Source: Candidatus Zixiibacteriota bacterium
GTDB lineage: Bacteria; Zixibacteria; MSB-5A5; GN15; FEB-12
DNA length: 57,108 nucleotides
Direction: 5' to 3'
Assembly (NCBI GenBank): GCA_020351995.1
Contig: CP070674.1
Location: 3,455,091 to 3,512,198, forward strand
Shown: piece by piece, positions 1-57,108 of the stretch
How the letters are laid out: the number at the start of each line of letters is the position of its first letter
Position numbering within the stretch: the stretch's first letter is position 1
Translations under genes and position numbers: made by a program
Notes under the pieces: model-generated
Told to the model about the DNA's origin: nothing
The model's database searches: none
What the model saw: the letters and a program-made list of their open reading frames with translations, nothing else

Positions 1-522
1 AGTGCCGAACTCAAGAAGACGCGGCAAGGATTTGTTAATCAAGGCGGTGGCGGTAATCAATACGATTTCGGAGGCGGGTATGACTTCCTCGGCGGCCTCC
101 GGAGGCAGTTCTCCGTTTTGCGGTTCCACCTCGAGAAAGTAGGCTTTCTTCGCGGCATGGGCGATCTGTTCGTTGAGTGGAAACCTGCCAACAACGGTGA
201 CGGTTTTTCCCGGCAGCATATCGACGACTTCGGTAAGGACATTTCCGCGCCTGCCTTCCGGCTTAATCAACGAGTTGAGCGCGGCGACACCGAGGCTGGC
301 CTCAAGAGGCTCCCAACTTCTCATCCGCCGGGCCAGTTCAGAGGCGCTTATGCCGATCAGGTCGCCCGAAGATTCGATTTCCACTTTGCTTCCGGTCTTG
401 TAGGTATGGGCCATGCCGGTGTAGCGACTTTCCACCACCGTCCAGTGAAGACCGACACAGACCCGTTTAACCGGGTAGTCAAGTTCGCGAACGCTGTTGA
501 GGAGATCTTCGATAAGTTTCAT
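1..522 (-). CDS. DUF4213/DUF364 putative heavy-metal chelation protein (3' part cut by window)
   Basis: An open frame begins with ATG at 522 (MKLIEDLLNSV) and stays open to the window edge, giving 174 residues without a stop, so the gene is partial. The start fits the DUF4213 N-terminal domain (VCVGLHWTVVES about residues 22-33, then SELARRMRSWEPLEASLGVAALNS), and the end (ITATALINKSLPRLLE) resembles the beginning of the DUF364 Rossmann-like domain. Proteins with this pair are annotated as putative heavy-metal chelators, but their substrate is not established. The gene lies 69 bases downstream of the second korB on the same strand and could be the last gene of that operon. Family assignment is from recalled motifs. 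Confidence 0.72.
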   Translation of the reverse strand, partial: MKLIEDLLNSVRELDYPVKRVCVGLHWTVVESRYTGMAHTYKTGSKVEIESSGDLIGISASELARRMRSWEPLEASLGVAALNSLIKPEGRRGNVLTEVVDMLPGKTVTVVGRFPLNEQIAHAAKKAYFLEVEPQNGELPPEAAEEVIPASEIVLITATALINKSLPRLLEFGT

Positions 523-591
523 TAGTATACCGGGTGACTAATTGCTCGCAACGAATTCGCGCCCGGAGTTAGATAACCGGTTGGAGCCAAT

Positions 592-1425
592 CTACTCTAC
601 GAAATGCTGGTCCACCAGCCGGGACCATTCGCGTGTGAATTCCGGTTTTTCCAGGTCATTGAGCTTGCCAATGACGATTTTGTCGCAACTTCTTTTTTCT
701 TCGTCGGAAAGTTTCTCGTAACGGGATCTCGCGATAGAGTTCTTCTTAAACCAGAGCAGGTAATCTTTTCCTTGCTTCAGCTTATTTCTTCGACCATAGC
801 CAACCGGACACGGGGTGAGAATCTCAATAAAGGCGAAACCTTCCTTGTCAATGCCATCTTTTATAGCAAGCATCGTCTCGTGCGGATAGATGGTGGCCCA
901 CTTGGCTACATAGGGAGCACCGGCCCCGATAGCAAGAGCGGAGAGATCGAACGGGCTTTCAATATTGCCGTAGGGTGAAGTGGTCGCGACGCCACCAATG
1001 GGAGTGGTGGGTGAAAGCTGTGAGCCTGTCATGCCGTAATTGTAGTTGTTCACACAGATTACGGTCATATCGATGTTTCTTCTCGCGGCGTGGATGAAAT
1101 GATTGCCACCAATACCGGCTAAGTCCCCGTCGCCTGTGAAGACAATAATTTTAAGTTCTGGTCGGGCAAGTTTGATGCCGGTAGCAAAGGTGATAGCGCG
1201 GCCGTGAGTGGTGTGCAGGCCGTCGGCGTTTATATATCCCGGCAGACGGGACGAGCAGCCGATACCGGAGACAAAGATGGTCTGGTCTATATCCAGTTTG
1301 GCTTTGTCTATGGCCCTCAGGGCACAGCTCAGGACGGTACCGATTCCGCAGGCCTGGCAGAAGATCGAGGGCCACATGTTTTCTTCGAGGTATTTTTCCC
1401 GGATATGTTTGGCTTTCCTGAACAT
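592..1425 (-). CDS. korB: 2-oxoacid:ferredoxin oxidoreductase, beta subunit (second copy)
   Basis: TPP-binding beta subunit of a KorABC-type 2-oxoacid:ferredoxin oxidoreductase, which converts a 2-oxoacid plus CoA to acyl-CoA and CO2 while reducing ferredoxin. The 277 residues contain the Fe-S ligands FCQACGIG (Cys23, Cys26), SGIGCSSR (Cys57) and LTPCPVGYGRR near residue 208, and the TPP motif GDGDLAGIGGN starting near residue 98. The ATG overlaps the stop of the preceding korA by one base (TAATG), indicating translational coupling. It is clearly diverged from the other beta subunit at 3792-4646 (for example YNYGMTGSQLSP against MIYGMTGGQVAP), so the two enzymes probably differ in substrate. 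Assigning 2-oxoglutarate specifically would be inference. Confidence 0.92.
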   Translation of the reverse strand: MFRKAKHIREKYLEENMWPSIFCQACGIGTVLSCALRAIDKAKLDIDQTIFVSGIGCSSRLPGYINADGLHTTHGRAITFATGIKLARPELKIIVFTGDGDLAGIGGNHFIHAARRNIDMTVICVNNYNYGMTGSQLSPTTPIGGVATTSPYGNIESPFDLSALAIGAGAPYVAKWATIYPHETMLAIKDGIDKEGFAFIEILTPCPVGYGRRNKLKQGKDYLLWFKKNSIARSRYEKLSDEEKRSCDKIVIGKLNDLEKPEFTREWSRLVDQHFVE

Positions 1426-2663
1426 TACTTAACCCCTCCCTTGACCAGTTCGACGATATCGTGAGGGACGTGCATTTCACCACCGGTTTTCCACAGGGGG
1501 ATGACTTCGCTCCGGCCCGCCACGGCTTCCCTGACGCCATGGTAGACCTGGCCAAGATTGAGTTCGGGGACAACTATCCTATTGGCTCTTTCGGACAACT
1601 CGGCGACCTCTTTCTCAGGGAAGGGCCAGTTGGTGACCAGTCTGAGATGATCGATCTTGAGGCCATCCTGCCGGAGCATCTTAACGGCGCTGTTCACGGA
1701 TCTGGAGGTGACACCATAGCTTACAATGCCAATGGTGTCTTTGTCGCCATCGGAGTAGTCGCGTTCGACCTGGACTATCCTGTCGCGGTTGTCCCTGATC
1801 TTATCGCATAGGCGCTGGACCAGCCGGTGGTGGTCGACCTGACTATCTGTTGCCGGGTAGCCGGTTTCACTGTGAGTCAGACCGGTGATGTAGGTGTGAT
1901 AACCGGTGCCGAAGATGGCCATTTCCGGGATCTTGGTTGAGTCGACGAGAAACGGTTGGAATTCTTCTTTCGGTTTGGTTGGTTCCCTGCGCCAGGTTAG
2001 TTCTATTTCTTCAAACTCGGGAAGGACGACTTTCTCGCGCATGTGCCCGATGATTCCATCGGTAAGAAGTATGACCGGGATACCGTATGTTTCGGAAAGG
2101 TTGAAAGCCTCGATGGTAAGATCCAGACACTCCTGAACGGTGCTGGGCGAGAGGGCAATTAATTCGTAATCGCCATGACTTCCCCACTTGGCCTGCATGA
2201 TATCTCCCTGGGCTCCCTCGGTGGGCTGACCGGTCGATGGTCCGGAGCGCTGAACGTCGACGATCACGCAGGGGGTTTCGGTCATGGCGGCATAGCCTAT
2301 GTTTTCCTGCATAAGCGAGAACCCCGGACCGCTGGTGGCAGTCATAGATTTGACCCCGGCCCGGGACGCGCCAATGATAGCACCGACGGAGGCGATTTCA
2401 TCCTCCATCTGAATGCACACACCGCCGACGCGCGGCATCAGTTGAGACAGGATTTCGCTGGTTTCAGTTGCCGGTGTTATCGGATAGCCGGCGAAGAAAC
2501 GGCATCCAGCAAGCAGGGCGCCATAGGCGACGGCGGCATCTCCCTGAACGAAGAGGACTTTTCCGCCGAGGATGCGTCTGACCCGGCCGAATTCGTCAGC
2601 GTTGAAAGGTCTTGCCGGTTTGTACCTGGAATCCGTTGTTGGGCTGGTCCGGTGTTTCTTCAT
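1425..2663 (-). CDS. korA: 2-oxoacid:ferredoxin oxidoreductase, alpha subunit (second copy)
   Basis: Alpha subunit of 412 residues. The family signature FFAGYPITPATE is near residues 56-67, followed by IQMEDEIASVGAIIGAS, SGPGFSLMQENIGYA and RSGPSTGQPTEGAQGD, as in 2-oxoglutarate ferredoxin oxidoreductase alpha chains. The C-terminal part (GIVSYGVTSRSVNSAVKMLR, PELNLGQ) matches the transketolase-C-like and CoA-side domains. Compared with the paralogue at 4643-5809 it carries about 20 additional N-terminal residues (MKKHRTSPTTDSRYKPARPF). Its start overlaps the end of the upstream korC by four bases (2660-2663) and its stop touches the start of korB. Substrate is unproven. Confidence 0.93.
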   Translation of the reverse strand: MKKHRTSPTTDSRYKPARPFNADEFGRVRRILGGKVLFVQGDAAVAYGALLAGCRFFAGYPITPATETSEILSQLMPRVGGVCIQMEDEIASVGAIIGASRAGVKSMTATSGPGFSLMQENIGYAAMTETPCVIVDVQRSGPSTGQPTEGAQGDIMQAKWGSHGDYELIALSPSTVQECLDLTIEAFNLSETYGIPVILLTDGIIGHMREKVVLPEFEEIELTWRREPTKPKEEFQPFLVDSTKIPEMAIFGTGYHTYITGLTHSETGYPATDSQVDHHRLVQRLCDKIRDNRDRIVQVERDYSDGDKDTIGIVSYGVTSRSVNSAVKMLRQDGLKIDHLRLVTNWPFPEKEVAELSERANRIVVPELNLGQVYHGVREAVAGRSEVIPLWKTGGEMHVPHDIVELVKGGVK

Positions 2664-3220
2664 TTGTTACCCGCCGTTTTTCCACTCAGGGCTTCCTGGC
2701 CAATTCTGTATCCTTCGGAAAAGGCCTGGAGATTGAGTTCTGCGAATTTCGACGGCACGTTGGATTTGACCGCAGCTGCCAGATTTTCGCGGGTAACGAC
2801 CCGGGTTATCGAGCAGACGCTGCCCAACACGACGACATTAGTGACGATGCTGTTGCCGAGCCGGTCGGCTGTTCTGGCGAATGGCAGGCTGTAAAACGCG
2901 CATCCTTCGGGCGGTTGACCGGCATCGACCAAATCCTGGTCGACGATAATTGTCCCACCGGGCTTTATTTCGTCGGCATACTTATCGTAGCCGGGTTGGG
3001 ACAGGGCGACGAGGCAATCGGCCTGAACCACCATCGGGTAATCTATCTTTTCATTGGAGATTATCACCTCGGATTTGGCCGCACCCCCTCTCGACTCCGG
3101 GCCGTAGGACTGAGACTGAACAGCGTTTTTGCCATCGGCAATAGCCGCCTCACCCATCATGACCCCGGCAAGGACTATTCCCTGACCACCAAAGGCAACG
3201 AATCTCATTTCGGTCTTCAT
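2660..3220 (-). CDS. korC: 2-oxoacid:ferredoxin oxidoreductase, gamma subunit (second copy)
   Basis: Gamma subunit of 186 residues. The N-terminus MRFVAFGGQGIVLAGVMMGEAA has the GGQG motif of the KorC/PorG family, followed by QSQSYGPESRGGAAKSEVIIS and VALSQPGYDKY, the usual second and third conserved blocks. It lies between the first korC (stop at 3253) and the second korA, so the two gamma genes sit next to each other in the middle of the operon. The gene order of the second set is C-A-B, whereas the first set is A-B-C. The ATG at 3220 precedes MKTEMRFV. Confidence 0.92.
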   Translation of the reverse strand: MKTEMRFVAFGGQGIVLAGVMMGEAAIADGKNAVQSQSYGPESRGGAAKSEVIISNEKIDYPMVVQADCLVALSQPGYDKYADEIKPGGTIIVDQDLVDAGQPPEGCAFYSLPFARTADRLGNSIVTNVVVLGSVCSITRVVTRENLAAAVKSNVPSKFAELNLQAFSEGYRIGQEALSGKTAGNK

Positions 3221-3252
3221 TTAGTGCTGTCCTGCTTTCTCGAACCGGGGCC

Positions 3253-3795
3253 TTAGCCCTTTCCCTCCCTGGCAAGTCTGATGCCCTCGCGCATAGCTTC
3301 CAGGTTCATCTTCTCGGTCCCCTTGGGAACACTCTCTGAGATAGCTTTTTCCAGCGCGCTTTCCGATACCGGGCTCAACAGGGTATTCATATAACCAAGG
3401 ATTATCATGTTGGCGACGATTTTGCGGCCAAATTTCTTGAAGGCAATGTCGGTGGCAGGTATCGCGTGCTTCTTGATTTTTTTTGGTTCGAGCTTCTTAT
3501 CGGTGACGACCAGATCACTATCGAGAATGAGGGTTCCCCCCGGTTTAAGTAAAGGGACGAAGGCCTCATAGGCCGGTTGAGTCATGGCGACGAGGACGTC
3601 GTAGTTGGTGGGTTCGAGTTCGTATATCTCTTCGTTAGCAATAACCACGTCGCCGCGACACTCCCCGCCCCTTGATTCACTTCCGTAAGCCTGATTTTGA
3701 ATCGCTTTCTTGCCGTCAAGAACGGCCGATTTGCCTATGATGTAGCTGGAGACAACTATCCCCTGACCACCGAACCCGGCAAACCTGACAATCAC
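3253..3795 (-). CDS. korC: 2-oxoacid:ferredoxin oxidoreductase, gamma subunit (first copy)
   Basis: Gamma subunit of 180 residues starting MIVRFAGFGGQGIVVSSYIIG, followed by IQNQAYGSESRGGECRGDVVI and VAMTQPAYEAF, the conserved KorC blocks. It has a lysine-rich insert (DKKLEPKKIKKHA, about residues 98-110) that the second gamma subunit lacks. The start overlaps the stop of the first korB by four bases (3792-3795). Together with 3792-5809 and the ferredoxin at 5839-6081 it completes a KorDABC set. Confidence 0.92.
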   Translation of the reverse strand: MIVRFAGFGGQGIVVSSYIIGKSAVLDGKKAIQNQAYGSESRGGECRGDVVIANEEIYELEPTNYDVLVAMTQPAYEAFVPLLKPGGTLILDSDLVVTDKKLEPKKIKKHAIPATDIAFKKFGRKIVANMIILGYMNTLLSPVSESALEKAISESVPKGTEKMNLEAMREGIRLAREGKG

Positions 3796-4646
3796 GCCGC
3801 ACCCCCCATTTCCTTTTTGAGCTTATCCACCTGTTCCCTGGTGATGCGATGCAGCTCTGAGACGTACTCCGGACGTTCCTTATCGCACAGCTTGCCGATC
3901 ACTATTCTGTCTTTGAGTTCTTCCTCGGACATGCCGTTAGCTTTTTCAACGCGGAGGGCCTGTTCCTTAAACTGCTTGAGAAAATCAATGCCGGTTCTCA
4001 GACCGATCCGTCGGCCGTAATTTTCCGGACACTGAGACATGATTTCAATAAAACTGAATCCTTTTCTCTTGATGGCGTTTTGCATCGATTCCAGAAGTGG
4101 AAATACATGGTAGGTGGTCCAGCGGGCGACATAGCTAGCTCCGGCCGCGACCACGAGGTCGGCCACGCGGAAGGGCGGTTCGACGTTGCTATGCGGGGTG
4201 GTTGTAGTTACGACTCCGGCCGGCGTTGTTGGAGCCACCTGACCGCCGGTCATACCATAAATCATATTGTTCACCATAAAAACCGAAAGATCGATGTTGC
4301 GGCGGGCGGCATGGATAAGGTGATTACCGCCGATGCCAGCCACGTCGCCGTCGCCAGCAATGACTACCACGGTCAGGTCGGGCCGGAGGATCTTAACCCC
4401 GGTCGCGAAGGCGATCGGTCGTCCATGGGTGGTGTGAAGAGTATCGGCCCTGAAATACGGGCTGGGTATCCACGAGGAGCAGCCGATACCGGAGACGCAA
4501 ACCATTTCGGCTGAATCCAGACCGAGGCCCTCAACGGCGTTGGTGAAGGCGTTCAAGACCGTTCCACAACCGCACCCAGAGCAAAAACGGTGAGGCATGA
4601 TTTCTTCGCGAACGAAGTCCATCAGCCGATGTCTTGGTTCGCTCAT
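3792..4646 (-). CDS. korB: 2-oxoacid:ferredoxin oxidoreductase, beta subunit (first copy)
   Basis: TPP-binding beta subunit of 284 residues. Fe-S ligands are visible as RFCSGCGCG (Cys22, Cys25, Cys27) and SGIGCSSW (Cys56), with a later Cys in MSQCPENYGRR. The TPP motif AGDGDVAGIGGN begins near residue 97 and HAARRNIDLSVFMVNN follows, as expected for KorB. Start and stop both overlap the neighbouring genes by four bases, so korA-korB-korC are translationally coupled. The Cys-rich N-terminus differs from the second copy (CSGCGC against CQAC). Confidence 0.93.
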   Translation of the reverse strand: MSEPRHRLMDFVREEIMPHRFCSGCGCGTVLNAFTNAVEGLGLDSAEMVCVSGIGCSSWIPSPYFRADTLHTTHGRPIAFATGVKILRPDLTVVVIAGDGDVAGIGGNHLIHAARRNIDLSVFMVNNMIYGMTGGQVAPTTPAGVVTTTTPHSNVEPPFRVADLVVAAGASYVARWTTYHVFPLLESMQNAIKRKGFSFIEIMSQCPENYGRRIGLRTGIDFLKQFKEQALRVEKANGMSEEELKDRIVIGKLCDKERPEYVSELHRITREQVDKLKKEMGGAA

Positions 4647-5809
4647 GAGACCGCCTCCATAATCACCTGGTGTATCTCATCGACGGTATGCGGCACGCCG
4701 CCGATCTTGGGCACGGCGATGACCTTACAGTCGACGAATCTTTCGATTTCTCTCGACATCTGGCCCAGATTCATTTCCGGAACCAGGATGAGGTCGAGAT
4801 CCCTGCTGAATTCCGCGACCTGCTTGCGTGCGAAGGGCCAGATCGATATCAGCCTCAGAAAGTCAATGTTTTTGCCTTCAGCTCGAGCCGCCTTGACGGC
4901 CCCGCGGGCAGGTCTCGCGGAGGCTCCGTATGAAATCACGCCCACCCGTGACTTTCCGTTGGCAACAGTATCTGTTTCGATCCTGACAATATCTTCGCGA
5001 CCGCTGTCTATCTTTTTATATATGCGTCGTATCAGTTCATCGTGTACGTGGGGCGTGGTGACATCGCGCATACCATTTGCCAGATGAGTGGAGCCGGTCA
5101 CGTGCACATTGCTACCTTCACCGTAATGAATCATGCCCGGTATCAGCTCTTGCCCGCCGAAAATCTCTTCGGCACGTTCGGCTCTTTTTCTCGATGTGTG
5201 CCGTACCGACGAGAGTTCCGGCATGACGACGCTCTCGCGGATGTGCCCGATCTCTCCATCCATGAGCAGAATCACAGGGGTACGATAGGTATCAGCGAGG
5301 TCGAAGCAATCCTGCATGAGATCAAAGCATTCCTGGGCGGAGTTCGGGGCCAGAGCTATAATATTGTGGTCGCCATGGGTACCCCATCGAGCCTGCAGCA
5401 TATCCCCCTGGGCGGGTTTGGTGGCCTGGCCGGTAGAAGGCCCGGAGCGCTGGACGTTGACAATGACACAGGGCGTTTCGGTCATGATGGCGTATCCGAT
5501 ATTCTCCTGCATGAGTGAGAAGCCCGGGCCGCTGGTGGCGGTCATAGACCGGGCCCCGGTCCAGGCGGCACCGACGATAGCGGCCATACTGGCCAGTTCG
5601 TCTTCCATCTGGATACATATCCCTCCGGCTTTGGGTAATTCTTCGGCGATTAGCTCGGCCACTTCGCTGGCCGGGGTAATGGGATAGCCGGCGAAGAAAT
5701 CGCAGCCGGCATAGATGGCGCCGTACGCGCAGGCTTCATCACCGAGCAGAAAATAGGTCTTTCCCCCATGGTGGTTGATGTAGCGTTTCTTGTTATCATC
5801 GAGAGCCAT
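4643..5809 (-). CDS. korA: 2-oxoacid:ferredoxin oxidoreductase, alpha subunit (first copy)
   Basis: Alpha subunit of 388 residues with FFAGYPITPASE (residues 38-49), IQMEDELASMAAIVGAA, SGPGFSLMQENIGYA (about 93-107) and RSGPSTGQATKPAQGD. The C-terminal half includes GVISYGASARPARGAVKAA and VPEMNLGQMSREIE. It follows the small ferredoxin gene by 29 bases and overlaps korB by four. This is the more canonical of the two alpha chains in the window because it lacks the N-terminal extension of the second copy. The enzyme probably uses 2-oxoglutarate or a branched 2-oxoacid. Family membership is clear, specificity is not. Confidence 0.93.
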   Translation of the reverse strand: MALDDNKKRYINHHGGKTYFLLGDEACAYGAIYAGCDFFAGYPITPASEVAELIAEELPKAGGICIQMEDELASMAAIVGAAWTGARSMTATSGPGFSLMQENIGYAIMTETPCVIVNVQRSGPSTGQATKPAQGDMLQARWGTHGDHNIIALAPNSAQECFDLMQDCFDLADTYRTPVILLMDGEIGHIRESVVMPELSSVRHTSRKRAERAEEIFGGQELIPGMIHYGEGSNVHVTGSTHLANGMRDVTTPHVHDELIRRIYKKIDSGREDIVRIETDTVANGKSRVGVISYGASARPARGAVKAARAEGKNIDFLRLISIWPFARKQVAEFSRDLDLILVPEMNLGQMSREIERFVDCKVIAVPKIGGVPHTVDEIHQVIMEAVS

Positions 5810-5838
5810 GCTTTAATCCCATCCGCGCCTTCTGAACC

Positions 5839-6081
5839 TTACTCATTAGTGATAATAATGGCAAACTCGGGACACAGGAGCTCACACAGGCGACATCCGA
5901 CGCACAGATCCTCATCGGTTACGACCGGCAGGTAATATCCTTTCCGGTTGAGCTTATCGGATTTCTCAAAGACTTTCAAAGGGCAGAATTCGATACAGAT
6001 TTCACAGCCCTTACAGAGATTTTCAGTAATTTCTATCAGTTTGCGGCCTCTTCGATGTCGTTCAAGCAAACTCGTATACAC
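5839..6081 (-). CDS. korD: 2x[4Fe-4S] ferredoxin-type delta subunit of the Kor operon
   Basis: A protein of about 80 residues with two CxxCxxCxxxCP motifs: CKGCEICIEFCP and CVGCRLCELLCP, the pattern of bacterial 2[4Fe-4S] ferredoxins and KorD subunits. It is the first gene of the minus-strand operon and the only ferredoxin for two Kor sets, so it may serve both. The open frame starts at a GTG (6081) that has no obvious Shine-Dalgarno sequence. The family core begins around residue 16 (IEITENLCKGC), so the true start could be at an internal rare codon. The core assignment is secure, the start is not. Confidence 0.88.
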   Translation of the reverse strand: MYTSLLERHRRGRKLIEITENLCKGCEICIEFCPLKVFEKSDKLNRKGYYLPVVTDEDLCVGCRLCELLCPEFAIIITNE

Positions 6082-6183
6082 TTGGGAAACGCTACCATAT
6101 TTTCAGTTGTACTGGATTATGCTTACCGGTCCAGACATTGAAAGCCGTTCTTCCGTGTATCGCAACGATGCTTAGAATATCGC

Positions 6184-6198
6184 ATTTATTCAATAAAT
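6184..6198. promoter_or_regulatory. Perfect 15-base palindrome, possible operator
   Basis: The sequence ATTTATTCAATAAAT is an exact inverted repeat with a single central base. It sits about 100 bases from the kor start and about 180 bases from the acyl-CoA dehydrogenase promoter. Its size and symmetry suit a dimeric regulator such as a TetR- or GntR-type repressor, but AT-rich palindromes also occur by chance and no regulator gene is adjacent. Confidence 0.3.
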
Positions 6199-6366
6199 AG
6201 CGGACTAATTCGGCCGGGGGGAAGCCCTGACCCTGCCCATGTCCGTTTTGTCTAAGGCGTAAGTATAAGAAATTGGCCGGAAATATCCAAGCGACTTTTT
6301 TCTACGGCAAAAGAGGGTCGGTACACGCCGAAAACGGGACGGGAACGCTCGCACCGGAGATAGCGT

Positions 6367-6395
6367 TTGACTTTCAGAGACCAGAGTAGTATGCT
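6367..6395 (+). promoter_or_regulatory. Housekeeping-type promoter of the acyl-CoA dehydrogenase gene
   Basis: TTGACT (6367-6372) is separated by exactly 17 bases from TATGCT (6390-6395), matching the -35 consensus at five of six and the -10 consensus at four of six positions. Transcription would start near 6402, leaving a leader of about 42 bases before the ATG at 6444, which has a consensus AGGAGG at 6434-6439. Confidence 0.6.
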
Positions 6396-6443
6396 TTCTC
6401 GTTGAGGAAGTTAGAAAGACGAATATTGTCCCCAGGAGGCACA

Positions 6444-7589
6444 ATGGCTGATAATATGGCACAAAGGCAGCAACAGATTCGCGAAGAGGTAAGGGAATTC
6501 GCCGAACGGGAAATCCTGCCGATTTGCCGGGACCTGGACCGCCGAGATGAGGAATTTCCCTTTGAATATTACCGCAAATTAGCGGGAGCCGGCTACGCAG
6601 GTTACTCCATGCCCAAAGAATATGGCGGGGGTGGCTACTCCAATCTTGAGTTTATCACTCTGATTGAAGAGTTGACCTACTATGACCCTCCGACGGGACT
6701 GATGACCGCGATCCCGGAACTGGCCACCTATCCAATTTTTGCTTTCGGCACCGAGGAGCAGAAGAAGAAATACGTACCCGGGTGTGCCTCGGGCGAGATT
6801 ATTCCATCGTTTGTCCTGACCGAACGCAACGCCGGCTCAGACGCGGCCAATCAGCAGACTCTGGCGATAATCGAAGACGATCACTTTGTTATTAATGGTG
6901 AGAAGATCTTCATAATGCACGGAGATGTGTGCGACCTGGCCGTGCTGTTCGGCCGCATCGGGAGCAAAGACGATAAGCGGCCACGGGTTTCGGCGATTAT
7001 TGTCGAGACCGACACACCGGGCTGGAGCGCGCGTACGCTGAAAAACAAGATGGGTATGCGATTGGCCACCACCGGTATCATCACTCTGAAAGATGTCCGG
7101 GTACCCCTAGAAAACCAGCTGGGCGATACCGGCAAGGGATTCAGGATCGCCATGAACACGCTTGACGGTGCTCGTATTGGAGTAGCGGCACAGGCGGTTG
7201 GGATCTCGCGCCGGGCAATAGATGAATCGGTCAAGTTCTACAATTCACGTGTTGCCGCCGGCGAATCATCGGCGAAACTTCAGGAGATACAACACACCAT
7301 CGGAGAGATGGCGACTCAAACGGAGGCCGCGCGGCTGATGGCTTACCGGGCCGCTCAACGACAGGACGGCGGGGAGTCGTACACGGTTGAAGCGGCACAG
7401 GCGAAGATGTTCACGACCGAAGTGGCCAAGTTCTGTGTGGATCGGGCAGTACGGATTCATTCCGGTCAAGGTGTCCTGGGGGAGTTCTCGGTAGTCGAGC
7501 AGTTGTACCGTGACCAGCGGATCACGGAAATCTACGAGGGGACAAACGAAGTTCAGCGGCTGGTTATCGCCAACAGTTTTCTGCGGTAG
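6444..7589 (+). CDS. Acyl-CoA dehydrogenase
   Basis: FAD-dependent acyl-CoA dehydrogenase of 381 residues, the usual family length. It introduces the alpha-beta double bond of an acyl-CoA and passes electrons to ETF. Visible features are LTERNAGSDAANQQT (substrate/FAD loop), GEKIFIMHG, the FAD-side block NTLDGARIGVAAQAVGISRRA, and the C-terminal EIYEGTNEVQRLVIA in which the Glu of YEGT aligns with the catalytic base of the short-chain/medium-chain group. The ATG at 6444 was chosen because AGGAGG lies at 6434-6439; the frame is open 14 codons further upstream but that start has no ribosome-binding site. No ETF genes are adjacent. It diverges from the kor operon, which would consume or produce acyl-CoA, so joint use in organic or amino acid catabolism is plausible. 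Confidence 0.93.
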   Translation: MADNMAQRQQQIREEVREFAEREILPICRDLDRRDEEFPFEYYRKLAGAGYAGYSMPKEYGGGGYSNLEFITLIEELTYYDPPTGLMTAIPELATYPIFAFGTEEQKKKYVPGCASGEIIPSFVLTERNAGSDAANQQTLAIIEDDHFVINGEKIFIMHGDVCDLAVLFGRIGSKDDKRPRVSAIIVETDTPGWSARTLKNKMGMRLATTGIITLKDVRVPLENQLGDTGKGFRIAMNTLDGARIGVAAQAVGISRRAIDESVKFYNSRVAAGESSAKLQEIQHTIGEMATQTEAARLMAYRAAQRQDGGESYTVEAAQAKMFTTEVAKFCVDRAVRIHSGQGVLGEFSVVEQLYRDQRITEIYEGTNEVQRLVIANSFLR

Positions 7590-7729
7590 GGCCTGATTAT
7601 TAGGTTGAGGAAGTTATGCCCGACCGATAGGCAAGTTTAACCCTCCCGTCTTCTGGCAATGCCCTGGCCCGGTGTCCTTTATGTGTCCAGCTTAAGCGGT
7701 AACGGCGCAGACAGCCAAAACCATTACTT

Positions 7730-8584
7730 ATGAGAATTACTTTCTTAGGCACAGGCGCAGCGACTTCATACCCCTTAATATTTTGCCGATGCGAAGTCTG
7801 CGAGGAGGCCCGCAAAAACGGTGGAAAGGATTTCAGGAAAAGGTCGTCGCTGCTTATCAATCAGGATTTGCTGATCGATCTTGGTCCCGACATAATGTCG
7901 GCCTGCTTTATGCACGGGGTGTCCATGGCAGGTGTGAGATACTGTCTTCAGACTCATCCGCACTCGGACCATTTTGACGCATCCCATTTTGGCACCCGGA
8001 TTCCGGAATACGCAGGCGAGAATATTCCCATACTCCAATTGTACGCCTCAAAGGCCACTCTCGATAAAATGACAGAGATGTTGAGGGTTGAAGGGTTCGT
8101 TGATGACATTCTTGATCCCAGGGAGCAAGAACGACTGAATCTTGCTGTTCATCCGGTAACAGCTCTCCAGTCATTCAGAGCAGGCCAATATCAAATATCT
8201 GCTTTCTCGACAAACCACGACAAGGATATTGGCTCCCTCCTATACGCTGTCACGGAAGCCGATCGCGCGATATTCTATGGGACAGACACGAATGTCATTC
8301 CAGAAGAGACATGGCAGGGCTTTCACGAAAAGAAACTGGCATTCGATATCGTGGTTCTTGATCATACCTATGGTCCTGATATTAATGGGAGCGGGCATTT
8401 GAACGCCAGCCAATTCGTCGAGCATGTTGAGAGAATGCGGAACGAAGATTTACTGAAAAAGAACGCCCGCATATTGGCGACACACATTTCACATGAAGGA
8501 AACCCGGCACATTCTGATCTAGAAAGTTACAGCAAGAAATTTGGCTATGAGATCGCATACGATGGTCTGGTAATAGAGCTGTAA
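7730..8584 (+). CDS. PhnP-like MBL-fold metallo-hydrolase
   Basis: A cytoplasmic metallo-beta-lactamase-fold protein of 284 residues. The N-terminus MRITFLGTGAATSYP leads into a Cys cluster (FCRCEVCEEARK, Cys19, Cys21, Cys24) like the structural zinc site of PhnP-type phosphodiesterases. The metal motif HPHSDH is at residues 76-81, FYGTDTN provides the bridging Asp, and ATHISHEGN near residue 247 supplies later His ligands. PhnP-like enzymes hydrolyse cyclic phosphodiesters, but no phosphonate genes are present, so the substrate here is unknown. No convincing Shine-Dalgarno precedes the ATG. The methyltransferase starts 33 bases downstream and may be co-transcribed. Confidence 0.82.
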   Translation: MRITFLGTGAATSYPLIFCRCEVCEEARKNGGKDFRKRSSLLINQDLLIDLGPDIMSACFMHGVSMAGVRYCLQTHPHSDHFDASHFGTRIPEYAGENIPILQLYASKATLDKMTEMLRVEGFVDDILDPREQERLNLAVHPVTALQSFRAGQYQISAFSTNHDKDIGSLLYAVTEADRAIFYGTDTNVIPEETWQGFHEKKLAFDIVVLDHTYGPDINGSGHLNASQFVEHVERMRNEDLLKKNARILATHISHEGNPAHSDLESYSKKFGYEIAYDGLVIEL

Positions 8585-8617
8585 TCAGCACGTTGCGAAG
8601 CACCAGAGGAGGTGAGT

Positions 8618-9661
8618 TTGAAAAGAGAATTGACGCTGAATAAACTGCCGGCGAAGGTTCTGGCTCAGCTTGATCTTGAAACTGTGTTCATCGCGTCTCG
8701 CTGTGCTATCGCCGCGGAAAGACTCCAGGTTTTTCGAAAACTGGATGGAAAAGAGCTGTCCGCTGCCCAGATTGCCCAGCGCGCGGGGATTCATCGCAAA
8801 CATTGTGAGCCGTTCCTCAACTATCTCGTCTTCTTAGGACTTTTGAAAAAGAGAGGTAACCTTTACCGTAATTCGCAGCTGGTTATCAAACATTTTCTGA
8901 AGGCGCGGTCGATCGACTGGACAAGATTATGGTCATACGAGTGTGTCCGTGACTTCGAGGCCCTGACAGTGATGGAGGAAGTCATATCGACCGGCCGAGG
9001 TTGGCGGAAGATCCTGGGCAAAGAGCGTAAGACCGATTATGAGCTTGTGCAGGAGGATCGTCAGTGGGCACGGGACTTTACCTACGCCCTTTATGATTAT
9101 GACCGTCCAAACGCGGAAATTCTCGCAAGGAATCTGGAACTGTCAAACTATCGGAAGTTGCTAGACGTGGGTGGTGGCTCGGGCGTTATGTCTTTCGCAC
9201 TGGTTCGGGCGAACCCCAAGCTGACGACGTGCATACTCGAATATCCACTGGTATGCGAAGTCGCAAATGAAATCATTCGAAAAGAGCGCCTGTCGCGGCG
9301 CGTAAAGACGCTCGCGGGAGATATGAACAAGGCCATTCCTCGTGGTTTCGATGTTATAATGTTCTGGAACATAGGCTTTATCACCACGCAAGTGATGAAG
9401 ATGGCTTACCGGAGTCTGCCTGAGGGCGGAATGGTAGTGCGAAACTGCAGCCTGCCACTGAAACCGAAGACTCTACCACCATCGGCGTTTCTGCATGGAT
9501 ACCTATCGGTCAGGCCACAGGGTCAGTCGGGGCCCGATATCATAAAGTCACTCGAAGATGCCAGCTTTACCGCTGTCAAATGTCGGCAAATCAGCAAGAA
9601 TCTTGGTGTGATCACGGCTCACAAAAGGAATATCCGCAAGCGACGAGTGCCGGAAAGATAG
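8618..9661 (+). CDS. SAM-dependent O-methyltransferase-like protein
   Basis: A protein of about 347 residues with the architecture of class I O-methyltransferases of the caffeate/hydroxyneurosporene type. It has an N-terminal winged-helix dimerisation domain (SAAQIAQRAGIHRKHCEPFL, about residues 50-69) and a C-terminal Rossmann domain with LLDVGGGSGVMSFAL near residues 181-195 as SAM motif I. AGAGGAGG at 8605-8612 is five bases from a TTG at 8618; a GTG at 8612 lies inside that ribosome-binding sequence, so TTG at 8618 is the more likely start. Its substrate cannot be read from sequence. It follows the MBL hydrolase gene by 33 bases. Confidence 0.82.
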   Translation: MKRELTLNKLPAKVLAQLDLETVFIASRCAIAAERLQVFRKLDGKELSAAQIAQRAGIHRKHCEPFLNYLVFLGLLKKRGNLYRNSQLVIKHFLKARSIDWTRLWSYECVRDFEALTVMEEVISTGRGWRKILGKERKTDYELVQEDRQWARDFTYALYDYDRPNAEILARNLELSNYRKLLDVGGGSGVMSFALVRANPKLTTCILEYPLVCEVANEIIRKERLSRRVKTLAGDMNKAIPRGFDVIMFWNIGFITTQVMKMAYRSLPEGGMVVRNCSLPLKPKTLPPSAFLHGYLSVRPQGQSGPDIIKSLEDASFTAVKCRQISKNLGVITAHKRNIRKRRVPER

Positions 9662-9728
9662 ATTTGGAGTTCCGGCAAGAATCGTAGGCGGTTGTTGTCA
9701 TATTTAGCGATAGCACAGGATAAACAAT

Positions 9729-10631
9729 ATGGATAATAAGCGAAGACTACTGAAGCATTTCCTGGCGGGGCTGGCGTACAGGACGCAGAAAGCGCTTCGT
9801 GGCGCACCACCGGAGTTCGCATACTTTCGAGCAGCACCTAAGACCAGAACGCCTCACGAGGTAATCCGCCATATGGATAGTGTGCTGGGATACGCCCGGA
9901 CATATTTCATTGGAGGTACGTACCGTCCGCCGGAGTTCACTGATTTCAAAGATGCGGTCAATCACTTTCATGAAGTTTTGGCCGATATTGCCCGGCACCT
10001 TGAGCAGGGTACGGAGTTTCGAGGCATTACCGAGGAGAAGCTGTTACACGGGCCATTCTCGGATGTGATGACGCATGCCGGACAACTGGGAATACTTCGT
10101 CGGCTGGCAAGCAGTCCGGTTCCGCCGGAGGATTTTATCTATGCTGATATCAGTCCGGACAATCTCGGCCCCGACCAACCTCCCCCGGCCAAGCCCGATA
10201 AGGAATGGCCGGAGGCTCCTGACAGTGGTGAGTTCCTTGCCAGAAAAGAGAGCGTGAAGGCGGAGGAATCGTTGCCTCAGGTACTTTACGAACTCGAAGC
10301 ACGCCTTTTGAAACCCGAGGTCCGACGCTCATCTATTGAGCTGGAGAAATTGCTCGCCGATGAGTTCGTGGAGTTTGGAAGTTCAGGGCAGGTCTTTGAC
10401 AAGCGGGCGATAATTGAATCGCTTGGCAAAGAACCGCAGATTCAGATTTCCATAAGTAACTTCCAGTCGGAGCTCCTGGGACCCGAGATAGCGTTGGTTA
10501 CATATCGGGCCATTTTTTCGGGCCAGAAGGGACAGCCAGATAGACACTCGCTACGCAGCTCAGTCTGGAAACGGACGGATGATACGTGGCGGATGGTCTT
10601 CCATCAAGGCACGCCAAGATCGTCTTCGTAA
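9729..10631 (+). CDS. DinB-like / DUF4440 two-domain protein
   Basis: A protein of 300 residues with two apparent domains. Residues about 1-150 look like a DinB/DfsB-type four-helix bundle: conserved His-containing segments [14 protein letters not shown] and [17 protein letters not shown] could form the metal triad. A proline-rich linker follows ([17 protein letters not shown], about 156-172). Residues about 185-300 resemble a DUF4440 / NTF2-like domain ([41 protein letters not shown]). AGGA at 9717-9720 precedes the ATG by eight bases. No function can be assigned. It converges with the CGNR gene 33 bases away. Confidence 0.7.
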
Positions 10632-10664
10632 AAGCCCACAATATATAGAAATAAAGACGCGGGA

Positions 10665-11273
10665 TTACTTCCTTCGACCGGGAAGCCGCCTTTGACCGGA
10701 TTGACGTCTCCGATAAGCCCGGGCCTTATCCCGACTTCCACAGACCGCCATCGAGCACCAGCGGCCTGACTGGTTTTTTGAGTTATCGTAAAAGGCCCAC
10801 TGGCAAACGGGATCATCGCAAGCTTTAAGACGAAACCAGGTTCCCTTATTAACAGCCTTAACGACCCGTGAGACTATCTGACCAAGAGCACCAGCCATTC
10901 CTTGAGCAGCCGGGACCAGCGACAGATCACCGTCGCGAGCGAAGGAAACTGCCAGAGGATACTGACACAGCAGGCTGTTGATGTGGCTGAGGGAAGCAGG
11001 CGACATCATTCCACCGTTATTAGCAAGAAGAAGTGAGCGCAGTGATTCCCGCAACGCGAGGGCGGCCTTAAGATCGGCCGACGATACCGTAGCGGTTGCC
11101 GACAGCAGGCCGTGGCGAACCAGCCAGGATTTGAGGGTCTGTCTGGTGCCGATGTCATCGGTATTTCCCTCGACATCAAGAGTATTGATAAACCCCTGTA
11201 CCATAATGAGTTCACCCGGCGCAGGCTTGCTTCCAGTTTTGAATAGCTCGCGGTTCTTCATAGCTGAGTCCAT
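10665..11273 (-). CDS. CGNR zinc-finger (ABATE) domain protein
   Basis: About 202 residues. The N-terminal half (MVQGFINTLDVEGNTDDI, TRQTLKSWLVRHGLL, LRESLRSLLLANNGG) fits the ABATE stress-related domain, and the C-terminal half carries the CGNR-type zinc-finger pattern CDDPVCQWAFYD...RWCSMAVCGSR, so all four Cys ligands are present. The final signature reads CGSR instead of CGNR. Proteins of this family are thought to be transcription regulators. ATG at 11273 (MDSAMKN) is preferred over an upstream TTG at 11282; a third candidate is ATG at 11261. No clear ribosome-binding site decides between them. Confidence 0.82.
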   Translation of the reverse strand: MDSAMKNRELFKTGSKPAPGELIMVQGFINTLDVEGNTDDIGTRQTLKSWLVRHGLLSATATVSSADLKAALALRESLRSLLLANNGGMMSPASLSHINSLLCQYPLAVSFARDGDLSLVPAAQGMAGALGQIVSRVVKAVNKGTWFRLKACDDPVCQWAFYDNSKNQSGRWCSMAVCGSRDKARAYRRRQSGQRRLPGRRK

Positions 11274-11405
11274 TATAAGCAATGAAAAATCACGTGTCCA
11301 GCAAAATAACCGGCAACATAGCTTTACCGGTTACGTAACCAATAATATGACTTTAGTGGTGACGGCGGGTCATGGCGACAAAAATCATAAACTGGAGAAT
11401 TTCGT

Positions 11406-12362
11406 ATGGATAATCAGGATATAGCCGGGCGGCTTCAGTCGACTCTCTCGGAGCACGGTTTCAAATCGTCGATAGTATCGGCCAGTCATGCTTCGGAGTT
11501 GCGTGAGACTATTGCCGAGCATATGGAATCGGGTGTTATTGACCGACGCGGCTATCGCGGGTACGTGGCGTTCTTTGAAAAGATGTTATCGCAGCAGGTT
11601 CCCTGGGCACAGTCGATCGTTGCCATCGCGGTGCCGAGACCGGTGCTGGAAGTTATTTTTGCTGCGGATGGACAGAAGCGGTCGACTCTTATACCTCCAA
11701 CTTACGAGCACAGCGTTGACGCCACCGTTAAGACTATAATAGAGGGGGTGCTGGCGCCTCACGGCTACCGTTTCGTGCGCGCCGAGTTGCCCAAGAAATT
11801 GTTGGCGGCTCGCAGTGGCCTGGCCCGGTACGGGAAAAACAATATTGCTTATGTGAAGGGCATGGGCAGTTATCTGCGCCTTCTCACTTTCTACACCGAC
11901 CTTCCGACAGTCGCGGACCGCTGGCAAGACCCGCAGGTGCTTGACGAATGTGCCGGCTGTGCGGCGTGTATCAATAAGTGTCCGGCGGGAGCTATCGATC
12001 CGGATCGCTTTTATCTGCGCACCACGCGGTGTTTGACTTACCACAACGAATCGCCCGATCCATTTCCGTCATGGATAGACGAGTCATGGCACCACTGTTT
12101 GGTGGGATGTATGAAGTGCCAGCATTTCTGTCCGGCGAACAAGGACGTTCGGTCATGGAGAAGACATCTGGCGGAGTTCACCGAAGAGGAAACCGCGCTG
12201 CTGTTAAAAGGTTTGCCCGCATGTGACCTGCCTCCTACCCTGGTTGCGAAATTCGATGACCTTGGATTACTGGAGGAGCCCGTGGTACTGGCCAGAAATC
12301 TGAAGAGTGTGCTGACAGCGAAGGGCCGATTGGTCGCTGGCGGGGTGAGCACCGGCGAATAG
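11406..12362 (+). CDS. QueG-like double-cluster 4Fe-4S protein
   Basis: A protein of 318 residues resembling epoxyqueuosine reductase (QueG) and related cobalamin-dependent reductases. The N-terminal domain has SGLARYGKNNIAYV, corresponding to the GWxGKNT segment of QueG. The C-terminal half has two [4Fe-4S] motifs: CAGCAACINKCPAGAI near residue 180 and CLVGCMKCQHFCPANK near residue 234. The region between the cores (RTTRCLTYHNE) also matches the family. It lacks the C-terminal HEAT extension of longer QueG forms. Sequence details differ from textbook QueG, so a related reductase with another substrate is possible. GGAG at 11394-11397 precedes the ATG. Confidence 0.78.
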   Translation: MDNQDIAGRLQSTLSEHGFKSSIVSASHASELRETIAEHMESGVIDRRGYRGYVAFFEKMLSQQVPWAQSIVAIAVPRPVLEVIFAADGQKRSTLIPPTYEHSVDATVKTIIEGVLAPHGYRFVRAELPKKLLAARSGLARYGKNNIAYVKGMGSYLRLLTFYTDLPTVADRWQDPQVLDECAGCAACINKCPAGAIDPDRFYLRTTRCLTYHNESPDPFPSWIDESWHHCLVGCMKCQHFCPANKDVRSWRRHLAEFTEEETALLLKGLPACDLPPTLVAKFDDLGLLEEPVVLARNLKSVLTAKGRLVAGGVSTGE

Positions 12363-12650
12363 CCTGGCAATCCTAAGAAAGACCCACGAATTGGCCCCAG
12401 TGGACATCACACGCCGGGGTTTCAAAATGAAACACGCCTCATCGGTTGGTTAGTGCCCACCGCCGCAAGTCACACATCAGGCTGGCTCGCATTCCTAATC
12501 ACCATCAAGGCGAAAAGCGCTTAAACTAATAGCCTGACCTGTCGATAGTTGGAGATAGGGATAGTATTGGAAGGCCGCCCGGGGCGACCATCAGCGGTGA
12601 GCCGTGACGCGACCGGGGAGAAAAGAAACTGTGATCCCTGGGAAACATCA
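12363..12650. other. Intergenic region before the surface-protein operon
   Basis: The 288 bases contain no convincing gene. An open frame in phase with the following gene reaches a TTG at 12549, but the signal peptide begins only at the ATG at 12651, so the upstream part is untranslated leader. I looked for riboswitch-like motifs (for example c-di-GMP aptamer cores) and found none that I trust. Confidence 0.4.
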
Positions 12651-15428
12651 ATGAAACGACTTCGGCTGTACTACATTGGTGCTGTCTTGCTAGCAGTCGC
12701 TGCCGGTGATTGTCTCGCGGAAATCAATCTGGTTCAAGATACGAGTGAAACCGCCCAAATCTCGAATTCGGTAAGCGCGACTTTCAGCCAGACGCCGACC
12801 GAGGGCAATCTCTTGATCGCCATCGCGGGTAATCGCATCGGTTCGACCGCTCCGTCGACTCCTTCCGGTTGGTCTTTGCTCATAGACGAGGCATCGGGGA
12901 CACCGGGTCAGATTATTTATTACAAGATAGCGGGGGCATCGGAATCGGCCACTCTCACGGTGGGGCCCTACCCGATAAGTACCAGCAGGGGGCTGCATCT
13001 TTACGAATACTCCGGGATAGACACACTAAGTCCTATAGGGGATTCGGTATCCACGAGCGGTAGCGGTCTGAACGTTACATCGGGAGACGTAACCACCGAC
13101 GATGAAGCGTTAATCCTGGCCGGTGTAACCATCAACGCCATTACATCATTTTCGAGCTGGTCCAATTCATTTGAAGAGATAAACGATTTCATTAACGCAG
13201 GTACGCCGGTCAACAAGACCGTTTATGCCAGCGCTCATCTGATGTCGTATGATGCCGGCACGTTTTCGACCACCGGCACCAGCGACTCAACCGGCCCGTG
13301 GCTGTGCCACCTCTTGACGATCAATGCGGAGGCTGACTGCGAGTGCACAGTGACCACTGTGGCGGATGCGGGCCCCGGTTCACTTCGGGAATGTCTTGAG
13401 TATGCCAACAATTGTTCACGGACTACCATATCATTCAACATCGCAGAGCCGTGCAATCAGAGCAAGGGTGGTGACAGCTGGTGGCGAATATCACCGACAA
13501 GCCAATTGCCGTACATAAATTCCCACCTGACCGCTATCGATGGCACGACACAGGCAATCAATCAAGGCGACAGCAACAGCCTGGGGCCGGAGATTGAGAT
13601 CAATGGCGCACTGGCCGGTTCGGTGGACGGTTTTACCGTTTATAAGCCTGATAATCTCATAAGAGGTCTTGTCATCAACGGTTTCAGCGGCTCGACCAGG
13701 GGAGGTATTTTCTTCACGAGTTGGGAATGTACGGGAAACTCTGTGCATGGCTGCTATCTGGGCACCAGTGCTACCGGTGATTCAGCTATCGCCAATTATA
13801 ATGGTGTGCGATTCATGACATGGGCGAGAAATAACCAGATTGGCGGTCCAGGCGCAGATGAGTGGAATCTGATATCGGGAAACACCAACTACGGTATATA
13901 TCAAACCACCAACTGTAATAACAATGAATTCCTGGGCAATCATATCGGGACCAACGCCGCCGGGACAGCAGCGCTAGGAAACGGCATTTACGGGATTTAT
14001 TCCTCAGCCAGTAGGGGGGTCATCATCGGGGGTACAGGTGCGGGAAAAGGTAATCTGGTTTCCGGTAACGGTAGCCACGGCATTTACCTATCCGGTTCCG
14101 ACAGTGCCAGGGTTCAGGGCAACAATATTGGTACTGATTTGAGCGGTACGGCCAAGATTTCCAACGGAGGAGCCGGAATTTCCGTGTCCACTAGCGACAC
14201 TGTCATGATCGGGGGAGCATCAAACGGGGCAGGCAATGTCACTTCAGGAAACGGGAGACAGGGTATTGTTGTCGCAGGTGGAAATCTGTGCTATATCTAT
14301 GGCAACCATATTGGCACGGGTCAAACGGGAACTGAAACCGGGCTGGGCAATGACTCAAGCAGCGTGAAGTTATACAACAGCGAAAGCACCGACACGATGA
14401 AGGTTGGTGGTCTGAACGAAGGCGAAGGCAATATAATCGCCGGTGGCGCTTATGCCGGAGTCTACGTTGACAGGAATGGGGCCGAGATAGAGGTCGCAGG
14501 CAACACAGTTATAAACCATGACGGAAGCGGTGTTTTGTCAGACTCTCAGGGGCTCAGGATTGTTGGAAACCTCATATGGGGTAACGGCAGCCGAGGGATT
14601 TCCGTATACGGCACCAACAATAAGATATATCACAATACCATACACGGCAACGGTCATATCAACACGCGCAGCGGCATCTGGGTGAACGCCACGGGCACAA
14701 TTATCAAGAACAACATAATCACTGGCAGCGCGGATTATGGAATACATGACAGTCTCGCCTACGCGACCGAAGAATACAACCTGATCACGGACGAGTTCAC
14801 CAACGCCCCAAACGATTCGGGTCGGGCCAATATCAGTCTCGACGCCAGTGATATCAACGCCGATCCTCTATACGCTGATACATTAGCGGGTGATTTTACA
14901 CTAACCGAGCCGACCAGTCCGGCAATAGACGCCGGTCTGCCACTGGGTGCCGACCAGCCGGATATGAACGGCGCCGAGCCGGGGAATTTTAACGGGACGG
15001 CACCTGATATGGGAGCTTTCGAGTCATCCGCTCCAGGAGTGTTAAGCGTTTTCGTGACCAACTCCACTTTCGGTTTCGGGGTCGTTCAAATAAACCAGTG
15101 GCTGCCGGCCGATTCGAGTCTTGTCATCAACAACGGGGCCGTGGCGGAGAACTTTCTGGGTCGCATAGGTACTCTTACGGACGGAAGCAATACCTGGGAC
15201 ATCAGCGACGTGACCAATGGCGCGGACAGTATTCGTGCTCAGTGGTCAACGGCGAGCGGCACGGGACCGTGGACCGACATCGCCGCTTATGCTTCCGATT
15301 TCAGTTTTGCCACCAATGTGGCCGTGAGTGATACCGTTATAATTTGGTTTCGTATTCAGACGCCTGTGTCGACGTCGTCCTACGGCCAGCACCAGTCACT
15401 ATTCACAGTTACAGCCGAAGCTTTCTGA
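12651..15428 (+). CDS. Secreted right-handed parallel beta-helix protein
   Basis: About 925 residues. The ATG at 12651 gives a standard signal peptide (MKRLRLYYIGAVLLAVAAG, cleavage near DCLA). Residues about 25-240 form an unrecognised beta-rich domain. A CSLREAI-like entry motif follows (VTTVADAGPGSLRECLEYAN), then a long stretch of parallel beta-helix repeats marked by recurring NxISGN, GxYG, GNxIGT and GGxGxGxGN elements (about residues 300-700). A segment SPAIDAGLP...DMGAFESSAPG ends the helix, as in polymorphic outer-membrane/pectin-lyase-like proteins. The last 120 residues form a beta domain (SLVINNGAVAENFLGRIG) that resembles the small secreted protein encoded next. Probably a cell-surface or extracellular protein; ligand or enzymatic activity unknown. 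Confidence 0.85.
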   Translation: MKRLRLYYIGAVLLAVAAGDCLAEINLVQDTSETAQISNSVSATFSQTPTEGNLLIAIAGNRIGSTAPSTPSGWSLLIDEASGTPGQIIYYKIAGASESATLTVGPYPISTSRGLHLYEYSGIDTLSPIGDSVSTSGSGLNVTSGDVTTDDEALILAGVTINAITSFSSWSNSFEEINDFINAGTPVNKTVYASAHLMSYDAGTFSTTGTSDSTGPWLCHLLTINAEADCECTVTTVADAGPGSLRECLEYANNCSRTTISFNIAEPCNQSKGGDSWWRISPTSQLPYINSHLTAIDGTTQAINQGDSNSLGPEIEINGALAGSVDGFTVYKPDNLIRGLVINGFSGSTRGGIFFTSWECTGNSVHGCYLGTSATGDSAIANYNGVRFMTWARNNQIGGPGADEWNLISGNTNYGIYQTTNCNNNEFLGNHIGTNAAGTAALGNGIYGIYSSASRGVIIGGTGAGKGNLVSGNGSHGIYLSGSDSARVQGNNIGTDLSGTAKISNGGAGISVSTSDTVMIGGASNGAGNVTSGNGRQGIVVAGGNLCYIYGNHIGTGQTGTETGLGNDSSSVKLYNSESTDTMKVGGLNEGEGNIIAGGAYAGVYVDRNGAEIEVAGNTVINHDGSGVLSDSQGLRIVGNLIWGNGSRGISVYGTNNKIYHNTIHGNGHINTRSGIWVNATGTIIKNNIITGSADYGIHDSLAYATEEYNLITDEFTNAPNDSGRANISLDASDINADPLYADTLAGDFTLTEPTSPAIDAGLPLGADQPDMNGAEPGNFNGTAPDMGAFESSAPGVLSVFVTNSTFGFGVVQINQWLPADSSLVINNGAVAENFLGRIGTLTDGSNTWDISDVTNGADSIRAQWSTASGTGPWTDIAAYASDFSFATNVAVSDTVIIWFRIQTPVSTSSYGQHQSLFTVTAEAF

Positions 15429-15470
15429 GCCAATCGGAAGCCTCAATTTGTGGGCGGGTCACGATACTCA

Positions 15471-15487
15471 CGTTTCACCGTGAAACG
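15471..15487. repeat. Inverted repeat downstream of the beta-helix gene
   Basis: CGTTTCAC-C-GTGAAACG is an exact 8-1-8 inverted repeat 43 bases after the stop. It is not followed by a T-tract, so a Rho-independent terminator is not supported. It could be an operator or an mRNA-processing hairpin. Confidence 0.35.
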
Positions 15488-15660
15488 CTGCCCTATTCGA
15501 CGGGACACCTCCGTGTCAAGATCCCGTGGTTAACAATATTAACTTATGAATACCTGAATTCTCCTAATTATACATGGTCAAATGTACCTCGTTACTGCCG
15601 ATAATTGACAGTATACAACTGGGTTTGCAAACAGATTATCACGGGGGTGATGAAGTGAGA

Positions 15661-16197
15661 ATGATGGGAAAGCGGGGGATGGCATGTGGTCTTATAGCGC
15701 TGACGGTGCTCTTGTTGGCTTCGGCTATTCAAGCCGCCAATCCGGCCAACATTAATGTTACGGTAACAGTACAGAATCTCAGTGTCAGCGCCTCAGGGCC
15801 GATCGCCTTTGGTACGGTCACAGCGGGCAGCAGCACGGTAGCGAGCGATTCTTCCCACGTAGTAAACGACGGCAATATCGCAGAAACATATTCAATTAGC
15901 TTGACCAATCCGGGCGGCTGGACGGCAGTCCAGGCTGTGCCCGGCGACGAGGAGTACGCCCTGTCAGTGATGTTCAATTCTGACCTGCCACTGGTCGGCG
16001 ACTTCGCTTATGCTGACCACGCCCTCACAACTTCATCCGTAGCGTCATCGGGCACCAAATTCGCCGGTGACCAGACTGGTTTATCGGTGGCAGCGAGTGG
16101 CATTCGCTACCTGTGGTTCAAGTTTGAATCTCCAGCGAGTACCGTGGTGACGGCAGAGCAGACGATAATTATCACCATCACGGCGGCAGCCAGCTAA
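15661..16197 (+). CDS. Small secreted beta-domain protein
   Basis: About 178 residues from ATG 15661 (MMGKRGMACGLIALTVLLLA), with a signal peptide ending near AIQAANPAN. GGGGGTGA at 15643-15650 would also allow a GTG at 15655; both give the same mature protein. The mature part (VTVQNLSVSASGPIAFGTVT, SHVVNDGNIAETYSISL, IRYLWFKFESPAS) is beta-rich and shares a visible pattern with the C-terminal module of the preceding beta-helix protein. There are no cysteines in the mature chain. Function unknown; it is probably a surface or fibre subunit made with its neighbours. Confidence 0.72.
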   Translation: MMGKRGMACGLIALTVLLLASAIQAANPANINVTVTVQNLSVSASGPIAFGTVTAGSSTVASDSSHVVNDGNIAETYSISLTNPGGWTAVQAVPGDEEYALSVMFNSDLPLVGDFAYADHALTTSSVASSGTKFAGDQTGLSVAASGIRYLWFKFESPASTVVTAEQTIIITITAAAS

Positions 16198-16225
16198 TTC
16201 GAAGACATCTCAGCGAGAGACAGCA

Positions 16226-17173
16226 ATGTTTGATAACGTTCTCAATCGGACCGAAAATTGGCGGGGTATGACGCTGAAGTGGATCAGCGGCAGCATATTG
16301 TTGCTGCTCTTTTTTGCTTCGTCGGCCAGTACCGGCGGATTGCGCACACAATTGGGTGAGGTGGTGGTTGAGAATTTGCAGATCGGCCAGTCCTACAGTC
16401 TCAGGGACCTGGCCAACCTCAGCCTGAGGGTTATAAACACCAGCGATTATAGCGTGGAATTGCGGATGGACTTGCTTGCTCCGGGCGAGGCTGAACTGAA
16501 ACATGAAGCGGAACCCATTCCGGATTTATCGTGGATATCTCTCAGCTGTGACTCGTTCTACCTGGAGAGTGGGAAGGAAGCGGTTTCGGAAATAGTCATG
16601 GCAATACCCGATGAGGAACGGTATTTGGGCAAGCGATATCAATTCATGATCTGGTCACATACTGTACCGGGATCGGAGGGCGGAATGTTCCTGGCTACCG
16701 GGCTAAAGAGTCGGATTATTTTCACCACTGATTCTGTCAGTTCAGACCGTTCCGCCGGTTTGGAGGTTCCGTCCGGAAGTGCGGCTTTTGCGGTCTTGCC
16801 CACCGAGCTTCATCTAGACCAGGTGCCGGGGGGAACAAGTTACGATATACACATGAACACGGGTACCGCGCTGCTGATAAAGAATCCCACCGACGACGAA
16901 CTGACGCTTAAGCTTTACAGCAGGACAGTTGGCGGTTCACTTGCCTCCCTGGAGCCCGGATGGGAGGATACACCTGATGCGGGATATTTAACATTCGACG
17001 CGAACGAGGTCAGGATACCTCCCAGGGCAGTGCGAGCGGTAAATCCTTACCTGCGGGTACCTGAGGAGGCGGGGCTGCAAGGGAAGAAATTAATGTTTGT
17101 GATTCATGTCTGCGATGAAACACGACAGGTGATTACGGGGGTCTACGTGCGCGTATTTGCGGCTTTGAAATAA
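16226..17173 (+). CDS. Secreted Ig-like protein of unknown function
   Basis: 315 residues with a signal sequence at about residues 18-36 (WISGSILLLLFFASSAS). A start at ATG 16268 (MTLKWISG) would place the signal peptide at the very N-terminus, so 16226 may be slightly too long. The mature protein has two probable beta-sandwich regions, one around VVVENLQIGQSYSLRDLANL and LRVINTSDYSVELRMDLL, the other around LLIKNPTDDELTLKLYSR and VRIPPRAVRAVNPYLRVPE. The alternation of NxTxD turns and hydrophobic strands recalls pilus-chaperone-like or COG1470-type Ig modules, but I cannot name a family. It lies between the small secreted protein and the giant repeat protein. Confidence 0.68.
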   Translation: MFDNVLNRTENWRGMTLKWISGSILLLLFFASSASTGGLRTQLGEVVVENLQIGQSYSLRDLANLSLRVINTSDYSVELRMDLLAPGEAELKHEAEPIPDLSWISLSCDSFYLESGKEAVSEIVMAIPDEERYLGKRYQFMIWSHTVPGSEGGMFLATGLKSRIIFTTDSVSSDRSAGLEVPSGSAAFAVLPTELHLDQVPGGTSYDIHMNTGTALLIKNPTDDELTLKLYSRTVGGSLASLEPGWEDTPDAGYLTFDANEVRIPPRAVRAVNPYLRVPEEAGLQGKKLMFVIHVCDETRQVITGVYVRVFAALK

Positions 17174-17195
17174 TAACAATACCGGTGCTAGAGAG

Positions 17196-20100
17196 ATGGT
17201 CATCTTTGAACATAACAACTTCCGCTGGAAACGGGCAATCAGACTTGTCGGTGTCGTTTTTGTCTTGCTGCTTTGTGCGAGTTCGCTACAAGCTAACAGC
17301 GCCGATGTCGCAGCAACAGTGACGGTAGCCCCCAGAGTCGAGGCGCTAACGGCCAGCGCCATCCCTCTTGGTTCATACGGCCTTTATCCGGGTGGGAAAT
17401 CGGCCGCGATTCTGGCTCTTTCGGTACGCAACACGTACACAGAAGCCAAGGCACTCTCGACCATAACTATACACGATGCCTCGCGCGGCGCGGGTACACC
17501 CGCACAGCTTCTATCAAATGTCGACAGCTTATTTCTGTTCAAAGATCTCGATGGTGACAGTTTGTTATCGATCTCCGATTCTCTAATGGTATCCGACGCC
17601 TGGGACGCAGCAGATATGTTACTGCCGCTCGGCGCCTTGAATATCGGCAAAGATTCCGCGGCAATACTGTTACTGGCCGTTAAGGTCGCTTTGTTTCCCC
17701 GTGACGGGGACAGCGTCGACGTTTATCTAAGGCCGGCATCTGATATTGGTACGTCCGACGCTACCCCGGTGACAGGGGCTGACTCACTCAACTCACTGGG
17801 ATACGGTGTCATCGACGGACTGGTGGCGGCTCAACTGAATACTCCCGCGACCGGACTGACCAGCATCGGCACCGGTGACACAGTCTACAATGTATTTACA
17901 GTGGATATTCCGCGCAACGGGTACGCATCCGACACCTTAAGATCTTTTACGATTCACAATGCCGGCACGGCTAATCAGAGTGATTTGGAGTTCGTAGTCC
18001 TATTTTCCGACAACGGAAACGGCGTATGGGGCGGGTTTTCCGAAGAAAACCTGATAGCGCCTTTGGAGTACACAGGGGCTCACTGGGCGGTCAGTAATCT
18101 CGATGTCCCACTTTCCACGCCGACCACCAGGTTTTACCTGGGGGCCAAGACTCTCCCCTACCCGGTTAACGGGGCCGACGTTATTCTCAGTATTCCGGAG
18201 TACGGCATTCTCGTGGCGTCACGCAATGACGGACCGCTCGACGCGGAAACGCAGCCAGTGGATACGATCGAGATTCAATCCGAGGAGGGGCTGCTCGTAA
18301 CGTCTATACCGCTCAGTCCCGGGTCGCTTATTCCGGGAGAGATTAGCTCGCCGGTTTTTGCCTTTGAATTAAGAAACGGCAGCCGCGACGTGGTTCAGCT
18401 TGACAGCATAGATCTCGAGCTTGAACTAATTGATCCGACCGGAGAGGGTTCGGTGGCCGAGCTGGAGAGCCAACTCGACAGCCTGCTGCTATACGAAGAC
18501 AAAGACGGTGACCCGACCAGCATCGGCCCCTCTGACCTGCTCGTGGGCGTGGCCCCGACCAGTATTGGCCCATGCCGATTCGCGACCGGCGGGATACAGA
18601 TAGACGCCGGCGGCAGCGAAGTTGGCCTGAGTGTCGTCGTGGCATCGAACATAATTTTCGCCCGCAATGCCAATACCGTAGACATAAGTCTCGATTCCGA
18701 GGCAGATATTTTCATTTCCCCCAGCACTACCATCTTCGGAAGTTTTCCCGTGTCAGAGGCTTCGATCTTCACCATCGATGCCTTCCCGGCGGAGAAAGTT
18801 GCGGTCAACCATATAGCGGCCGAGAACCTTTACGGCGGCCAGACGAATATCCCGATACTCGACTTTGTGGCACCCGGTAACGGTTACGCCGAGGATACGC
18901 TTGAATCACTGATAGTTGAGAATATCGGCAGCGTTGATGACGGCGTAGCTCTTGAGGCGCTGAACTTGTGGCGCGATCTGTCAGGTGACGGTTTCACTCC
19001 GGGCGACGTTCAAGTAGCCGCCCTCACGCACGGGGCGATTTCATGGTCGGCGACCGGCTTCAGCCAGACAGTGGCCAACAGCGGCCAGCGCTTTATCCTT
19101 ACGGTCGATATCTCCGATGGCCAGTTCGACGGCGGGACGCTGGGATTGTCAATACCCACAGCCGGGATGATTTATGCATCAGGGATGGTTGGCCCCGACG
19201 ACTACCAGATCGCTGATGATAACACGCATCTGATAATTCCGCCGCAGAGGATCACGGTTGTATCGGTTCCGACCGTATCAACCACAGTCTACCCGGGCAG
19301 CACTAATAATACCATCCTCACCTTCGCGCTCTATAACGGCTATATCAACGAGTCCAAGACACTGCGGTCGATTCGTTTCAGCAATATAAGCAGGAGTATA
19401 TCGGATGTCGGTTACGCGGATCATGAGATTGGCAGGATTCGCCTGTACTATGATGCTGATGCCAACCGGGTGCTGGATGGAGATCCGTTGATTGGCTCGG
19501 GATATTTCGATGACGGGGTGGTGACAATCGCAGGTCTGAGTTTGGGTCTGCCGTCAGAATCGCTGGCGTATTTCTTCGTTCAGTCAGATGTAGCGTCGGA
19601 CGCCATAGATTCGGACAGCCTGGCCCTGAGCGTGAACGGCATCGCCGACTTTATCTTCCAAGAATCGGTCAGCATCAACGGCGATCTTCCATTGACAGGT
19701 GGTGGATGGCATATCATTGACGGTTCGGTGAAATGCCAGTACGAAGTATTGGCTTTAGCGTCGCAGTCGGTTAGTCCCGGTGAGGTTCTCGTTCCCGTGA
19801 TGGCCTTTCGCCCGGCCTCCAACGGGAATCAAGATGACACTTTGATATCGCTTACGGTGTCTAACGCCGGAACCGCCGATACAACTGACTTCACAAACCT
19901 GAGGTTGTGGATAGACTCAAACGGCGACGATACCTGGCAAGTGACCGACGTGCTTGTAGGAAGTCTTAATTTCACGGGCGGCTGGTGGTCAGCAGGGGGG
20001 TTCGCCCTTGCCATACCTCCGACGCCGCCGACTGTTTTCATCACGGTCGATATCCAGCCCGGCGGTACAGACGGCCGGAGCATTAATTTGACGGTTCCAA

Positions 20101-22826
20101 CGGGTGGCTGCTTGTATACCTCCGGCAATGATGGCCCGATCGATTCAACGATCCAATCAGGGGCGCAGTTCACCCTGACCGGCTCCAATCTTCGGGTGGC
20201 CCATCATCCTTCCCGCAGCACCTATTCGGTTGGGGAAACGATAGAGGTTGAGTTCTCCGCGACCAACCTTTCGGGGTCCACAATGGATAATGTGGTAGGT
20301 ATATGCAGCCTGATCGGTGATCCGGCCACGGTGCGGCTGGACAGCGCTCAGCTTGGCCCGGTATCGCTTCCATCATCGGATTCGGCGGAGTTCGCAAGTT
20401 ATTATACAGCAATGCAGCCGGGAACCATTTCCTGGTCCTTGCAGGCCGTCGAAACCGTAATCGACGATTCCTCTTCAGTATTGATAACCGACCCATGTCA
20501 AATTCAGGCAGTGCCGAGCGGTGTCGAGGTTGACTTTGCCAGTTCGATGCCCGCCACCGTCACACTGGGCCAGAAGAACATCATATCGATGAGTCTTGGT
20601 TTCTCACATGCTGACACCGAGGCGACGGCGGCGGCAGCGGTGCTTGACAGCCTCAGAGTGCAGGTTTTTGACAGCAATGGCAGCCCCGTCCCGGCAGATG
20701 AGGTGTTCTCTCGCCTTCGTGTTATCACCGATGAAATGTTTGTCATCGAACCGCCAGCCATTCCGTCGCTGCCGGAGGTGACCTTCATCTTTGGGCAACC
20801 GGTGGTAGTCGAGCCGGGGACAGCGCGCAATCTGAGTGTGATTGTAGACATCGACAGTCTGGCCACTGCGGCCGAATTTCGTCTGGCGGTATCGGATGTA
20901 TCGTCGGTAATATTCCGCGATTGCAATTCAGGTGTGGAGGTACCCGTTTCCGCCGCAGCCGGTTTTCCATTAACGACGACGGTTAGCAGAATCGAACGTC
21001 CGCCCGATCAGTTACTCGTGGCGGCCCTCGATCAAGCCGACGAGAACATAAATCTCGGCCAAGAAGGGGCCAGGTTGTTTCGCCTGACTTTGCGACATCC
21101 AGGCGTCGCTGGAACGGCCCCGATTCAGTTTACCGAGTTATCGATGGCGGCGGAGAATGATTCATATGAGTCACTAAATTTCGCGGATATTTTCGATGTG
21201 GTCGAAGTGGTTCACCGCGGAAACGTTTCGGCGATGGTAACGGGTGCGAATCTGGACTCCGGACTTATAACGCTGGCGTTGAGTTCGCCGCCTATACTGG
21301 GTCCGGGCGACAGCGATACCCTCGATCTGCGTGCCGATCTGCGCTCTGACGCCCCATTGAACAAGTTTCGTATGATCGCCGACAGCAGCCGAATCATCGC
21401 GCGGAATTTTAGCACCGGCGAGGATGTACCAGTAAATCTGGATCCAACCGTGATGCCACCGGGAGCGGTTTTCCCGCTCCATTCAGGTTGGCTGCAAACG
21501 CGTGATCCGGCGCAGGTACCTTTCGCTTGTCTGAGCTCGACTCCCGGTCTGTCGGTTCTGGCCGGCGCCGACACGGTATCCCTGATGAGTCTGGTCTTGA
21601 CTTATCCGGCCACGGACGATTACTCGTCGCTGATCATACGGGATATGAGTTTGATTGTGTTGGATTCGACCGATTTAGCTCTCGACCCCCGTCGATTGTT
21701 TGACCGGCTGGGTTACATCGTGAACGATTCGCCGGCACAGTTCCAGAGTTCTGTTGACCCGATCAGCGGTCAAACCGTATTTGAATTCGGCACGGAAGGT
21801 ATCGTGCTCAGCCCGGCAGATACATTGACCGTCCAGCTCGTAGCCGACCTGGATGCCGGGGTTCCCTACGATCATTTTCTGCTTCGGTTAAGTTCGCTGG
21901 AGAACATTCGTCTAACGGATGCTACAGATTCGCTGCGGCATCCGGAGGCGGTGCTGGACGCTACGTGCGAAGTTACAGTCCCGTTTGTTGCCGGTCCGGT
22001 GAGTATACTCTGGCCAGCGGGTCGACCGACACTGAATCCCCAACCGCCACAGCTTGCTCTGGCATCTGCCGGCCAGCATAATGTGCGGGTCTTCGACGCT
22101 GAAGTTGAATATGTCAGTCAGGTGCCGCGCGGCGACCTGCTCCTCGACTCATTCGCAGGAAGTATCTACAGGCGTACGAAGGATGGCTTCGCACCCGTTT
22201 CCGGGTCGAGCGTATTCGAGTCGGTCAGGCTGAGGGTCAATGATGAAATCTGGGCATATGATTCGTTACTGGCGACCTCGACGACTCTGCTGTGGTCAAA
22301 CAACGATTATCTTCTGGAGCAAAACAGTACGGCTCACCTCCAGCTTGAAGTTGATATAAAGACCGATGCCCGTCCGGGTAATTACGTATTCGGCTTTGGT
22401 GACTCAACTTTTATCAGCTTCATCGACGAGAATGTAGATACATCGCTCTACTCAATTCTGGTCACCGGTTCGTACCCGCTGACGTCCACCGAATTGAGTA
22501 TCAGTGCGCCGGATCTGAAGGGCAGTTTCACCAACTACCCCAACCCGTTCGTCGCTTCAGGGGACGACGGTGTAACCACATTTGGATACGTTCTTTCAGA
22601 AGGCGCGCGCATTAGCATAAAGCTTTACACCTCCACCGGGCAGCTGACGGCGACGGTGGTCGATGACGTTTATAAGAGCGCCGATACTGAACACAAAGAT
22701 ACCTGGGACGGACGCAATAATCGCGGTTTGACAGTCGCTCCGGGAACGTATGTCTGCGTGGCCACGGCCGATTACGATTCAGGTCGGCACGAGAGTGTCA
22801 AAAGAAAGGTGACGGTAGTACGATGA
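17196..22826 (+). CDS. Giant secreted repeat protein with FlgD-like C-terminal module
   Basis: 1876 residues with an N-terminal signal peptide (RLVGVVFVLLLCASSLQANS). The body is built from repeated beta modules of roughly 160-190 residues, marked by NGYASDTLRSFTIHNAG, NGYAEDTLESLIVENIG, NGNQDDTLISLTVSNAG and a following LWxDxxGDG...W(S/A)xxG(F/A) block and (S/T)GNDGP/SGMVGP turn. Acidic DxDGDxxxSxxD segments such as FKDLDGDSLLSISDSL look like dockerin/EF-hand-type calcium loops. The last 95 residues (NYPNPFVAS...TWDGRNNRG...GTYVCVA) form a FlgD-Ig-like domain used as a C-terminal sorting or anchoring module in many FCB bacteria. The stop overlaps the start of the PorV-like gene by four bases (ATGA), linking its synthesis to that outer-membrane protein. 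Confidence 0.86.
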   Translation: MVIFEHNNFRWKRAIRLVGVVFVLLLCASSLQANSADVAATVTVAPRVEALTASAIPLGSYGLYPGGKSAAILALSVRNTYTEAKALSTITIHDASRGAGTPAQLLSNVDSLFLFKDLDGDSLLSISDSLMVSDAWDAADMLLPLGALNIGKDSAAILLLAVKVALFPRDGDSVDVYLRPASDIGTSDATPVTGADSLNSLGYGVIDGLVAAQLNTPATGLTSIGTGDTVYNVFTVDIPRNGYASDTLRSFTIHNAGTANQSDLEFVVLFSDNGNGVWGGFSEENLIAPLEYTGAHWAVSNLDVPLSTPTTRFYLGAKTLPYPVNGADVILSIPEYGILVASRNDGPLDAETQPVDTIEIQSEEGLLVTSIPLSPGSLIPGEISSPVFAFELRNGSRDVVQLDSIDLELELIDPTGEGSVAELESQLDSLLLYEDKDGDPTSIGPSDLLVGVAPTSIGPCRFATGGIQIDAGGSEVGLSVVVASNIIFARNANTVDISLDSEADIFISPSTTIFGSFPVSEASIFTIDAFPAEKVAVNHIAAENLYGGQTNIPILDFVAPGNGYAEDTLESLIVENIGSVDDGVALEALNLWRDLSGDGFTPGDVQVAALTHGAISWSATGFSQTVANSGQRFILTVDISDGQFDGGTLGLSIPTAGMIYASGMVGPDDYQIADDNTHLIIPPQRITVVSVPTVSTTVYPGSTNNTILTFALYNGYINESKTLRSIRFSNISRSISDVGYADHEIGRIRLYYDADANRVLDGDPLIGSGYFDDGVVTIAGLSLGLPSESLAYFFVQSDVASDAIDSDSLALSVNGIADFIFQESVSINGDLPLTGGGWHIIDGSVKCQYEVLALASQSVSPGEVLVPVMAFRPASNGNQDDTLISLTVSNAGTADTTDFTNLRLWIDSNGDDTWQVTDVLVGSLNFTGGWWSAGGFALAIPPTPPTVFITVDIQPGGTDGRSINLTVPTGGCLYTSGNDGPIDSTIQSGAQFTLTGSNLRVAHHPSRSTYSVGETIEVEFSATNLSGSTMDNVVGICSLIGDPATVRLDSAQLGPVSLPSSDSAEFASYYTAMQPGTISWSLQAVETVIDDSSSVLITDPCQIQAVPSGVEVDFASSMPATVTLGQKNIISMSLGFSHADTEATAAAAVLDSLRVQVFDSNGSPVPADEVFSRLRVITDEMFVIEPPAIPSLPEVTFIFGQPVVVEPGTARNLSVIVDIDSLATAAEFRLAVSDVSSVIFRDCNSGVEVPVSAAAGFPLTTTVSRIERPPDQLLVAALDQADENINLGQEGARLFRLTLRHPGVAGTAPIQFTELSMAAENDSYESLNFADIFDVVEVVHRGNVSAMVTGANLDSGLITLALSSPPILGPGDSDTLDLRADLRSDAPLNKFRMIADSSRIIARNFSTGEDVPVNLDPTVMPPGAVFPLHSGWLQTRDPAQVPFACLSSTPGLSVLAGADTVSLMSLVLTYPATDDYSSLIIRDMSLIVLDSTDLALDPRRLFDRLGYIVNDSPAQFQSSVDPISGQTVFEFGTEGIVLSPADTLTVQLVADLDAGVPYDHFLLRLSSLENIRLTDATDSLRHPEAVLDATCEVTVPFVAGPVSILWPAGRPTLNPQPPQLALASAGQHNVRVFDAEVEYVSQVPRGDLLLDSFAGSIYRRTKDGFAPVSGSSVFESVRLRVNDEIWAYDSLLATSTTLLWSNNDYLLEQNSTAHLQLEVDIKTDARPGNYVFGFGDSTFISFIDENVDTSLYSILVTGSYPLTSTELSISAPDLKGSFTNYPNPFVASGDDGVTTFGYVLSEGARISIKLYTSTGQLTATVVDDVYKSADTEHKDTWDGRNNRGLTVAPGTYVCVATADYDSGRHESVKRKVTVVR

Positions 22827-24787
22827 AGATATGGCCAAAGATATATCTTGTCGCCGTTCTTTTGATGGCCAGTGGCGGCGCGATTGGTTCCGATGGAAGC
22901 GAATCACCGTTTAGTTTTGGCGCGGGCGCGAGGGAGCTGGCCCTGGGCGGGGCGGCGATAACCGGGGCAGACGACGCCACCGCGGTGTTCTGGAATCCAT
23001 CCCGTCTGACGCTGGCCCAGAAGATATCGCTCACCGGTATGCACAGCGAACTTCTGATTGACGGGGCGGTCTACCAGTATTTTGGCATGGTCTTCCCGAC
23101 CCTTGATCTGGGTGGTTTCGGTCTGGGTCTTTTCCGCCAGAGCATCCAGAATATAGAAAAAAGAGGTACCGACAATTCATACCTGGGAGAGTTCGACGAT
23201 TCTCATCTCAGGTTATACCTTGGCTACGGTCGCAGCCTGGGTAAATTCAAGGTGGGGGCCAGTCTATCCCTGGATCATCAGTCGATTGATATTTACCGGG
23301 CGACGTCGTCACCGGGCCTGACTCTGGCCGTCACTCACCGACACGACCCGAAGCCAGCATGGTTATCCGACCTGACTGTGGCCGCGGTGGCGCGGAGTGT
23401 ACTCAAGCCGGGTATCAAACTGGCCGAGGAAACGTACCGCTATCCCACCGTGCTCGAGTTGAGCGGTTCGGTCCGGGTGGTACAGAGTAACGGTACAGAT
23501 CATTCCCTGGAGCCGTTCATTACGGTGCGTAAGGTTGAGTCCATCCCGGTGAACCTACACGCCGGGCTGGAGTACACGTACAAAGAGACATTGCAGCTAA
23601 GAACCGGCTTGAGACAGAAGAACTTCTCCTTCGGCGCAGGGCTTAAACTGGGAACGATATCATTTGACTATGCGCTCGTGGACCGTGACCTTGATTACGT
23701 TCATCTTTTCGCACTGACGGGCTCGTTCGGCCTCTCGGTGGAGGAGCGCAGGAAAAGTCGCGCGGACAAACAGGAGGCAGATTTCCGGCAGGCAATGAAT
23801 CTTCAAATGCGGCAACGGAACCTGGCGTTGATTGATGAACTGCTGGCGGCCGGTCGCGACCAGTTAGCTTCGGATAAATTTGAAGAGGCGGTGGGCAGCT
23901 TTGATCGATTGGTTTTTCTCGCCCGAAGCACCGGGATTGATGACGCCGAGTACCAGAAGTTGCTGGACAGCGCGCTGGAGTTACGCACTACGGCCGAGGA
24001 AACGAATTTGCTGGAAGCGGCGGTCGATTCAGCGGCCAAAAGCTTCGAGGCGGACGATTTCCTGAGCGCGCGCTATCACGCCAGCCTGGCATTGCAAAGT
24101 GACTCCACCTGTGAGCGGGCGCGCGAGTTATTCGAGAAGGCCGACACAATACTCAAATCAAGAGCAGAGCGGAGTGAATTCCTTGCCGAACAGCTTGCCC
24201 GGATTGACTCGCTGTTAGATTCGAATCGCCTGGATCAGGCGGAGCTGGTGATTCGCTCCCTGACGGCGATAGCACCGGAAGATGATGCCGTCATGCGCAG
24301 GATAAACCGGTTAGAACTCGAACGGCTTCGCAAGAAGATCGCCGATATGGAAGCCCGGCGTCACGATAGTACCACGCAAATAGTCCGGTCGGCCGGTGAT
24401 GATTCGGGGGCCGGGACAGACAAAACGGGCGTAACGGCAGGCGAAAGACCGGCGCAGGTCTTGTCCGAAGCCGAGCAGGATGAAATGCAGCGTCTATACC
24501 AGCAAGCCAAGCAGCTGTTTAACGACGGAGACATCAAAGCGGCCATCAGGCAGTGGGAAATCGTGGCCAGTCGAGCACCAGACTTTCAATCGGTCAGCGA
24601 ATTCCTGGTAAAAGCATACAAGTTTCTGGGGTTAGAGCTTTACGGGCAGAAACAGAGAGCGGAAGCAATAGCGGTCTGGAAGAAAGCCCTGGCTCTCGAT
24701 CCCGACAATACCGATATCGCCGAATACATAAAGCGCGCTGAAACACAGATGAAGAAACTGAAAGAACTCGCTCATGAGCAGCCGTAA
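22823..24787 (+). CDS. PorV/PorQ-like outer-membrane protein with C-terminal TPR region
   Basis: 654 residues with a signal peptide (MKIWPKIYLVAVLLMASGGA). Residues about 27-310 have the PorV/PorQ (UPF0164) pattern: FGAGARELALGGAAIT, DDATAVFWNPSRLTLAQ, then amphipathic strand pairs ending near VHLFALTGSFGLS, indicating a FadL/OMP85-size beta-barrel. The rest is helical: coiled-coil/TPR-like repeats (LDSNRLDQAELVIRSLTAI, QAKQLFNDGDIKAAIRQWE, AEAIAVWKKALALDPDN). PorV acts in type IX secretion and in surface attachment of cargo in Bacteroidetes. By analogy this protein may export or anchor the giant repeat protein encoded just before it, which is inference. It overlaps the phosphatase gene by 14 bases. 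Confidence 0.82.
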   Translation: MKIWPKIYLVAVLLMASGGAIGSDGSESPFSFGAGARELALGGAAITGADDATAVFWNPSRLTLAQKISLTGMHSELLIDGAVYQYFGMVFPTLDLGGFGLGLFRQSIQNIEKRGTDNSYLGEFDDSHLRLYLGYGRSLGKFKVGASLSLDHQSIDIYRATSSPGLTLAVTHRHDPKPAWLSDLTVAAVARSVLKPGIKLAEETYRYPTVLELSGSVRVVQSNGTDHSLEPFITVRKVESIPVNLHAGLEYTYKETLQLRTGLRQKNFSFGAGLKLGTISFDYALVDRDLDYVHLFALTGSFGLSVEERRKSRADKQEADFRQAMNLQMRQRNLALIDELLAAGRDQLASDKFEEAVGSFDRLVFLARSTGIDDAEYQKLLDSALELRTTAEETNLLEAAVDSAAKSFEADDFLSARYHASLALQSDSTCERARELFEKADTILKSRAERSEFLAEQLARIDSLLDSNRLDQAELVIRSLTAIAPEDDAVMRRINRLELERLRKKIADMEARRHDSTTQIVRSAGDDSGAGTDKTGVTAGERPAQVLSEAEQDEMQRLYQQAKQLFNDGDIKAAIRQWEIVASRAPDFQSVSEFLVKAYKFLGLELYGQKQRAEAIAVWKKALALDPDNTDIAEYIKRAETQMKKLKELAHEQP

Positions 24788-26381
24788 CAAGGATGGGGAC
24801 AAACACGAGTGGCCACAGACGAAGGACTTCCGAAGGTCCATCCGGGTCGAACATACCGTCGTCATGGCTTGCATGATATTTACTTTGATGGCTATCGCCG
24901 GATACCTGGTCATAACGCGGCATGTTGAGACAGTCGCCAATCACGTTGTCCGAGAACTGGTGGTGCAGGCACGATCATTCTCACGTACAGCCGGTGAATT
25001 GTTGTTGTCGTCGGAGAACCCGGACCAGCTATTGCTCGGTGAAATCTGTGGCAATTTCGCAAACGACAATTCGGATGTATACTGGTGTGGTATCAGTGGT
25101 GTAGATAGTACTTTTATCGCCCATACCGACATCCGGCAGGTTATGAGACACCAGAAGTGGTGCCAGGTGGCCGGCGGCCGCAGGCACGATGTCTTGCGGG
25201 AAGGCGAAGTGCACGCCAGAAAAGCAGACACGCTTTACACGATTATACCGGTCGTCGAGGAGGGCCATGTTCTTGGATATCTTGTGGCAGCCTCATCGGA
25301 TCGGGCCATCCGGGAGGCTCGACTCAGGGCGGTGACAACGATGGCAACGGGTACCGGAGCGGTTGTGATAATAGGCACGATACTAATGCTCCTTGCGCTG
25401 CATCGGCAATTAAGACCGATTTCCCAGATTGTCCAGGGCGTTCAGAGAATCGACCCGGTCCGACTGGCGATCGAGATTCCAAAGATGGCTCGCAACGAGC
25501 TTGGTTACCTGGCGGCAACGGTGAAAGTAATGGCCAATCGTCTTCGAGAGGCCCAGCAGGAATTGTTGGAGAAACAAAGGCTGGCGCAGGAACTACATAT
25601 CGCGAATCAGATTCAGCACAATATTCTTCCGAAGGAGTTTCCGAAAGACAGGATGTTCGAGTGCGCCGGTATTTACCGCGGGGCTCGTGAGGTCAGTGGC
25701 GACTACTTCGATTTCATCCCGTTAAAGAGCGAACGTCTGGGCATTGTGGTTGCTGATGTCTCCGGGAAATCGTTGCCGGCCATGTTAATCGCACTTCACA
25801 CGAGAGATATCGTGAGAAATGCGGCCTCGTGGTCAGGGGGCGAGCCGGCCGAAACGCTCATTCGGTCGAACGCGGAACTTGTGGAAGGTATTTCCGAGGG
25901 TATGTTCGTTACTCTTTTCTTCGGGCTTCTTGACGTCACCAGCGGCAGGTTCAAGTACGCGTCGGCGGGCCACACACCGGTCATCAAGACGAATATTCAT
26001 AGCCAGGAGATGAGATTTCTCAAGCCGCCGGGTCCGCCCCTGGGTCTGTTTGACACTGATGAATTCGCGGAGATGCTTGAAGAAAAAGAGATTTTGCTAC
26101 AGCGCGGCGACTGGCTGTTGTTTTATACGGATGGAGTGAACGAGGCTCAGAACAGCGCCGGTGATTTTTACGGTAAAATTCGGTTAGCCAGAATACTGGA
26201 GACGGCCAAACAAGCTGAAGCTCAGAAAGCCATTAACAGAATAGCCGATGACCTGACCGGCTTTGTCGGCGACCATCCTCAATCAGACGACATAACTTTG
26301 TTGGCTCTTCACTGGCAGGCGACATGTCTGCCCCAACCAATAGATGAAGGAAAGGGGACCACTAATGTCTGTACCCGGTGA
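24774..26381 (+). CDS. Membrane-anchored SpoIIE/RsbU-type serine phosphatase
   Basis: 535 residues. There is a transmembrane helix near residues 25-45 (VMACMIFTLMAIAGYLVI), an extracytoplasmic sensor region to about 170, a second helix near 190-210 (GTGAVVIIGTILMLLAL), a HAMP-like linker (LRPISQIVQGVQRID) and a complete PP2C SpoIIE domain: SGDYFDF, VVADVSGK, GMFVTLFFGLL, SAGHTPVI, FYTDGVNEAQ and DDITLLAL are all present, including the metal-binding aspartates. Such phosphatases dephosphorylate STAS antagonists to release a sigma factor or other partner. The ATG at 24774 overlaps the upstream stop and the 3' end overlaps the STAS-HATPase gene, so the whole module is translated as a unit. Confidence 0.92.
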   Translation: MSSRNKDGDKHEWPQTKDFRRSIRVEHTVVMACMIFTLMAIAGYLVITRHVETVANHVVRELVVQARSFSRTAGELLLSSENPDQLLLGEICGNFANDNSDVYWCGISGVDSTFIAHTDIRQVMRHQKWCQVAGGRRHDVLREGEVHARKADTLYTIIPVVEEGHVLGYLVAASSDRAIREARLRAVTTMATGTGAVVIIGTILMLLALHRQLRPISQIVQGVQRIDPVRLAIEIPKMARNELGYLAATVKVMANRLREAQQELLEKQRLAQELHIANQIQHNILPKEFPKDRMFECAGIYRGAREVSGDYFDFIPLKSERLGIVVADVSGKSLPAMLIALHTRDIVRNAASWSGGEPAETLIRSNAELVEGISEGMFVTLFFGLLDVTSGRFKYASAGHTPVIKTNIHSQEMRFLKPPGPPLGLFDTDEFAEMLEEKEILLQRGDWLLFYTDGVNEAQNSAGDFYGKIRLARILETAKQAEAQKAINRIADDLTGFVGDHPQSDDITLLALHWQATCLPQPIDEGKGTTNVCTR

Positions 26382-27135
26382 ACTCGCAGATACAACCATA
26401 CGACTTTCCGAATCGGTGACCAGAGACAGTCAGAAGCAATTGGCTGATCTGGTCAGTGATTTGACAGACCGGGGAGGAAAGCGATTACACATTGACTGCA
26501 GTGATCTGTCACTGTTGACCCGTGAGCATATATGGCTTCTTTTGCAGGTCCAAACGCAATGTCAGATGCAGGGTATAACGGTAATTCTAAGTGCCCCTAC
26601 CTTAACCCTATTCAATATAGAGACGCTGGGAAGCCTTATTGAGGCCTCGTCAAGTCTGACCAAGCGACCCACTCCGCAGGAGGAGCCGAAACCCGGTATC
26701 CCACCGGCGAAGGCACCGCTCCGGTTGGAGCAGAGATTTCGGGCTCGCGCGTCAGAGTTGGGCAATTCGACGCGCGAATTCGAGTCGTTCATGACGAGGT
26801 TAAAAATCGCGAAAGTCGATCGCTACGTGCTCCGTACGCTTTACACGGAAGCGGTTCAAAATATATACCGCCACGCCGGGTTGAAAGACAATCAGGAAAT
26901 ACAGGTTCAGGTGGAGCGTACGGGTAAGTGTCTTTCCCTGACGTTTGTGGACGAGGGTCAGGAATTCGATCCGACGGCCGAAAGCGTGCTGCAGGAGCAC
27001 ATTTCCGATCCGTCGGCAGTTGAGTTCCCCCATTTCGGAATAAAGATGCTGAAGCGACTGGCTGATGACATAACCTATCAGCGCAGTCAGTCCGGCAAAA
27101 ATGTACTTCGAATAATCAAGGAGTTACAGATATGA
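26365..27135 (+). CDS. STAS-like / HATPase (RsbW-type) fusion protein
   Basis: About 256 residues. ATG 26365 is preferred because AAAGGGGA at 26351-26358 is six bases away; an upstream in-frame ATG at 26344 has no ribosome-binding site. Residues about 10-95 look like a STAS domain (TTIRLSESVTRDSQKQLADL, KRLHIDCSDLSLLTREHIWL). After a proline-rich linker (PTPQEEPKPGIPPAK) comes a GHKL ATPase resembling RsbW: N-box TLYTEAVQNIYRHAG, G1 box VDEGQEFDP, and FPHFGIKMLKRLADDI near the end. RsbW proteins are anti-sigma kinases that phosphorylate a STAS protein. Fusing the STAS-like partner to the kinase is unusual and may make a self-regulating switch. The stop overlaps the next start by four bases. 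Confidence 0.83.
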   Translation: MSVPGELADTTIRLSESVTRDSQKQLADLVSDLTDRGGKRLHIDCSDLSLLTREHIWLLLQVQTQCQMQGITVILSAPTLTLFNIETLGSLIEASSSLTKRPTPQEEPKPGIPPAKAPLRLEQRFRARASELGNSTREFESFMTRLKIAKVDRYVLRTLYTEAVQNIYRHAGLKDNQEIQVQVERTGKCLSLTFVDEGQEFDPTAESVLQEHISDPSAVEFPHFGIKMLKRLADDITYQRSQSGKNVLRIIKELQI

Positions 27136-27512
27136 AATTCACAGCAATTCCTTTGAATGAAGCGGGCAACGAGGCATACATTTGTGAATTCGAAGGTGCT
27201 GCCAATGTTGAGAACGATATTGTGGCGGCGTTGGGTTCGCAGCTCGACGTTATTCTCGAACAGGGTGTAAGATGGGCAATCGTGGATTTCTCCAATGTTC
27301 TGTTCATTTCGTCCGCCGGCGTTGGAACACTGCTCAGCCGCAGGAGGAAATTCAGGAAATCAAACGGTGATCTCATCCTGTGCAACGTTTCCGAGGAAAT
27401 CATGTACGTTCTCAAGGAACTAAACCTGGTAGATCACATGCGCATCGTCCCGAATTGTTCCGAGGCGGTCAAGAGCATCAGTGCCGCCAGTGCCAGTCAG
27501 CAATCGGTTTGA
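27132..27512 (+). CDS. STAS-domain anti-sigma factor antagonist
   Basis: 126 residues comprising a single STAS domain: strand VRWAIVDFSNVLFISSAGVG carries the conserved Asp and the phosphorylatable Ser of the DxSxxxxxxSSG pattern near residue 58, and LILCNVSEEIMYVLKELNL is the later conserved half. With the phosphatase and the HATPase upstream it completes the core of a partner-switching pathway. No sigma-factor gene is adjacent, so the output is unknown. ATGA overlap with the preceding gene indicates coupling. Confidence 0.9.
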   Translation: MKFTAIPLNEAGNEAYICEFEGAANVENDIVAALGSQLDVILEQGVRWAIVDFSNVLFISSAGVGTLLSRRRKFRKSNGDLILCNVSEEIMYVLKELNLVDHMRIVPNCSEAVKSISAASASQQSV

Positions 27513-27646
27513 GGTTTTATTGCCTTTCATTAGCAAATAAGGTGTAAGAGGCGCCGCAATCAAAACGGTGTCATTGGCATTCAGCCGGGAGCACCTTACA
27601 TAAGATGAATGCAAAAGTAGTAGAATACGGTGAGTGGAATGGGTCG
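27513..27646. other. Convergent intergenic region with inverted repeat
   Basis: The region separates convergent genes. TAAGGTG (27539-27545) is complementary to CACCTTA (27592-27598), giving a stem with a long loop that could act as a weak two-way terminator. There is no T-tract and no gene. Confidence 0.3.
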
Positions 27647-30130
27647 CTACCGGCTCGGAGTAGAAGCAGTGGAGCTTTGGCGGGCCCTATCAATTTCATC
27701 GCGAACAGCTTCGGCGAGTTTCTCAGCGGTGTAAGGCTTTTGAACGTATCTGCCGGCTCCGAGACGCTGGGCCCCCTTGACCCTCTCGGTTGCGGCTGAG
27801 CCACTGACGATTATCGCGCGCACATCCCCTTTGAGTTCTTTCATAGCCCGATAAGTGTCCAGGCCATCGAAGTCGTCTTCCATAATCATGTCGAGGAGAA
27901 TCAGGTCGAAATCTTCTTTTCGCAAAATCTCTACGGCTTTTCGTCCACTGGCGGCCGTTACAACGGTGTAGCCGAACGATTCCAGACACTCTCTGGCCAC
28001 ATCTCGCTGCTGTTCGTCGTCATCAACGACCAGGAGTCGTTCTGAGCCGCAAAGGTTTTCGGCGGCGCCGGCCGGCACGGATTGGACGGTAGCGTTGGGT
28101 AAGTAGACTATGAATTCGGTCCCCCTGCCCGGCTCAGAAATGAGATCGTAGTAACCATGATGGTCTTTGATGATGCCGTATACGATAGCCAGTCCAAGGC
28201 CGGTCCCGCTTCGGCCCTTGAGCTTTTTCGTGGAATAATACGGTTCGAAGATTTTCTTGACATCCTCGGCAGCGATACCAACACCGGTGTCTTTCACGCT
28301 TACGAAAGCGTACGGGCCATCGGCGAGGTCGGTGTACCCGGTTGACAATTCGCTCAGGTCGCGAACCCCCGTTGTGACTGTAACGGTTCCGGAACCATTG
28401 ATAGCGTCGAAGGCATTGACAACCAGATTCATTATGATCTTCTCTAACTGCGCGTTCGAGCCGAGAACAACCGGTTGAGTCTCTGATAAGCGAACGTTTA
28501 CGGTAATGTCGGGAAACTCGACTTTGAGCTTCTCGAGCAGAGGCGACACGAAGAAGCTTTCGATAATCTGGTTCAGGTTTACCGGAAGTTGTTCATGCCG
28601 TCCCCGTCGCGCGAGTGTAAGAAGATCTTGAACCACGTTGGCGGCACTGCACGCCGAATCGCGCATTCTTTCTACCTGCTGGCGCAGCGGGTCCTCGGCG
28701 GGCAACTTTCGCAGGATCAGGTCGGGGTAGGCGACAAGCGGTCCGAGGATGTTGTTCAGATCATGAGCGACACCACCGGCGAGCAGACCTAAGGAGTGCA
28801 TTTTCTCGCCGCGTATCAGCTGGTCGTGCAGTCTTCGGTGTTCCCGCTCGCGTTTTTTGGCCTCGGTCAGATCTCTGGCTATGACCGCAATAATGGGTTG
28901 CGAGGTCGGGGTCGGGCTGTTGAGAATGAAACCATGGGCGGCAACAGGAATGGACCTGCCGTCATTCATCCCGCGCAGAGTTAGCTCGCATCTCCATAGA
29001 CCGTGTTCGCGCACCTTCTCACACAGCTCCACCAGAGTATCACCGTCGGCGGCAGGGTCGGTAATATCACTCACGGCTATCTGATTGGCCGCCTGAGTGG
29101 CTCCAACGAGGTTTAAGCCGGTCGGATTAAGGTATCGGAAATGACCGCTCATAGTTATCATACCTATAAGATCGGGACTGTGTTCGACGATTGATTCCAG
29201 TTTGAGGCGTTCGTGCTCGACTCGCTTCTGGTCGGTAACGTCTTCCACCTGCCATAGATGAAACACGGTTTTCCCTGAATCATCCGGAATCCGGGTTACT
29301 CCGACAAGACCCAGCACGAATCGTCCGTCCTTGCGGAGGAAACGTTTTTCGGTATGCGACACGGTAGTGGCGTCAATCGAGGCGGTTGTTTCGCTTGATT
29401 CCGCATCGAAGAGATCGGCAGGGTGTATTATGTCGGATGTGCTCATCTGAAGCAACTCGTCTTTTTCATAACCCAGGAAGTGACAGAACTGAGTATTCGC
29501 CATGAGGAATTCCCCTTTGGGGCCGACGAGCACGATTCCGACCGGTGTGTGGTGGAATATCGTCTTAAACAGAATCTCGCTATAAAGTAGCGGCTCAACT
29601 GACCGGACACGGTGAAGCCTGTCGCGCTGAAGTTGACCATAGATACGAGCCAGTTCGGCTATCAGGGCCTCAATACGTCGGGTCAGATAGCTGTCATCCA
29701 GCCTGAGTTTCCTTCCTTCCGGGAAACCTTTCCGGCATTCGCGCAGGATTCTTTCCAGTTCGTGTTGCTTCAGACATAATTGAATGGTACTGTTCAGTTC
29801 GCTTTCATCCGTGACCGGTTTGAGCAGGAAGATTTCATTCTCTTCAGCGGAAGGCTGCTGTAGAAACGGGGTTTCCGTTTCGAAGGTTGTGAAGACAACA
29901 GGACAGTCCCAGCGGTCCTTTATTTTCTGGGTAACTCCGGGATGGTCGCCGGCGAGTCGTTCCTCGATATCGAGAAGGACAAGATCGGGTGGGTCCTTCG
30001 AGTAGTCACTGAAGGCTTTTGCCAATGTTTCGAAGACACCTTCAACCTCGAAGCCCAGTATTACCAGATGTCTTTCAATATTCCGAGCTTCGGTTTCGCT
30101 GTGTTCAATAATGAGAATCTTAGTTGGCAT
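27647..30130 (-). CDS. Hybrid sensor histidine kinase (REC-PAS-PAS-HisKA-HATPase-REC)
   Basis: 827 residues with no transmembrane segment. The N-terminal receiver domain has LVLLDI for the phospho-acceptor Asp and IFLLKP for the Lys. Two PAS domains follow (ILFKTIFHHTPVGIVLVGPK near 185 and KLESIVEHSPDLIGMITMSG near 310). The H-box is LLAGGVAHDLNNILGPL, the N-box MNLVVNAFDAINGSG, and the G boxes VKDTGVGI and GTGLGLAIVYGI. A C-terminal receiver carries LLVVDDDEQQ, LILLDMIMED and VQKPYTAE. No separate output regulator is nearby, so it is an orphan phosphorelay hub of unknown signal. A hairpin lies in its leader (30147-30170). Confidence 0.93.
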   Translation of the reverse strand: MPTKILIIEHSETEARNIERHLVILGFEVEGVFETLAKAFSDYSKDPPDLVLLDIEERLAGDHPGVTQKIKDRWDCPVVFTTFETETPFLQQPSAEENEIFLLKPVTDESELNSTIQLCLKQHELERILRECRKGFPEGRKLRLDDSYLTRRIEALIAELARIYGQLQRDRLHRVRSVEPLLYSEILFKTIFHHTPVGIVLVGPKGEFLMANTQFCHFLGYEKDELLQMSTSDIIHPADLFDAESSETTASIDATTVSHTEKRFLRKDGRFVLGLVGVTRIPDDSGKTVFHLWQVEDVTDQKRVEHERLKLESIVEHSPDLIGMITMSGHFRYLNPTGLNLVGATQAANQIAVSDITDPAADGDTLVELCEKVREHGLWRCELTLRGMNDGRSIPVAAHGFILNSPTPTSQPIIAVIARDLTEAKKREREHRRLHDQLIRGEKMHSLGLLAGGVAHDLNNILGPLVAYPDLILRKLPAEDPLRQQVERMRDSACSAANVVQDLLTLARRGRHEQLPVNLNQIIESFFVSPLLEKLKVEFPDITVNVRLSETQPVVLGSNAQLEKIIMNLVVNAFDAINGSGTVTVTTGVRDLSELSTGYTDLADGPYAFVSVKDTGVGIAAEDVKKIFEPYYSTKKLKGRSGTGLGLAIVYGIIKDHHGYYDLISEPGRGTEFIVYLPNATVQSVPAGAAENLCGSERLLVVDDDEQQRDVARECLESFGYTVVTAASGRKAVEILRKEDFDLILLDMIMEDDFDGLDTYRAMKELKGDVRAIIVSGSAATERVKGAQRLGAGRYVQKPYTAEKLAEAVRDEIDRARQSSTASTPSR

Positions 30131-30589
30131 TTCAGCGCTCTTAGTTCAAACCGACAGGTTTATCGGTTTGAGTTTCGGTGGCTTCAGGTGTTTCCGGGCT
30201 AACCTGTGGACATTCACCGGATTATCTCTATTATCGGCTGGTGCTCCGATCAGCTTGAGGGGTCTTTTCGAGTGCGATCCCGCCTAACAAACGTGTTGTC
30301 GGTTTCAGCTTATCGGCTAAGATTGGTCATTTGGGGACCGCTTACAGGGGCGGCGAAGTGAGAGTTTGCGGCTGCGAAAAGAATTTGTAATGCCGGAGTC
30401 GGCTTTGGCTCAGTTGATAAACACTCATACCGATTCATGCCGCTCTTGGAGGCACCTTCGGCCACTAATTTGACATCTTGACGTGAATGCTCAACGGGAT
30501 TATCTTTTGCGGACGCTTGAGACCTAAAGGGTTCCAGCGAGGTATCATTAAAGGTAAAGTAACCGCATTATATAAGAGAAACACCGGTG
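30131..30589. promoter_or_regulatory. Divergent intergenic region (kinase / RND efflux)
   Basis: 459 bases without a gene. Near the kinase start, CAAACCGA (30147-30154) and TCGGTTTG (30163-30170) form an 8-8-8 hairpin in the minus-strand leader. A plus-strand promoter for the efflux genes is at 30478-30506. The middle part shows nothing I can name. Confidence 0.45.
30478..30506 (+). promoter_or_regulatory. Candidate promoter of the RND efflux operon
   Basis: TTGACG (30478-30483) and TATCTT (30501-30506) are 17 bases apart, five and four matches to the -35 and -10 consensus. Transcription would begin near 30513, leaving a leader of about 77 bases. Confidence 0.45.
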
Positions 30590-31897
30590 ATGAGACTCCG
30601 CATTCACTATTTAATAGTGTTACTGACCGTGGCCGCCGTACTCTTCGCCGGCTGTTCCGGCGGGGCAAATAATAACCGCAATAATCGTAACCGGCTAATC
30701 CCCGCCCTGGAGGCCGTGCAGGCAAGGCATGGCTCCTTACCGTTGAGTGAGCGGCTCAGCGGTGTGGTAAAGGCAAGAAATCAGGTTGAGATATTTCCCG
30801 AAATCAGTGCGATAGTCGAGGCCGTTCACGTGCAGAATGGTGACGAGGTGGAACGCGGACAGCCGTTGGTGAGTCTTCGGGATAAGGAGTTTCAGGAACG
30901 ACTCAAGCAAGCCCGGGCGGCTCACCAGATAGCGGAGGCGCAGGCGCGGCAGGCCGAAGCGAAGCTGAAAGAGATCGAAGCCGAGCTAAAGCGAACCAGG
31001 GCTTTGTCGGACAAAGGGCTGGTTAGCGATGCCGAAATGGAGACGGCGGAGACCAAGGCACTTTCAGCCGAGGCGGACGCTGCACTGGCCCGGGCGCGGG
31101 TGGAACAGGCCCTGGCAACGGTAGCCGAACGGGAAGAAGCTCTCTCTCAGACGGTAATCCGCGCACCTGTTGACGGCTCGGTCGGCAATCGACGAGCCGA
31201 GATCGGGATGATGGTGAGTCCGGGCAGCCGCCTTTTCACACTTGGACAACTTGACAGCGTGCGGGTCGAGGTGGTATTGACCGATCGCATGCTGAACTAT
31301 ATAGAGGCCGGTCAGCGAGCCGGGATTCGAGCGGCCAACGTTCCTTCCGGAGAACTCACTGCTTCCCTGTCGCGAATATCACCATTTCTTCACCCCGTAA
31401 CCCACAGCACGGATGGTGAAATCGATATGGCCAACCCGGGACATAGGTTGAAATCCGGCATGTTCGTCACCGTAGATATCTATCACGGTGAGAGCGAGAA
31501 GGCGACGCTGGTTCCGCTGAGTGCCCTGTATGATAATCCCCTGACCGGCGCAACCGGGGTCTATGTCAGTCGGGATACGCTAAACCGCATTCCGGTAGAA
31601 CCGACCGATATAGGCCGAGCGAGCAGCCTGACCGAGCCGATTCCTTTTGAATTTGTTCCGGTAGAGGTTGTCGCCAAGGGTCGGATGAGCGCCGGGATTA
31701 GGGGCATTGAGCCGGGTAGTTGGGTGGTTACGCTCGGTCAGGATCTTTTGGGGGGTGAATCGGGCGACGCGAAAGTTCGTCCGGTTGACTGGAACTGGGT
31801 GGAGCATCTTCAAAACCTTCAGCGCGAAGACCTCCTGCAAGAAATAATACAAGATCAGACGGTATCCGGACCCGACAGTTCCGGAGCCGGCCTGTGA
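30590..31897 (+). CDS. RND efflux periplasmic adaptor (membrane fusion) lipoprotein
   Basis: About 435 residues. The N-terminus MRLRIHYLIVLLTVAAVLFAGCSGG is a lipoprotein signal with lipobox FAGC. The order of segments is typical for an AcrA/MexA-type adaptor: lipoyl half-motif (VHVQNGDEVERGQPLVSL), an Ala/Glu-rich helical hairpin (about residues 105-180), the second lipoyl half (ETVIRAPVDGSVGNRRAEIG region) and beta-barrel (LRSGMF-like GHRLKSGMFVTVDIY). It links an inner-membrane RND pump to an outer-membrane channel. ATG 30590 follows a GTG in frame at 30587; neither has a strong ribosome-binding site. The pump gene follows after 25 bases. Confidence 0.92.
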   Translation: MRLRIHYLIVLLTVAAVLFAGCSGGANNNRNNRNRLIPALEAVQARHGSLPLSERLSGVVKARNQVEIFPEISAIVEAVHVQNGDEVERGQPLVSLRDKEFQERLKQARAAHQIAEAQARQAEAKLKEIEAELKRTRALSDKGLVSDAEMETAETKALSAEADAALARARVEQALATVAEREEALSQTVIRAPVDGSVGNRRAEIGMMVSPGSRLFTLGQLDSVRVEVVLTDRMLNYIEAGQRAGIRAANVPSGELTASLSRISPFLHPVTHSTDGEIDMANPGHRLKSGMFVTVDIYHGESEKATLVPLSALYDNPLTGATGVYVSRDTLNRIPVEPTDIGRASSLTEPIPFEFVPVEVVAKGRMSAGIRGIEPGSWVVTLGQDLLGGESGDAKVRPVDWNWVEHLQNLQREDLLQEIIQDQTVSGPDSSGAGL

Positions 31898-31922
31898 CGT
31901 ATCGCGATCAAGGGCAGAAGCC

Positions 31923-34900
31923 ATGAATATCACGAGACTCGCCGTCAATCGCCCTATCGCTACCACGATGGTGTTTTTGATAATCATCATCCTGGGCATT
32001 ATGGGATTCCGTTTTCTGCCGGTAGATCTACTTCCCCCGATCGAATATCCGCTGCTTAGTATAGTCACCAGCTACCCCAACGTGGGACCGGAAGAGATCG
32101 AGACGATCATTACCGACAGGATTGAAAACGCTATTGCCAGTGTTCCCAATGTCGAAGAGGTTCGGTCTGTATCACAGGAAGGACGTAGCCGGGTTACACT
32201 GGAATTCACGCAGGGTACGGAAATCGATGCCGCCGCGAACGATGTCAGGGCGGCGCTTGATCGCGTCCGGGATGATTTCCCACCCGAGGTTGAGGCGCCA
32301 CGGCTTTGGAAGTTCGATCCCGACAATTGCCCGGTCGTCATTCTCGGTGCACAATCAGAGCGGAGTATGGAGGAATTGACGCGGCTTCTGGAGCGGGAGA
32401 TTTCTCAGCGTTTCGAGCAGATACCCGGGGTAGGGTCGGTGGATGTCTGGGGCGGGGTTTATCGTGAGATCCAGGTTCGGCTTATGCGGGACCGGCTGGC
32501 CTCAAGCAGGCTGTCGGCAGCCGATGTTCAACAAGCCCTTCAGCGGGAAAACGTAACACTACCGGGTGGAGACATGCGGGAAGGAATCAGCGACCTGTAT
32601 GTTCGTACCAAGGGGGAATTCCAGTCACTGGATCAGATCGCGGCCACAATCATCACTGTGGTTGATGGCAAACCGATCCGAGTCGGAGATGTGGCGGAGG
32701 TGGTCGACTGGTACGAGGATATCCACCGCGTGGTGCAGATCGACGGGCGCCCAATGGTCCGCCTGGGGGTTCGCAAACAGTCCGGGGCCAACACGGTGGC
32801 CGTGGCCGAAGCGGCCCGCGGGGTGATGGATCAGATTAATCGCGAGCGGGATGATATTGATCTGTTAATGGTAATCGATCAGAGCGAATTCATACAGAGT
32901 GCCATCGACAATGTCAAGCAGTCCGCACTCTGGGGCGGGCTGCTGGCGATACTGGTGCTGTATCTGTTTCTCAGGAACGGTTCTACGACATTCATTATCG
33001 CTTTATCGATTCCGATCTCAATTATCGCCACGTTCGGAGTATTGTATTTTAACGACATTTCCTTGAACCAGATGAGCTTCGGCGGTCTCGCACTTGGGAT
33101 AGGACTAATCGTTGACAATTCTATTGTGGTTCTGGAGAATATTGTCCGGATAAGAGAACGCGGGACAACCCTCCACGACAGCTCGCTTACGGGAGCCAGA
33201 CAGGTAACCGGAGCTATCATAGCATCCACCCTTACAACCTCAGTGATCTTTCTTCCAGTCGTATTCATGCAGACCATCTCGGGGATGTTGTTCAAAGAAT
33301 TGGCCCTGGTTGTAGTCTTCGCGTTGCTGTGCTCGCTTCTGGTGGCGTTGAGCCTGGTCCCCATGCTGGGAAGCCGCTACCTGACGGTGAAGGTACGGAA
33401 TGGGAACTCATCGAATGAACGTCCCCGCTTTACCCGATGGACGGAGCGACTCGAAGACATATATGTGCGGGTAATCGAACGGGCTATCGGTCATAAGAGA
33501 ATCGTGTTCGGCGTGGTAGGGACAGCGTTAGTGGTGACTCTATTCTTATGGCGGCTTCTGCCGGTAGAACTGGCTCCGCAGACCGATGCCAATGAGATCA
33601 GCATCGATATGGAGATGGCCCAGGGGATGAACATCGCTATAGTTAACAACTATCTTACGGAGATGGAAGCGCTGGTTCGCGATATCATTCCAATGGATCA
33701 GGTTGAACATATCTCGGTGCAGATCCATCCGGGCGATGCAGAAGTAGAGATCGCGCTGCGCGACAGCGACGTGCGGACGGTCAATAGTTTCGAGCTGGCC
33801 GATCACATTCGGCGGAATGTGGCCGGCAAGATTCCAGGGACCAATGTTAGGGTGAGCGCTCAATCCGGCTTGTGGATGCTTCGGAGATTGTTCGGGTCCG
33901 GCGGAGCCGAGGCCGTGCAGATCGAGCTGCGCGGCTACGACCTAGCGCTTGCTGATCGCCTAGCCGAGGATATCACCAATATTATGGATCGAATTCCCGA
34001 GATAGCCGACGTGCGGGTGAGTCGTCGGGAGGGTCGTCCGGAGCAAAACCTGATTGTTGACAGGGAGAAAATCGCGGACCTAGGGCTGTCAGTAAGTCAA
34101 ATTGCGAGAGTTATCCAGACTAATGTAGGAGGTGGGCGCGCCGGGGTCTTCCGCGAGGGTGGAGAGGAATATCCGATCATGGTACGCCTCCAGCCGGGGG
34201 ATCGTCTGAGCACAAGTGATCTGAGTAATGTCTCTGTGCGTACGCCCGGCGGTTACATCTTGCCAGTTTCCGCCGTAGTGTCATCCGAGCGGCGGCGCAG
34301 CCCAACCGAAATCGAGCGGGTTGACGGTCAACGCGTGACCTACCTCACAGCCAATCTCGAGAGCGGGGCGGCACTCGGGGATGTCGTCGGGAAATTGCAG
34401 GATCGACTGTACGATTTTCCCCTGCCGGAAGGCTTTTCTCTGATTTTCAGTGGTGAGTATGAAGAACAGCAGAAGGCCCAGACGGATTTCTTCCTGTCGG
34501 TGCTAATGGCCCTGATTCTGATATACATGGTTATGGCGGCACAGTTCGAGCGCTTTTTGGATCCACTTATTGTTATGGTTGCGGTTCCGATGGCGATTAT
34601 CGGTGTCGTGCCTACGCTGCTGGTGACCGGAACCTCTCTGAATATGCAGAGCCTGATGGGCATAATCATGCTGATAGGAATCGTGGTTAATAACGCGATT
34701 GTGTTTGTTGATTACATAAATCTCATGCGCCGCGAGCACGACCTAGAGATAAGAGAGGCCGTTGTTCAATCGGGACGACTGCGTTTGCGGCCCATTTTGA
34801 TGACGTCGGCCACAACTATTTTAGGCATGCTTCCATTGGCTTTCGGAGCCGGAACCGGCGGAGAGATACAGGCCGCCCTGGCCCGGTCGGTTATCGGCGG

Positions 34901-34988
34901 ATTGCTGGTATCTACTTTTATAACCCTGATGCTTATCCCGGTCGCTTATATCAGCTTCTATAATCTGATGGCGAGGATCAGGGCTTGA
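31923..34988 (+). CDS. RND-family efflux pump (HAE1/AcrB-like)
   Basis: 1021 residues, the normal size of an RND permease. It begins MNITRLAVNRPIATTMVFLI with the first membrane helix, has paired periplasmic porter regions and two sets of membrane helices. Helix 4 contains GLIVDNSIVVLENIVRI and helix 10 GIVVNNAIVFVDYINLMRR, as in the HAE1 subgroup (proton-relay Asp retained). PMAIIGVVPTLLVTG and SATTILGMLPLAFGAG are further family segments. It probably exports hydrophobic compounds using the proton motive force. No TolC-like outer-membrane gene is in the operon, so the channel must be encoded elsewhere. Confidence 0.95.
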   Translation: MNITRLAVNRPIATTMVFLIIIILGIMGFRFLPVDLLPPIEYPLLSIVTSYPNVGPEEIETIITDRIENAIASVPNVEEVRSVSQEGRSRVTLEFTQGTEIDAAANDVRAALDRVRDDFPPEVEAPRLWKFDPDNCPVVILGAQSERSMEELTRLLEREISQRFEQIPGVGSVDVWGGVYREIQVRLMRDRLASSRLSAADVQQALQRENVTLPGGDMREGISDLYVRTKGEFQSLDQIAATIITVVDGKPIRVGDVAEVVDWYEDIHRVVQIDGRPMVRLGVRKQSGANTVAVAEAARGVMDQINRERDDIDLLMVIDQSEFIQSAIDNVKQSALWGGLLAILVLYLFLRNGSTTFIIALSIPISIIATFGVLYFNDISLNQMSFGGLALGIGLIVDNSIVVLENIVRIRERGTTLHDSSLTGARQVTGAIIASTLTTSVIFLPVVFMQTISGMLFKELALVVVFALLCSLLVALSLVPMLGSRYLTVKVRNGNSSNERPRFTRWTERLEDIYVRVIERAIGHKRIVFGVVGTALVVTLFLWRLLPVELAPQTDANEISIDMEMAQGMNIAIVNNYLTEMEALVRDIIPMDQVEHISVQIHPGDAEVEIALRDSDVRTVNSFELADHIRRNVAGKIPGTNVRVSAQSGLWMLRRLFGSGGAEAVQIELRGYDLALADRLAEDITNIMDRIPEIADVRVSRREGRPEQNLIVDREKIADLGLSVSQIARVIQTNVGGGRAGVFREGGEEYPIMVRLQPGDRLSTSDLSNVSVRTPGGYILPVSAVVSSERRRSPTEIERVDGQRVTYLTANLESGAALGDVVGKLQDRLYDFPLPEGFSLIFSGEYEEQQKAQTDFFLSVLMALILIYMVMAAQFERFLDPLIVMVAVPMAIIGVVPTLLVTGTSLNMQSLMGIIMLIGIVVNNAIVFVDYINLMRREHDLEIREAVVQSGRLRLRPILMTSATTILGMLPLAFGAGTGGEIQAALARSVIGGLLVSTFITLMLIPVAYISFYNLMARIRA

Positions 34989-35051
34989 CCGCCGGATGCT
35001 CACAAACAATTTCATGATTTAGTGGTTCGCCCTTTGTAAGGTGTTATATAC

Positions 35052-35516
35052 ATGAAGAATACATCAGAAGTACATCAGCCGAAATATGCTAATCTTGGGC
35101 GCCGGTTCTGGGCGCTGGTGATTGATTTTCTAATACTGAGCATGATCTTCTTCCCCGTTACCAGAATTGTCAAAGGGGTGTGGATTATGAGCAGCGGCGA
35201 TCATCTCTGGGGGTTTGGATGGTTGATAACCGATCCCCTGTGTTTGATATTCTTACTTGTCATTTTCCTGTATTTTGTTGTTCTGGAAGGTACGCTTGGC
35301 GCAACGATCGGCAAGAGATTATTGATACTGCGCGTAGTGCGTCTGGATGGAACGACACCAGGGCTTAAGCGCGCGTTGATCCGAAATCTGCTGCGTTTAG
35401 TCGACGGCCTTCCGGCTTTTAATATCCTGGGCGTGGTGCTGATCGTAAAGTCGCCTGAGCGGGCGCGGTTTGGCGACCGCGTCGCCGGGACCAGGGTGAT
35501 AGTCAGATCTCAGTAA
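35052..35516 (+). CDS. RDD-family integral membrane protein
   Basis: 154 residues. The RDD signature is visible as GRRFWALVIDFLIL, with further family residues in GATIGKRLLILRVVRLDG and RALIRNLLRLVDGLP. Three hydrophobic segments fit the family. The ending FGDRVAGTRVIVRS is also typical. Some RDD proteins have been linked to ion exchange, but a role here is unknown. It follows the pump by 63 bases and may be transcribed with it. Confidence 0.87.
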   Translation: MKNTSEVHQPKYANLGRRFWALVIDFLILSMIFFPVTRIVKGVWIMSSGDHLWGFGWLITDPLCLIFLLVIFLYFVVLEGTLGATIGKRLLILRVVRLDGTTPGLKRALIRNLLRLVDGLPAFNILGVVLIVKSPERARFGDRVAGTRVIVRSQ

Positions 35517-35895
35517 TGCAGATCATACCCTTAGCAGTCGCGCCCGGGAATCTCGCGGTTTAAGTCAAAGTGTCTTTCTATTCTCAACCTCCTTGGTCGT
35601 GATAGTGGCGTTGGGGCGCACAGATGTATGGGGAAGTTCCCATAGTTGGCCCTTTTGGTCAACGCCACACCTCCCCAAGGACGATTGTATGTCCTTGTCG
35701 GACAGACCTTTAATAAATGGATGGCTGCCGGGCACTGAAATTGCGATTTCTTCCTGAGTCCGGCCGGAACAAAGATAGGTGCCGGGCCCAAGATGGAAGT
35801 ACAATTATGTTTTCAGTTTAGTGTTTACAGTTCCTGTACGGCTCAGAATGAGTCTCTTCGTCTAATCCTGTTCTATGCGGAAGGAGTTTACAATC
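35517..35895. other. Non-coding region with nested inverted repeats
   Basis: 379 bases between the RDD gene and the pilin-like gene. Short minus-strand open frames run through it, but they have no ribosome-binding sites or family features. The prominent content is the structured element at 35591-35680 and a further hairpin AAGGAC/GTCCTT at 35678-35696. Confidence 0.5.
35591..35680. repeat. 90-base nested inverted-repeat element
   Basis: CCTTGG (35591-35596) pairs with CCAAGG (35675-35680). Inside these, GTGGCGTTG (35605-35613) pairs with CAACGCCAC (35660-35668), and TATGGG (35628-35633) pairs with CCCATA (35639-35644). The stems are nested in register, so a long RNA or DNA hairpin with internal loops can form on either strand. 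It could be a structured RNA, a cis-regulatory leader or a copy of a dispersed intergenic repeat. It does not match a riboswitch I know. Confidence 0.5.
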
Positions 35896-37065
35896 ATGAA
35901 GAATCGACTCCACTCTGAAAGGGGAAGCGCTTTGTTGATCACTCTGGCGCTTCTGGCAATGCTGGCTCTAATCAGCTTAATGGCTGTGGACAGATCAAAT
36001 ACGGACGTTGTTCTTTCACATAACGTATCAAATATGGACGCGGCGTTTTATATTGCCCAGGCCGGGGCCAAGCGAGCCTTTGTCGACATAAATATAGCGA
36101 ATGACTGGCGAGATGGATATGCCAGTGAGTCGTTTGGCGGAGGTGTATACACGGTGGTACTGACTGACTCGACCAGCAGGGTGGAACTCGATGATACCGT
36201 AATCATAAGATCGGAAGGTATGATCAGGGAAGCGGAAGCATGGATTGAGCTCTGGACAGCCCCTGAATACTACTACCCCTTCACGTGGGGAATGTTCGCC
36301 GGAAGTGGATTGAATTTCGACCAGTCGACCTGCACTGATTCATACAATTCGGATTCAGGCACGTATTTCGAGACACTGCTACCCGACGAAGCCACAATCG
36401 GAACCAACGGCACGATTACCACCTCGAAGCTGGTTACAATCGGCGGCGATGCTTACACCGCTACCGGCGGCAGTATTACGCTTGGCGAAGGGAGTGTCGT
36501 GCTAGGCGATACATCGACCGCCAAGGATTCGGTCTACCTTGACATTATCCCACAGGAAGAGTACGACTGGGCGAAGGCCAATAGCGATGCTTCTACCGGT
36601 ATGTCGGGTTTTGACTATACTTATAACCCGGGGACCAGGACACTGACAACGGACGGCGGCGGGAATGTCCTTCTGCAAAGCGGGGTTTATTTCTTCTCGT
36701 CGATTACTCTTGCTCAAGACTCGGAGATAATTCTCGCGCCTGACGCTAAAGTAACTATCTATGTGATCGGAGATATAACCTTTGGCCAGTCTTCGACGGT
36801 CAATGACGGCGGTAGACCGGGCGCCCTGCAGGTCTATTCTCAACATGGTTCGCTGCAGTTCGACCAGTACAATACGTTTTACGGGGCTTTCTACGGCCCG
36901 GAAGCCGTTATACAGTATGACCAGACTACAAGTGTTTTCGGCTCGCTGATAGGCGATGTCATACAGCTTGACAAAGGCGCCTGCTTTCACTACGACCGCG
37001 ACATGGCCAGGATTAAACACAATACAACCGGGAAGATGCTGGAAATCGCCTGGCGGGAAATATAG
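35896..37065 (+). CDS. PilX-like / DUF7305 pilus-associated protein
   Basis: 389 residues. ATG 35896 is chosen because GGAAGGAG at 35879-35886 is nine bases upstream. The N-terminus has a prepilin-like stretch: a basic SERGSALLITLALLAMLAL in which a hydrophobic helix follows RGSALL, and NMDAAFYIAQAGAKRAFVDIN is the PilX N-terminal pattern. The C-terminal half resembles DUF7305 (FYGAFYGPEAVIQYDQTT, VFGSLIGDVIQLDKG, FHYDRDMARI), a beta-solenoid-like domain. Such proteins are minor pilins or pilus-tip components. No pilus assembly genes are nearby. A strong terminator follows at 37095. Confidence 0.8.
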   Translation: MKNRLHSERGSALLITLALLAMLALISLMAVDRSNTDVVLSHNVSNMDAAFYIAQAGAKRAFVDINIANDWRDGYASESFGGGVYTVVLTDSTSRVELDDTVIIRSEGMIREAEAWIELWTAPEYYYPFTWGMFAGSGLNFDQSTCTDSYNSDSGTYFETLLPDEATIGTNGTITTSKLVTIGGDAYTATGGSITLGEGSVVLGDTSTAKDSVYLDIIPQEEYDWAKANSDASTGMSGFDYTYNPGTRTLTTDGGGNVLLQSGVYFFSSITLAQDSEIILAPDAKVTIYVIGDITFGQSSTVNDGGRPGALQVYSQHGSLQFDQYNTFYGAFYGPEAVIQYDQTTSVFGSLIGDVIQLDKGACFHYDRDMARIKHNTTGKMLEIAWREI

Positions 37066-37094
37066 CCGCCGCGCAATCGGGCGAATGATATAAG

Positions 37095-37123
37095 AGAACC
37101 TCCCGCGGGGAGGTTCTTTTTTT
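37095..37123 (+). terminator. Rho-independent terminator after the pilin-like gene
   Basis: GAACCTCCC (37096-37104), loop GCG, GGGAGGTTC (37108-37116), with one more A-T pair outside and a run of seven T (37117-37123). The perfect 9-10 bp GC-rich stem and T-tract make this a textbook terminator 30 bases after the stop. Confidence 0.92.
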
Positions 37124-37331
37124 GTTTATTATTTTTACCGATGTGTTATACTCCACTCCTAATTGAACGCGGCGCCGGACCGGCCAGACAAGTTGTTGGT
37201 CCGAGCTTAACAGTTAATGACAGGGAACTCCGCGCCGTATGATTGGACCCGCCGACACACAACCTCATTACCGGCGTGTTGACAGGCTCCAGGTTCATAA
37301 CCGCTGATTGGACACCTCACGAAGAGACAAA

Positions 37332-38201
37332 ATGCCGGGGAAACTTACTAAACGAAAAAGGCAAAAACATGCGGCGGCAGGCTTAGCTCTGGTGGGTCCC
37401 GGACTAGGCCATCTTTACAGCGGCTGGCTAACCGCGGCTTTCATCTGGGCTATCGTTTTCCTGATTGTCGCAAACGCCTTTGTTCTGCTCTTCGTGTCCA
37501 GTAGCGTCAGCCGTCTAAGTATTGCAGTGTTTCTCGCTTCAGGTCTTCTGATTCATTTGTTTCACATCTGTCATGCGTGGCGGATGGCGCGAAATCAATC
37601 CAACGACTTTTCTTTATGCCGGTATAACCGGTGGTATTATTATGCGATCTGGTGGTTAGTAGTAGTCTTCCTCGTACTGTTCACGGCACCACTGTGGGGG
37701 CACTACCGAAGTTTCAAAACGCCGTCTTCGTCGATGGAGCAGGCTTTGCTCTGGGACGAGCGATTCATCGCTGACATGGGTGCATACGACCGGGAGAATC
37801 CGAACCGCGGGGATGTAGTCATCTTTATTTGTCCATGTGACGGTACGACCCTGTATCTCAAGAGGTGCATGGGCCTGCCGGGCGATACCGTCGAGATAAT
37901 TGACAAGAGACTGTATATTAATGGTGTCGTTGCTGCCGAACCTTCATCGGTACAGTATACCGATACGACCGCAGACGGGGAATTCAATATACATCAGCGG
38001 TTACCGGGCGCTTCCGATAGCCGCGACAACTACGGTCCATATGAAGTGCCCGTGGGTAAGTTCTTCGTCCTGGGTGATAGCCGCGACAATTCTTTTGATT
38101 CGCGATACTGGGGATTCGTGCCCAAAAATATGTTATTGGGCAAGGCGGTCCGCATTTACTATAGTCCAGACTTGAACCGTATCGGAACACGGATTCATTA
38201 G
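37332..38201 (+). CDS. lepB: Signal peptidase I with extended multi-helix N-terminus (active form)
   Basis: About 289 residues from ATG 37332; an in-frame TTG at 37308 is less likely. Residues 1-130 are mostly membrane-embedded: a basic start, VGPGLGHLYSG (a TM2-like GxGxxYxG motif) and about four hydrophobic helices, against one or two in typical enzymes. The catalytic domain follows: nucleophile Ser134 in PSSSMEQAL, general base Lys177 in YLKRCMGLPGD, then IIDKRLYINGV and the late box GDSRDNSFDSRYWGFVP. It cleaves signal peptides of exported proteins at the outer face of the inner membrane. A paralogue at 53088-53957 lacks both catalytic residues at the same positions. Confidence 0.92.
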   Translation: MPGKLTKRKRQKHAAAGLALVGPGLGHLYSGWLTAAFIWAIVFLIVANAFVLLFVSSSVSRLSIAVFLASGLLIHLFHICHAWRMARNQSNDFSLCRYNRWYYYAIWWLVVVFLVLFTAPLWGHYRSFKTPSSSMEQALLWDERFIADMGAYDRENPNRGDVVIFICPCDGTTLYLKRCMGLPGDTVEIIDKRLYINGVVAAEPSSVQYTDTTADGEFNIHQRLPGASDSRDNYGPYEVPVGKFFVLGDSRDNSFDSRYWGFVPKNMLLGKAVRIYYSPDLNRIGTRIH

Positions 38202-38307
38202 GCATGTCGCCTCAGAAACCGGTGTCACTTTATGGTTGCGGCTCGAGGTGACATTTGTTAGAATTGCCCGATTGTCGGGAATCAAAGAAGGGCCCTTAAT
38301 ATCAACA

Positions 38308-38586
38308 ATGCGCGCTAAACTGAAAAGACTGGCAGAACTGCTCAAGAACGACCATATCCAGGCCTCCACTTGCAGTGGTGCATGTATCATTATTCTGGCG
38401 CTCGCCTTTAAGAAGGTTCTGCATCAGGAGGCCAGTATTCTGGAGAACGCTATCCCGGGCTACATTTTCACGCTATACGAGGCCGCAAGGGTAAAAGCGA
38501 AGAAACGGATAATATCAAGGCCCTTGCTGTGGAATATAGCCATGCTGCTGGCAACTGGTATCATAATCCTGAGACGAGCTCTGTGA
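38308..38586 (+). CDS. Small hypothetical membrane protein
   Basis: 92 residues from ATG 38308 (MRAKLKRLAELLKND). It has a basic helix, then hydrophobic segments CSGACIIILALAFKKVL and LLWNIAMLLATGIIIL with lysine/arginine-rich flanks (AARVKAKKRIISR), suggesting two membrane-associated helices. The frame is open further upstream to 38236 but without a start of merit. The ribosome-binding site is weak (GAAGGG 15 bases upstream). I do not recognise a family; it could be spurious. Confidence 0.45.
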   Translation: MRAKLKRLAELLKNDHIQASTCSGACIIILALAFKKVLHQEASILENAIPGYIFTLYEAARVKAKKRIISRPLLWNIAMLLATGIIILRRAL

Positions 38587-38639
38587 CCGTTCCCCCCGTG
38601 GCCAACTGTTTCCGGGTAAAGAGTCTATGACCCGACCGG

Positions 38640-38667
38640 TTGTCAAGGAGTTGACCAAGGTTATAGA
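38640..38667 (+). promoter_or_regulatory. Candidate promoter of the kinase-regulator pair
   Basis: TTGTCA (38640-38645), 16-base spacer, TATAGA (38662-38667). This is a reasonable sigma-70-type match (five and four of six), with transcription starting about 75 bases before the kinase ATG. Confidence 0.4.
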
Positions 38668-38749
38668 AAGAAACTCCCGTTCGGGCGCATTCCCTCAGTA
38701 TCGGCCGCAGTTGACACCTTTGTCTCAGCGGAATATATTGTAAGCAGAT

Positions 38750-40507
38750 ATGGAAACCGGAAACAGACAGAACGAGTCGCCTCGGAGCCCTCTAACCCAA
38801 CCGTCAAACGTGCGGATGCTGACCAGCCGGATCCTGGAGTTTGCTGACAGCGGTGTTCCCCGAGCCCAGTTTCTCAAAGAGTTGTCACGGATAATGATCG
38901 AGTTCACCGGGTGTTATATATTAAGTCTGGTCATTCAATACCAGAGTCGGTGTTATCGATGTGAGTTGACGCGCGATGCCGGCAAGCCTTTTCGCTTTGA
39001 TGTAGTGCCGGGAACTCCCGATGAAAAGGCCCGGGTGACCTGGAGTCTGGGCCGAAACGACGCGCTCGAACGTCTCTGCGATGACATCATCGGCCGGAGA
39101 ACGAATGCTTCAGCACCCTGGTTTACGCGACATGGCAGCATGTGGACAGGAGACATGAGTTCTCTTCCTTTGAAGGGTCTGCAAGAGCCAGTCCGCGGCG
39201 GAGGTCTGGGGATTCGAATCGATGAGAACTGTGCCTCCTTTGCCCTGATTCCTATCGAGACGCGGCATGAGCGCATCGGTTTGTTGCAGCTGGTATCGGC
39301 CATGAAAAGCCGGTTTGGCGAGGCCGAGGTCGAGGTTTGTGAGCAACTGTCACAGACTCTCGGAGTGGCCCTGGCCCACCGGCGGCTACAACTGGCACTT
39401 CGAGAACGAGTAAAGGAACTTACCTGTCTTTACGGCATTGCACGTTTAGCAGCGCAACCGGGAATTTCGCTCGAGGATCTTTTGCGGAAAGCAGTCGGAC
39501 TTCTGCCGCCCGGATGGTTATATCCCGACTCGGCGTGTGCCCGAATCGTACTGGGCGATCGCACCTTCGCCACCAGTAACTTCCGAAAACCGGTCCAGAG
39601 TCTGAGGGCTGATCTGATCGTTGACGGAAACAAGGCCGGTTTTGTCGAAGTGGGTTATAACTGGGAAAAGCCGCCGCTCGACGAAGGCCCGTTTCTGACC
39701 GAGGAACGCAATTTGATAGATACGGTAGCCCACGAGCTGTCGATAATCGTTGAGCAGAAGCAGGCGGACGCCGAGCGTTCGGTTCTGGAAGATCAACTCT
39801 TGCATGCTGATCGCCTAGCAACAATCGGGCAACTCGGAGCAGGACTGGCTCACGAGCTTAACGAGCCACTGGCGAACGTTCTCGGATTTGCGCAGTTGGC
39901 TGCCAAGGATGCGAGCCTGACAGATCAGACGAGGTTGGATATTGAAAAGATAGTCGGTGCCGCTTTGCACGCCCGCGAGGTAATTACCAAACTTCTGGTG
40001 TTCGCCAGGCAGACGCGGCCAGAAAAAACCCAGGTGAATCTCAACAGTATTGTAGGTGATGGGTTGTATTTCCTGCAGTCGCGGTGTACCAAGGCGGGAA
40101 TAGAAATCATAAAGAAGCTCGCGGGCGACCTTCCGGAAATTGTCGCCGACCGCGCCCAGATCCTTCAGGTTCTCACCAACCTGGCCGTCAATTCCATACA
40201 AGCCATGCCCAAGGGCGGGGTGCTTACCATAAGCACGGATTTTGACCGCCGTTACGTAAAGTTGGTGGTGGAGGACACGGGTACAGGTATGAGCGATGAA
40301 ATAATGAAGAACATATTCAACCCGTTCTTTACCACCAAAGACATTGACCAGGGTACAGGATTGGGTCTTTCCGTCGTGCACGGGATCGTGACGTCGCATG
40401 GTGGAACCGTTGAGGTTGAGAGCGCAGTGGATAAAGGGGCGAAGTTCACCGTCCAGTTGCCGGTGGATACAACCGCAAATGATAAGCGAGGTAACAGCCA
40501 TGGCTGA
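38750..40507 (+). CDS. Cytosolic GAF-domain sensor histidine kinase
   Basis: 585 residues with no membrane helix. Residues about 20-200 form a GAF-like sensor (ISLVIQYQ-like strand, CASFALIPIETRHERIGLLQL), and about 215-335 a second GAF-like domain (ELTCLYGIARLAAQPG, ADLIVDGNKAGFVEVGY). The kinase core has the H-box IGQLGAGLAHELNEPLANVLG near residue 360, N-box LTNLAVNSIQAMPKGG, and G boxes VEDTGTGMS and GTGLGLSVVHGI. Its stop overlaps the start of the sigma-54 regulator, so the two proteins are a cognate pair. The cytosolic sensor suggests an internal metabolic or redox cue. Three cysteines in the first sensor domain (CYxCE region) might matter for this. Confidence 0.92.
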   Translation: METGNRQNESPRSPLTQPSNVRMLTSRILEFADSGVPRAQFLKELSRIMIEFTGCYILSLVIQYQSRCYRCELTRDAGKPFRFDVVPGTPDEKARVTWSLGRNDALERLCDDIIGRRTNASAPWFTRHGSMWTGDMSSLPLKGLQEPVRGGGLGIRIDENCASFALIPIETRHERIGLLQLVSAMKSRFGEAEVEVCEQLSQTLGVALAHRRLQLALRERVKELTCLYGIARLAAQPGISLEDLLRKAVGLLPPGWLYPDSACARIVLGDRTFATSNFRKPVQSLRADLIVDGNKAGFVEVGYNWEKPPLDEGPFLTEERNLIDTVAHELSIIVEQKQADAERSVLEDQLLHADRLATIGQLGAGLAHELNEPLANVLGFAQLAAKDASLTDQTRLDIEKIVGAALHAREVITKLLVFARQTRPEKTQVNLNSIVGDGLYFLQSRCTKAGIEIIKKLAGDLPEIVADRAQILQVLTNLAVNSIQAMPKGGVLTISTDFDRRYVKLVVEDTGTGMSDEIMKNIFNPFFTTKDIDQGTGLGLSVVHGIVTSHGGTVEVESAVDKGAKFTVQLPVDTTANDKRGNSHG

Positions 40508-41831
40508 TAAGCAGGAGAAAATACTGGTGGTCGATGACGCTCCGGAAACGCTGGAGGTACTCAGGCGCAACCTGACCTCGCGCGGCTACCAGGTGTTAAC
40601 GGCGCCAGGCGTTGACGATGCCCTTCGCGTACTGGATTCGGAGACGGTCGACCTGGTTATCACGGACTACAAGATGCCCCGGGTGAGCGGTCTGGATCTG
40701 GTTCGTCACGTCCGTGAGAATTACCAGGACACGGAAGTGATGATGATCACCGGGTATGCCTCGATCGGCGGCGCGGTAGAAGCGGTTAAATACGGGGCTG
40801 AAGATTATTTGGCCAAGCCGTTCACCGATGAAGAACTCTTCAGCGCTGTGGAGCATGCTCTCGACAAACTTCACACCCGTCGCGCCTCACGCCTCGGGGC
40901 ACAAGAGCCGATCGATGAGACCTATGGTATCCTGGGCAAGTCGAAAGCGATCAAGAAAGTATTCGGTTTTGTTGACAAGGCAGCCGGAACACCGGCCACA
41001 GTTCTGATCACCGGCGAAAGCGGAACCGGCAAGGAACTGGTGGCCAGAGCGATTCACTATCGCAGCCCGAGGGCCTCGGCACCATTCGTACCAGTCAACT
41101 GCGGAAGTATCCCGGAAGGTCTGCTGGAAAGTGAGCTGTTTGGCCATGTCAAGGGGGCCTTTACGGGCGCCATTGAAACCCGGGCAGGGTTTTTCCAGAC
41201 AGCCGACGGCGGGACGATTTTCCTCGATGAAATCAGTGAGACCAGCCTGGCCATGCAGGTCAAGCTTCTTCGTGTCCTGCAGGACAAAGAGGTGTGCATG
41301 GTAGGTGATACCCGAACACGAAAGGTTGATGTGCGGATTGTGGCGGCGACCAATAAGGACCTGCTCAACCATGTAAAGAAGGGGCTGTTCCGCGATGATC
41401 TGTTCTTCCGGCTGAGTGTAATAACGATTGCCGTGCCCCGTTTGGCCGAGAGGGGCGACGATGTATTGATTCTGGCCCAGCATTTCGCGGATAAGTTCGC
41501 AAGGGAAATGGACAAGAAGCCCCTGCGGTTTTCCGACGGAGCCCTGAAGGCCCTGAGGAATTATGACTGGCCTGGTAATGTTCGGGAACTGGAGAACGCC
41601 ATACAGCGCCTGGTGGTCATGACCGATGGTGATGTTGTCAGCGCTACGGACTTGCCCTCACTGATGAGATTCTCGGCTCCGCGGCAGCGCGGACTCAAGC
41701 GGAGTCTTGCCGAGGTTGAGAAAACGCACATAAAAGCTGTACTCGAAAGTGTGAGCGGCAACAAAACGCGAGCGGCCGAGATTCTGGGTATTGATCGCAA
41801 GACTCTTCGAGAGAAACTCAAAGAAGACTGA
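40500..41831 (+). CDS. NtrC-family sigma-54-dependent response regulator
   Basis: 443 residues from ATG 40500 (MADKQEKILVVDDAPE), which overlaps the kinase stop by eight bases. The receiver domain has acidic Asp pair VVDDA, phospho-acceptor in VITDYKMP and Lys in LAKPFTD. The AAA+ domain has Walker A GESGTGKELVARAIH, the sigma-54 contact motif GAFTGAIETRAGFF, and Walker B GGTIFLDEIS. A Fis-type helix-turn-helix is at the C-terminus (NKTRAAEILGIDRKTLREKL). It should activate a -24/-12 promoter. The nearest such sequence is at 42058-42074, in front of the redox operon. Confidence 0.95.
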   Translation: MADKQEKILVVDDAPETLEVLRRNLTSRGYQVLTAPGVDDALRVLDSETVDLVITDYKMPRVSGLDLVRHVRENYQDTEVMMITGYASIGGAVEAVKYGAEDYLAKPFTDEELFSAVEHALDKLHTRRASRLGAQEPIDETYGILGKSKAIKKVFGFVDKAAGTPATVLITGESGTGKELVARAIHYRSPRASAPFVPVNCGSIPEGLLESELFGHVKGAFTGAIETRAGFFQTADGGTIFLDEISETSLAMQVKLLRVLQDKEVCMVGDTRTRKVDVRIVAATNKDLLNHVKKGLFRDDLFFRLSVITIAVPRLAERGDDVLILAQHFADKFAREMDKKPLRFSDGALKALRNYDWPGNVRELENAIQRLVVMTDGDVVSATDLPSLMRFSAPRQRGLKRSLAEVEKTHIKAVLESVSGNKTRAAEILGIDRKTLREKLKED

Positions 41832-42141
41832 GCCATTATCGACCGGCAAGTTTCGGCGGGGACTTTCTCCCCGGCGGTACAAAATTCCCCACTTTTCGAA
41901 TCCTAAATGTTGAGTTCTCAGGGCTTTTTGTTGGCCTTTCCGGTGATCCATGCGATAGCAGCCGCTGCTCCTAAGTCTATATAAACATATATCTTAGCGT
42001 GCGGTGGCAGTACTGGCCGGCCAACTGCACAACACTCCAAAATCTGACTTTATTGCGCGGCATACGCCTTGCTTAGGCACCGGCTTGTGGGTGTGGATAG
42101 GCCGGAGCACTCGCACAAAACGAATTAGAAGGAAGGTCTAT
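41832..42141. promoter_or_regulatory. Control region of the redox operon
   Basis: 310 bases without a gene. Three dyad-symmetric sequences lie upstream of a sigma-54-like promoter: AGCAG-CCG-CTGCT (41957-41969), an imperfect dyad CTAAG...CTTAG (41971-41997) and GCAGT-AC-TGGCCGGCCA-ACTGC (42007-42028). Relative to a start near 42085 they centre near -120, -100 and -67, the usual zone for enhancer sites of NtrC-type activators. A weaker hairpin CGGGGA/TCCCCG near 41854-41870 after the regulator stop has no T-tract. Confidence 0.5.
42058..42074 (+). promoter_or_regulatory. Candidate sigma-54 (-24/-12) promoter
   Basis: CGGCAT (42058-42063), five bases, then TTGCTT (42069-42074). The invariant GG and GC dinucleotides are present with the required ten-base separation. 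It lies 67 bases before the ATG of the first redox-operon gene and directly downstream of an NtrC-type activator gene, so position supports the call. Confidence 0.58.
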
Positions 42142-42477
42142 ATGATGCGAATGGGCGCAACAGAACGGAACACCGTAGGAGGCCTCGTCATGAGTATGAA
42201 GGATTCTGGTGTGGGGCTGTGTCTGACCTGCAATAACGCGGCTGACTGTGTATACCGAAAGCGCCGCGGGGCTGACGCCACATACTGCGAGACGTTTGAC
42301 GACTATGTGCCACATAATGGCAACGGCCGTAAGAAGGCCTCTTCGTTGGTTATGGTTACTGAAACAGCGGCGAAGCCAACGGAGGTCAATGGGCTTTGTC
42401 TGAACTGTGTACATCGCGATGGCTGCAAACTCTCCAAGCCTGAGACGGGAGTGTGGCACTGCGAAGAATATGAATAG
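42142..42477 (+). CDS. Small double-C4 cysteine protein, first gene of redox operon
   Basis: 111 residues from ATG 42142, with AGAAGGAAGG (42127-42136) as ribosome-binding site. The protein consists of two copies of one motif: GLCLTCNNAADCVYRKRRG...YCETFDDY and GLCLNCVHRDGCKLSKPETG...HCEEYE, i.e. G-L-C-x2-C-x5-C-x13-C-E-x-(F/Y) twice, joined by a KK-rich linker. The four Cys per copy could bind zinc or a small Fe-S cluster. I have a memory of similar small proteins near NuoE/NuoF-type genes in anaerobes but cannot name a family. It is probably an electron-transfer or assembly partner of the complex encoded downstream. Confidence 0.75.
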   Translation: MMRMGATERNTVGGLVMSMKDSGVGLCLTCNNAADCVYRKRRGADATYCETFDDYVPHNGNGRKKASSLVMVTETAAKPTEVNGLCLNCVHRDGCKLSKPETGVWHCEEYE

Positions 42478-42499
42478 CAATGGTGAATGAAAGGACGAA

Positions 42500-43351
42500 A
42501 TGCCTGCTGACAAAGTTCCGGCATCGGTGAACAAGGGCAAAACCGGGATGGGCGAATTGATCTCCATTCTGGAGGAGATACAGGCCAAATACAGTTATCT
42601 CCCGGAGGATGTCCTTCGCCAAGTCGCTGAGGAAACCGGTCGCTCGCTGGTTGACATTTACGGCGTAGCGACATTTTACAGGGCTTTCAGCCTTGTACCA
42701 CGGGGCAAGCATCTGATTTCGGTCTGTCTGGGAACCGCCTGTCATGTTCGAGGCGGCCCCGCTGTTGCCCGGGAAATTCAAAGTCAGTTAGGAATCAAAC
42801 CCGGTCAGACGACGCCGGACCGGGAATTCACTCTTGAGACGGTGAACTGCCTGGGGGCTTGCGCTCTTGGTCCGGTGATTGTAGTTGATGGGCACTATTT
42901 CCCGGGGGTGAAGACCTCGATGGTCAAAGGGATATTGCAGCAAGCCCGGACCGGTCTGGATCGAGTCGAGGTCGAGACGGATCAGCGGATTTTTCCTCTG
43001 GAGGTAAGCTGCGCCCGCTGTAATCACAGCTTGATGGATGCCAGACATGTTATCGACGGTTATCCTCCGGTGCGAGTAACGGTTTCGTTCGGCAACAAGC
43101 ACGGGTGGATGCTGCTGTCGAGTCTTTACGGTAGTCACGAGGTATCGATGGAGTATGAAATTCCGCCCGATACCATCGTTCACATGTTCTGTCCTCACTG
43201 CCACGCCGAGCTGATCGGCGGAGCGAAATGCGGTGAGTGCAGTGCGCCTATGGTACCGATGATTGTCCGTGGCGGCGGTGTGGTTCAGATTTGCTCGAGG
43301 CGGGGTTGTAAGGGTCATATGCTTGACCTGGGCGGCGTCACACTGGATTGA
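42500..43351 (+). CDS. NuoE-like 2Fe-2S subunit with C-terminal zinc-ribbon-like extension
   Basis: 283 residues. Residues about 15-150 match the 24-kDa NADH dehydrogenase/HydC/HndA family: helical start (ISILEEIQAKYSYLPEDVLR), IYGVATFYRAFSL, then the thioredoxin-like 2Fe-2S ligands CLGTACHVRGG (C-x4-C) and NCLGACALGPV (C-x3-C), all four present. The remaining 125 residues are not part of standard NuoE: SCARCNHS, FCPHCHAELIGGAKCGECSAP and ICSRRGCKGH provide four Cys pairs resembling zinc ribbons around a beta region. It begins 22 bases after the double-C4 gene. In the complex it would carry electrons between the NuoF-like flavin and another carrier. Confidence 0.88.
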   Translation: MPADKVPASVNKGKTGMGELISILEEIQAKYSYLPEDVLRQVAEETGRSLVDIYGVATFYRAFSLVPRGKHLISVCLGTACHVRGGPAVAREIQSQLGIKPGQTTPDREFTLETVNCLGACALGPVIVVDGHYFPGVKTSMVKGILQQARTGLDRVEVETDQRIFPLEVSCARCNHSLMDARHVIDGYPPVRVTVSFGNKHGWMLLSSLYGSHEVSMEYEIPPDTIVHMFCPHCHAELIGGAKCGECSAPMVPMIVRGGGVVQICSRRGCKGHMLDLGGVTLD

Positions 43352-43390
43352 CGGGCGGACCCGTCTTGCTGTTAACGAAGAGGTTAGTAG

Positions 43391-46300
43391 ATGAGAAAGC
43401 TCTCAACGGTTGAAGAATTGCACGGTTTTCGCCTGCGAATCATGGGCGAAGGAAAAGCCCGACAGGACAAGCCGACACTGGTTATCAGCGCTGACACTGG
43501 GGCGCAAGCCAGCGGTGTCAACGATATCATAAGAGTAGCAAAGCGGTACATTCTGGAGAGAAGTCTTCAGGAAAGGGTTACGTTGAGGATTACCGGTTGT
43601 CACGGGTTCTGCGAGATGAACCCGTACATTCTAGTTGAACCGGGCGGTCATTTTTATCCCAAGCTTGAGATGGGGGATATTCCAAGAGTCGTCGAAGCCG
43701 CGGTGGGGGATTTCGTTGATGAAGGACTGATTTACAAGGACTCACGCGAACTAAAGAGTTATCACTACCGAGACGACATCCCGTTTTTCAAAAAGCAGAT
43801 GCGCACCATACTGGGAATTAACCAGAAACTGGACCCCATAAGAATCCTCAACTATTTTGAGCAGGGCGGGTACGCAGCTACGGAGAAAGTGTTATCCGAT
43901 CCGGACCCCGAGTGGATAATCAGCGAGATTTCCAAATCCGGTCTCAGAGGACGAGGCGGGGCGGGTTTTCCCACGGGCAAGAAGTGGGGTCTGGCCCGGG
44001 CCTCCGGAAATGACTGCGGGCAAAAGTATATCATCTGCAATGCAGACGAAGGCGATCCCGGGGCTTACATGGATCGCGGCGTTCTGGAGGGCAACCCCCA
44101 TGCAATTATCGAGGGAATGATTATAGGCGGAATCGCTATCGGCGCGACCCAGGGTATAGTATACGTTCGAGGTGAGTATCCCCTTGCCATCAAGCACACC
44201 CTTATCGCTATTCGCCAAGCACGAGATCTCGGTCTCTTGGGAAAGAACATAATTAACACCGGTATCGATTTTGACATCTCGATCGTCCGCGGCGCGGGCG
44301 CATTTGTCTGCGGCGAAGAAACCGCGCTGATCAAATCCATCGAGGGCACCATGGGCGAACCACGTCAGCGGCCGCCGTATCCGATAGCAAAGGGCCTGTA
44401 TGGTTGCCCGACCTGTATCAACAACGTGGAGTCCCTGGCCAATATACCGGTGATCATCGAGAAGGGCGCCGACGAATACGCCAAGGTGGGTGTTCCGGGC
44501 AACACGGGCACAAAGATCTTTTCTCTGGTGGGAAAGATCCGAAACACGGGTCTGGTCGAAGTGCCGCTGGGCATGAAGATGAGCGAGGTGGTGTACGATA
44601 TCGGCGGGGGACCGGTTGGCGAAGCCAAGATCAAGGCCGTACAGACCGGAGGACCTTCGGGCGGATGCATCCCGGCCAGACTATTCGACATTCCGATAGA
44701 TTATGACAGCCTTGCAAAGGCAGGATCCATTATGGGGTCGGGCGGCATGATCGTCATGGACGAAGACACCTGTATGGTTGATGTGGCCAAGTACTTCATG
44801 GGCTTTTTGAAAGACGAGTCCTGCGGCAAGTGTTTTACGTGCCGTAAGGGTACACAGCGAATGTATGAGATCCTTGATGACGTGACGAAGGGTACGGCTA
44901 TGATGGAGCATCTCGATGTGCTGGAGGAACTGGCGCTGACGGTGAAAGACACGACCATGTGCGGACTGGGACAGTCGGCGCCGAACCCGGTCTTAAGCAC
45001 CCTGCGTTATTTCCGTGAGGAATACGAGCGTCATATCATAGATAAGCGGTGTGATGCCTTTGTATGCAAGGACCTAGTGGGGGCTCCCTGTCAATCGGCC
45101 TGCCCGTTGGGGACGGAAGCCTGGCGCTACGCGGCTCATATCGCTCGCGGTGAGTACGAGGAGGCTTACCGGGTAATCAGGCAAGTTAATCCATTCCCAT
45201 CGGTTTGCGGCCGGGTCTGTCATCATCCCTGTGAGAAACGTTGCCGGGCGGGAACCAGCGGCGGTGACCCGGTTGCCATTCGGGCTCTCAAGAGGTTCAT
45301 CACCGACCGTATCGATCCGTCGGTGTACAAGGCCGAAAGGGTGGCCTGGTCCGACGGGGATGCACCGCGGGTAGCCATTGTGGGGGCCGGTCCCGCAGGC
45401 CTTACAGCCGCGCATTACCTTTCACTGCAAGGTTTCAAGGTTACGGTATATGAGGCGGAGTCCGAGCCCGGAGGCATGCTGTACTGCGCCATTCCATCCT
45501 ATCGTCTACCCCGGGAAGTTATCAAGAGAGAGATCAAATCTCTGCTCGATGAAAATATAACTCTTAAGTGTGACACCATTCTGGGCCGGGACATAACCGT
45601 GGACAAGCTGTTTAAGGAGGGTCATAAAGCGGTGCTCCTGGCGATGGGAGCGCACAAGAGCAAGCCCCTTAAACTGGAAAACGAGGATATGAAAGGGGTA
45701 TATCCTTCGATCGAGTTTTTGAAGGCATTCAACACGAAGAATCAGCAACTCGCCAGAGGGCGAGTTGGCGTGATCGGCGGGGGTAACTCCGCCATAGATG
45801 CCGCCCGGATGGCGCTTCGACAGAAGGATGTCGAAAGTGTAACAATCCTCTACCGTCGCACACGGGACGAGATGCCTGCCTTTACCGAGGAAATCAAGGC
45901 GGCCGACCAGGAAGGTATCGAGATCAAGACGCTGGTGTCACCCACGCGGGTGCTGGGCAGTAACGGTATTCTTTCCGGGCTGGAGTGCATCAACAACAAG
46001 CTTGGTGATACCGATTCCAGCGGCCGGCGCACACCTGTTCCCATTGAGGGTACAGAGCATATTATCGGGCTTGACACTCTGATTGTGGCCATAGGAGAAG
46101 ATTCCGGTGTGGATGCTATTGAGCCTGCCCAGATGAAAGGCATTGAGACGACGCGTTCCAACACGGTGAAGGTCGATAGCTCGACACTTCTGACCAATCG
46201 GCCCGGTGTATTCGCCGCTGGTGACGTAGTCACGGGGCCAAACACGGTTGTCGATTCAATCGCGACCGGTAAGAGGGCAGCCATGATGATAGAACGGTAC

Positions 46301-46594
46301 GTGCGCAATGAAACGCTGGAATGTCCCGAGGAGCCGAGGATACCGCGGGTTTACATCGAACCGCGGACATCGGAGGTGGATGGCGCGGAGACGCCCGGCC
46401 GGGTAGAAACGCCATGGGCGCCGGCGGCCTGGCGGGCGCGGAACTTCTCCGAGGTGGAGGTATCGCTTTCAGCCGATGAGGCAATTTGCGAAGCCGGTCG
46501 CTGTCTGCGCTGCGACTTAGAATTCACGCAGCCGAAAGAAGCGGAACAGGAAACCGAGCCGGAAACCGAGAAAATCACAACTGTAGGGAAATAG
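43391..46594 (+). CDS. NuoF-GltD fusion: flavoprotein oxidoreductase
   Basis: 1067 residues joining two enzymes. Residues about 25-115 are a thioredoxin-like domain that keeps GCHGFCE but has SADTGAQASG where CxxTxCxAxG is expected. Residues about 150-555 are NuoF/HydB-like: GLRGRGGAGFPTGKKW (FMN/NAD site), ICNADEGDPGAYMDR, and a 4Fe-4S ligand set SCGKCFTCRKG plus TTMCGLGQSAPNP. Residues about 555-1045 are GltD/NfnB-like: two 4Fe-4S sites (CQSACPLG, CGRVCHHPCEKRC), FAD motif VAIVGAGPAGLTAAHYLS, NADP-type motif VGVIGGGNSAIDAARMA followed by YRRTRDEMPA, and GVFAAGDVVTGP. The fusion resembles joined Stn/Nfn-type transhydrogenase subunits and could bifurcate electrons. A soluble cytoplasmic location is likely. 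Confidence 0.92.
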   Translation: MRKLSTVEELHGFRLRIMGEGKARQDKPTLVISADTGAQASGVNDIIRVAKRYILERSLQERVTLRITGCHGFCEMNPYILVEPGGHFYPKLEMGDIPRVVEAAVGDFVDEGLIYKDSRELKSYHYRDDIPFFKKQMRTILGINQKLDPIRILNYFEQGGYAATEKVLSDPDPEWIISEISKSGLRGRGGAGFPTGKKWGLARASGNDCGQKYIICNADEGDPGAYMDRGVLEGNPHAIIEGMIIGGIAIGATQGIVYVRGEYPLAIKHTLIAIRQARDLGLLGKNIINTGIDFDISIVRGAGAFVCGEETALIKSIEGTMGEPRQRPPYPIAKGLYGCPTCINNVESLANIPVIIEKGADEYAKVGVPGNTGTKIFSLVGKIRNTGLVEVPLGMKMSEVVYDIGGGPVGEAKIKAVQTGGPSGGCIPARLFDIPIDYDSLAKAGSIMGSGGMIVMDEDTCMVDVAKYFMGFLKDESCGKCFTCRKGTQRMYEILDDVTKGTAMMEHLDVLEELALTVKDTTMCGLGQSAPNPVLSTLRYFREEYERHIIDKRCDAFVCKDLVGAPCQSACPLGTEAWRYAAHIARGEYEEAYRVIRQVNPFPSVCGRVCHHPCEKRCRAGTSGGDPVAIRALKRFITDRIDPSVYKAERVAWSDGDAPRVAIVGAGPAGLTAAHYLSLQGFKVTVYEAESEPGGMLYCAIPSYRLPREVIKREIKSLLDENITLKCDTILGRDITVDKLFKEGHKAVLLAMGAHKSKPLKLENEDMKGVYPSIEFLKAFNTKNQQLARGRVGVIGGGNSAIDAARMALRQKDVESVTILYRRTRDEMPAFTEEIKAADQEGIEIKTLVSPTRVLGSNGILSGLECINNKLGDTDSSGRRTPVPIEGTEHIIGLDTLIVAIGEDSGVDAIEPAQMKGIETTRSNTVKVDSSTLLTNRPGVFAAGDVVTGPNTVVDSIATGKRAAMMIERYVRNETLECPEEPRIPRVYIEPRTSEVDGAETPGRVETPWAPAAWRARNFSEVEVSLSADEAICEAGRCLRCDLEFTQPKEAEQETEPETEKITTVGK

Positions 46595-46598
46595 ATTC

Positions 46599-47276
46599 AT
46601 GATAACGCTTTTTATAAACAGCCTGAGGGTCTCGGTGGAGAAAGGTACAACGCTTTTGGAAGCGGCGCGGTTTCTTGGTTTTCCGATCCCGACCCTTTGC
46701 CACATGGATGGGCTTTCGCCCTATGGTGCGTGCCGTTTATGCGTGGTGGAGATCGGCGAGGGACCGGGGGCGCGCCTGGTGTCATCCTGTACCTATCCGG
46801 CCGAGGAAGGACTTAAGGTAAGGACAGCGTCGTCCCGAGTGGTCAAAGCCCGAAAGCTGATTCTGGAGCTACTACTTGCGTCCTGTCCGCAATCAAAAGT
46901 AATTCAGGATCTGGCTTCAGCTCACCAGGTGCGCCAGGTCCGTTTTCGCCAGGAGCACGAGGATTGTATTCTTTGCGGATTATGCGTGCGCATGTGCGAA
47001 GAGCAGATGATGGCCAAGGCCATAGGCTTTCACGGTCGGGGCGAAAAACGAGGGATCAACACGCCTTTTAACGCCAAGTCCGAGGTGTGTCGTCTTTGCG
47101 GCGGGTGTATTTATGTCTGCCCGGCGTGTTCGCTGAGATGCACCTATACCGAACCGGACAAAGCCATTTGCGGTGGATGCGCAAATCTCACTCCCCCCTG
47201 TGTGGATAAAGAAAAATTCGATGATATGATGTGCTACATGGAGCCCTGTGTGGCGTGTGAAATTAAGAAAGATTGA
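46599..47276 (+). CDS. HoxU/NuoG-N-like iron-sulfur subunit
   Basis: 225 residues. A [2Fe-2S] ferredoxin domain has ligands Cys34, Cys45, Cys48 and Cys64 (LCHMDGLSPYGACRLC...SSC), matching NuoG spacing closely. Two [4Fe-4S] motifs follow: CILCGLCVRMCEE (from Cys123) and CRLCGGCIYVCPACSLRC (from Cys164). The His-Cys3 site usual between them in NuoG/HydA is absent. A Cys-rich tail (CGGCANLTPPC, CYMEPCVACE) might hold another cluster. There is no hydrogenase H-cluster domain. It starts four bases after the NuoF-GltD stop and links the flavin subunit to other partners. Confidence 0.9.
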   Translation: MITLFINSLRVSVEKGTTLLEAARFLGFPIPTLCHMDGLSPYGACRLCVVEIGEGPGARLVSSCTYPAEEGLKVRTASSRVVKARKLILELLLASCPQSKVIQDLASAHQVRQVRFRQEHEDCILCGLCVRMCEEQMMAKAIGFHGRGEKRGINTPFNAKSEVCRLCGGCIYVCPACSLRCTYTEPDKAICGGCANLTPPCVDKEKFDDMMCYMEPCVACEIKKD

Positions 47277-47298
47277 GGTTGGCAACGGAGGTAATTTT

Positions 47299-48888
47299 AT
47301 GTCCATAACCCTATCAAGAATAAACTCGTCGGCCGCTACCTTGACGAAAAATCGCACGGAAGGTTCGGTTTCTCCAAACTCCGGAATGTGCGTAACCTGC
47401 GTGGACGGCTGCATCGGCATGTGCGAAATCGGAAAGTCCGCTTTCCGGGGCCATGAGGTCATCTATCCCCAGCCTTTCGGCGTTATCACGACCGCCGCAG
47501 AAAAGACTTACCCCGTGGATTATTCGCACTTCAACATCATGGGAACCGCTGTCGGCGCTCACGGTATGGAGGCGGACAGCGATAAGGCGATATTCCCGGC
47601 GGTCGATCTTGAGGTGAAATTCGGGCACGACAAGGGATTGAAGTTTCGGTACCCGTGGGTAATTCCCGGCATTGGTTCGACCGATATCGCGAAGAACAAC
47701 TGGGAAGGGTTGGCGATCGGTTCCGCCCTGGCCGGTACAGGACTGACCATCGGGGAAAACGTTGTCGGCATGGACACGGAGTCGGTTATCAAGAAAGGTA
47801 AGGTAGTCGATACCGCGGATTTGAAGCGACGGGTAAAGCTGTTCATGGATAATCAGCGTGACGGCTACGGGGCGATAATTGTACAGGCAAACGTAGAGGA
47901 TACCCGCCTGGGGACCCAGGAGTATGCCATCGAGAAACTGGGCGTGCAGGTGGTAGAGCTAAAGTGGGGCCAGGGAGCCAAGAATATCGGTGGCGAGGTA
48001 AAGATCAAGAACCTCGAGAAAGCCCAGATGCTTTTTGAGCGGGGTTATGTGGTTCTCCCGGATCCAACCGATCCCAACGTGATCAAGGCATTCGAGAACG
48101 GCGCCTTTAAGGAATTCGAGAGGCACTCCAGGCTTGGCATGGTTTCCGAGGATTCGTTCGCGCAGCGCGTTGAAGAACTTCGCAAAGCCGGCGCGAAATA
48201 CGTCTTTCTCAAAACCGGGGCCTACACCCCGGCTGACCTGGCCAGAGCCGTCAAGTACGCCTCAAAATACAAGATTGATTTGCTGACGGTGGATGGTGCC
48301 GGCGGCGGCACGGGCATGAGCCCCTGGCGAATGATGAACGAATGGGGCGTGCCCCCGGTGGAGCTTCATTCGCTGCTTTATCGGTACGCCAAACAGCTTG
48401 CCGACAAGGGTGAGCATGTTCCAGCTCTTGCCGTTGCGGGCGGATTTACATTCGAGGATCAGATTTTCAAAGGTCTGGCTATGGGGGCTCCGTTCGTGAA
48501 GCTGGTTGGAATGGCTCGCAGCCCGATCGCGGCCGCCATGGTAGGAAAGACAATCGGTCTTACCATCGACGCCCACCAGGTACCGGTATACGTGGAGAGA
48601 TTCGGGCAAACCCGTGATGAGATTTTTGTCACCTCCGGTGAATTACGCAAAGAACTCGGTGACCGCGAGTTCGAGGCTCTGCCTACGGGAGCTATTGGGC
48701 TTTACACCTACTATGAGCGTTTGGCCCAGGGGCTCCGCCAGTTGATGTGCGGCAGCCGTAAATTTGCGCTGGAGCATATCTCCCGCAATGATATCGCCGC
48801 TCTCACACATCAGGCTGCCGAGGTCAGCGGTATTGAATACATTATGGACTACGGCAAAGCGGAGGTTGAGCAAATACTCAATAGTTGA
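47299..48888 (+). CDS. Glutamate-synthase-like FMN domain protein lacking the 3Fe-4S motif
   Basis: 529 residues. ATG 47299 has ACGGAGGTA at 47286-47292; the open frame extends back into the preceding gene but without a start of merit. The core resembles the FMN (synthase) domain of glutamate synthase: LTVDGAGGGTGMSPWRMM, LAVAGGFTFEDQIFKGLAMGA and GAPFVKLVGMARSP are the characteristic phosphate-binding and barrel blocks. The N-terminus carries a Cys cluster Cys31-x2-Cys34-x3-Cys38-x3-Cys42 (CVTCVDGCIGMC). The CHxNxCPVG 3Fe-4S motif of true glutamate synthases is missing, and no amidotransferase domain is encoded nearby, so glutamate formation from glutamine is unlikely. It is the last gene of the operon. 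Confidence 0.88.
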   Translation: MSITLSRINSSAATLTKNRTEGSVSPNSGMCVTCVDGCIGMCEIGKSAFRGHEVIYPQPFGVITTAAEKTYPVDYSHFNIMGTAVGAHGMEADSDKAIFPAVDLEVKFGHDKGLKFRYPWVIPGIGSTDIAKNNWEGLAIGSALAGTGLTIGENVVGMDTESVIKKGKVVDTADLKRRVKLFMDNQRDGYGAIIVQANVEDTRLGTQEYAIEKLGVQVVELKWGQGAKNIGGEVKIKNLEKAQMLFERGYVVLPDPTDPNVIKAFENGAFKEFERHSRLGMVSEDSFAQRVEELRKAGAKYVFLKTGAYTPADLARAVKYASKYKIDLLTVDGAGGGTGMSPWRMMNEWGVPPVELHSLLYRYAKQLADKGEHVPALAVAGGFTFEDQIFKGLAMGAPFVKLVGMARSPIAAAMVGKTIGLTIDAHQVPVYVERFGQTRDEIFVTSGELRKELGDREFEALPTGAIGLYTYYERLAQGLRQLMCGSRKFALEHISRNDIAALTHQAAEVSGIEYIMDYGKAEVEQILNS

Positions 48889-48983
48889 TCGAGCGAAAGA
48901 GAACGTCACAATTTGTTCCTATGTTGGTAGGGACCGATCTTGACATCGTCGGTCCTGTGGAATTCCAACTGGGAAACTCCTCA

Positions 48984-49013
48984 AAGGGCCTCTTATGAGG
49001 CCCTTGCTATTTT
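48984..49013 (+). terminator. Terminator of the redox operon
   Basis: AAGGGCCTC (48984-48992), loop TTAT, GAGGCCCTT (48997-49005), then GCTATTTT. A perfect nine-base GC-rich stem with a short T-rich tail, about 95 bases after the last stop, marks the end of the transcription unit. Confidence 0.85.
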
Positions 49014-49123
49014 CGGTCTCCGCGTCCGGCAGTCTTGTCCGTGACGGCTTCGAGGGTGAGCTGAGCCGGACATATTATTTGGAATAACCTTTGACGGGCA
49101 TTATATTGCACAGCAACTATCGC

Positions 49124-50767
49124 ATGAGTAAGAAGAAACCACAACATAATCGACACTGGTTCTACTTTTCCCTGTTTTCACTGGCCATTCTGTCAGTCAT
49201 ATTATTGACAAATGCATGGGTTGTCGATGATGCCTACATTACTTTCCGGACGGTGGACAATTTTGTCAATGGTTACGGTCTGACGTGGAACGTTGGCGAA
49301 CGCGTTCAGGTTTACACTCATCCTCTCTGGATGATTCTGGTATCCATCGTCTATTTTATTACTTCGGAGTTATTCTATACGTCAATTGTACTGAATTTCG
49401 TGTTAACGATGGCCGCGATATGGATAGTGGCTACAATGGTAACTCGCCTTTTCGGCAGCTGGCCATGGAGACCGGCTCTGCTGGTGCTTACTATTCTGGC
49501 CTCAAAGGCCGTCGTGGACTATGCCTCGTCAGGGTTGGAGAATGCCTTATCATATCTGATAATCGGCATTTTCCTGGCGAAACTCCTGTCGGTGATTGAC
49601 AGCGACTCGAGATCGTGGAGAGACCTGGGGATCCTACTCTTTTTGGCCTCGCTGGCTTTCGTTAACCGACCAGACACGCTGCTTTTGTATTTCCCGGCTG
49701 TGGCTTATCTGATCTATCTATATCGCACGGAGACGAAATCGCGGCTGATCGGGGTGATTATTGTCGCCACGCTACCGGCTATGCTATGGGTCTTGTTCTC
49801 GCTTGTGTATTATGGTTATCCATTTCCGAACACAGCTTACGCCAAGGTATTATCGACAGGGGCACCGTTATCATGGAAGGTCCAGAAAGGGTGGGACTAT
49901 TTCACCAACAGTCTGCACTGGGATACAGCGAGCTGGTTCATTGTGGGGATAGCACTGTGGCTGTCAGTCCGGAGCCGTCGCGCAGAGGTTATTGCCCCGA
50001 TGGTTGGTGTGCTGGTTTATGTTGTCTACACTGTGTTCTCAGCGGCGTCTGCCACACACATGAGTGGCCGGTTCTTTGCAGTTCCATTTTTCATATCGAT
50101 AGTCATATTCATTTACAGTTTGCGAAATACCCGATTCGCCCAAATCATAGCGTTCGTACTGCTAGCCTACGTTATATGGAGTCCGGTGTCGGCGGTTAAG
50201 TACGGAACGAGTTTTTATAAACCGTATGCGCAAGACCGTAACTGCATCGACACCAAGTATTTTGTACTTCAAGAGGGCGCCGCATTACTCAACTGGGAAT
50301 CGGGGAAACAGTTGCCTGACCATGACTGGCTTCATTATGGAGAAGCTTTCAGGTCACAGCCGCAAAAGGTTCATATCGGGGGAGCATTAAAAGGAGACGC
50401 CATTGGGTATTTTGGTTTTGCCGCCGGGCCGGACAAGTACATTCTGGACCGGGTTGCGCTGAGCTGTCCCCTCCTTTCAAGACTTCCGGCATTTTTACCG
50501 CCCGATACCCGCATGCTGAAATGCGGCCATTTGCAGCGCCTGATTCCCCAGGGCTACGCTGAGTCAATCGCCAGCGGGCGAAACGTGATTGTCGATGACA
50601 GCCTGAGGCAGTTTTACGATGTTATCAGAGTCATCACAAGGGGGCCAGTTTTCAACTTTGACAGATTCGGCAAGATATGGAACATGAATCTGGGCAAATA
50701 TGACCATCTGTTCCAAAATTACGCGTCCCGTGTAAGGGCAATGGTTCCCCCTTCCCCGCGCCGCTGA
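49124..50767 (+). CDS. GT-C-type membrane glycosyltransferase-like protein
   Basis: About 547 residues from ATG 49124 (MSKKKPQHNRHWFYFSLF). About ten to twelve hydrophobic helices are present. Between the first two lies WVVDDAYITFRTVDNFVNGY with GLTWNVGERVQVYTHPLW, a signature of GT-C glycosyltransferases (the Asp-Asp pair is the metal/substrate motif; similar to the AftB and related arabinosyl- or mannosyl-transferase families). The C-terminal 180 residues are an extracytoplasmic domain. It would transfer a sugar from a polyprenyl donor outside the membrane. It stands alone, with no sugar-biosynthesis genes around it, and the ATG has no clear ribosome-binding site. Confidence 0.8.
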   Translation: MSKKKPQHNRHWFYFSLFSLAILSVILLTNAWVVDDAYITFRTVDNFVNGYGLTWNVGERVQVYTHPLWMILVSIVYFITSELFYTSIVLNFVLTMAAIWIVATMVTRLFGSWPWRPALLVLTILASKAVVDYASSGLENALSYLIIGIFLAKLLSVIDSDSRSWRDLGILLFLASLAFVNRPDTLLLYFPAVAYLIYLYRTETKSRLIGVIIVATLPAMLWVLFSLVYYGYPFPNTAYAKVLSTGAPLSWKVQKGWDYFTNSLHWDTASWFIVGIALWLSVRSRRAEVIAPMVGVLVYVVYTVFSAASATHMSGRFFAVPFFISIVIFIYSLRNTRFAQIIAFVLLAYVIWSPVSAVKYGTSFYKPYAQDRNCIDTKYFVLQEGAALLNWESGKQLPDHDWLHYGEAFRSQPQKVHIGGALKGDAIGYFGFAAGPDKYILDRVALSCPLLSRLPAFLPPDTRMLKCGHLQRLIPQGYAESIASGRNVIVDDSLRQFYDVIRVITRGPVFNFDRFGKIWNMNLGKYDHLFQNYASRVRAMVPPSPRR

Positions 50768-51105
50768 CTCTTTGCTCCGCATCAATGCCCAGATGGGAAG
50801 TATGCTTACCGGCTTGCAAATCGCTTGACAGAGCGAGCGGTATTTCGTTAGGTTAGGGCGGTTTGAGTCTGGGGAGCTAAGCTTCATAATAGATCTGTCA
50901 TTTATCCAGACAATCTTCATCGGTATCGTCATTAGTACAGCCTTCAGAATCGTATAGCGGTTGCATCCGCTGTGTCGAAAAGACCGCGGCGTTGGACAGT
51001 ACCCGTCGGAGTCGGCGGGTCACAGATGGGAACGCACATCTATGGTGGGGAGTTCGACAAGAACAGTTAACACGTGTCGTTAGGGCACAAGCAGAGGGAG
51101 AATAT
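50768..51105. other. Intergenic region before the coupled MBL pair
   Basis: 338 bases. TTGACA at 50825-50830 is a perfect -35 hexamer, but the matching -10 (TTAGGT or TAGGTT, 50848-50854) is poor. The frame of the next gene is open back to 50992 but lacks a start with a ribosome-binding site. I see no other gene or structure. Confidence 0.35.
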
Positions 51106-51549
51106 ATGACGAATGTCAAGAAAGGCGATCGCAGGTCTAAGGGGGGCCCCGCGACCATAGAGAGATGGACAATAGAGCGGATCGATCCGGATGCCGGGAT
51201 GGCTCGAGTTGAGTCAGTTCCAATGCTGGCCGATCGGGTAACCAAGGGATTACTGGAGTCGCTGCACAAATCCGGTGTGAGTGAGGAAGCAGATACACCT
51301 GATTTATGGGATTCCGGGAAGATCAAGATGAAAAACATGACAACAAAAAGCCTGATCCGGCAACTCATGCTTCGGAAAGATGAAGAAGAACTATTATCCG
51401 AGAACATGGTCTTCTGGATAATCAGGCCTGGCGGAAAGGCCCTGACCGATCGGGTTTATCACGCTACCCAGGCAGCCAGGTTTACTTCGAGGAACCTGTA
51501 TAAGAAGGTAACACGTACCGAAGGAGAGGGGCCAAATGAGAAAGAATGA
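51106..51549 (+). CDS. Hypothetical protein coupled to ComEC-like hydrolase
   Basis: 147 residues from ATG 51106, with AGAGGGAGAA at 51093-51101. It is hydrophilic with mixed charge, no signal peptide, no membrane helix and a single dominant pattern of helices (LADRVTKGLLESLHKSG, LIRQLMLRKDEEELLSENM). The start IERWTIERIDPDAGMARVESV looks like a small beta sheet. I do not recognise a family. It overlaps the downstream hydrolase gene by 14 bases, so the two proteins are probably made in a fixed ratio and act together. Confidence 0.72.
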   Translation: MTNVKKGDRRSKGGPATIERWTIERIDPDAGMARVESVPMLADRVTKGLLESLHKSGVSEEADTPDLWDSGKIKMKNMTTKSLIRQLMLRKDEEELLSENMVFWIIRPGGKALTDRVYHATQAARFTSRNLYKKVTRTEGEGPNEKE

Positions 51550-52645
51550 TTCGCTCCGTATACACGTTATCAACGTTGGTCATGGTGACGCCATTCTGGT
51601 GGAATTTCCTGACGACGTTTCGAACGAACGACGCCCACGCTTCGGTCTGGTTGATGCCGGGGGTGAAGACAAGAAAACGGAATCAAAAACACGGGATTAT
51701 ATCAATACGTTTCTCGAGTACCGATTCGGGAAAAAGCCTTCAACGGATCCGAAGGCCCACGATTATACTTTCGAATTCATCTGCCTGACCCACCCTCACG
51801 GTGATCACCTTTACGGTATGATGGCAGTTCTCGAGCATTTCTGCGGCCCGGATATACCACCCGCAATGCGTCCAAAGCAGTTCTGGGATTGTGGATTCCG
51901 ACACAACCAGCAGCGTTACCGGGATATTCTCAGCTTTCTCGTAGACCACCCTGAGGTGCGGTTCATGAGGGTGGCCTCCGGGACGGAATTTCATTATGAT
52001 GATACGGAGGTTCTTGTTATAGCGCCATCAATCGACATGCGCAATCGCTACGACACATTCGGTGTCGATGTGAATGACGCCTCGATTGTATTGCGAATCA
52101 CGCATGGTGACGGGGTGGTAATCCTTACCGGCGACGCGCACTTCGATACCTGGGGAAAAGTGTGCGAGGAGTTCCCCCGAAAATCGCACCTTACTTACCC
52201 GAAGACTTCCAAGGGCAAGTTAGATCCGAGAGACCGTAATCGTGACGGTATTGCCTTCCTCAGTCAGGAGAATCAACTCGACTGCCACCTTCTTAAGATC
52301 TCTCATCACGGATCGAAACGTGGCACAAGTTATGAATATATCGAGAAACTCTCCCCTACCTGGTTCGCAATTTCCTGCGACCAAGCCACCGAGTATTCGG
52401 GAAACTGGAAACACAAATTCCCCCATCCGATTACCCGTCTCATTATCGGTGAAGAATCAAAAGTATACAAAGCCAGCAATTCCAGGATCCCCAGTGTATG
52501 GGCGCTGAGAGATAGAACCGCAACGACGGCCAAGTTGGGAACTCTGGTGTACAAAGTCCCTTCGAGCGGTCGAGTGAAGTTAAAACATCTGGGCGACAAA
52601 AAGGATGAGGACGTGAGCGTGAGGGACTTTGCCCGCAACCTTTAA
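51536..52645 (+). CDS. Soluble ComEC/Rec2-like MBL-fold hydrolase
   Basis: 369 residues resembling the C-terminal metallo-beta-lactamase domain of ComEC. Strand RIHVINVGHGDAILVEFPD and FGLVDAGG open the fold; the metal motif is LTHPHGDHLYGM (HxHxDH) near residue 85; VVILTGDAHFDTW gives the bridging Asp; and LKISHHGSKRGTS the HHGS motif of the ComEC group. No membrane part or signal peptide is present, unlike ComEC itself, so it is cytoplasmic. ComEC-type domains are nucleases or phosphodiesterases. Standalone versions occur in accessory loci, sometimes in anti-phage operons, but I have no evidence for that here. It is coupled to the gene at 51106. Confidence 0.85.
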   Translation: MRKNDSLRIHVINVGHGDAILVEFPDDVSNERRPRFGLVDAGGEDKKTESKTRDYINTFLEYRFGKKPSTDPKAHDYTFEFICLTHPHGDHLYGMMAVLEHFCGPDIPPAMRPKQFWDCGFRHNQQRYRDILSFLVDHPEVRFMRVASGTEFHYDDTEVLVIAPSIDMRNRYDTFGVDVNDASIVLRITHGDGVVILTGDAHFDTWGKVCEEFPRKSHLTYPKTSKGKLDPRDRNRDGIAFLSQENQLDCHLLKISHHGSKRGTSYEYIEKLSPTWFAISCDQATEYSGNWKHKFPHPITRLIIGEESKVYKASNSRIPSVWALRDRTATTAKLGTLVYKVPSSGRVKLKHLGDKKDEDVSVRDFARNL

Positions 52646-53087
52646 TGGAAAGAGCGAACGGGTACCGGTTCATGAGCCTGAATTGGACCGGTACCTGCGA
52701 TTTCGGAATGATAGCCGCGTCCCACACCGATGTCGTAGATTGATTTGCACCGTATCTATCCGCCGCTGGTCGCACAAAGGCACACAGTCAGTTATCTCGC
52801 CACCGTCGCATGCCCTTGAAACCGAAACCACACATTAAATCCTCTCAACGCTGAATATCACCAGTTTGTAGCGAGTATAGACAGTGGATACGAGATTGCC
52901 GCGATGGTCCGGCCGGTTATTTCGGATCGTAGATTCGCAGTCCTATAATTAGGGCTTGTTTAACATGAAGGCATAAGCTACCTTTGAGAATCAGGCAATC
53001 CTATTATCCCGGTAGATCTTAAGCGGAGTCGGAAGGGGCTCGAAATCCGCCCTTAAGAGTGGATAGCATCTAAACAGCGGAGGCAAC
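52646..53087. other. Long intergenic region before the signal-peptidase-like gene
   Basis: 442 bases without a convincing gene. GGTACCGGT (52661-52669) and ACCGGTACC (52687-52695) form a 9-bp hairpin just after the hydrolase stop, a possible terminator without a T-tract. TTCGGA-17-TATAAT (52921-52949) has a perfect -10 but weak -35. A second imperfect hairpin, CTTAAGCGGA (53018-53027) with TCCGCCCTTAAG (53046-53057), lies in the leader before the AGCGGAGG ribosome-binding site. Confidence 0.45.
52944..52949 (+). promoter_or_regulatory. Perfect -10 hexamer, possible promoter of the LepB-like gene
   Basis: TATAAT preceded 17 bases upstream by TTCGGA (52921-52926), which matches the -35 consensus at only three positions. 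If used, the leader is about 130 bases and contains the hairpin at 53018-53057. Confidence 0.35.
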
Positions 53088-53957
53088 ATGACACCACAGA
53101 TCGCCAAGCGTAAGCGCCGCACATGGGGAGCGGCGGTACTGGCCGTGCTGGGGGCCGGCCTGGGGCATCTTTATAGTGGAAAATTGGGATGGGCAGTAGT
53201 GTGGCTGGTAGTCTACCTCTTCTCCGCGCTCACCTTTTACCCAATTATGGTTAACTGGGACGCCAGACCTTTCAATGTTATCGTGCCTTTTGCCGGCCTG
53301 TTCTTGCTGTATCTGATTCAGGTTGTCCACGCCGGTTGGTCAGCGAGTCGCCAGCCTCAGGAATATGCTATGCGGCCCTATAACAGGTGGTACTATTATG
53401 TCTTGTGGTTCTTTATCGGGATCGTTCTGTTATGGCCTATCCAGTCCAGCTGGGAAAATTATCACACCTTCAACATACCTTCCCAGGGTATGGCAAGATG
53501 TCTTTACGCAGACGACTACTTGTTTGCTGACCTGTCGGCATACGACACGGAAGCACCGCAGCGGGGTGATGTAGTTATTTTTGTCTTTCCCCGGGATGGC
53601 GTCACACAGTATATCATGAGATGTGTGGCAGTTTCGGGCGATACGGTTGAAATTGTTGACAAGAAGCTGTTTATTAACGGAATCCCCGCCAGTGAACCGG
53701 CAACAGTACAGTTTATCGACACCACCGAAACCGGAGAGCCAAAAATCAGTGAGAGCAGTGGTGACGGCCAACATGGGCGCGATAATCTTGGCCCGATAGT
53801 TGTGCCCGTACGTCACTTCTTTATGATGGGTGACAATCGGGACAATTCTTATGATTCGCGTTTCTGGGGAACCGTTCCGAGGCATATGATTCGGGGTAAG
53901 GCGATACGGGTTTACATGAGTTTTGACTGGGATAGGATTGGACTGACGATTGAGTAA
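53088..53957 (+). CDS. Signal peptidase I homologue lacking catalytic Ser and Lys (probable pseudoenzyme)
   Basis: 289 residues, colinear with the active enzyme at 37332-38201 including the multi-helix N-terminus (GAGLGHLYSG, YNRWYYYVLWF). Two critical positions differ. The nucleophile position is Gly134 in IPSQGMARCL (GGT at 53487-53489) and the general base is Met177 in QYIMRCVAVSGD (ATG at 53616-53618). The rest of the fold is well kept: RGDVVIFVFPRDGV, EIVDKKLFINGI, GDNRDNSYDSRFWGTVP. GGAGG precedes the ATG. The gene is intact, without stop codons or frameshifts. It is therefore predicted to fold but not to cleave by the usual Ser-Lys mechanism; a binding, regulatory or chaperone role is possible. 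Confidence 0.9.
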   Translation: MTPQIAKRKRRTWGAAVLAVLGAGLGHLYSGKLGWAVVWLVVYLFSALTFYPIMVNWDARPFNVIVPFAGLFLLYLIQVVHAGWSASRQPQEYAMRPYNRWYYYVLWFFIGIVLLWPIQSSWENYHTFNIPSQGMARCLYADDYLFADLSAYDTEAPQRGDVVIFVFPRDGVTQYIMRCVAVSGDTVEIVDKKLFINGIPASEPATVQFIDTTETGEPKISESSGDGQHGRDNLGPIVVPVRHFFMMGDNRDNSYDSRFWGTVPRHMIRGKAIRVYMSFDWDRIGLTIE

Positions 53958-54029
53958 GCTTCACTGGGCAAACACCGCTGTATTCATTGTCCCAGAACCA
54001 ATTACTTATAGCAAAGAAGGAGAAAGAAA

Positions 54030-54512
54030 GTGAGAAGGTTTATCGTCCTCGCTTGCGCTGTAGTTCTCATTCTGGGCCTGGAAAGTGGTTGCCGGCAGCA
54101 GCAGGAAGAAGGCGTGCCAACTGACCTGCAGACTGCGATTGACGCTTTTTACGCCGCTGTTGAGGCGGGCGATGTTGAGGCTCATATAGAGATGTTTACC
54201 GAAGACGCCAGAATGATGCCGAATCACTGGACCATGTATGAGGGTAAGGAGGCTATTGCGGCCATGATGCGGGCCGGGGAAGGTTGGGTCTTCAGGATTC
54301 GTGACCGGGAGGTAGTCGATATCGATGTTAGCGGTGACATAGCGTACACGGTGAATTCCTATTTTTATACCTGGCATTCGGAAGATGCCGAGCCCCAGTG
54401 GCACAAGACCAAGAACGTGCACATCTGGAAGAAAGATGACCAGGGGGAGTGGAAGCTTCATGTGGATATCTGGAACAGTGATGTACCGATGAGTGAGTTT
54501 GGCAACGAGTAA
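54030..54512 (+). CDS. SnoaL/DUF4440-like lipoprotein
   Basis: 160 residues starting with GTG at 54030, supported by AAGGAGAAA at 54016-54024. The N-terminus MRRFIVLACAVVLILGLESGC is a lipoprotein signal peptide with the Cys at residue 21. The mature domain matches the NTF2-like SnoaL/DUF4440 pattern: AIDAFYAAVEAGDVEAHIEMF, ARMMPNHWTMYEGKEAI, and WKLHVDIWNSDVP. These domains bind small ligands, sometimes as enzymes; the ligand is unknown. It lies 72 bases after the LepB-like gene and may share its transcript. Confidence 0.83.
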   Translation: MRRFIVLACAVVLILGLESGCRQQQEEGVPTDLQTAIDAFYAAVEAGDVEAHIEMFTEDARMMPNHWTMYEGKEAIAAMMRAGEGWVFRIRDREVVDIDVSGDIAYTVNSYFYTWHSEDAEPQWHKTKNVHIWKKDDQGEWKLHVDIWNSDVPMSEFGNE

Positions 54513-54578
54513 ACAGAAACAGACCGGTTTCTCCTTGGAAATGAGCGGTCGGGGCCCGTTCTCTATTTGCAGACTGAC

Positions 54579-55349
54579 ATGCGTAATCGACTTCGATACA
54601 TTATCACGATAATTAACGTCGCGGCTGTAATAACGCTCTTCTGTCTGACGGGGGTATGGCCGGGAGAGTTTAAGCAAGCACAGCTGGATTGCGCCCGGGT
54701 CAAGCAGGCATACAAGAACAAAGAAGAAGTGCTCAAGGGAAGATTTGAAGAGGCCGGTCTTGAATATCCACCCAGGCAGATTTTTATCCGGGTTTTCAAG
54801 CGAGAACGGGTGCTCGAATTGTGGGCTTGGTCGGAGAGTGACAGTCTTTTCAAGCTGGTGACTTCCTATAAGATCTGCGCTGTTTCCGGCACCCTGGGGC
54901 CGAAGCGGCGCGAAGGCGATCGTCAGATTCCGGAAGGCTTCTATTACATCAATAACTTCAATCCGTGGTCGGACTACCATCTCTCGTTACAGATCAACTA
55001 TCCCAACGAGTCCGATCTCAAGCTGGGATACAAGAAGGACCCCGGCAGCCTGATTTTCATCCACGGCAATTGTGTGACAATCGGATGTATTCCGATAAGA
55101 GATAGATACATCGAGGAGCTATACATCGCCGCGGTGGAAGCTCGGGACAACGTTCAGAAGAAAATACCAGTTCATATATTCCCGTTTCGGATGCGTGCCG
55201 ACTCGTACGAGGATCTCAAGGCAATCTATAATGACGCCAAAACGCTCAAATTCTGGGATAATCTGAAAGTCGGGTTCGATTATTTCGAAGAACAACACAC
55301 ATTACCCGAAGTGAGGGTTGATCGACATGGAGCATATGTATTCGAATAA
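54579..55349 (+). CDS. YafK-type L,D-transpeptidase-fold protein
   Basis: About 256 residues from ATG 54579 (an in-frame TTG at 54567 is alternative; neither has a clear ribosome-binding site). A signal anchor is near residues 10-27 (IITIINVAAVITLFCLTGV). The YkuD-like catalytic region has GPKRREGDRQIPEGFYYINN and the active-site segment IHGNCVTIGCIPIRD, where His and the second Cys are expected to be catalytic, as in the YafK/DpaA group. Such periplasmic enzymes form or cut meso-diaminopimelate-linked bonds, including the attachment of lipoprotein to peptidoglycan. It overlaps the CPBP gene by 23 bases. Confidence 0.84.
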   Translation: MRNRLRYIITIINVAAVITLFCLTGVWPGEFKQAQLDCARVKQAYKNKEEVLKGRFEEAGLEYPPRQIFIRVFKRERVLELWAWSESDSLFKLVTSYKICAVSGTLGPKRREGDRQIPEGFYYINNFNPWSDYHLSLQINYPNESDLKLGYKKDPGSLIFIHGNCVTIGCIPIRDRYIEELYIAAVEARDNVQKKIPVHIFPFRMRADSYEDLKAIYNDAKTLKFWDNLKVGFDYFEEQHTLPEVRVDRHGAYVFE

Positions 55350-56061
55350 AGCTCATATCAGCAGGCAAGTGGCGACCGCGTTACTGGCCGGGGTCAGTAT
55401 TTTCATCATTGCGATATTGCTTCCCAGGTTTGTCATTTCCGGTACTGTTCCGAGACTGATGACGACCCATGGGCTGGAGCTTATCCTGTCGGTGCTGGCA
55501 ATAGCGATACTTGGAAGAGGTCGGTTTGCCGAATATGGATTTTGCCTGCCCCGAGGCGGCCATCGGTGGCTGCTGGTTGCGGTGTGGGCCCCGCTTTTGG
55601 GAATAGTGGCTACAATTGGAGTCCTCGGTTTGGGGGGAGCGGGCAACCCGGTGGCTAAAAGCCTGAGTTTCCCCCAGATCATTTTGTTCATCTGGATATC
55701 CTCGAGCATCATCGAAGAAGTATTCACACGCGGCTTCCTTCAGGGGCATCTGTCGGGCCTGTCAGGCAAGTACGTGAAGCTCCTGTTTTGGCGCGTCGAA
55801 TGGCCGGTTTTGATAAGCGCCGCATTCTTTGGCTGTATGCACCTGGTGCTTCTTGTCAGCGGAGCCGACGCCATCACCACGACTGTTACAGTGCTGTTCA
55901 CGTTTTCCCTTGGCTTGATGGCAGGGTACATTCGGTCTCTAACCGGCAGTCTTGTACCGGCGATTGTGGTGCATTTTCTTGCCAATGTTGGTGGGTTGAT
56001 CGGCGGCATCATCTATACGATAATCTGTATACTGACGGGCGGCAGTCCGCCGGGGATGTAG
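55327..56061 (+). CDS. CPBP-family intramembrane metalloprotease
   Basis: About 244 residues from ATG 55327. An in-frame TTG at 55318 is closer to a GAGGG sequence, so the start is not certain. There are six to seven hydrophobic helices. The family signature is present: SSIIEEVFTRGFLQGHL (EExxxR), the second motif SAAFFGCMHLVLL with His, and VPAIVVHFLANVGG with the final His. These glutamic-type (Rce1/CAAX-like) membrane proteins process prenylated proteins in eukaryotes and peptides or are scaffolds in bacteria. Substrate unknown. Confidence 0.87.
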   Translation: MEHMYSNKAHISRQVATALLAGVSIFIIAILLPRFVISGTVPRLMTTHGLELILSVLAIAILGRGRFAEYGFCLPRGGHRWLLVAVWAPLLGIVATIGVLGLGGAGNPVAKSLSFPQIILFIWISSSIIEEVFTRGFLQGHLSGLSGKYVKLLFWRVEWPVLISAAFFGCMHLVLLVSGADAITTTVTVLFTFSLGLMAGYIRSLTGSLVPAIVVHFLANVGGLIGGIIYTIICILTGGSPPGM

Positions 56062-56165
56062 CGAACCTTAACTTAGCTTGAAATGAAGTTGTTTGGATTT
56101 GCCTTTCCTTTCGGAAACACCTATTTTGAGGGCACGTAGTACGCAGGAATTCCCGGACGCTTGAG

Positions 56166-57108
56166 ATGAAAATCGCACTGGCCCAGATTAATCCGACTGT
56201 TGGTGACTTTGAGGGGAATCTAAATTTAATCTCGCGGAATATCCGGAAAGCCCTCGGTATGGGGGCCGATCTTTGTGTATTCCCGGAGATGTGCATCACC
56301 GGGTACCCTTCGCATGATCTTCTGGAGCGGGCAGCCTATATCGACAGGAACCTCGAAGCCGTCAGCGCCCTTGCCAGAGAAGTTCGCGACATTGCTGTTA
56401 TCGTAGGTTTCGTCAGCCGAAATACAAACGGCGTCGGCAAGGAGCTTCACAACTCGGCGGCTCTGATCAGAGACGGCAAGATTGTCTCCACGCACTCGAA
56501 AATGCTGCTTCCGACATACGATGTATTCGATGAGCGGAGGTATTTCGAACCGGCCACGGAGGTTCACCCGGTTGAACTAAATGGTCGAAGGCTGGGCCTA
56601 ACGATCTGCGAGGATATCTGGAATGACCCGGATTTTTGGCCGAAACGGCTTTATGACCGCGATCCTGTGGCTGAGTTACTCAACAAGGGTATTGATATTC
56701 TCATCAATATATCAGCCTCACCGTTCACTCTGGAAAAAAGAACGCTCCGATCAGAGATGATAAAATCTATCGCCAGCAGCAGTAAGATCCCGGTTTTTTC
56801 GGCAAATCAGGTTGGCGGTAACGATGATCTGGTCTTTGATGGTCACAGTCTGGCTTTCGGCCCGAAGGGGCAATTGTGGGCCCGCGGGGCGGAATTTGAA
56901 GAGGATTTAGTGGTAGTTGATATTGATTCCGGTTCAGGAGAGGTACGCGATCATGCTGAGTCGGACGAGGCTGCCGCGTTGAAGGCTCTGACTATGGGCA
57001 CCAGAGATTATACACGGAAGTGCGGGTTCAATTCGGCGGTGCTTGGTTTGTCCGGCGGGATTGACTCGGCACTGGTCGCAGCTATCGGTGCCGGTGCGCT
57101 GGGACCGG
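56166..57108 (+). CDS. nadE: Glutamine-dependent NAD+ synthetase (3' end cut by window)
   Basis: An open frame of 314 codons runs to the window edge. It begins MKIALAQINPTVGDFEGNL, a nitrilase-type glutaminase domain with catalytic Glu in VFPEMCITGYPSHD, Lys in HSKMLLPTYDVFDE and Cys in GLTICEDIWND. The NAD synthetase domain starts near residue 295 with the P-loop-like GLSGGIDSALVAAIGA. The enzyme makes NAD+ from deamido-NAD+, ATP and glutamine. About half of the synthetase domain lies outside the window. It follows the CPBP gene by 104 bases; no ribosome-binding site stands out apart from TTGAGATG. Confidence 0.95.
   Translation, partial: MKIALAQINPTVGDFEGNLNLISRNIRKALGMGADLCVFPEMCITGYPSHDLLERAAYIDRNLEAVSALAREVRDIAVIVGFVSRNTNGVGKELHNSAALIRDGKIVSTHSKMLLPTYDVFDERRYFEPATEVHPVELNGRRLGLTICEDIWNDPDFWPKRLYDRDPVAELLNKGIDILINISASPFTLEKRTLRSEMIKSIASSSKIPVFSANQVGGNDDLVFDGHSLAFGPKGQLWARGAEFEEDLVVVDIDSGSGEVRDHAESDEAAALKALTMGTRDYTRKCGFNSAVLGLSGGIDSALVAAIGAGALGP

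Follow-up and report, generated by a model that had tools for sequence, protein, structure and literature searches.

A glutamate-synthase-like FMN protein encoded with NuoE-, NuoF- and short NuoG-like subunits: a candidate third-substrate subunit of a Bfu-type complex

An H-x5-C-x4-C-type ligand pattern is linked, in PMC9304861, to the electron-bifurcating Bfu enzymes, and the B2 ligands of NiFe-Bfu are given there as C438/C476/H525/C531/C536. The Stn enzyme of Sporomusa is a complete transhydrogenase built from NuoE, NuoF, GltD and NuoG parts (as described in PMC10482914 and PMC7483475). In glutamate synthases, the electron input has been changed before, as in F420-linked forms (as described in PMC9012536).

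Here, we analyse a window of 57,108 nucleotides (the whole stretch of DNA under study) from a Candidatus Zixiibacteriota bacterium, in which a conserved operon of NuoE-, NuoF- and short NuoG-like genes ends with the gene for a glutamate-synthase-like FMN protein (GLS; Table 1). The protein that a first-pass annotation described is real, but its conserved operon context was overlooked there. The gene starts with an ATG at base 47299, preceded by GGAGGT and 22 bases beyond the NuoG-like stop, and runs on the + strand to the last stop base at 48888, encoding 529 residues; the gene call is supported as real. The order NuoE-NuoF-NuoG'-GLS recurs across 80 loci wherever the contig reaches, in records titled from many phyla and with GLS identities of 79-93%. 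Public genomes contain at least 585 loci that code for a relative, whereas phage records contain none at E 0.01.

Table 1. Features of the GLS operon and its surroundings, in window coordinates
Feature	Coordinates	Strand	Evidence
Sensor histidine kinase (HisKA/HATPase; GAF match below cut-off)	38750..40507	+	Pfam; clustered homologues in 33/80 loci
Sigma-54-dependent response regulator of the NtrC type; likely true start ~40500	40398..41831	+	Pfam PF00158/PF00072/HTH_8
Small CxxC-rich protein; probable start ~42142, 3' of the promoter-like site	42004..42477	+	Clustered homologues in 23/80 loci
Sigma-54 (-24/-12) promoter-like site CGGCATACGCCTTGCT	42058..42073	+	Conservation across loci
NuoE/BfuC-like [2Fe-2S] thioredoxin-fold subunit with C-terminal CxxC-rich extension	42500..43351	+	PF01257
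NuoF/BfuB-like FMN subunit (to ~560) fused to GltD-type FAD/NADP(H) module (~553-1067)	43391..46594	+	Pfam
Short NuoG/HoxU-like (BfuA-like) subunit with [2Fe-2S] and two [4Fe-4S] motifs and Cys-rich C-terminus	46599..47276	+	Pfam PF13510, PF12838
GLS, proposed third-substrate subunit	47299..48888	+	ORF, Pfam, profile alignment
CX2CX3CX3CE motif, GLS residues 31-43, presumed [4Fe-4S] site	47389..47427	+	Family alignments
Terminator-like hairpin 3' of the operon	48984..49005	+	1 found vs 0.4 expected in shuffles (weak)

Upstream of the operon, homologues of the response regulator occur in 36 of the 80 loci (42 ORFs by clustering, which may include other regulators of this type), and the small CxxC-rich protein has no Pfam or NCBIfam match. 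Within the window, a strict sigma-54 pattern has no match and a relaxed one finds sites no more often than chance, so only conservation across loci counts for the promoter-like site. In 33 of 57 sequences, the window included, the 700 bases ahead of the NuoE-like gene contain a sigma-54-like site scoring at least 13.5 of 16.5, as compared to 36 of 285 control stretches drawn at random from the same loci.

The glutamate-synthase-type FMN barrel reported in the first pass is borne out by profile searches. PF01645 (Glu_synthase) is the sole Pfam match of GLS, at 56.1 bits against a cut-off of 20.4; it covers just 122 residues (281-402), Pfam finds no other GltB domain and no NCBIfam model matches. 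Alignment to glutamate synthase FMN domains by hhalign spans ~49-522, with probabilities of 97.9 and 98.1 and E-values of 4.6e-13 and 7.4e-14. The barrel blocks, which had been called intact, are only roughly so: GLS is identical at 35 of the 64 columns invariant in six glutamate-synthase domains, a comparison set from which L088 and the 178-residue fragment L092 were left out. In the predicted structure, residues 1-69 have pLDDT below 50, and the fold matches flavocytochrome b2 (1qcw_A), an FMN 2-hydroxyacid oxidase (Z 26.2, rmsd 3.3, 304 residues aligned). Glutamate synthase chains are not among the fold matches listed, which is uninformative because such chains are ~1,500 residues long. A second PF01645 match in the same genome, L002, was set aside as an IMP dehydrogenase on the basis of its sequence.

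The iron-sulfur ligands of GLS differ from those of glutamate synthase, as had also been noticed. The 3Fe-4S cysteines C1102, C1108 and C1113 of E. coli GltB align with GLS K417, I423 and V428, and C-x5-C-x4-C is absent after residue 380 from all 24 members of a diverse GLS set reaching down to ~41% identity. The N-terminal CX2CX3CX3CE motif is present in all 24 of these. It is also found in 78 of the 79 close relatives that are free of stops, the exception being L049 (L003, which is interrupted by a downstream in-frame stop, is not in this count), so the motif is not a chance occurrence. That this motif is the 3Fe-4S site in a circularly displaced position was checked by alignment and rejected in sequence terms, because there are four differently spaced cysteines, they precede the barrel and the old site is empty. 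The reported lack of a nearby glutaminase extends to the whole genome: GATase_2 is found neither in GLS nor, at E 0.001, in any of 21 genomes (its own 3.6-Mb genome and 20 relatives), in a search that matched 12 of 14 controls, Synechococcus and Sulfolobus being the two unmatched.

The partner subunits bear Bfu-type cofactor motifs. The NuoE-like subunit matches PF01257 at 151.7 bits, and 58 of 60 relatives keep its [2Fe-2S] motif. The short NuoG-like subunit has both its [2Fe-2S] and its two [4Fe-4S] motifs in 76 of 77 relatives, and in 76 of 77 at least six cysteines fall within its last 60 residues. In the NuoF-like subunit, PF01512 and PF10589 exceed their cut-offs, the SLBB domain PF10531 reaches 22.5 bits (cut-off 27) and only two cysteines are left at the N-terminal [2Fe-2S] site. 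Its B2-type ligand positions are C461, T499, H548, C554 and C559. Across the relatives, H-x5-C-x4-C is present in 71 of 71, with Cys at -87 in 70 and S/T/C at -49 in 69, a spacing that matches NiFe-Bfu (PMC9304861). In 21 of the 71 loci the tail of this subunit is a ferredoxin domain with two [4Fe-4S] motifs, in the other 50 (49 by pattern and L068 by eye) it is a GltD-type NADP(H) module, and in no case are both present. On a FastTree tree of 69 loci, tail type requires at least ten changes, as compared to a mean of 18 and a minimum of 12 in 200 shuffles of the labels.

What the sequences show directly is the operon with its cofactor motifs, a GLS that has lost the 3Fe-4S site and gained four N-terminal cysteines, and a NuoF-like subunit that carries one of two alternative tails, ferredoxin or GltD. 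From this anatomy we consider it probable, with good confidence, that GLS belongs to the NuoE/F/G-like complex; its substrate, direction and bifurcation we infer. The earlier claim that electrons must enter the GLS FMN differently than in GltS is upheld, and a likely route is through the NuoE-, NuoF- and NuoG-like products of the same operon. Our leading reading, held with slightly less than even confidence, is that GLS handles the substrate in a Bfu-type (HydABC-like) flavin/iron-sulfur complex of four subunits, most likely one that reduces 2-iminoglutarate with bifurcation.

If so, bifurcation would take place at the FMN and His/Cys B2 cluster of the NuoF-like subunit, and the high-potential branch would terminate at the GLS FMN. 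The four N-terminal cysteines of GLS may bind a [4Fe-4S] cluster that relays electrons between this FMN and the short NuoG-like subunit. The low-potential branch would lead to ferredoxin in ferredoxin-tailed forms, or to NADP+ via the GltD FAD in GltD-tailed forms such as that of the window. GLS itself would most likely reduce a 2-imino acid, with 2-iminoglutarate formed from 2-oxoglutarate and free ammonia as the prime candidate: 2 NADH + NADP+ (or oxidised ferredoxin) + 2-oxoglutarate + NH4+ -> 2 NAD+ + NADPH (or reduced ferredoxin) + glutamate. Confurcating oxidation of glutamate, the opposite direction, is possible.

GLS retains the glutamate-synthase-invariant E153, K222, Q225, K228 and K305 (27 of 27 alignment rows) together with GGGTG, and D332, G335-G337, G339, S341 and P342 are conserved in 24 of 24 members. 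In GltB numbering, the invariant positions R957 (now M244), P938, G939, P945 and S967 are changed, and the PG-x-GG-x-LP loop is partly lost. R957 is the carboxylate-binding arginine of glutamate synthase, and its loss together with the other changes means that the GLS substrate may differ. With invariant positions partly kept and partly lost, sequence alone leaves the product undecided. The open-licence PMC literature yielded no paper on 2-oxoglutarate contacts at the residue level.

The gene neighbourhood points toward glutamate. Glutamate dehydrogenase (GDH) genes occur in the flanks of 13 of the 80 loci, with 16 genes found and 0.83 expected, an expectation taken from 45 genes in 21 genomes (48 rows over cut-off would give ~0.89) that applies the density in the window's relatives to all phyla. 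Pfam was run on 14 of the 16 and confirms all 14, which include one or more genes from every one of the 13 loci. In a lineage without Nuo genes, RidA-family genes adjoin GLS in L110, L115 and L120, and a GDH-Asp/Glu racemase-like fusion does so in L110 and L120. Together, these neighbours point to glutamate or imino-acid chemistry, and the earlier statement that the product is probably not glutamate is unsupported as worded. Action on a 2-imino or 2-oxo acid has, in our judgement, an even chance of being correct; glutamate as the specific substrate is suggested more tentatively.

Two further points favor the leading reading: the sigma-54 control, and a genome that has two glutamine synthetase genes and two clear GDH genes but no GATase_2 match. 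Clear GATase_2 occurs in 5 of 39 genomes with GLS. Against it, glutamate supply need not require GLS, as GDH is present in all 21 related genomes searched. The GltD-tailed form also lacks the ferredoxin domain of BfuB, and the N-terminal [2Fe-2S] site of the window's NuoF-like subunit is incomplete. In the window's phylum, where 45 of 97 genomes have a strong GLS, 96 of 97 lack GATase_2 with or without it and the lone match is weak. In the phylum of the L016 genome, avoidance of GOGAT is weak (3 of 24 with GLS vs 62 of 172 without; p 0.021, kinship ignored).

The alternative that survives best keeps the proposed complex and lets GLS handle another 2-oxo, 2-imino or 2-hydroxy acid (for instance another amino acid or 2-hydroxyglutarate), perhaps confurcating by analogy with lactate dehydrogenase-Etf. 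On the present comparisons, this is a realistic but rather unlikely outcome. The changed GltS-invariant positions and the fold shared with FMN 2-hydroxyacid oxidases are consistent with it, as are the solo GLS relatives, which adjoin an iron-containing redox enzyme (PF14518, Pfam; L110, L111 and L117) and RidA, suggesting more than one context. Against it, the GDH neighbours favor glutamate/2-oxoglutarate, and the catalytic His/Arg pair of 2-hydroxyacid oxidases appears to be missing from the site assumed equivalent, where the family alignment shows GGG[TS]G, within a D[GA]AGGG[TS]GxSP pattern in 17 of 24 members, the remaining seven being somewhat different. Classical 2-hydroxyacid oxidase chemistry is disfavored despite the fold match.

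Less probable still, and in our view improbable, is that the NuoE, NuoF-GltD and NuoG' subunits form a plain or bifurcating NADH/NADP(H) transhydrogenase of the Stn type, with GLS a separate ferredoxin-linked enzyme that shares the operon. The Stn precedent counts in its favor, as does the lack of NuoE/F/G genes in 14 of 15 divergent GLS regions and in Peptoclostridium L083; those 14 regions also weigh against the leading reading, since they show that GLS can be independent of the genes and since most of them, within the part examined, have no GDH or RidA neighbour. Opposing it, 21 of 71 NuoF-like subunits lack the GltD module, which leaves the Nuo-like set without a known substrate beyond NAD(H)/ferredoxin unless GLS supplies one. 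Moreover, GLS is the constant partner of this set in the sampled loci, the Nuo-associated form is one clade in a FastTree of 24, and the short NuoG-like partner carries its extra Cys-rich C-terminus. Finally, an ammonia- or glutamine-dependent glutamate synthase with linear electron supply would suit the FMN domain homology, the GDH neighbours and the F420-linked precedent, but is very unlikely given the absence of GATase_2 and the 3Fe-4S site and the bifurcation-linked B2 pattern in all 71 NuoF-like subunits.

Extended to its full scope, the four-subunit bifurcating reading would describe an ammonia-dependent glutamate synthase in anaerobes of many phyla, driven by NADH and free of glutaminase, which banks energy as NADPH or reduced ferredoxin and has repeatedly exchanged its low-potential module; we regard this broad form as speculative and somewhat unlikely. 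If it is true, the bifurcation-coupled reactions, which involve hydrogen, formate and NADP+, would be extended to ammonium assimilation or the oxidation of glutamate, and the swappable ferredoxin/NADP(H) tails would offer a natural experiment on where the low-potential branch exits Bfu enzymes. The locus suggests an undescribed coupling of amino-acid, probably glutamate, chemistry to electron carriers in anaerobic bacteria. Searches of the open-licence PMC literature, with PMC11406978, PMC6037941, PMC8097209, PMC6349859, PMC7325909, PMC5736913 and PMC6046458 among the papers covered, turned up no account of a Bfu core paired with a glutamate-synthase-like protein.

Compared to GltB, the GOGAT alpha subunit, GLS shares the FMN-type barrel, the matching E/K/Q/K/K and GG-x-TG residues and glutamate-related neighbours. 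In contrast to GltB, it lacks GATase_2 and the 3Fe-4S cysteines, adds the N-terminal four-cysteine motif, and probably takes its electrons from NuoE/F/G-like subunits, where GltB relies on a separate GltD or on ferredoxin. Rubredoxin-fused or membrane-type proteins of related genomes (L086-L091, with the fragment L092) are, like GLS, FMN glutamate-synthase relatives without an amidotransferase; these differ in retaining CX5CX4C, L088 included, and no N-terminal CX2CX3CX3C occurs in L086, L088 or L089.

With the Bfu family, as described in PMC9304861, the operon shares BfuC- and BfuB-like subunits, the B2 His/Cys pattern and a BfuA-like subunit with [2Fe-2S] and two [4Fe-4S] motifs. It differs in that the window's B subunit bears a GltD module in place of the BfuB-defining ferredoxin tail (IPR017896), and the main text of that paper does not contain the word "glutamate" or name a glutamate-synthase-like third-substrate subunit. 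In FGltS, the F420-dependent, FrhB-linked glutamate synthase of PMC9012536, the partner that supplies electrons has also been exchanged; as described there, that partner is an archaeal FrhB-type F420 protein and not a NuoE/F/G-like set. Stn/Nfn-Bfu of Sporomusa, as far as PMC7483475 and PMC10482914 describe it, shares the NuoE, NuoF, NuoG and GltD parts and a NuoF-like subunit whose N-terminal [2Fe-2S] site is degenerate. Stn, however, has its GltD part fused to the NuoG-like subunit, and its StnB retains two C-terminal [4Fe-4S] sites, whereas in the window GltD is fused to the NuoF-like subunit, where it replaces those sites, and a GLS subunit is added.

The gene for the glutamate-synthase-like FMN protein (GLS) follows, on the same strand, genes for a histidine kinase, an NtrC-type sigma-54 activator, a small CxxC protein, and NuoE-like, NuoF-GltD fusion and NuoG/HoxU-like subunits; 22 bases separate the NuoG-like stop from the GLS start. 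Scanning genome_contigs gave at least 585 loci with genes for GLS relatives. In the best 80 of these (GLS identity 79-93%), the order NuoE-NuoF-NuoG'-GLS is repeated wherever the contig extends far enough. Record titles place these 80 in Zixiibacteriota, Planctomycetota, Calditrichota, KSB1, Latescibacterota, Acidobacteriota, Bacteroidota and others. The anatomy of the set and the co-conservation of GLS with its Nuo-like partners are direct observations, and the Nuo-associated GLS proteins form a single clade (FastTree, 24 proteins). Of 57 sequences, the window included, 33 have a sigma-54-like site (score at least 13.5 of 16.5) within the 700 bases upstream of the NuoE-like gene, versus 36 of 285 random control stretches from the same loci.

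Genes of the GLS operon in window coordinates
Feature	Coordinates	Strand	Residues	Remarks
Small CxxC-rich protein	42004-42477	+		Conserved; between sigma-54 regulator and NuoE-like gene; no Pfam or NCBIfam match
NuoE-like subunit	42500-43351	+		C-terminal extension
B subunit (NuoF-GltD fusion)	43391-46594	+	1067	BfuB-like
Short NuoG-like subunit	46599-47276	+	225	BfuA-like
GLS	47299-48888	+	529	Start ATG 47299, GGAGGT ahead

Glu_synthase (PF01645; 56.1 bits, residues 281-402) is the sole Pfam match of GLS. NCBIfam gave no match, and a PDB sequence search gave a single doubtful one (E 0.067). When profiles are compared, nearly the full length of GLS aligns to FMN domains taken from GltB of E. 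coli and from five single-domain relatives (probability 97.9, E 4.6e-13); a more diverse GLS set matches glutamate-synthase FMN domains at probability 98.1 (E 7.4e-14). AlphaFold2 predicts a barrel, for the most part with confidence (mean pLDDT 78.3, pTM 0.81), with residues 1-69 below pLDDT 50; among solved structures the model matches FMN 2-hydroxyacid oxidases best (1qcw_A: Z 26.2, rmsd 3.3, 304 aligned). The closest of the matches listed, L003 (93% identical, from a metagenome-assembled chromosome), carries one in-frame stop in GLS near position 11249, which may be a sequencing error or mark a pseudogene.

Alignment bears out the first-pass annotation in its claim that the 3Fe-4S motif is absent: K417, I423 and V428 occupy the positions of GltB C1102, C1108 and C1113. 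The new N-terminal cysteine cluster that it described recurs, as CX2CX3CX3CE, in 78 of 79 close relatives free of in-frame stops and in all 24 proteins of a wider set, at identities down to ~41%. In line with its remark that no glutaminase domain is encoded nearby, no GATase_2 match was found in the window's genome or 20 related ones (0/21; control, 12 of 14 known genomes matched).

The accompanying proposal that the product is probably not glutamate fares less clearly. GLS is identical at 35 of 64 columns invariant across six glutamate-synthase FMN domains. It retains GltB E891 (E153 in GLS), K931/Q934/K937 (K222/Q225/K228), K999 (K305), D1019, T1022 and the GG-x-TG turn. It does not retain R957, P938, G939, P945 and S967, nor S864/G866/S869, where the alignment is weak. 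E891 presumably corresponds to Synechocystis E903, which is close to the channel for ammonia, and the residues of the K/Q/K/R set presumably surround 2-oxoglutarate; the accessible papers searched listed none of these contacts. With some positions kept and others lost, sequence alone settles the proposal neither way.

Gene neighbors offer further clues to substrate. Glutamate dehydrogenase (GDH) genes flank 13 of the best 80 loci (16 genes; ~0.8 expected from gene density in related genomes), although some loci are kin and these 13 are not independent. Pfam was run on 14 of the 16 genes and gave ELFV_dehydrog in all 14, and in 7 of 80 loci (L008, L017, L022, L045, L048, L049, L050) GDH directly adjoins the operon on the same strand. 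Of 15 regions retrieved around more distant GLS proteins, 14 hold no Nuo-like genes. In one tight branch (FastTree; L110, L115, L120), GLS adjoins a RidA-family gene (PF01042) and a PF14518-kind iron-containing redox enzyme gene (by Pfam in L110, by similarity in L115 and L120). A GDH fusion then follows in L110 and L120, with ELFV_dehydrog in both and an Asp/Glu racemase part above cut-off in L110 and slightly below in L120. RidA proteins hydrolyze reactive imino acids, an activity consistent with a GLS flavin that acts on imino acids. Inspection by eye gave no such hint in L108, L109, L116, L118 and L119, where GLS has MoxR-like neighbors, or in L113 and L114. Sigma-54 response regulators also lie close to GLS in L111, L112, L115 and L120. 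Separately, solo GLS in L110, L111, L112, L115, L117, L120 and L122 adjoins at least one heme-oxygenase-like iron redox enzyme gene (PF14518 by Pfam in L110, L111 and L117, by similarity in the others).

A simple replacement of the GATase_2 enzyme by GLS was also considered. Glutamine synthetase and clear GDH genes number two each in the window's genome, which gave no GATase_2 match. Clear GATase_2 occurs in 5 of 39 GLS-bearing genomes (a count excluding L066), with one more match weak and below cut-off. Across the phylum to which the L016 genome (record title Phycisphaerales) belongs, strong GATase_2 (>280 bits) is present in 3 of 24 genomes with strong GLS (E <1e-140) versus 62 of 172 without strong GLS (Fisher p 0.021, not corrected for kinship). 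In the window's phylum, GLS is strong in 45 of 97 genomes, and GATase_2, with one weak match among the 97, is missing with or without GLS. Because of this, GLS is no simple replacement there.

The Nuo-like subunits carry features of the electron-bifurcating Bfu family, defined by its BfuBC core (Schut et al., PMC9304861). In the NiFe enzyme, the [2Fe-2S] cluster B2 is ligated by C438, C476 (often Thr), H525, C531 and C536, and the histidine is lacking in non-bifurcating homologues (PMC9304861). The window's B subunit has C461, T499, H548, C554 and C559, with identical spacing. The B subunit is readable at 71 loci: all have H-x5-C-x4-C, 70 have Cys at -87, and 69 have S, T or C at -49 (S in 40, T in 25, C in 4, with A in the other 2). 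After this motif, 21 carry a ferredoxin tail with two [4Fe-4S] clusters and 50 a GltD-type module for FAD and NADP(H), recognized by pattern in 49 and by eye in L068; none of the 71 has both. A FastTree tree built from 69 NuoF domains requires at least 10 changes of tail type (200 label shuffles: mean 18, lowest 12). Given these either/or tails and repeated changes, one tail appears able to take the place of the other; the low-potential branch may accordingly deliver its electrons to ferredoxin in one form and to NADP+ in the other. Motifs for one [2Fe-2S] and two [4Fe-4S] clusters occur in 76 of 77 short NuoG-like subunits. At least six Cys also fall within the final 60 residues of this subunit in 76 of 77 relatives, possibly another cluster or a GLS docking site. 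Paired CxxC motifs in the NuoE-like extension (57 of 60 relatives, by pattern) resemble a zinc ribbon or rubredoxin.

The model that these comparisons support best makes GLS the putative third-substrate subunit of a Bfu-type complex. We infer the cluster type, electron path, substrate, direction and bifurcation as follows: the four-cysteine cluster of GLS would be the electron relay; NADH would reduce 2-iminoglutarate; and the energy released would drive a second pair of electrons onto ferredoxin or NADP+. The glutamate/2-oxoglutarate+NH4+ couple lies at ~ -0.12 V, so this reduction would yield enough energy for the second pair.

Our literature search found no description of a glutamate-synthase-like protein with a Bfu core, and the word 'glutamate' is absent from the main text of PMC9304861. 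The BfuB filter described there demands a ferredoxin domain (IPR017896) and would thus miss the GltD-tailed form; the ferredoxin-tailed form may be among that paper's 17 BfuB clades without obvious function. There is precedent for glutamate synthases with a different proposed source of electrons, in the archaeal F420-linked enzymes (PMC9012536). Unlike GLS, FMN glutamate-synthase-like proteins of related genomes (L086, L087, L088, L092) retain the 3Fe-4S motif; those of L086-L088 have a rubredoxin-like N-terminal part, and a rubrerythrin-like gene lies 5' of that in L086. The swap from ferredoxin to an NADP-type GltD tail in the BfuB-like subunit, apparently made many times across the window and L003-L082, may hint at where the low-potential branch leaves Bfu enzymes. 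Two features of the window's B subunit speak against its being a strict Bfu family member: it has no ferredoxin tail, and just two cysteines remain at its N-terminal [2Fe-2S] site, although StnB of the Sporomusa Nfn-Bfu transhydrogenase also lacks two of the four (PMC7483475).
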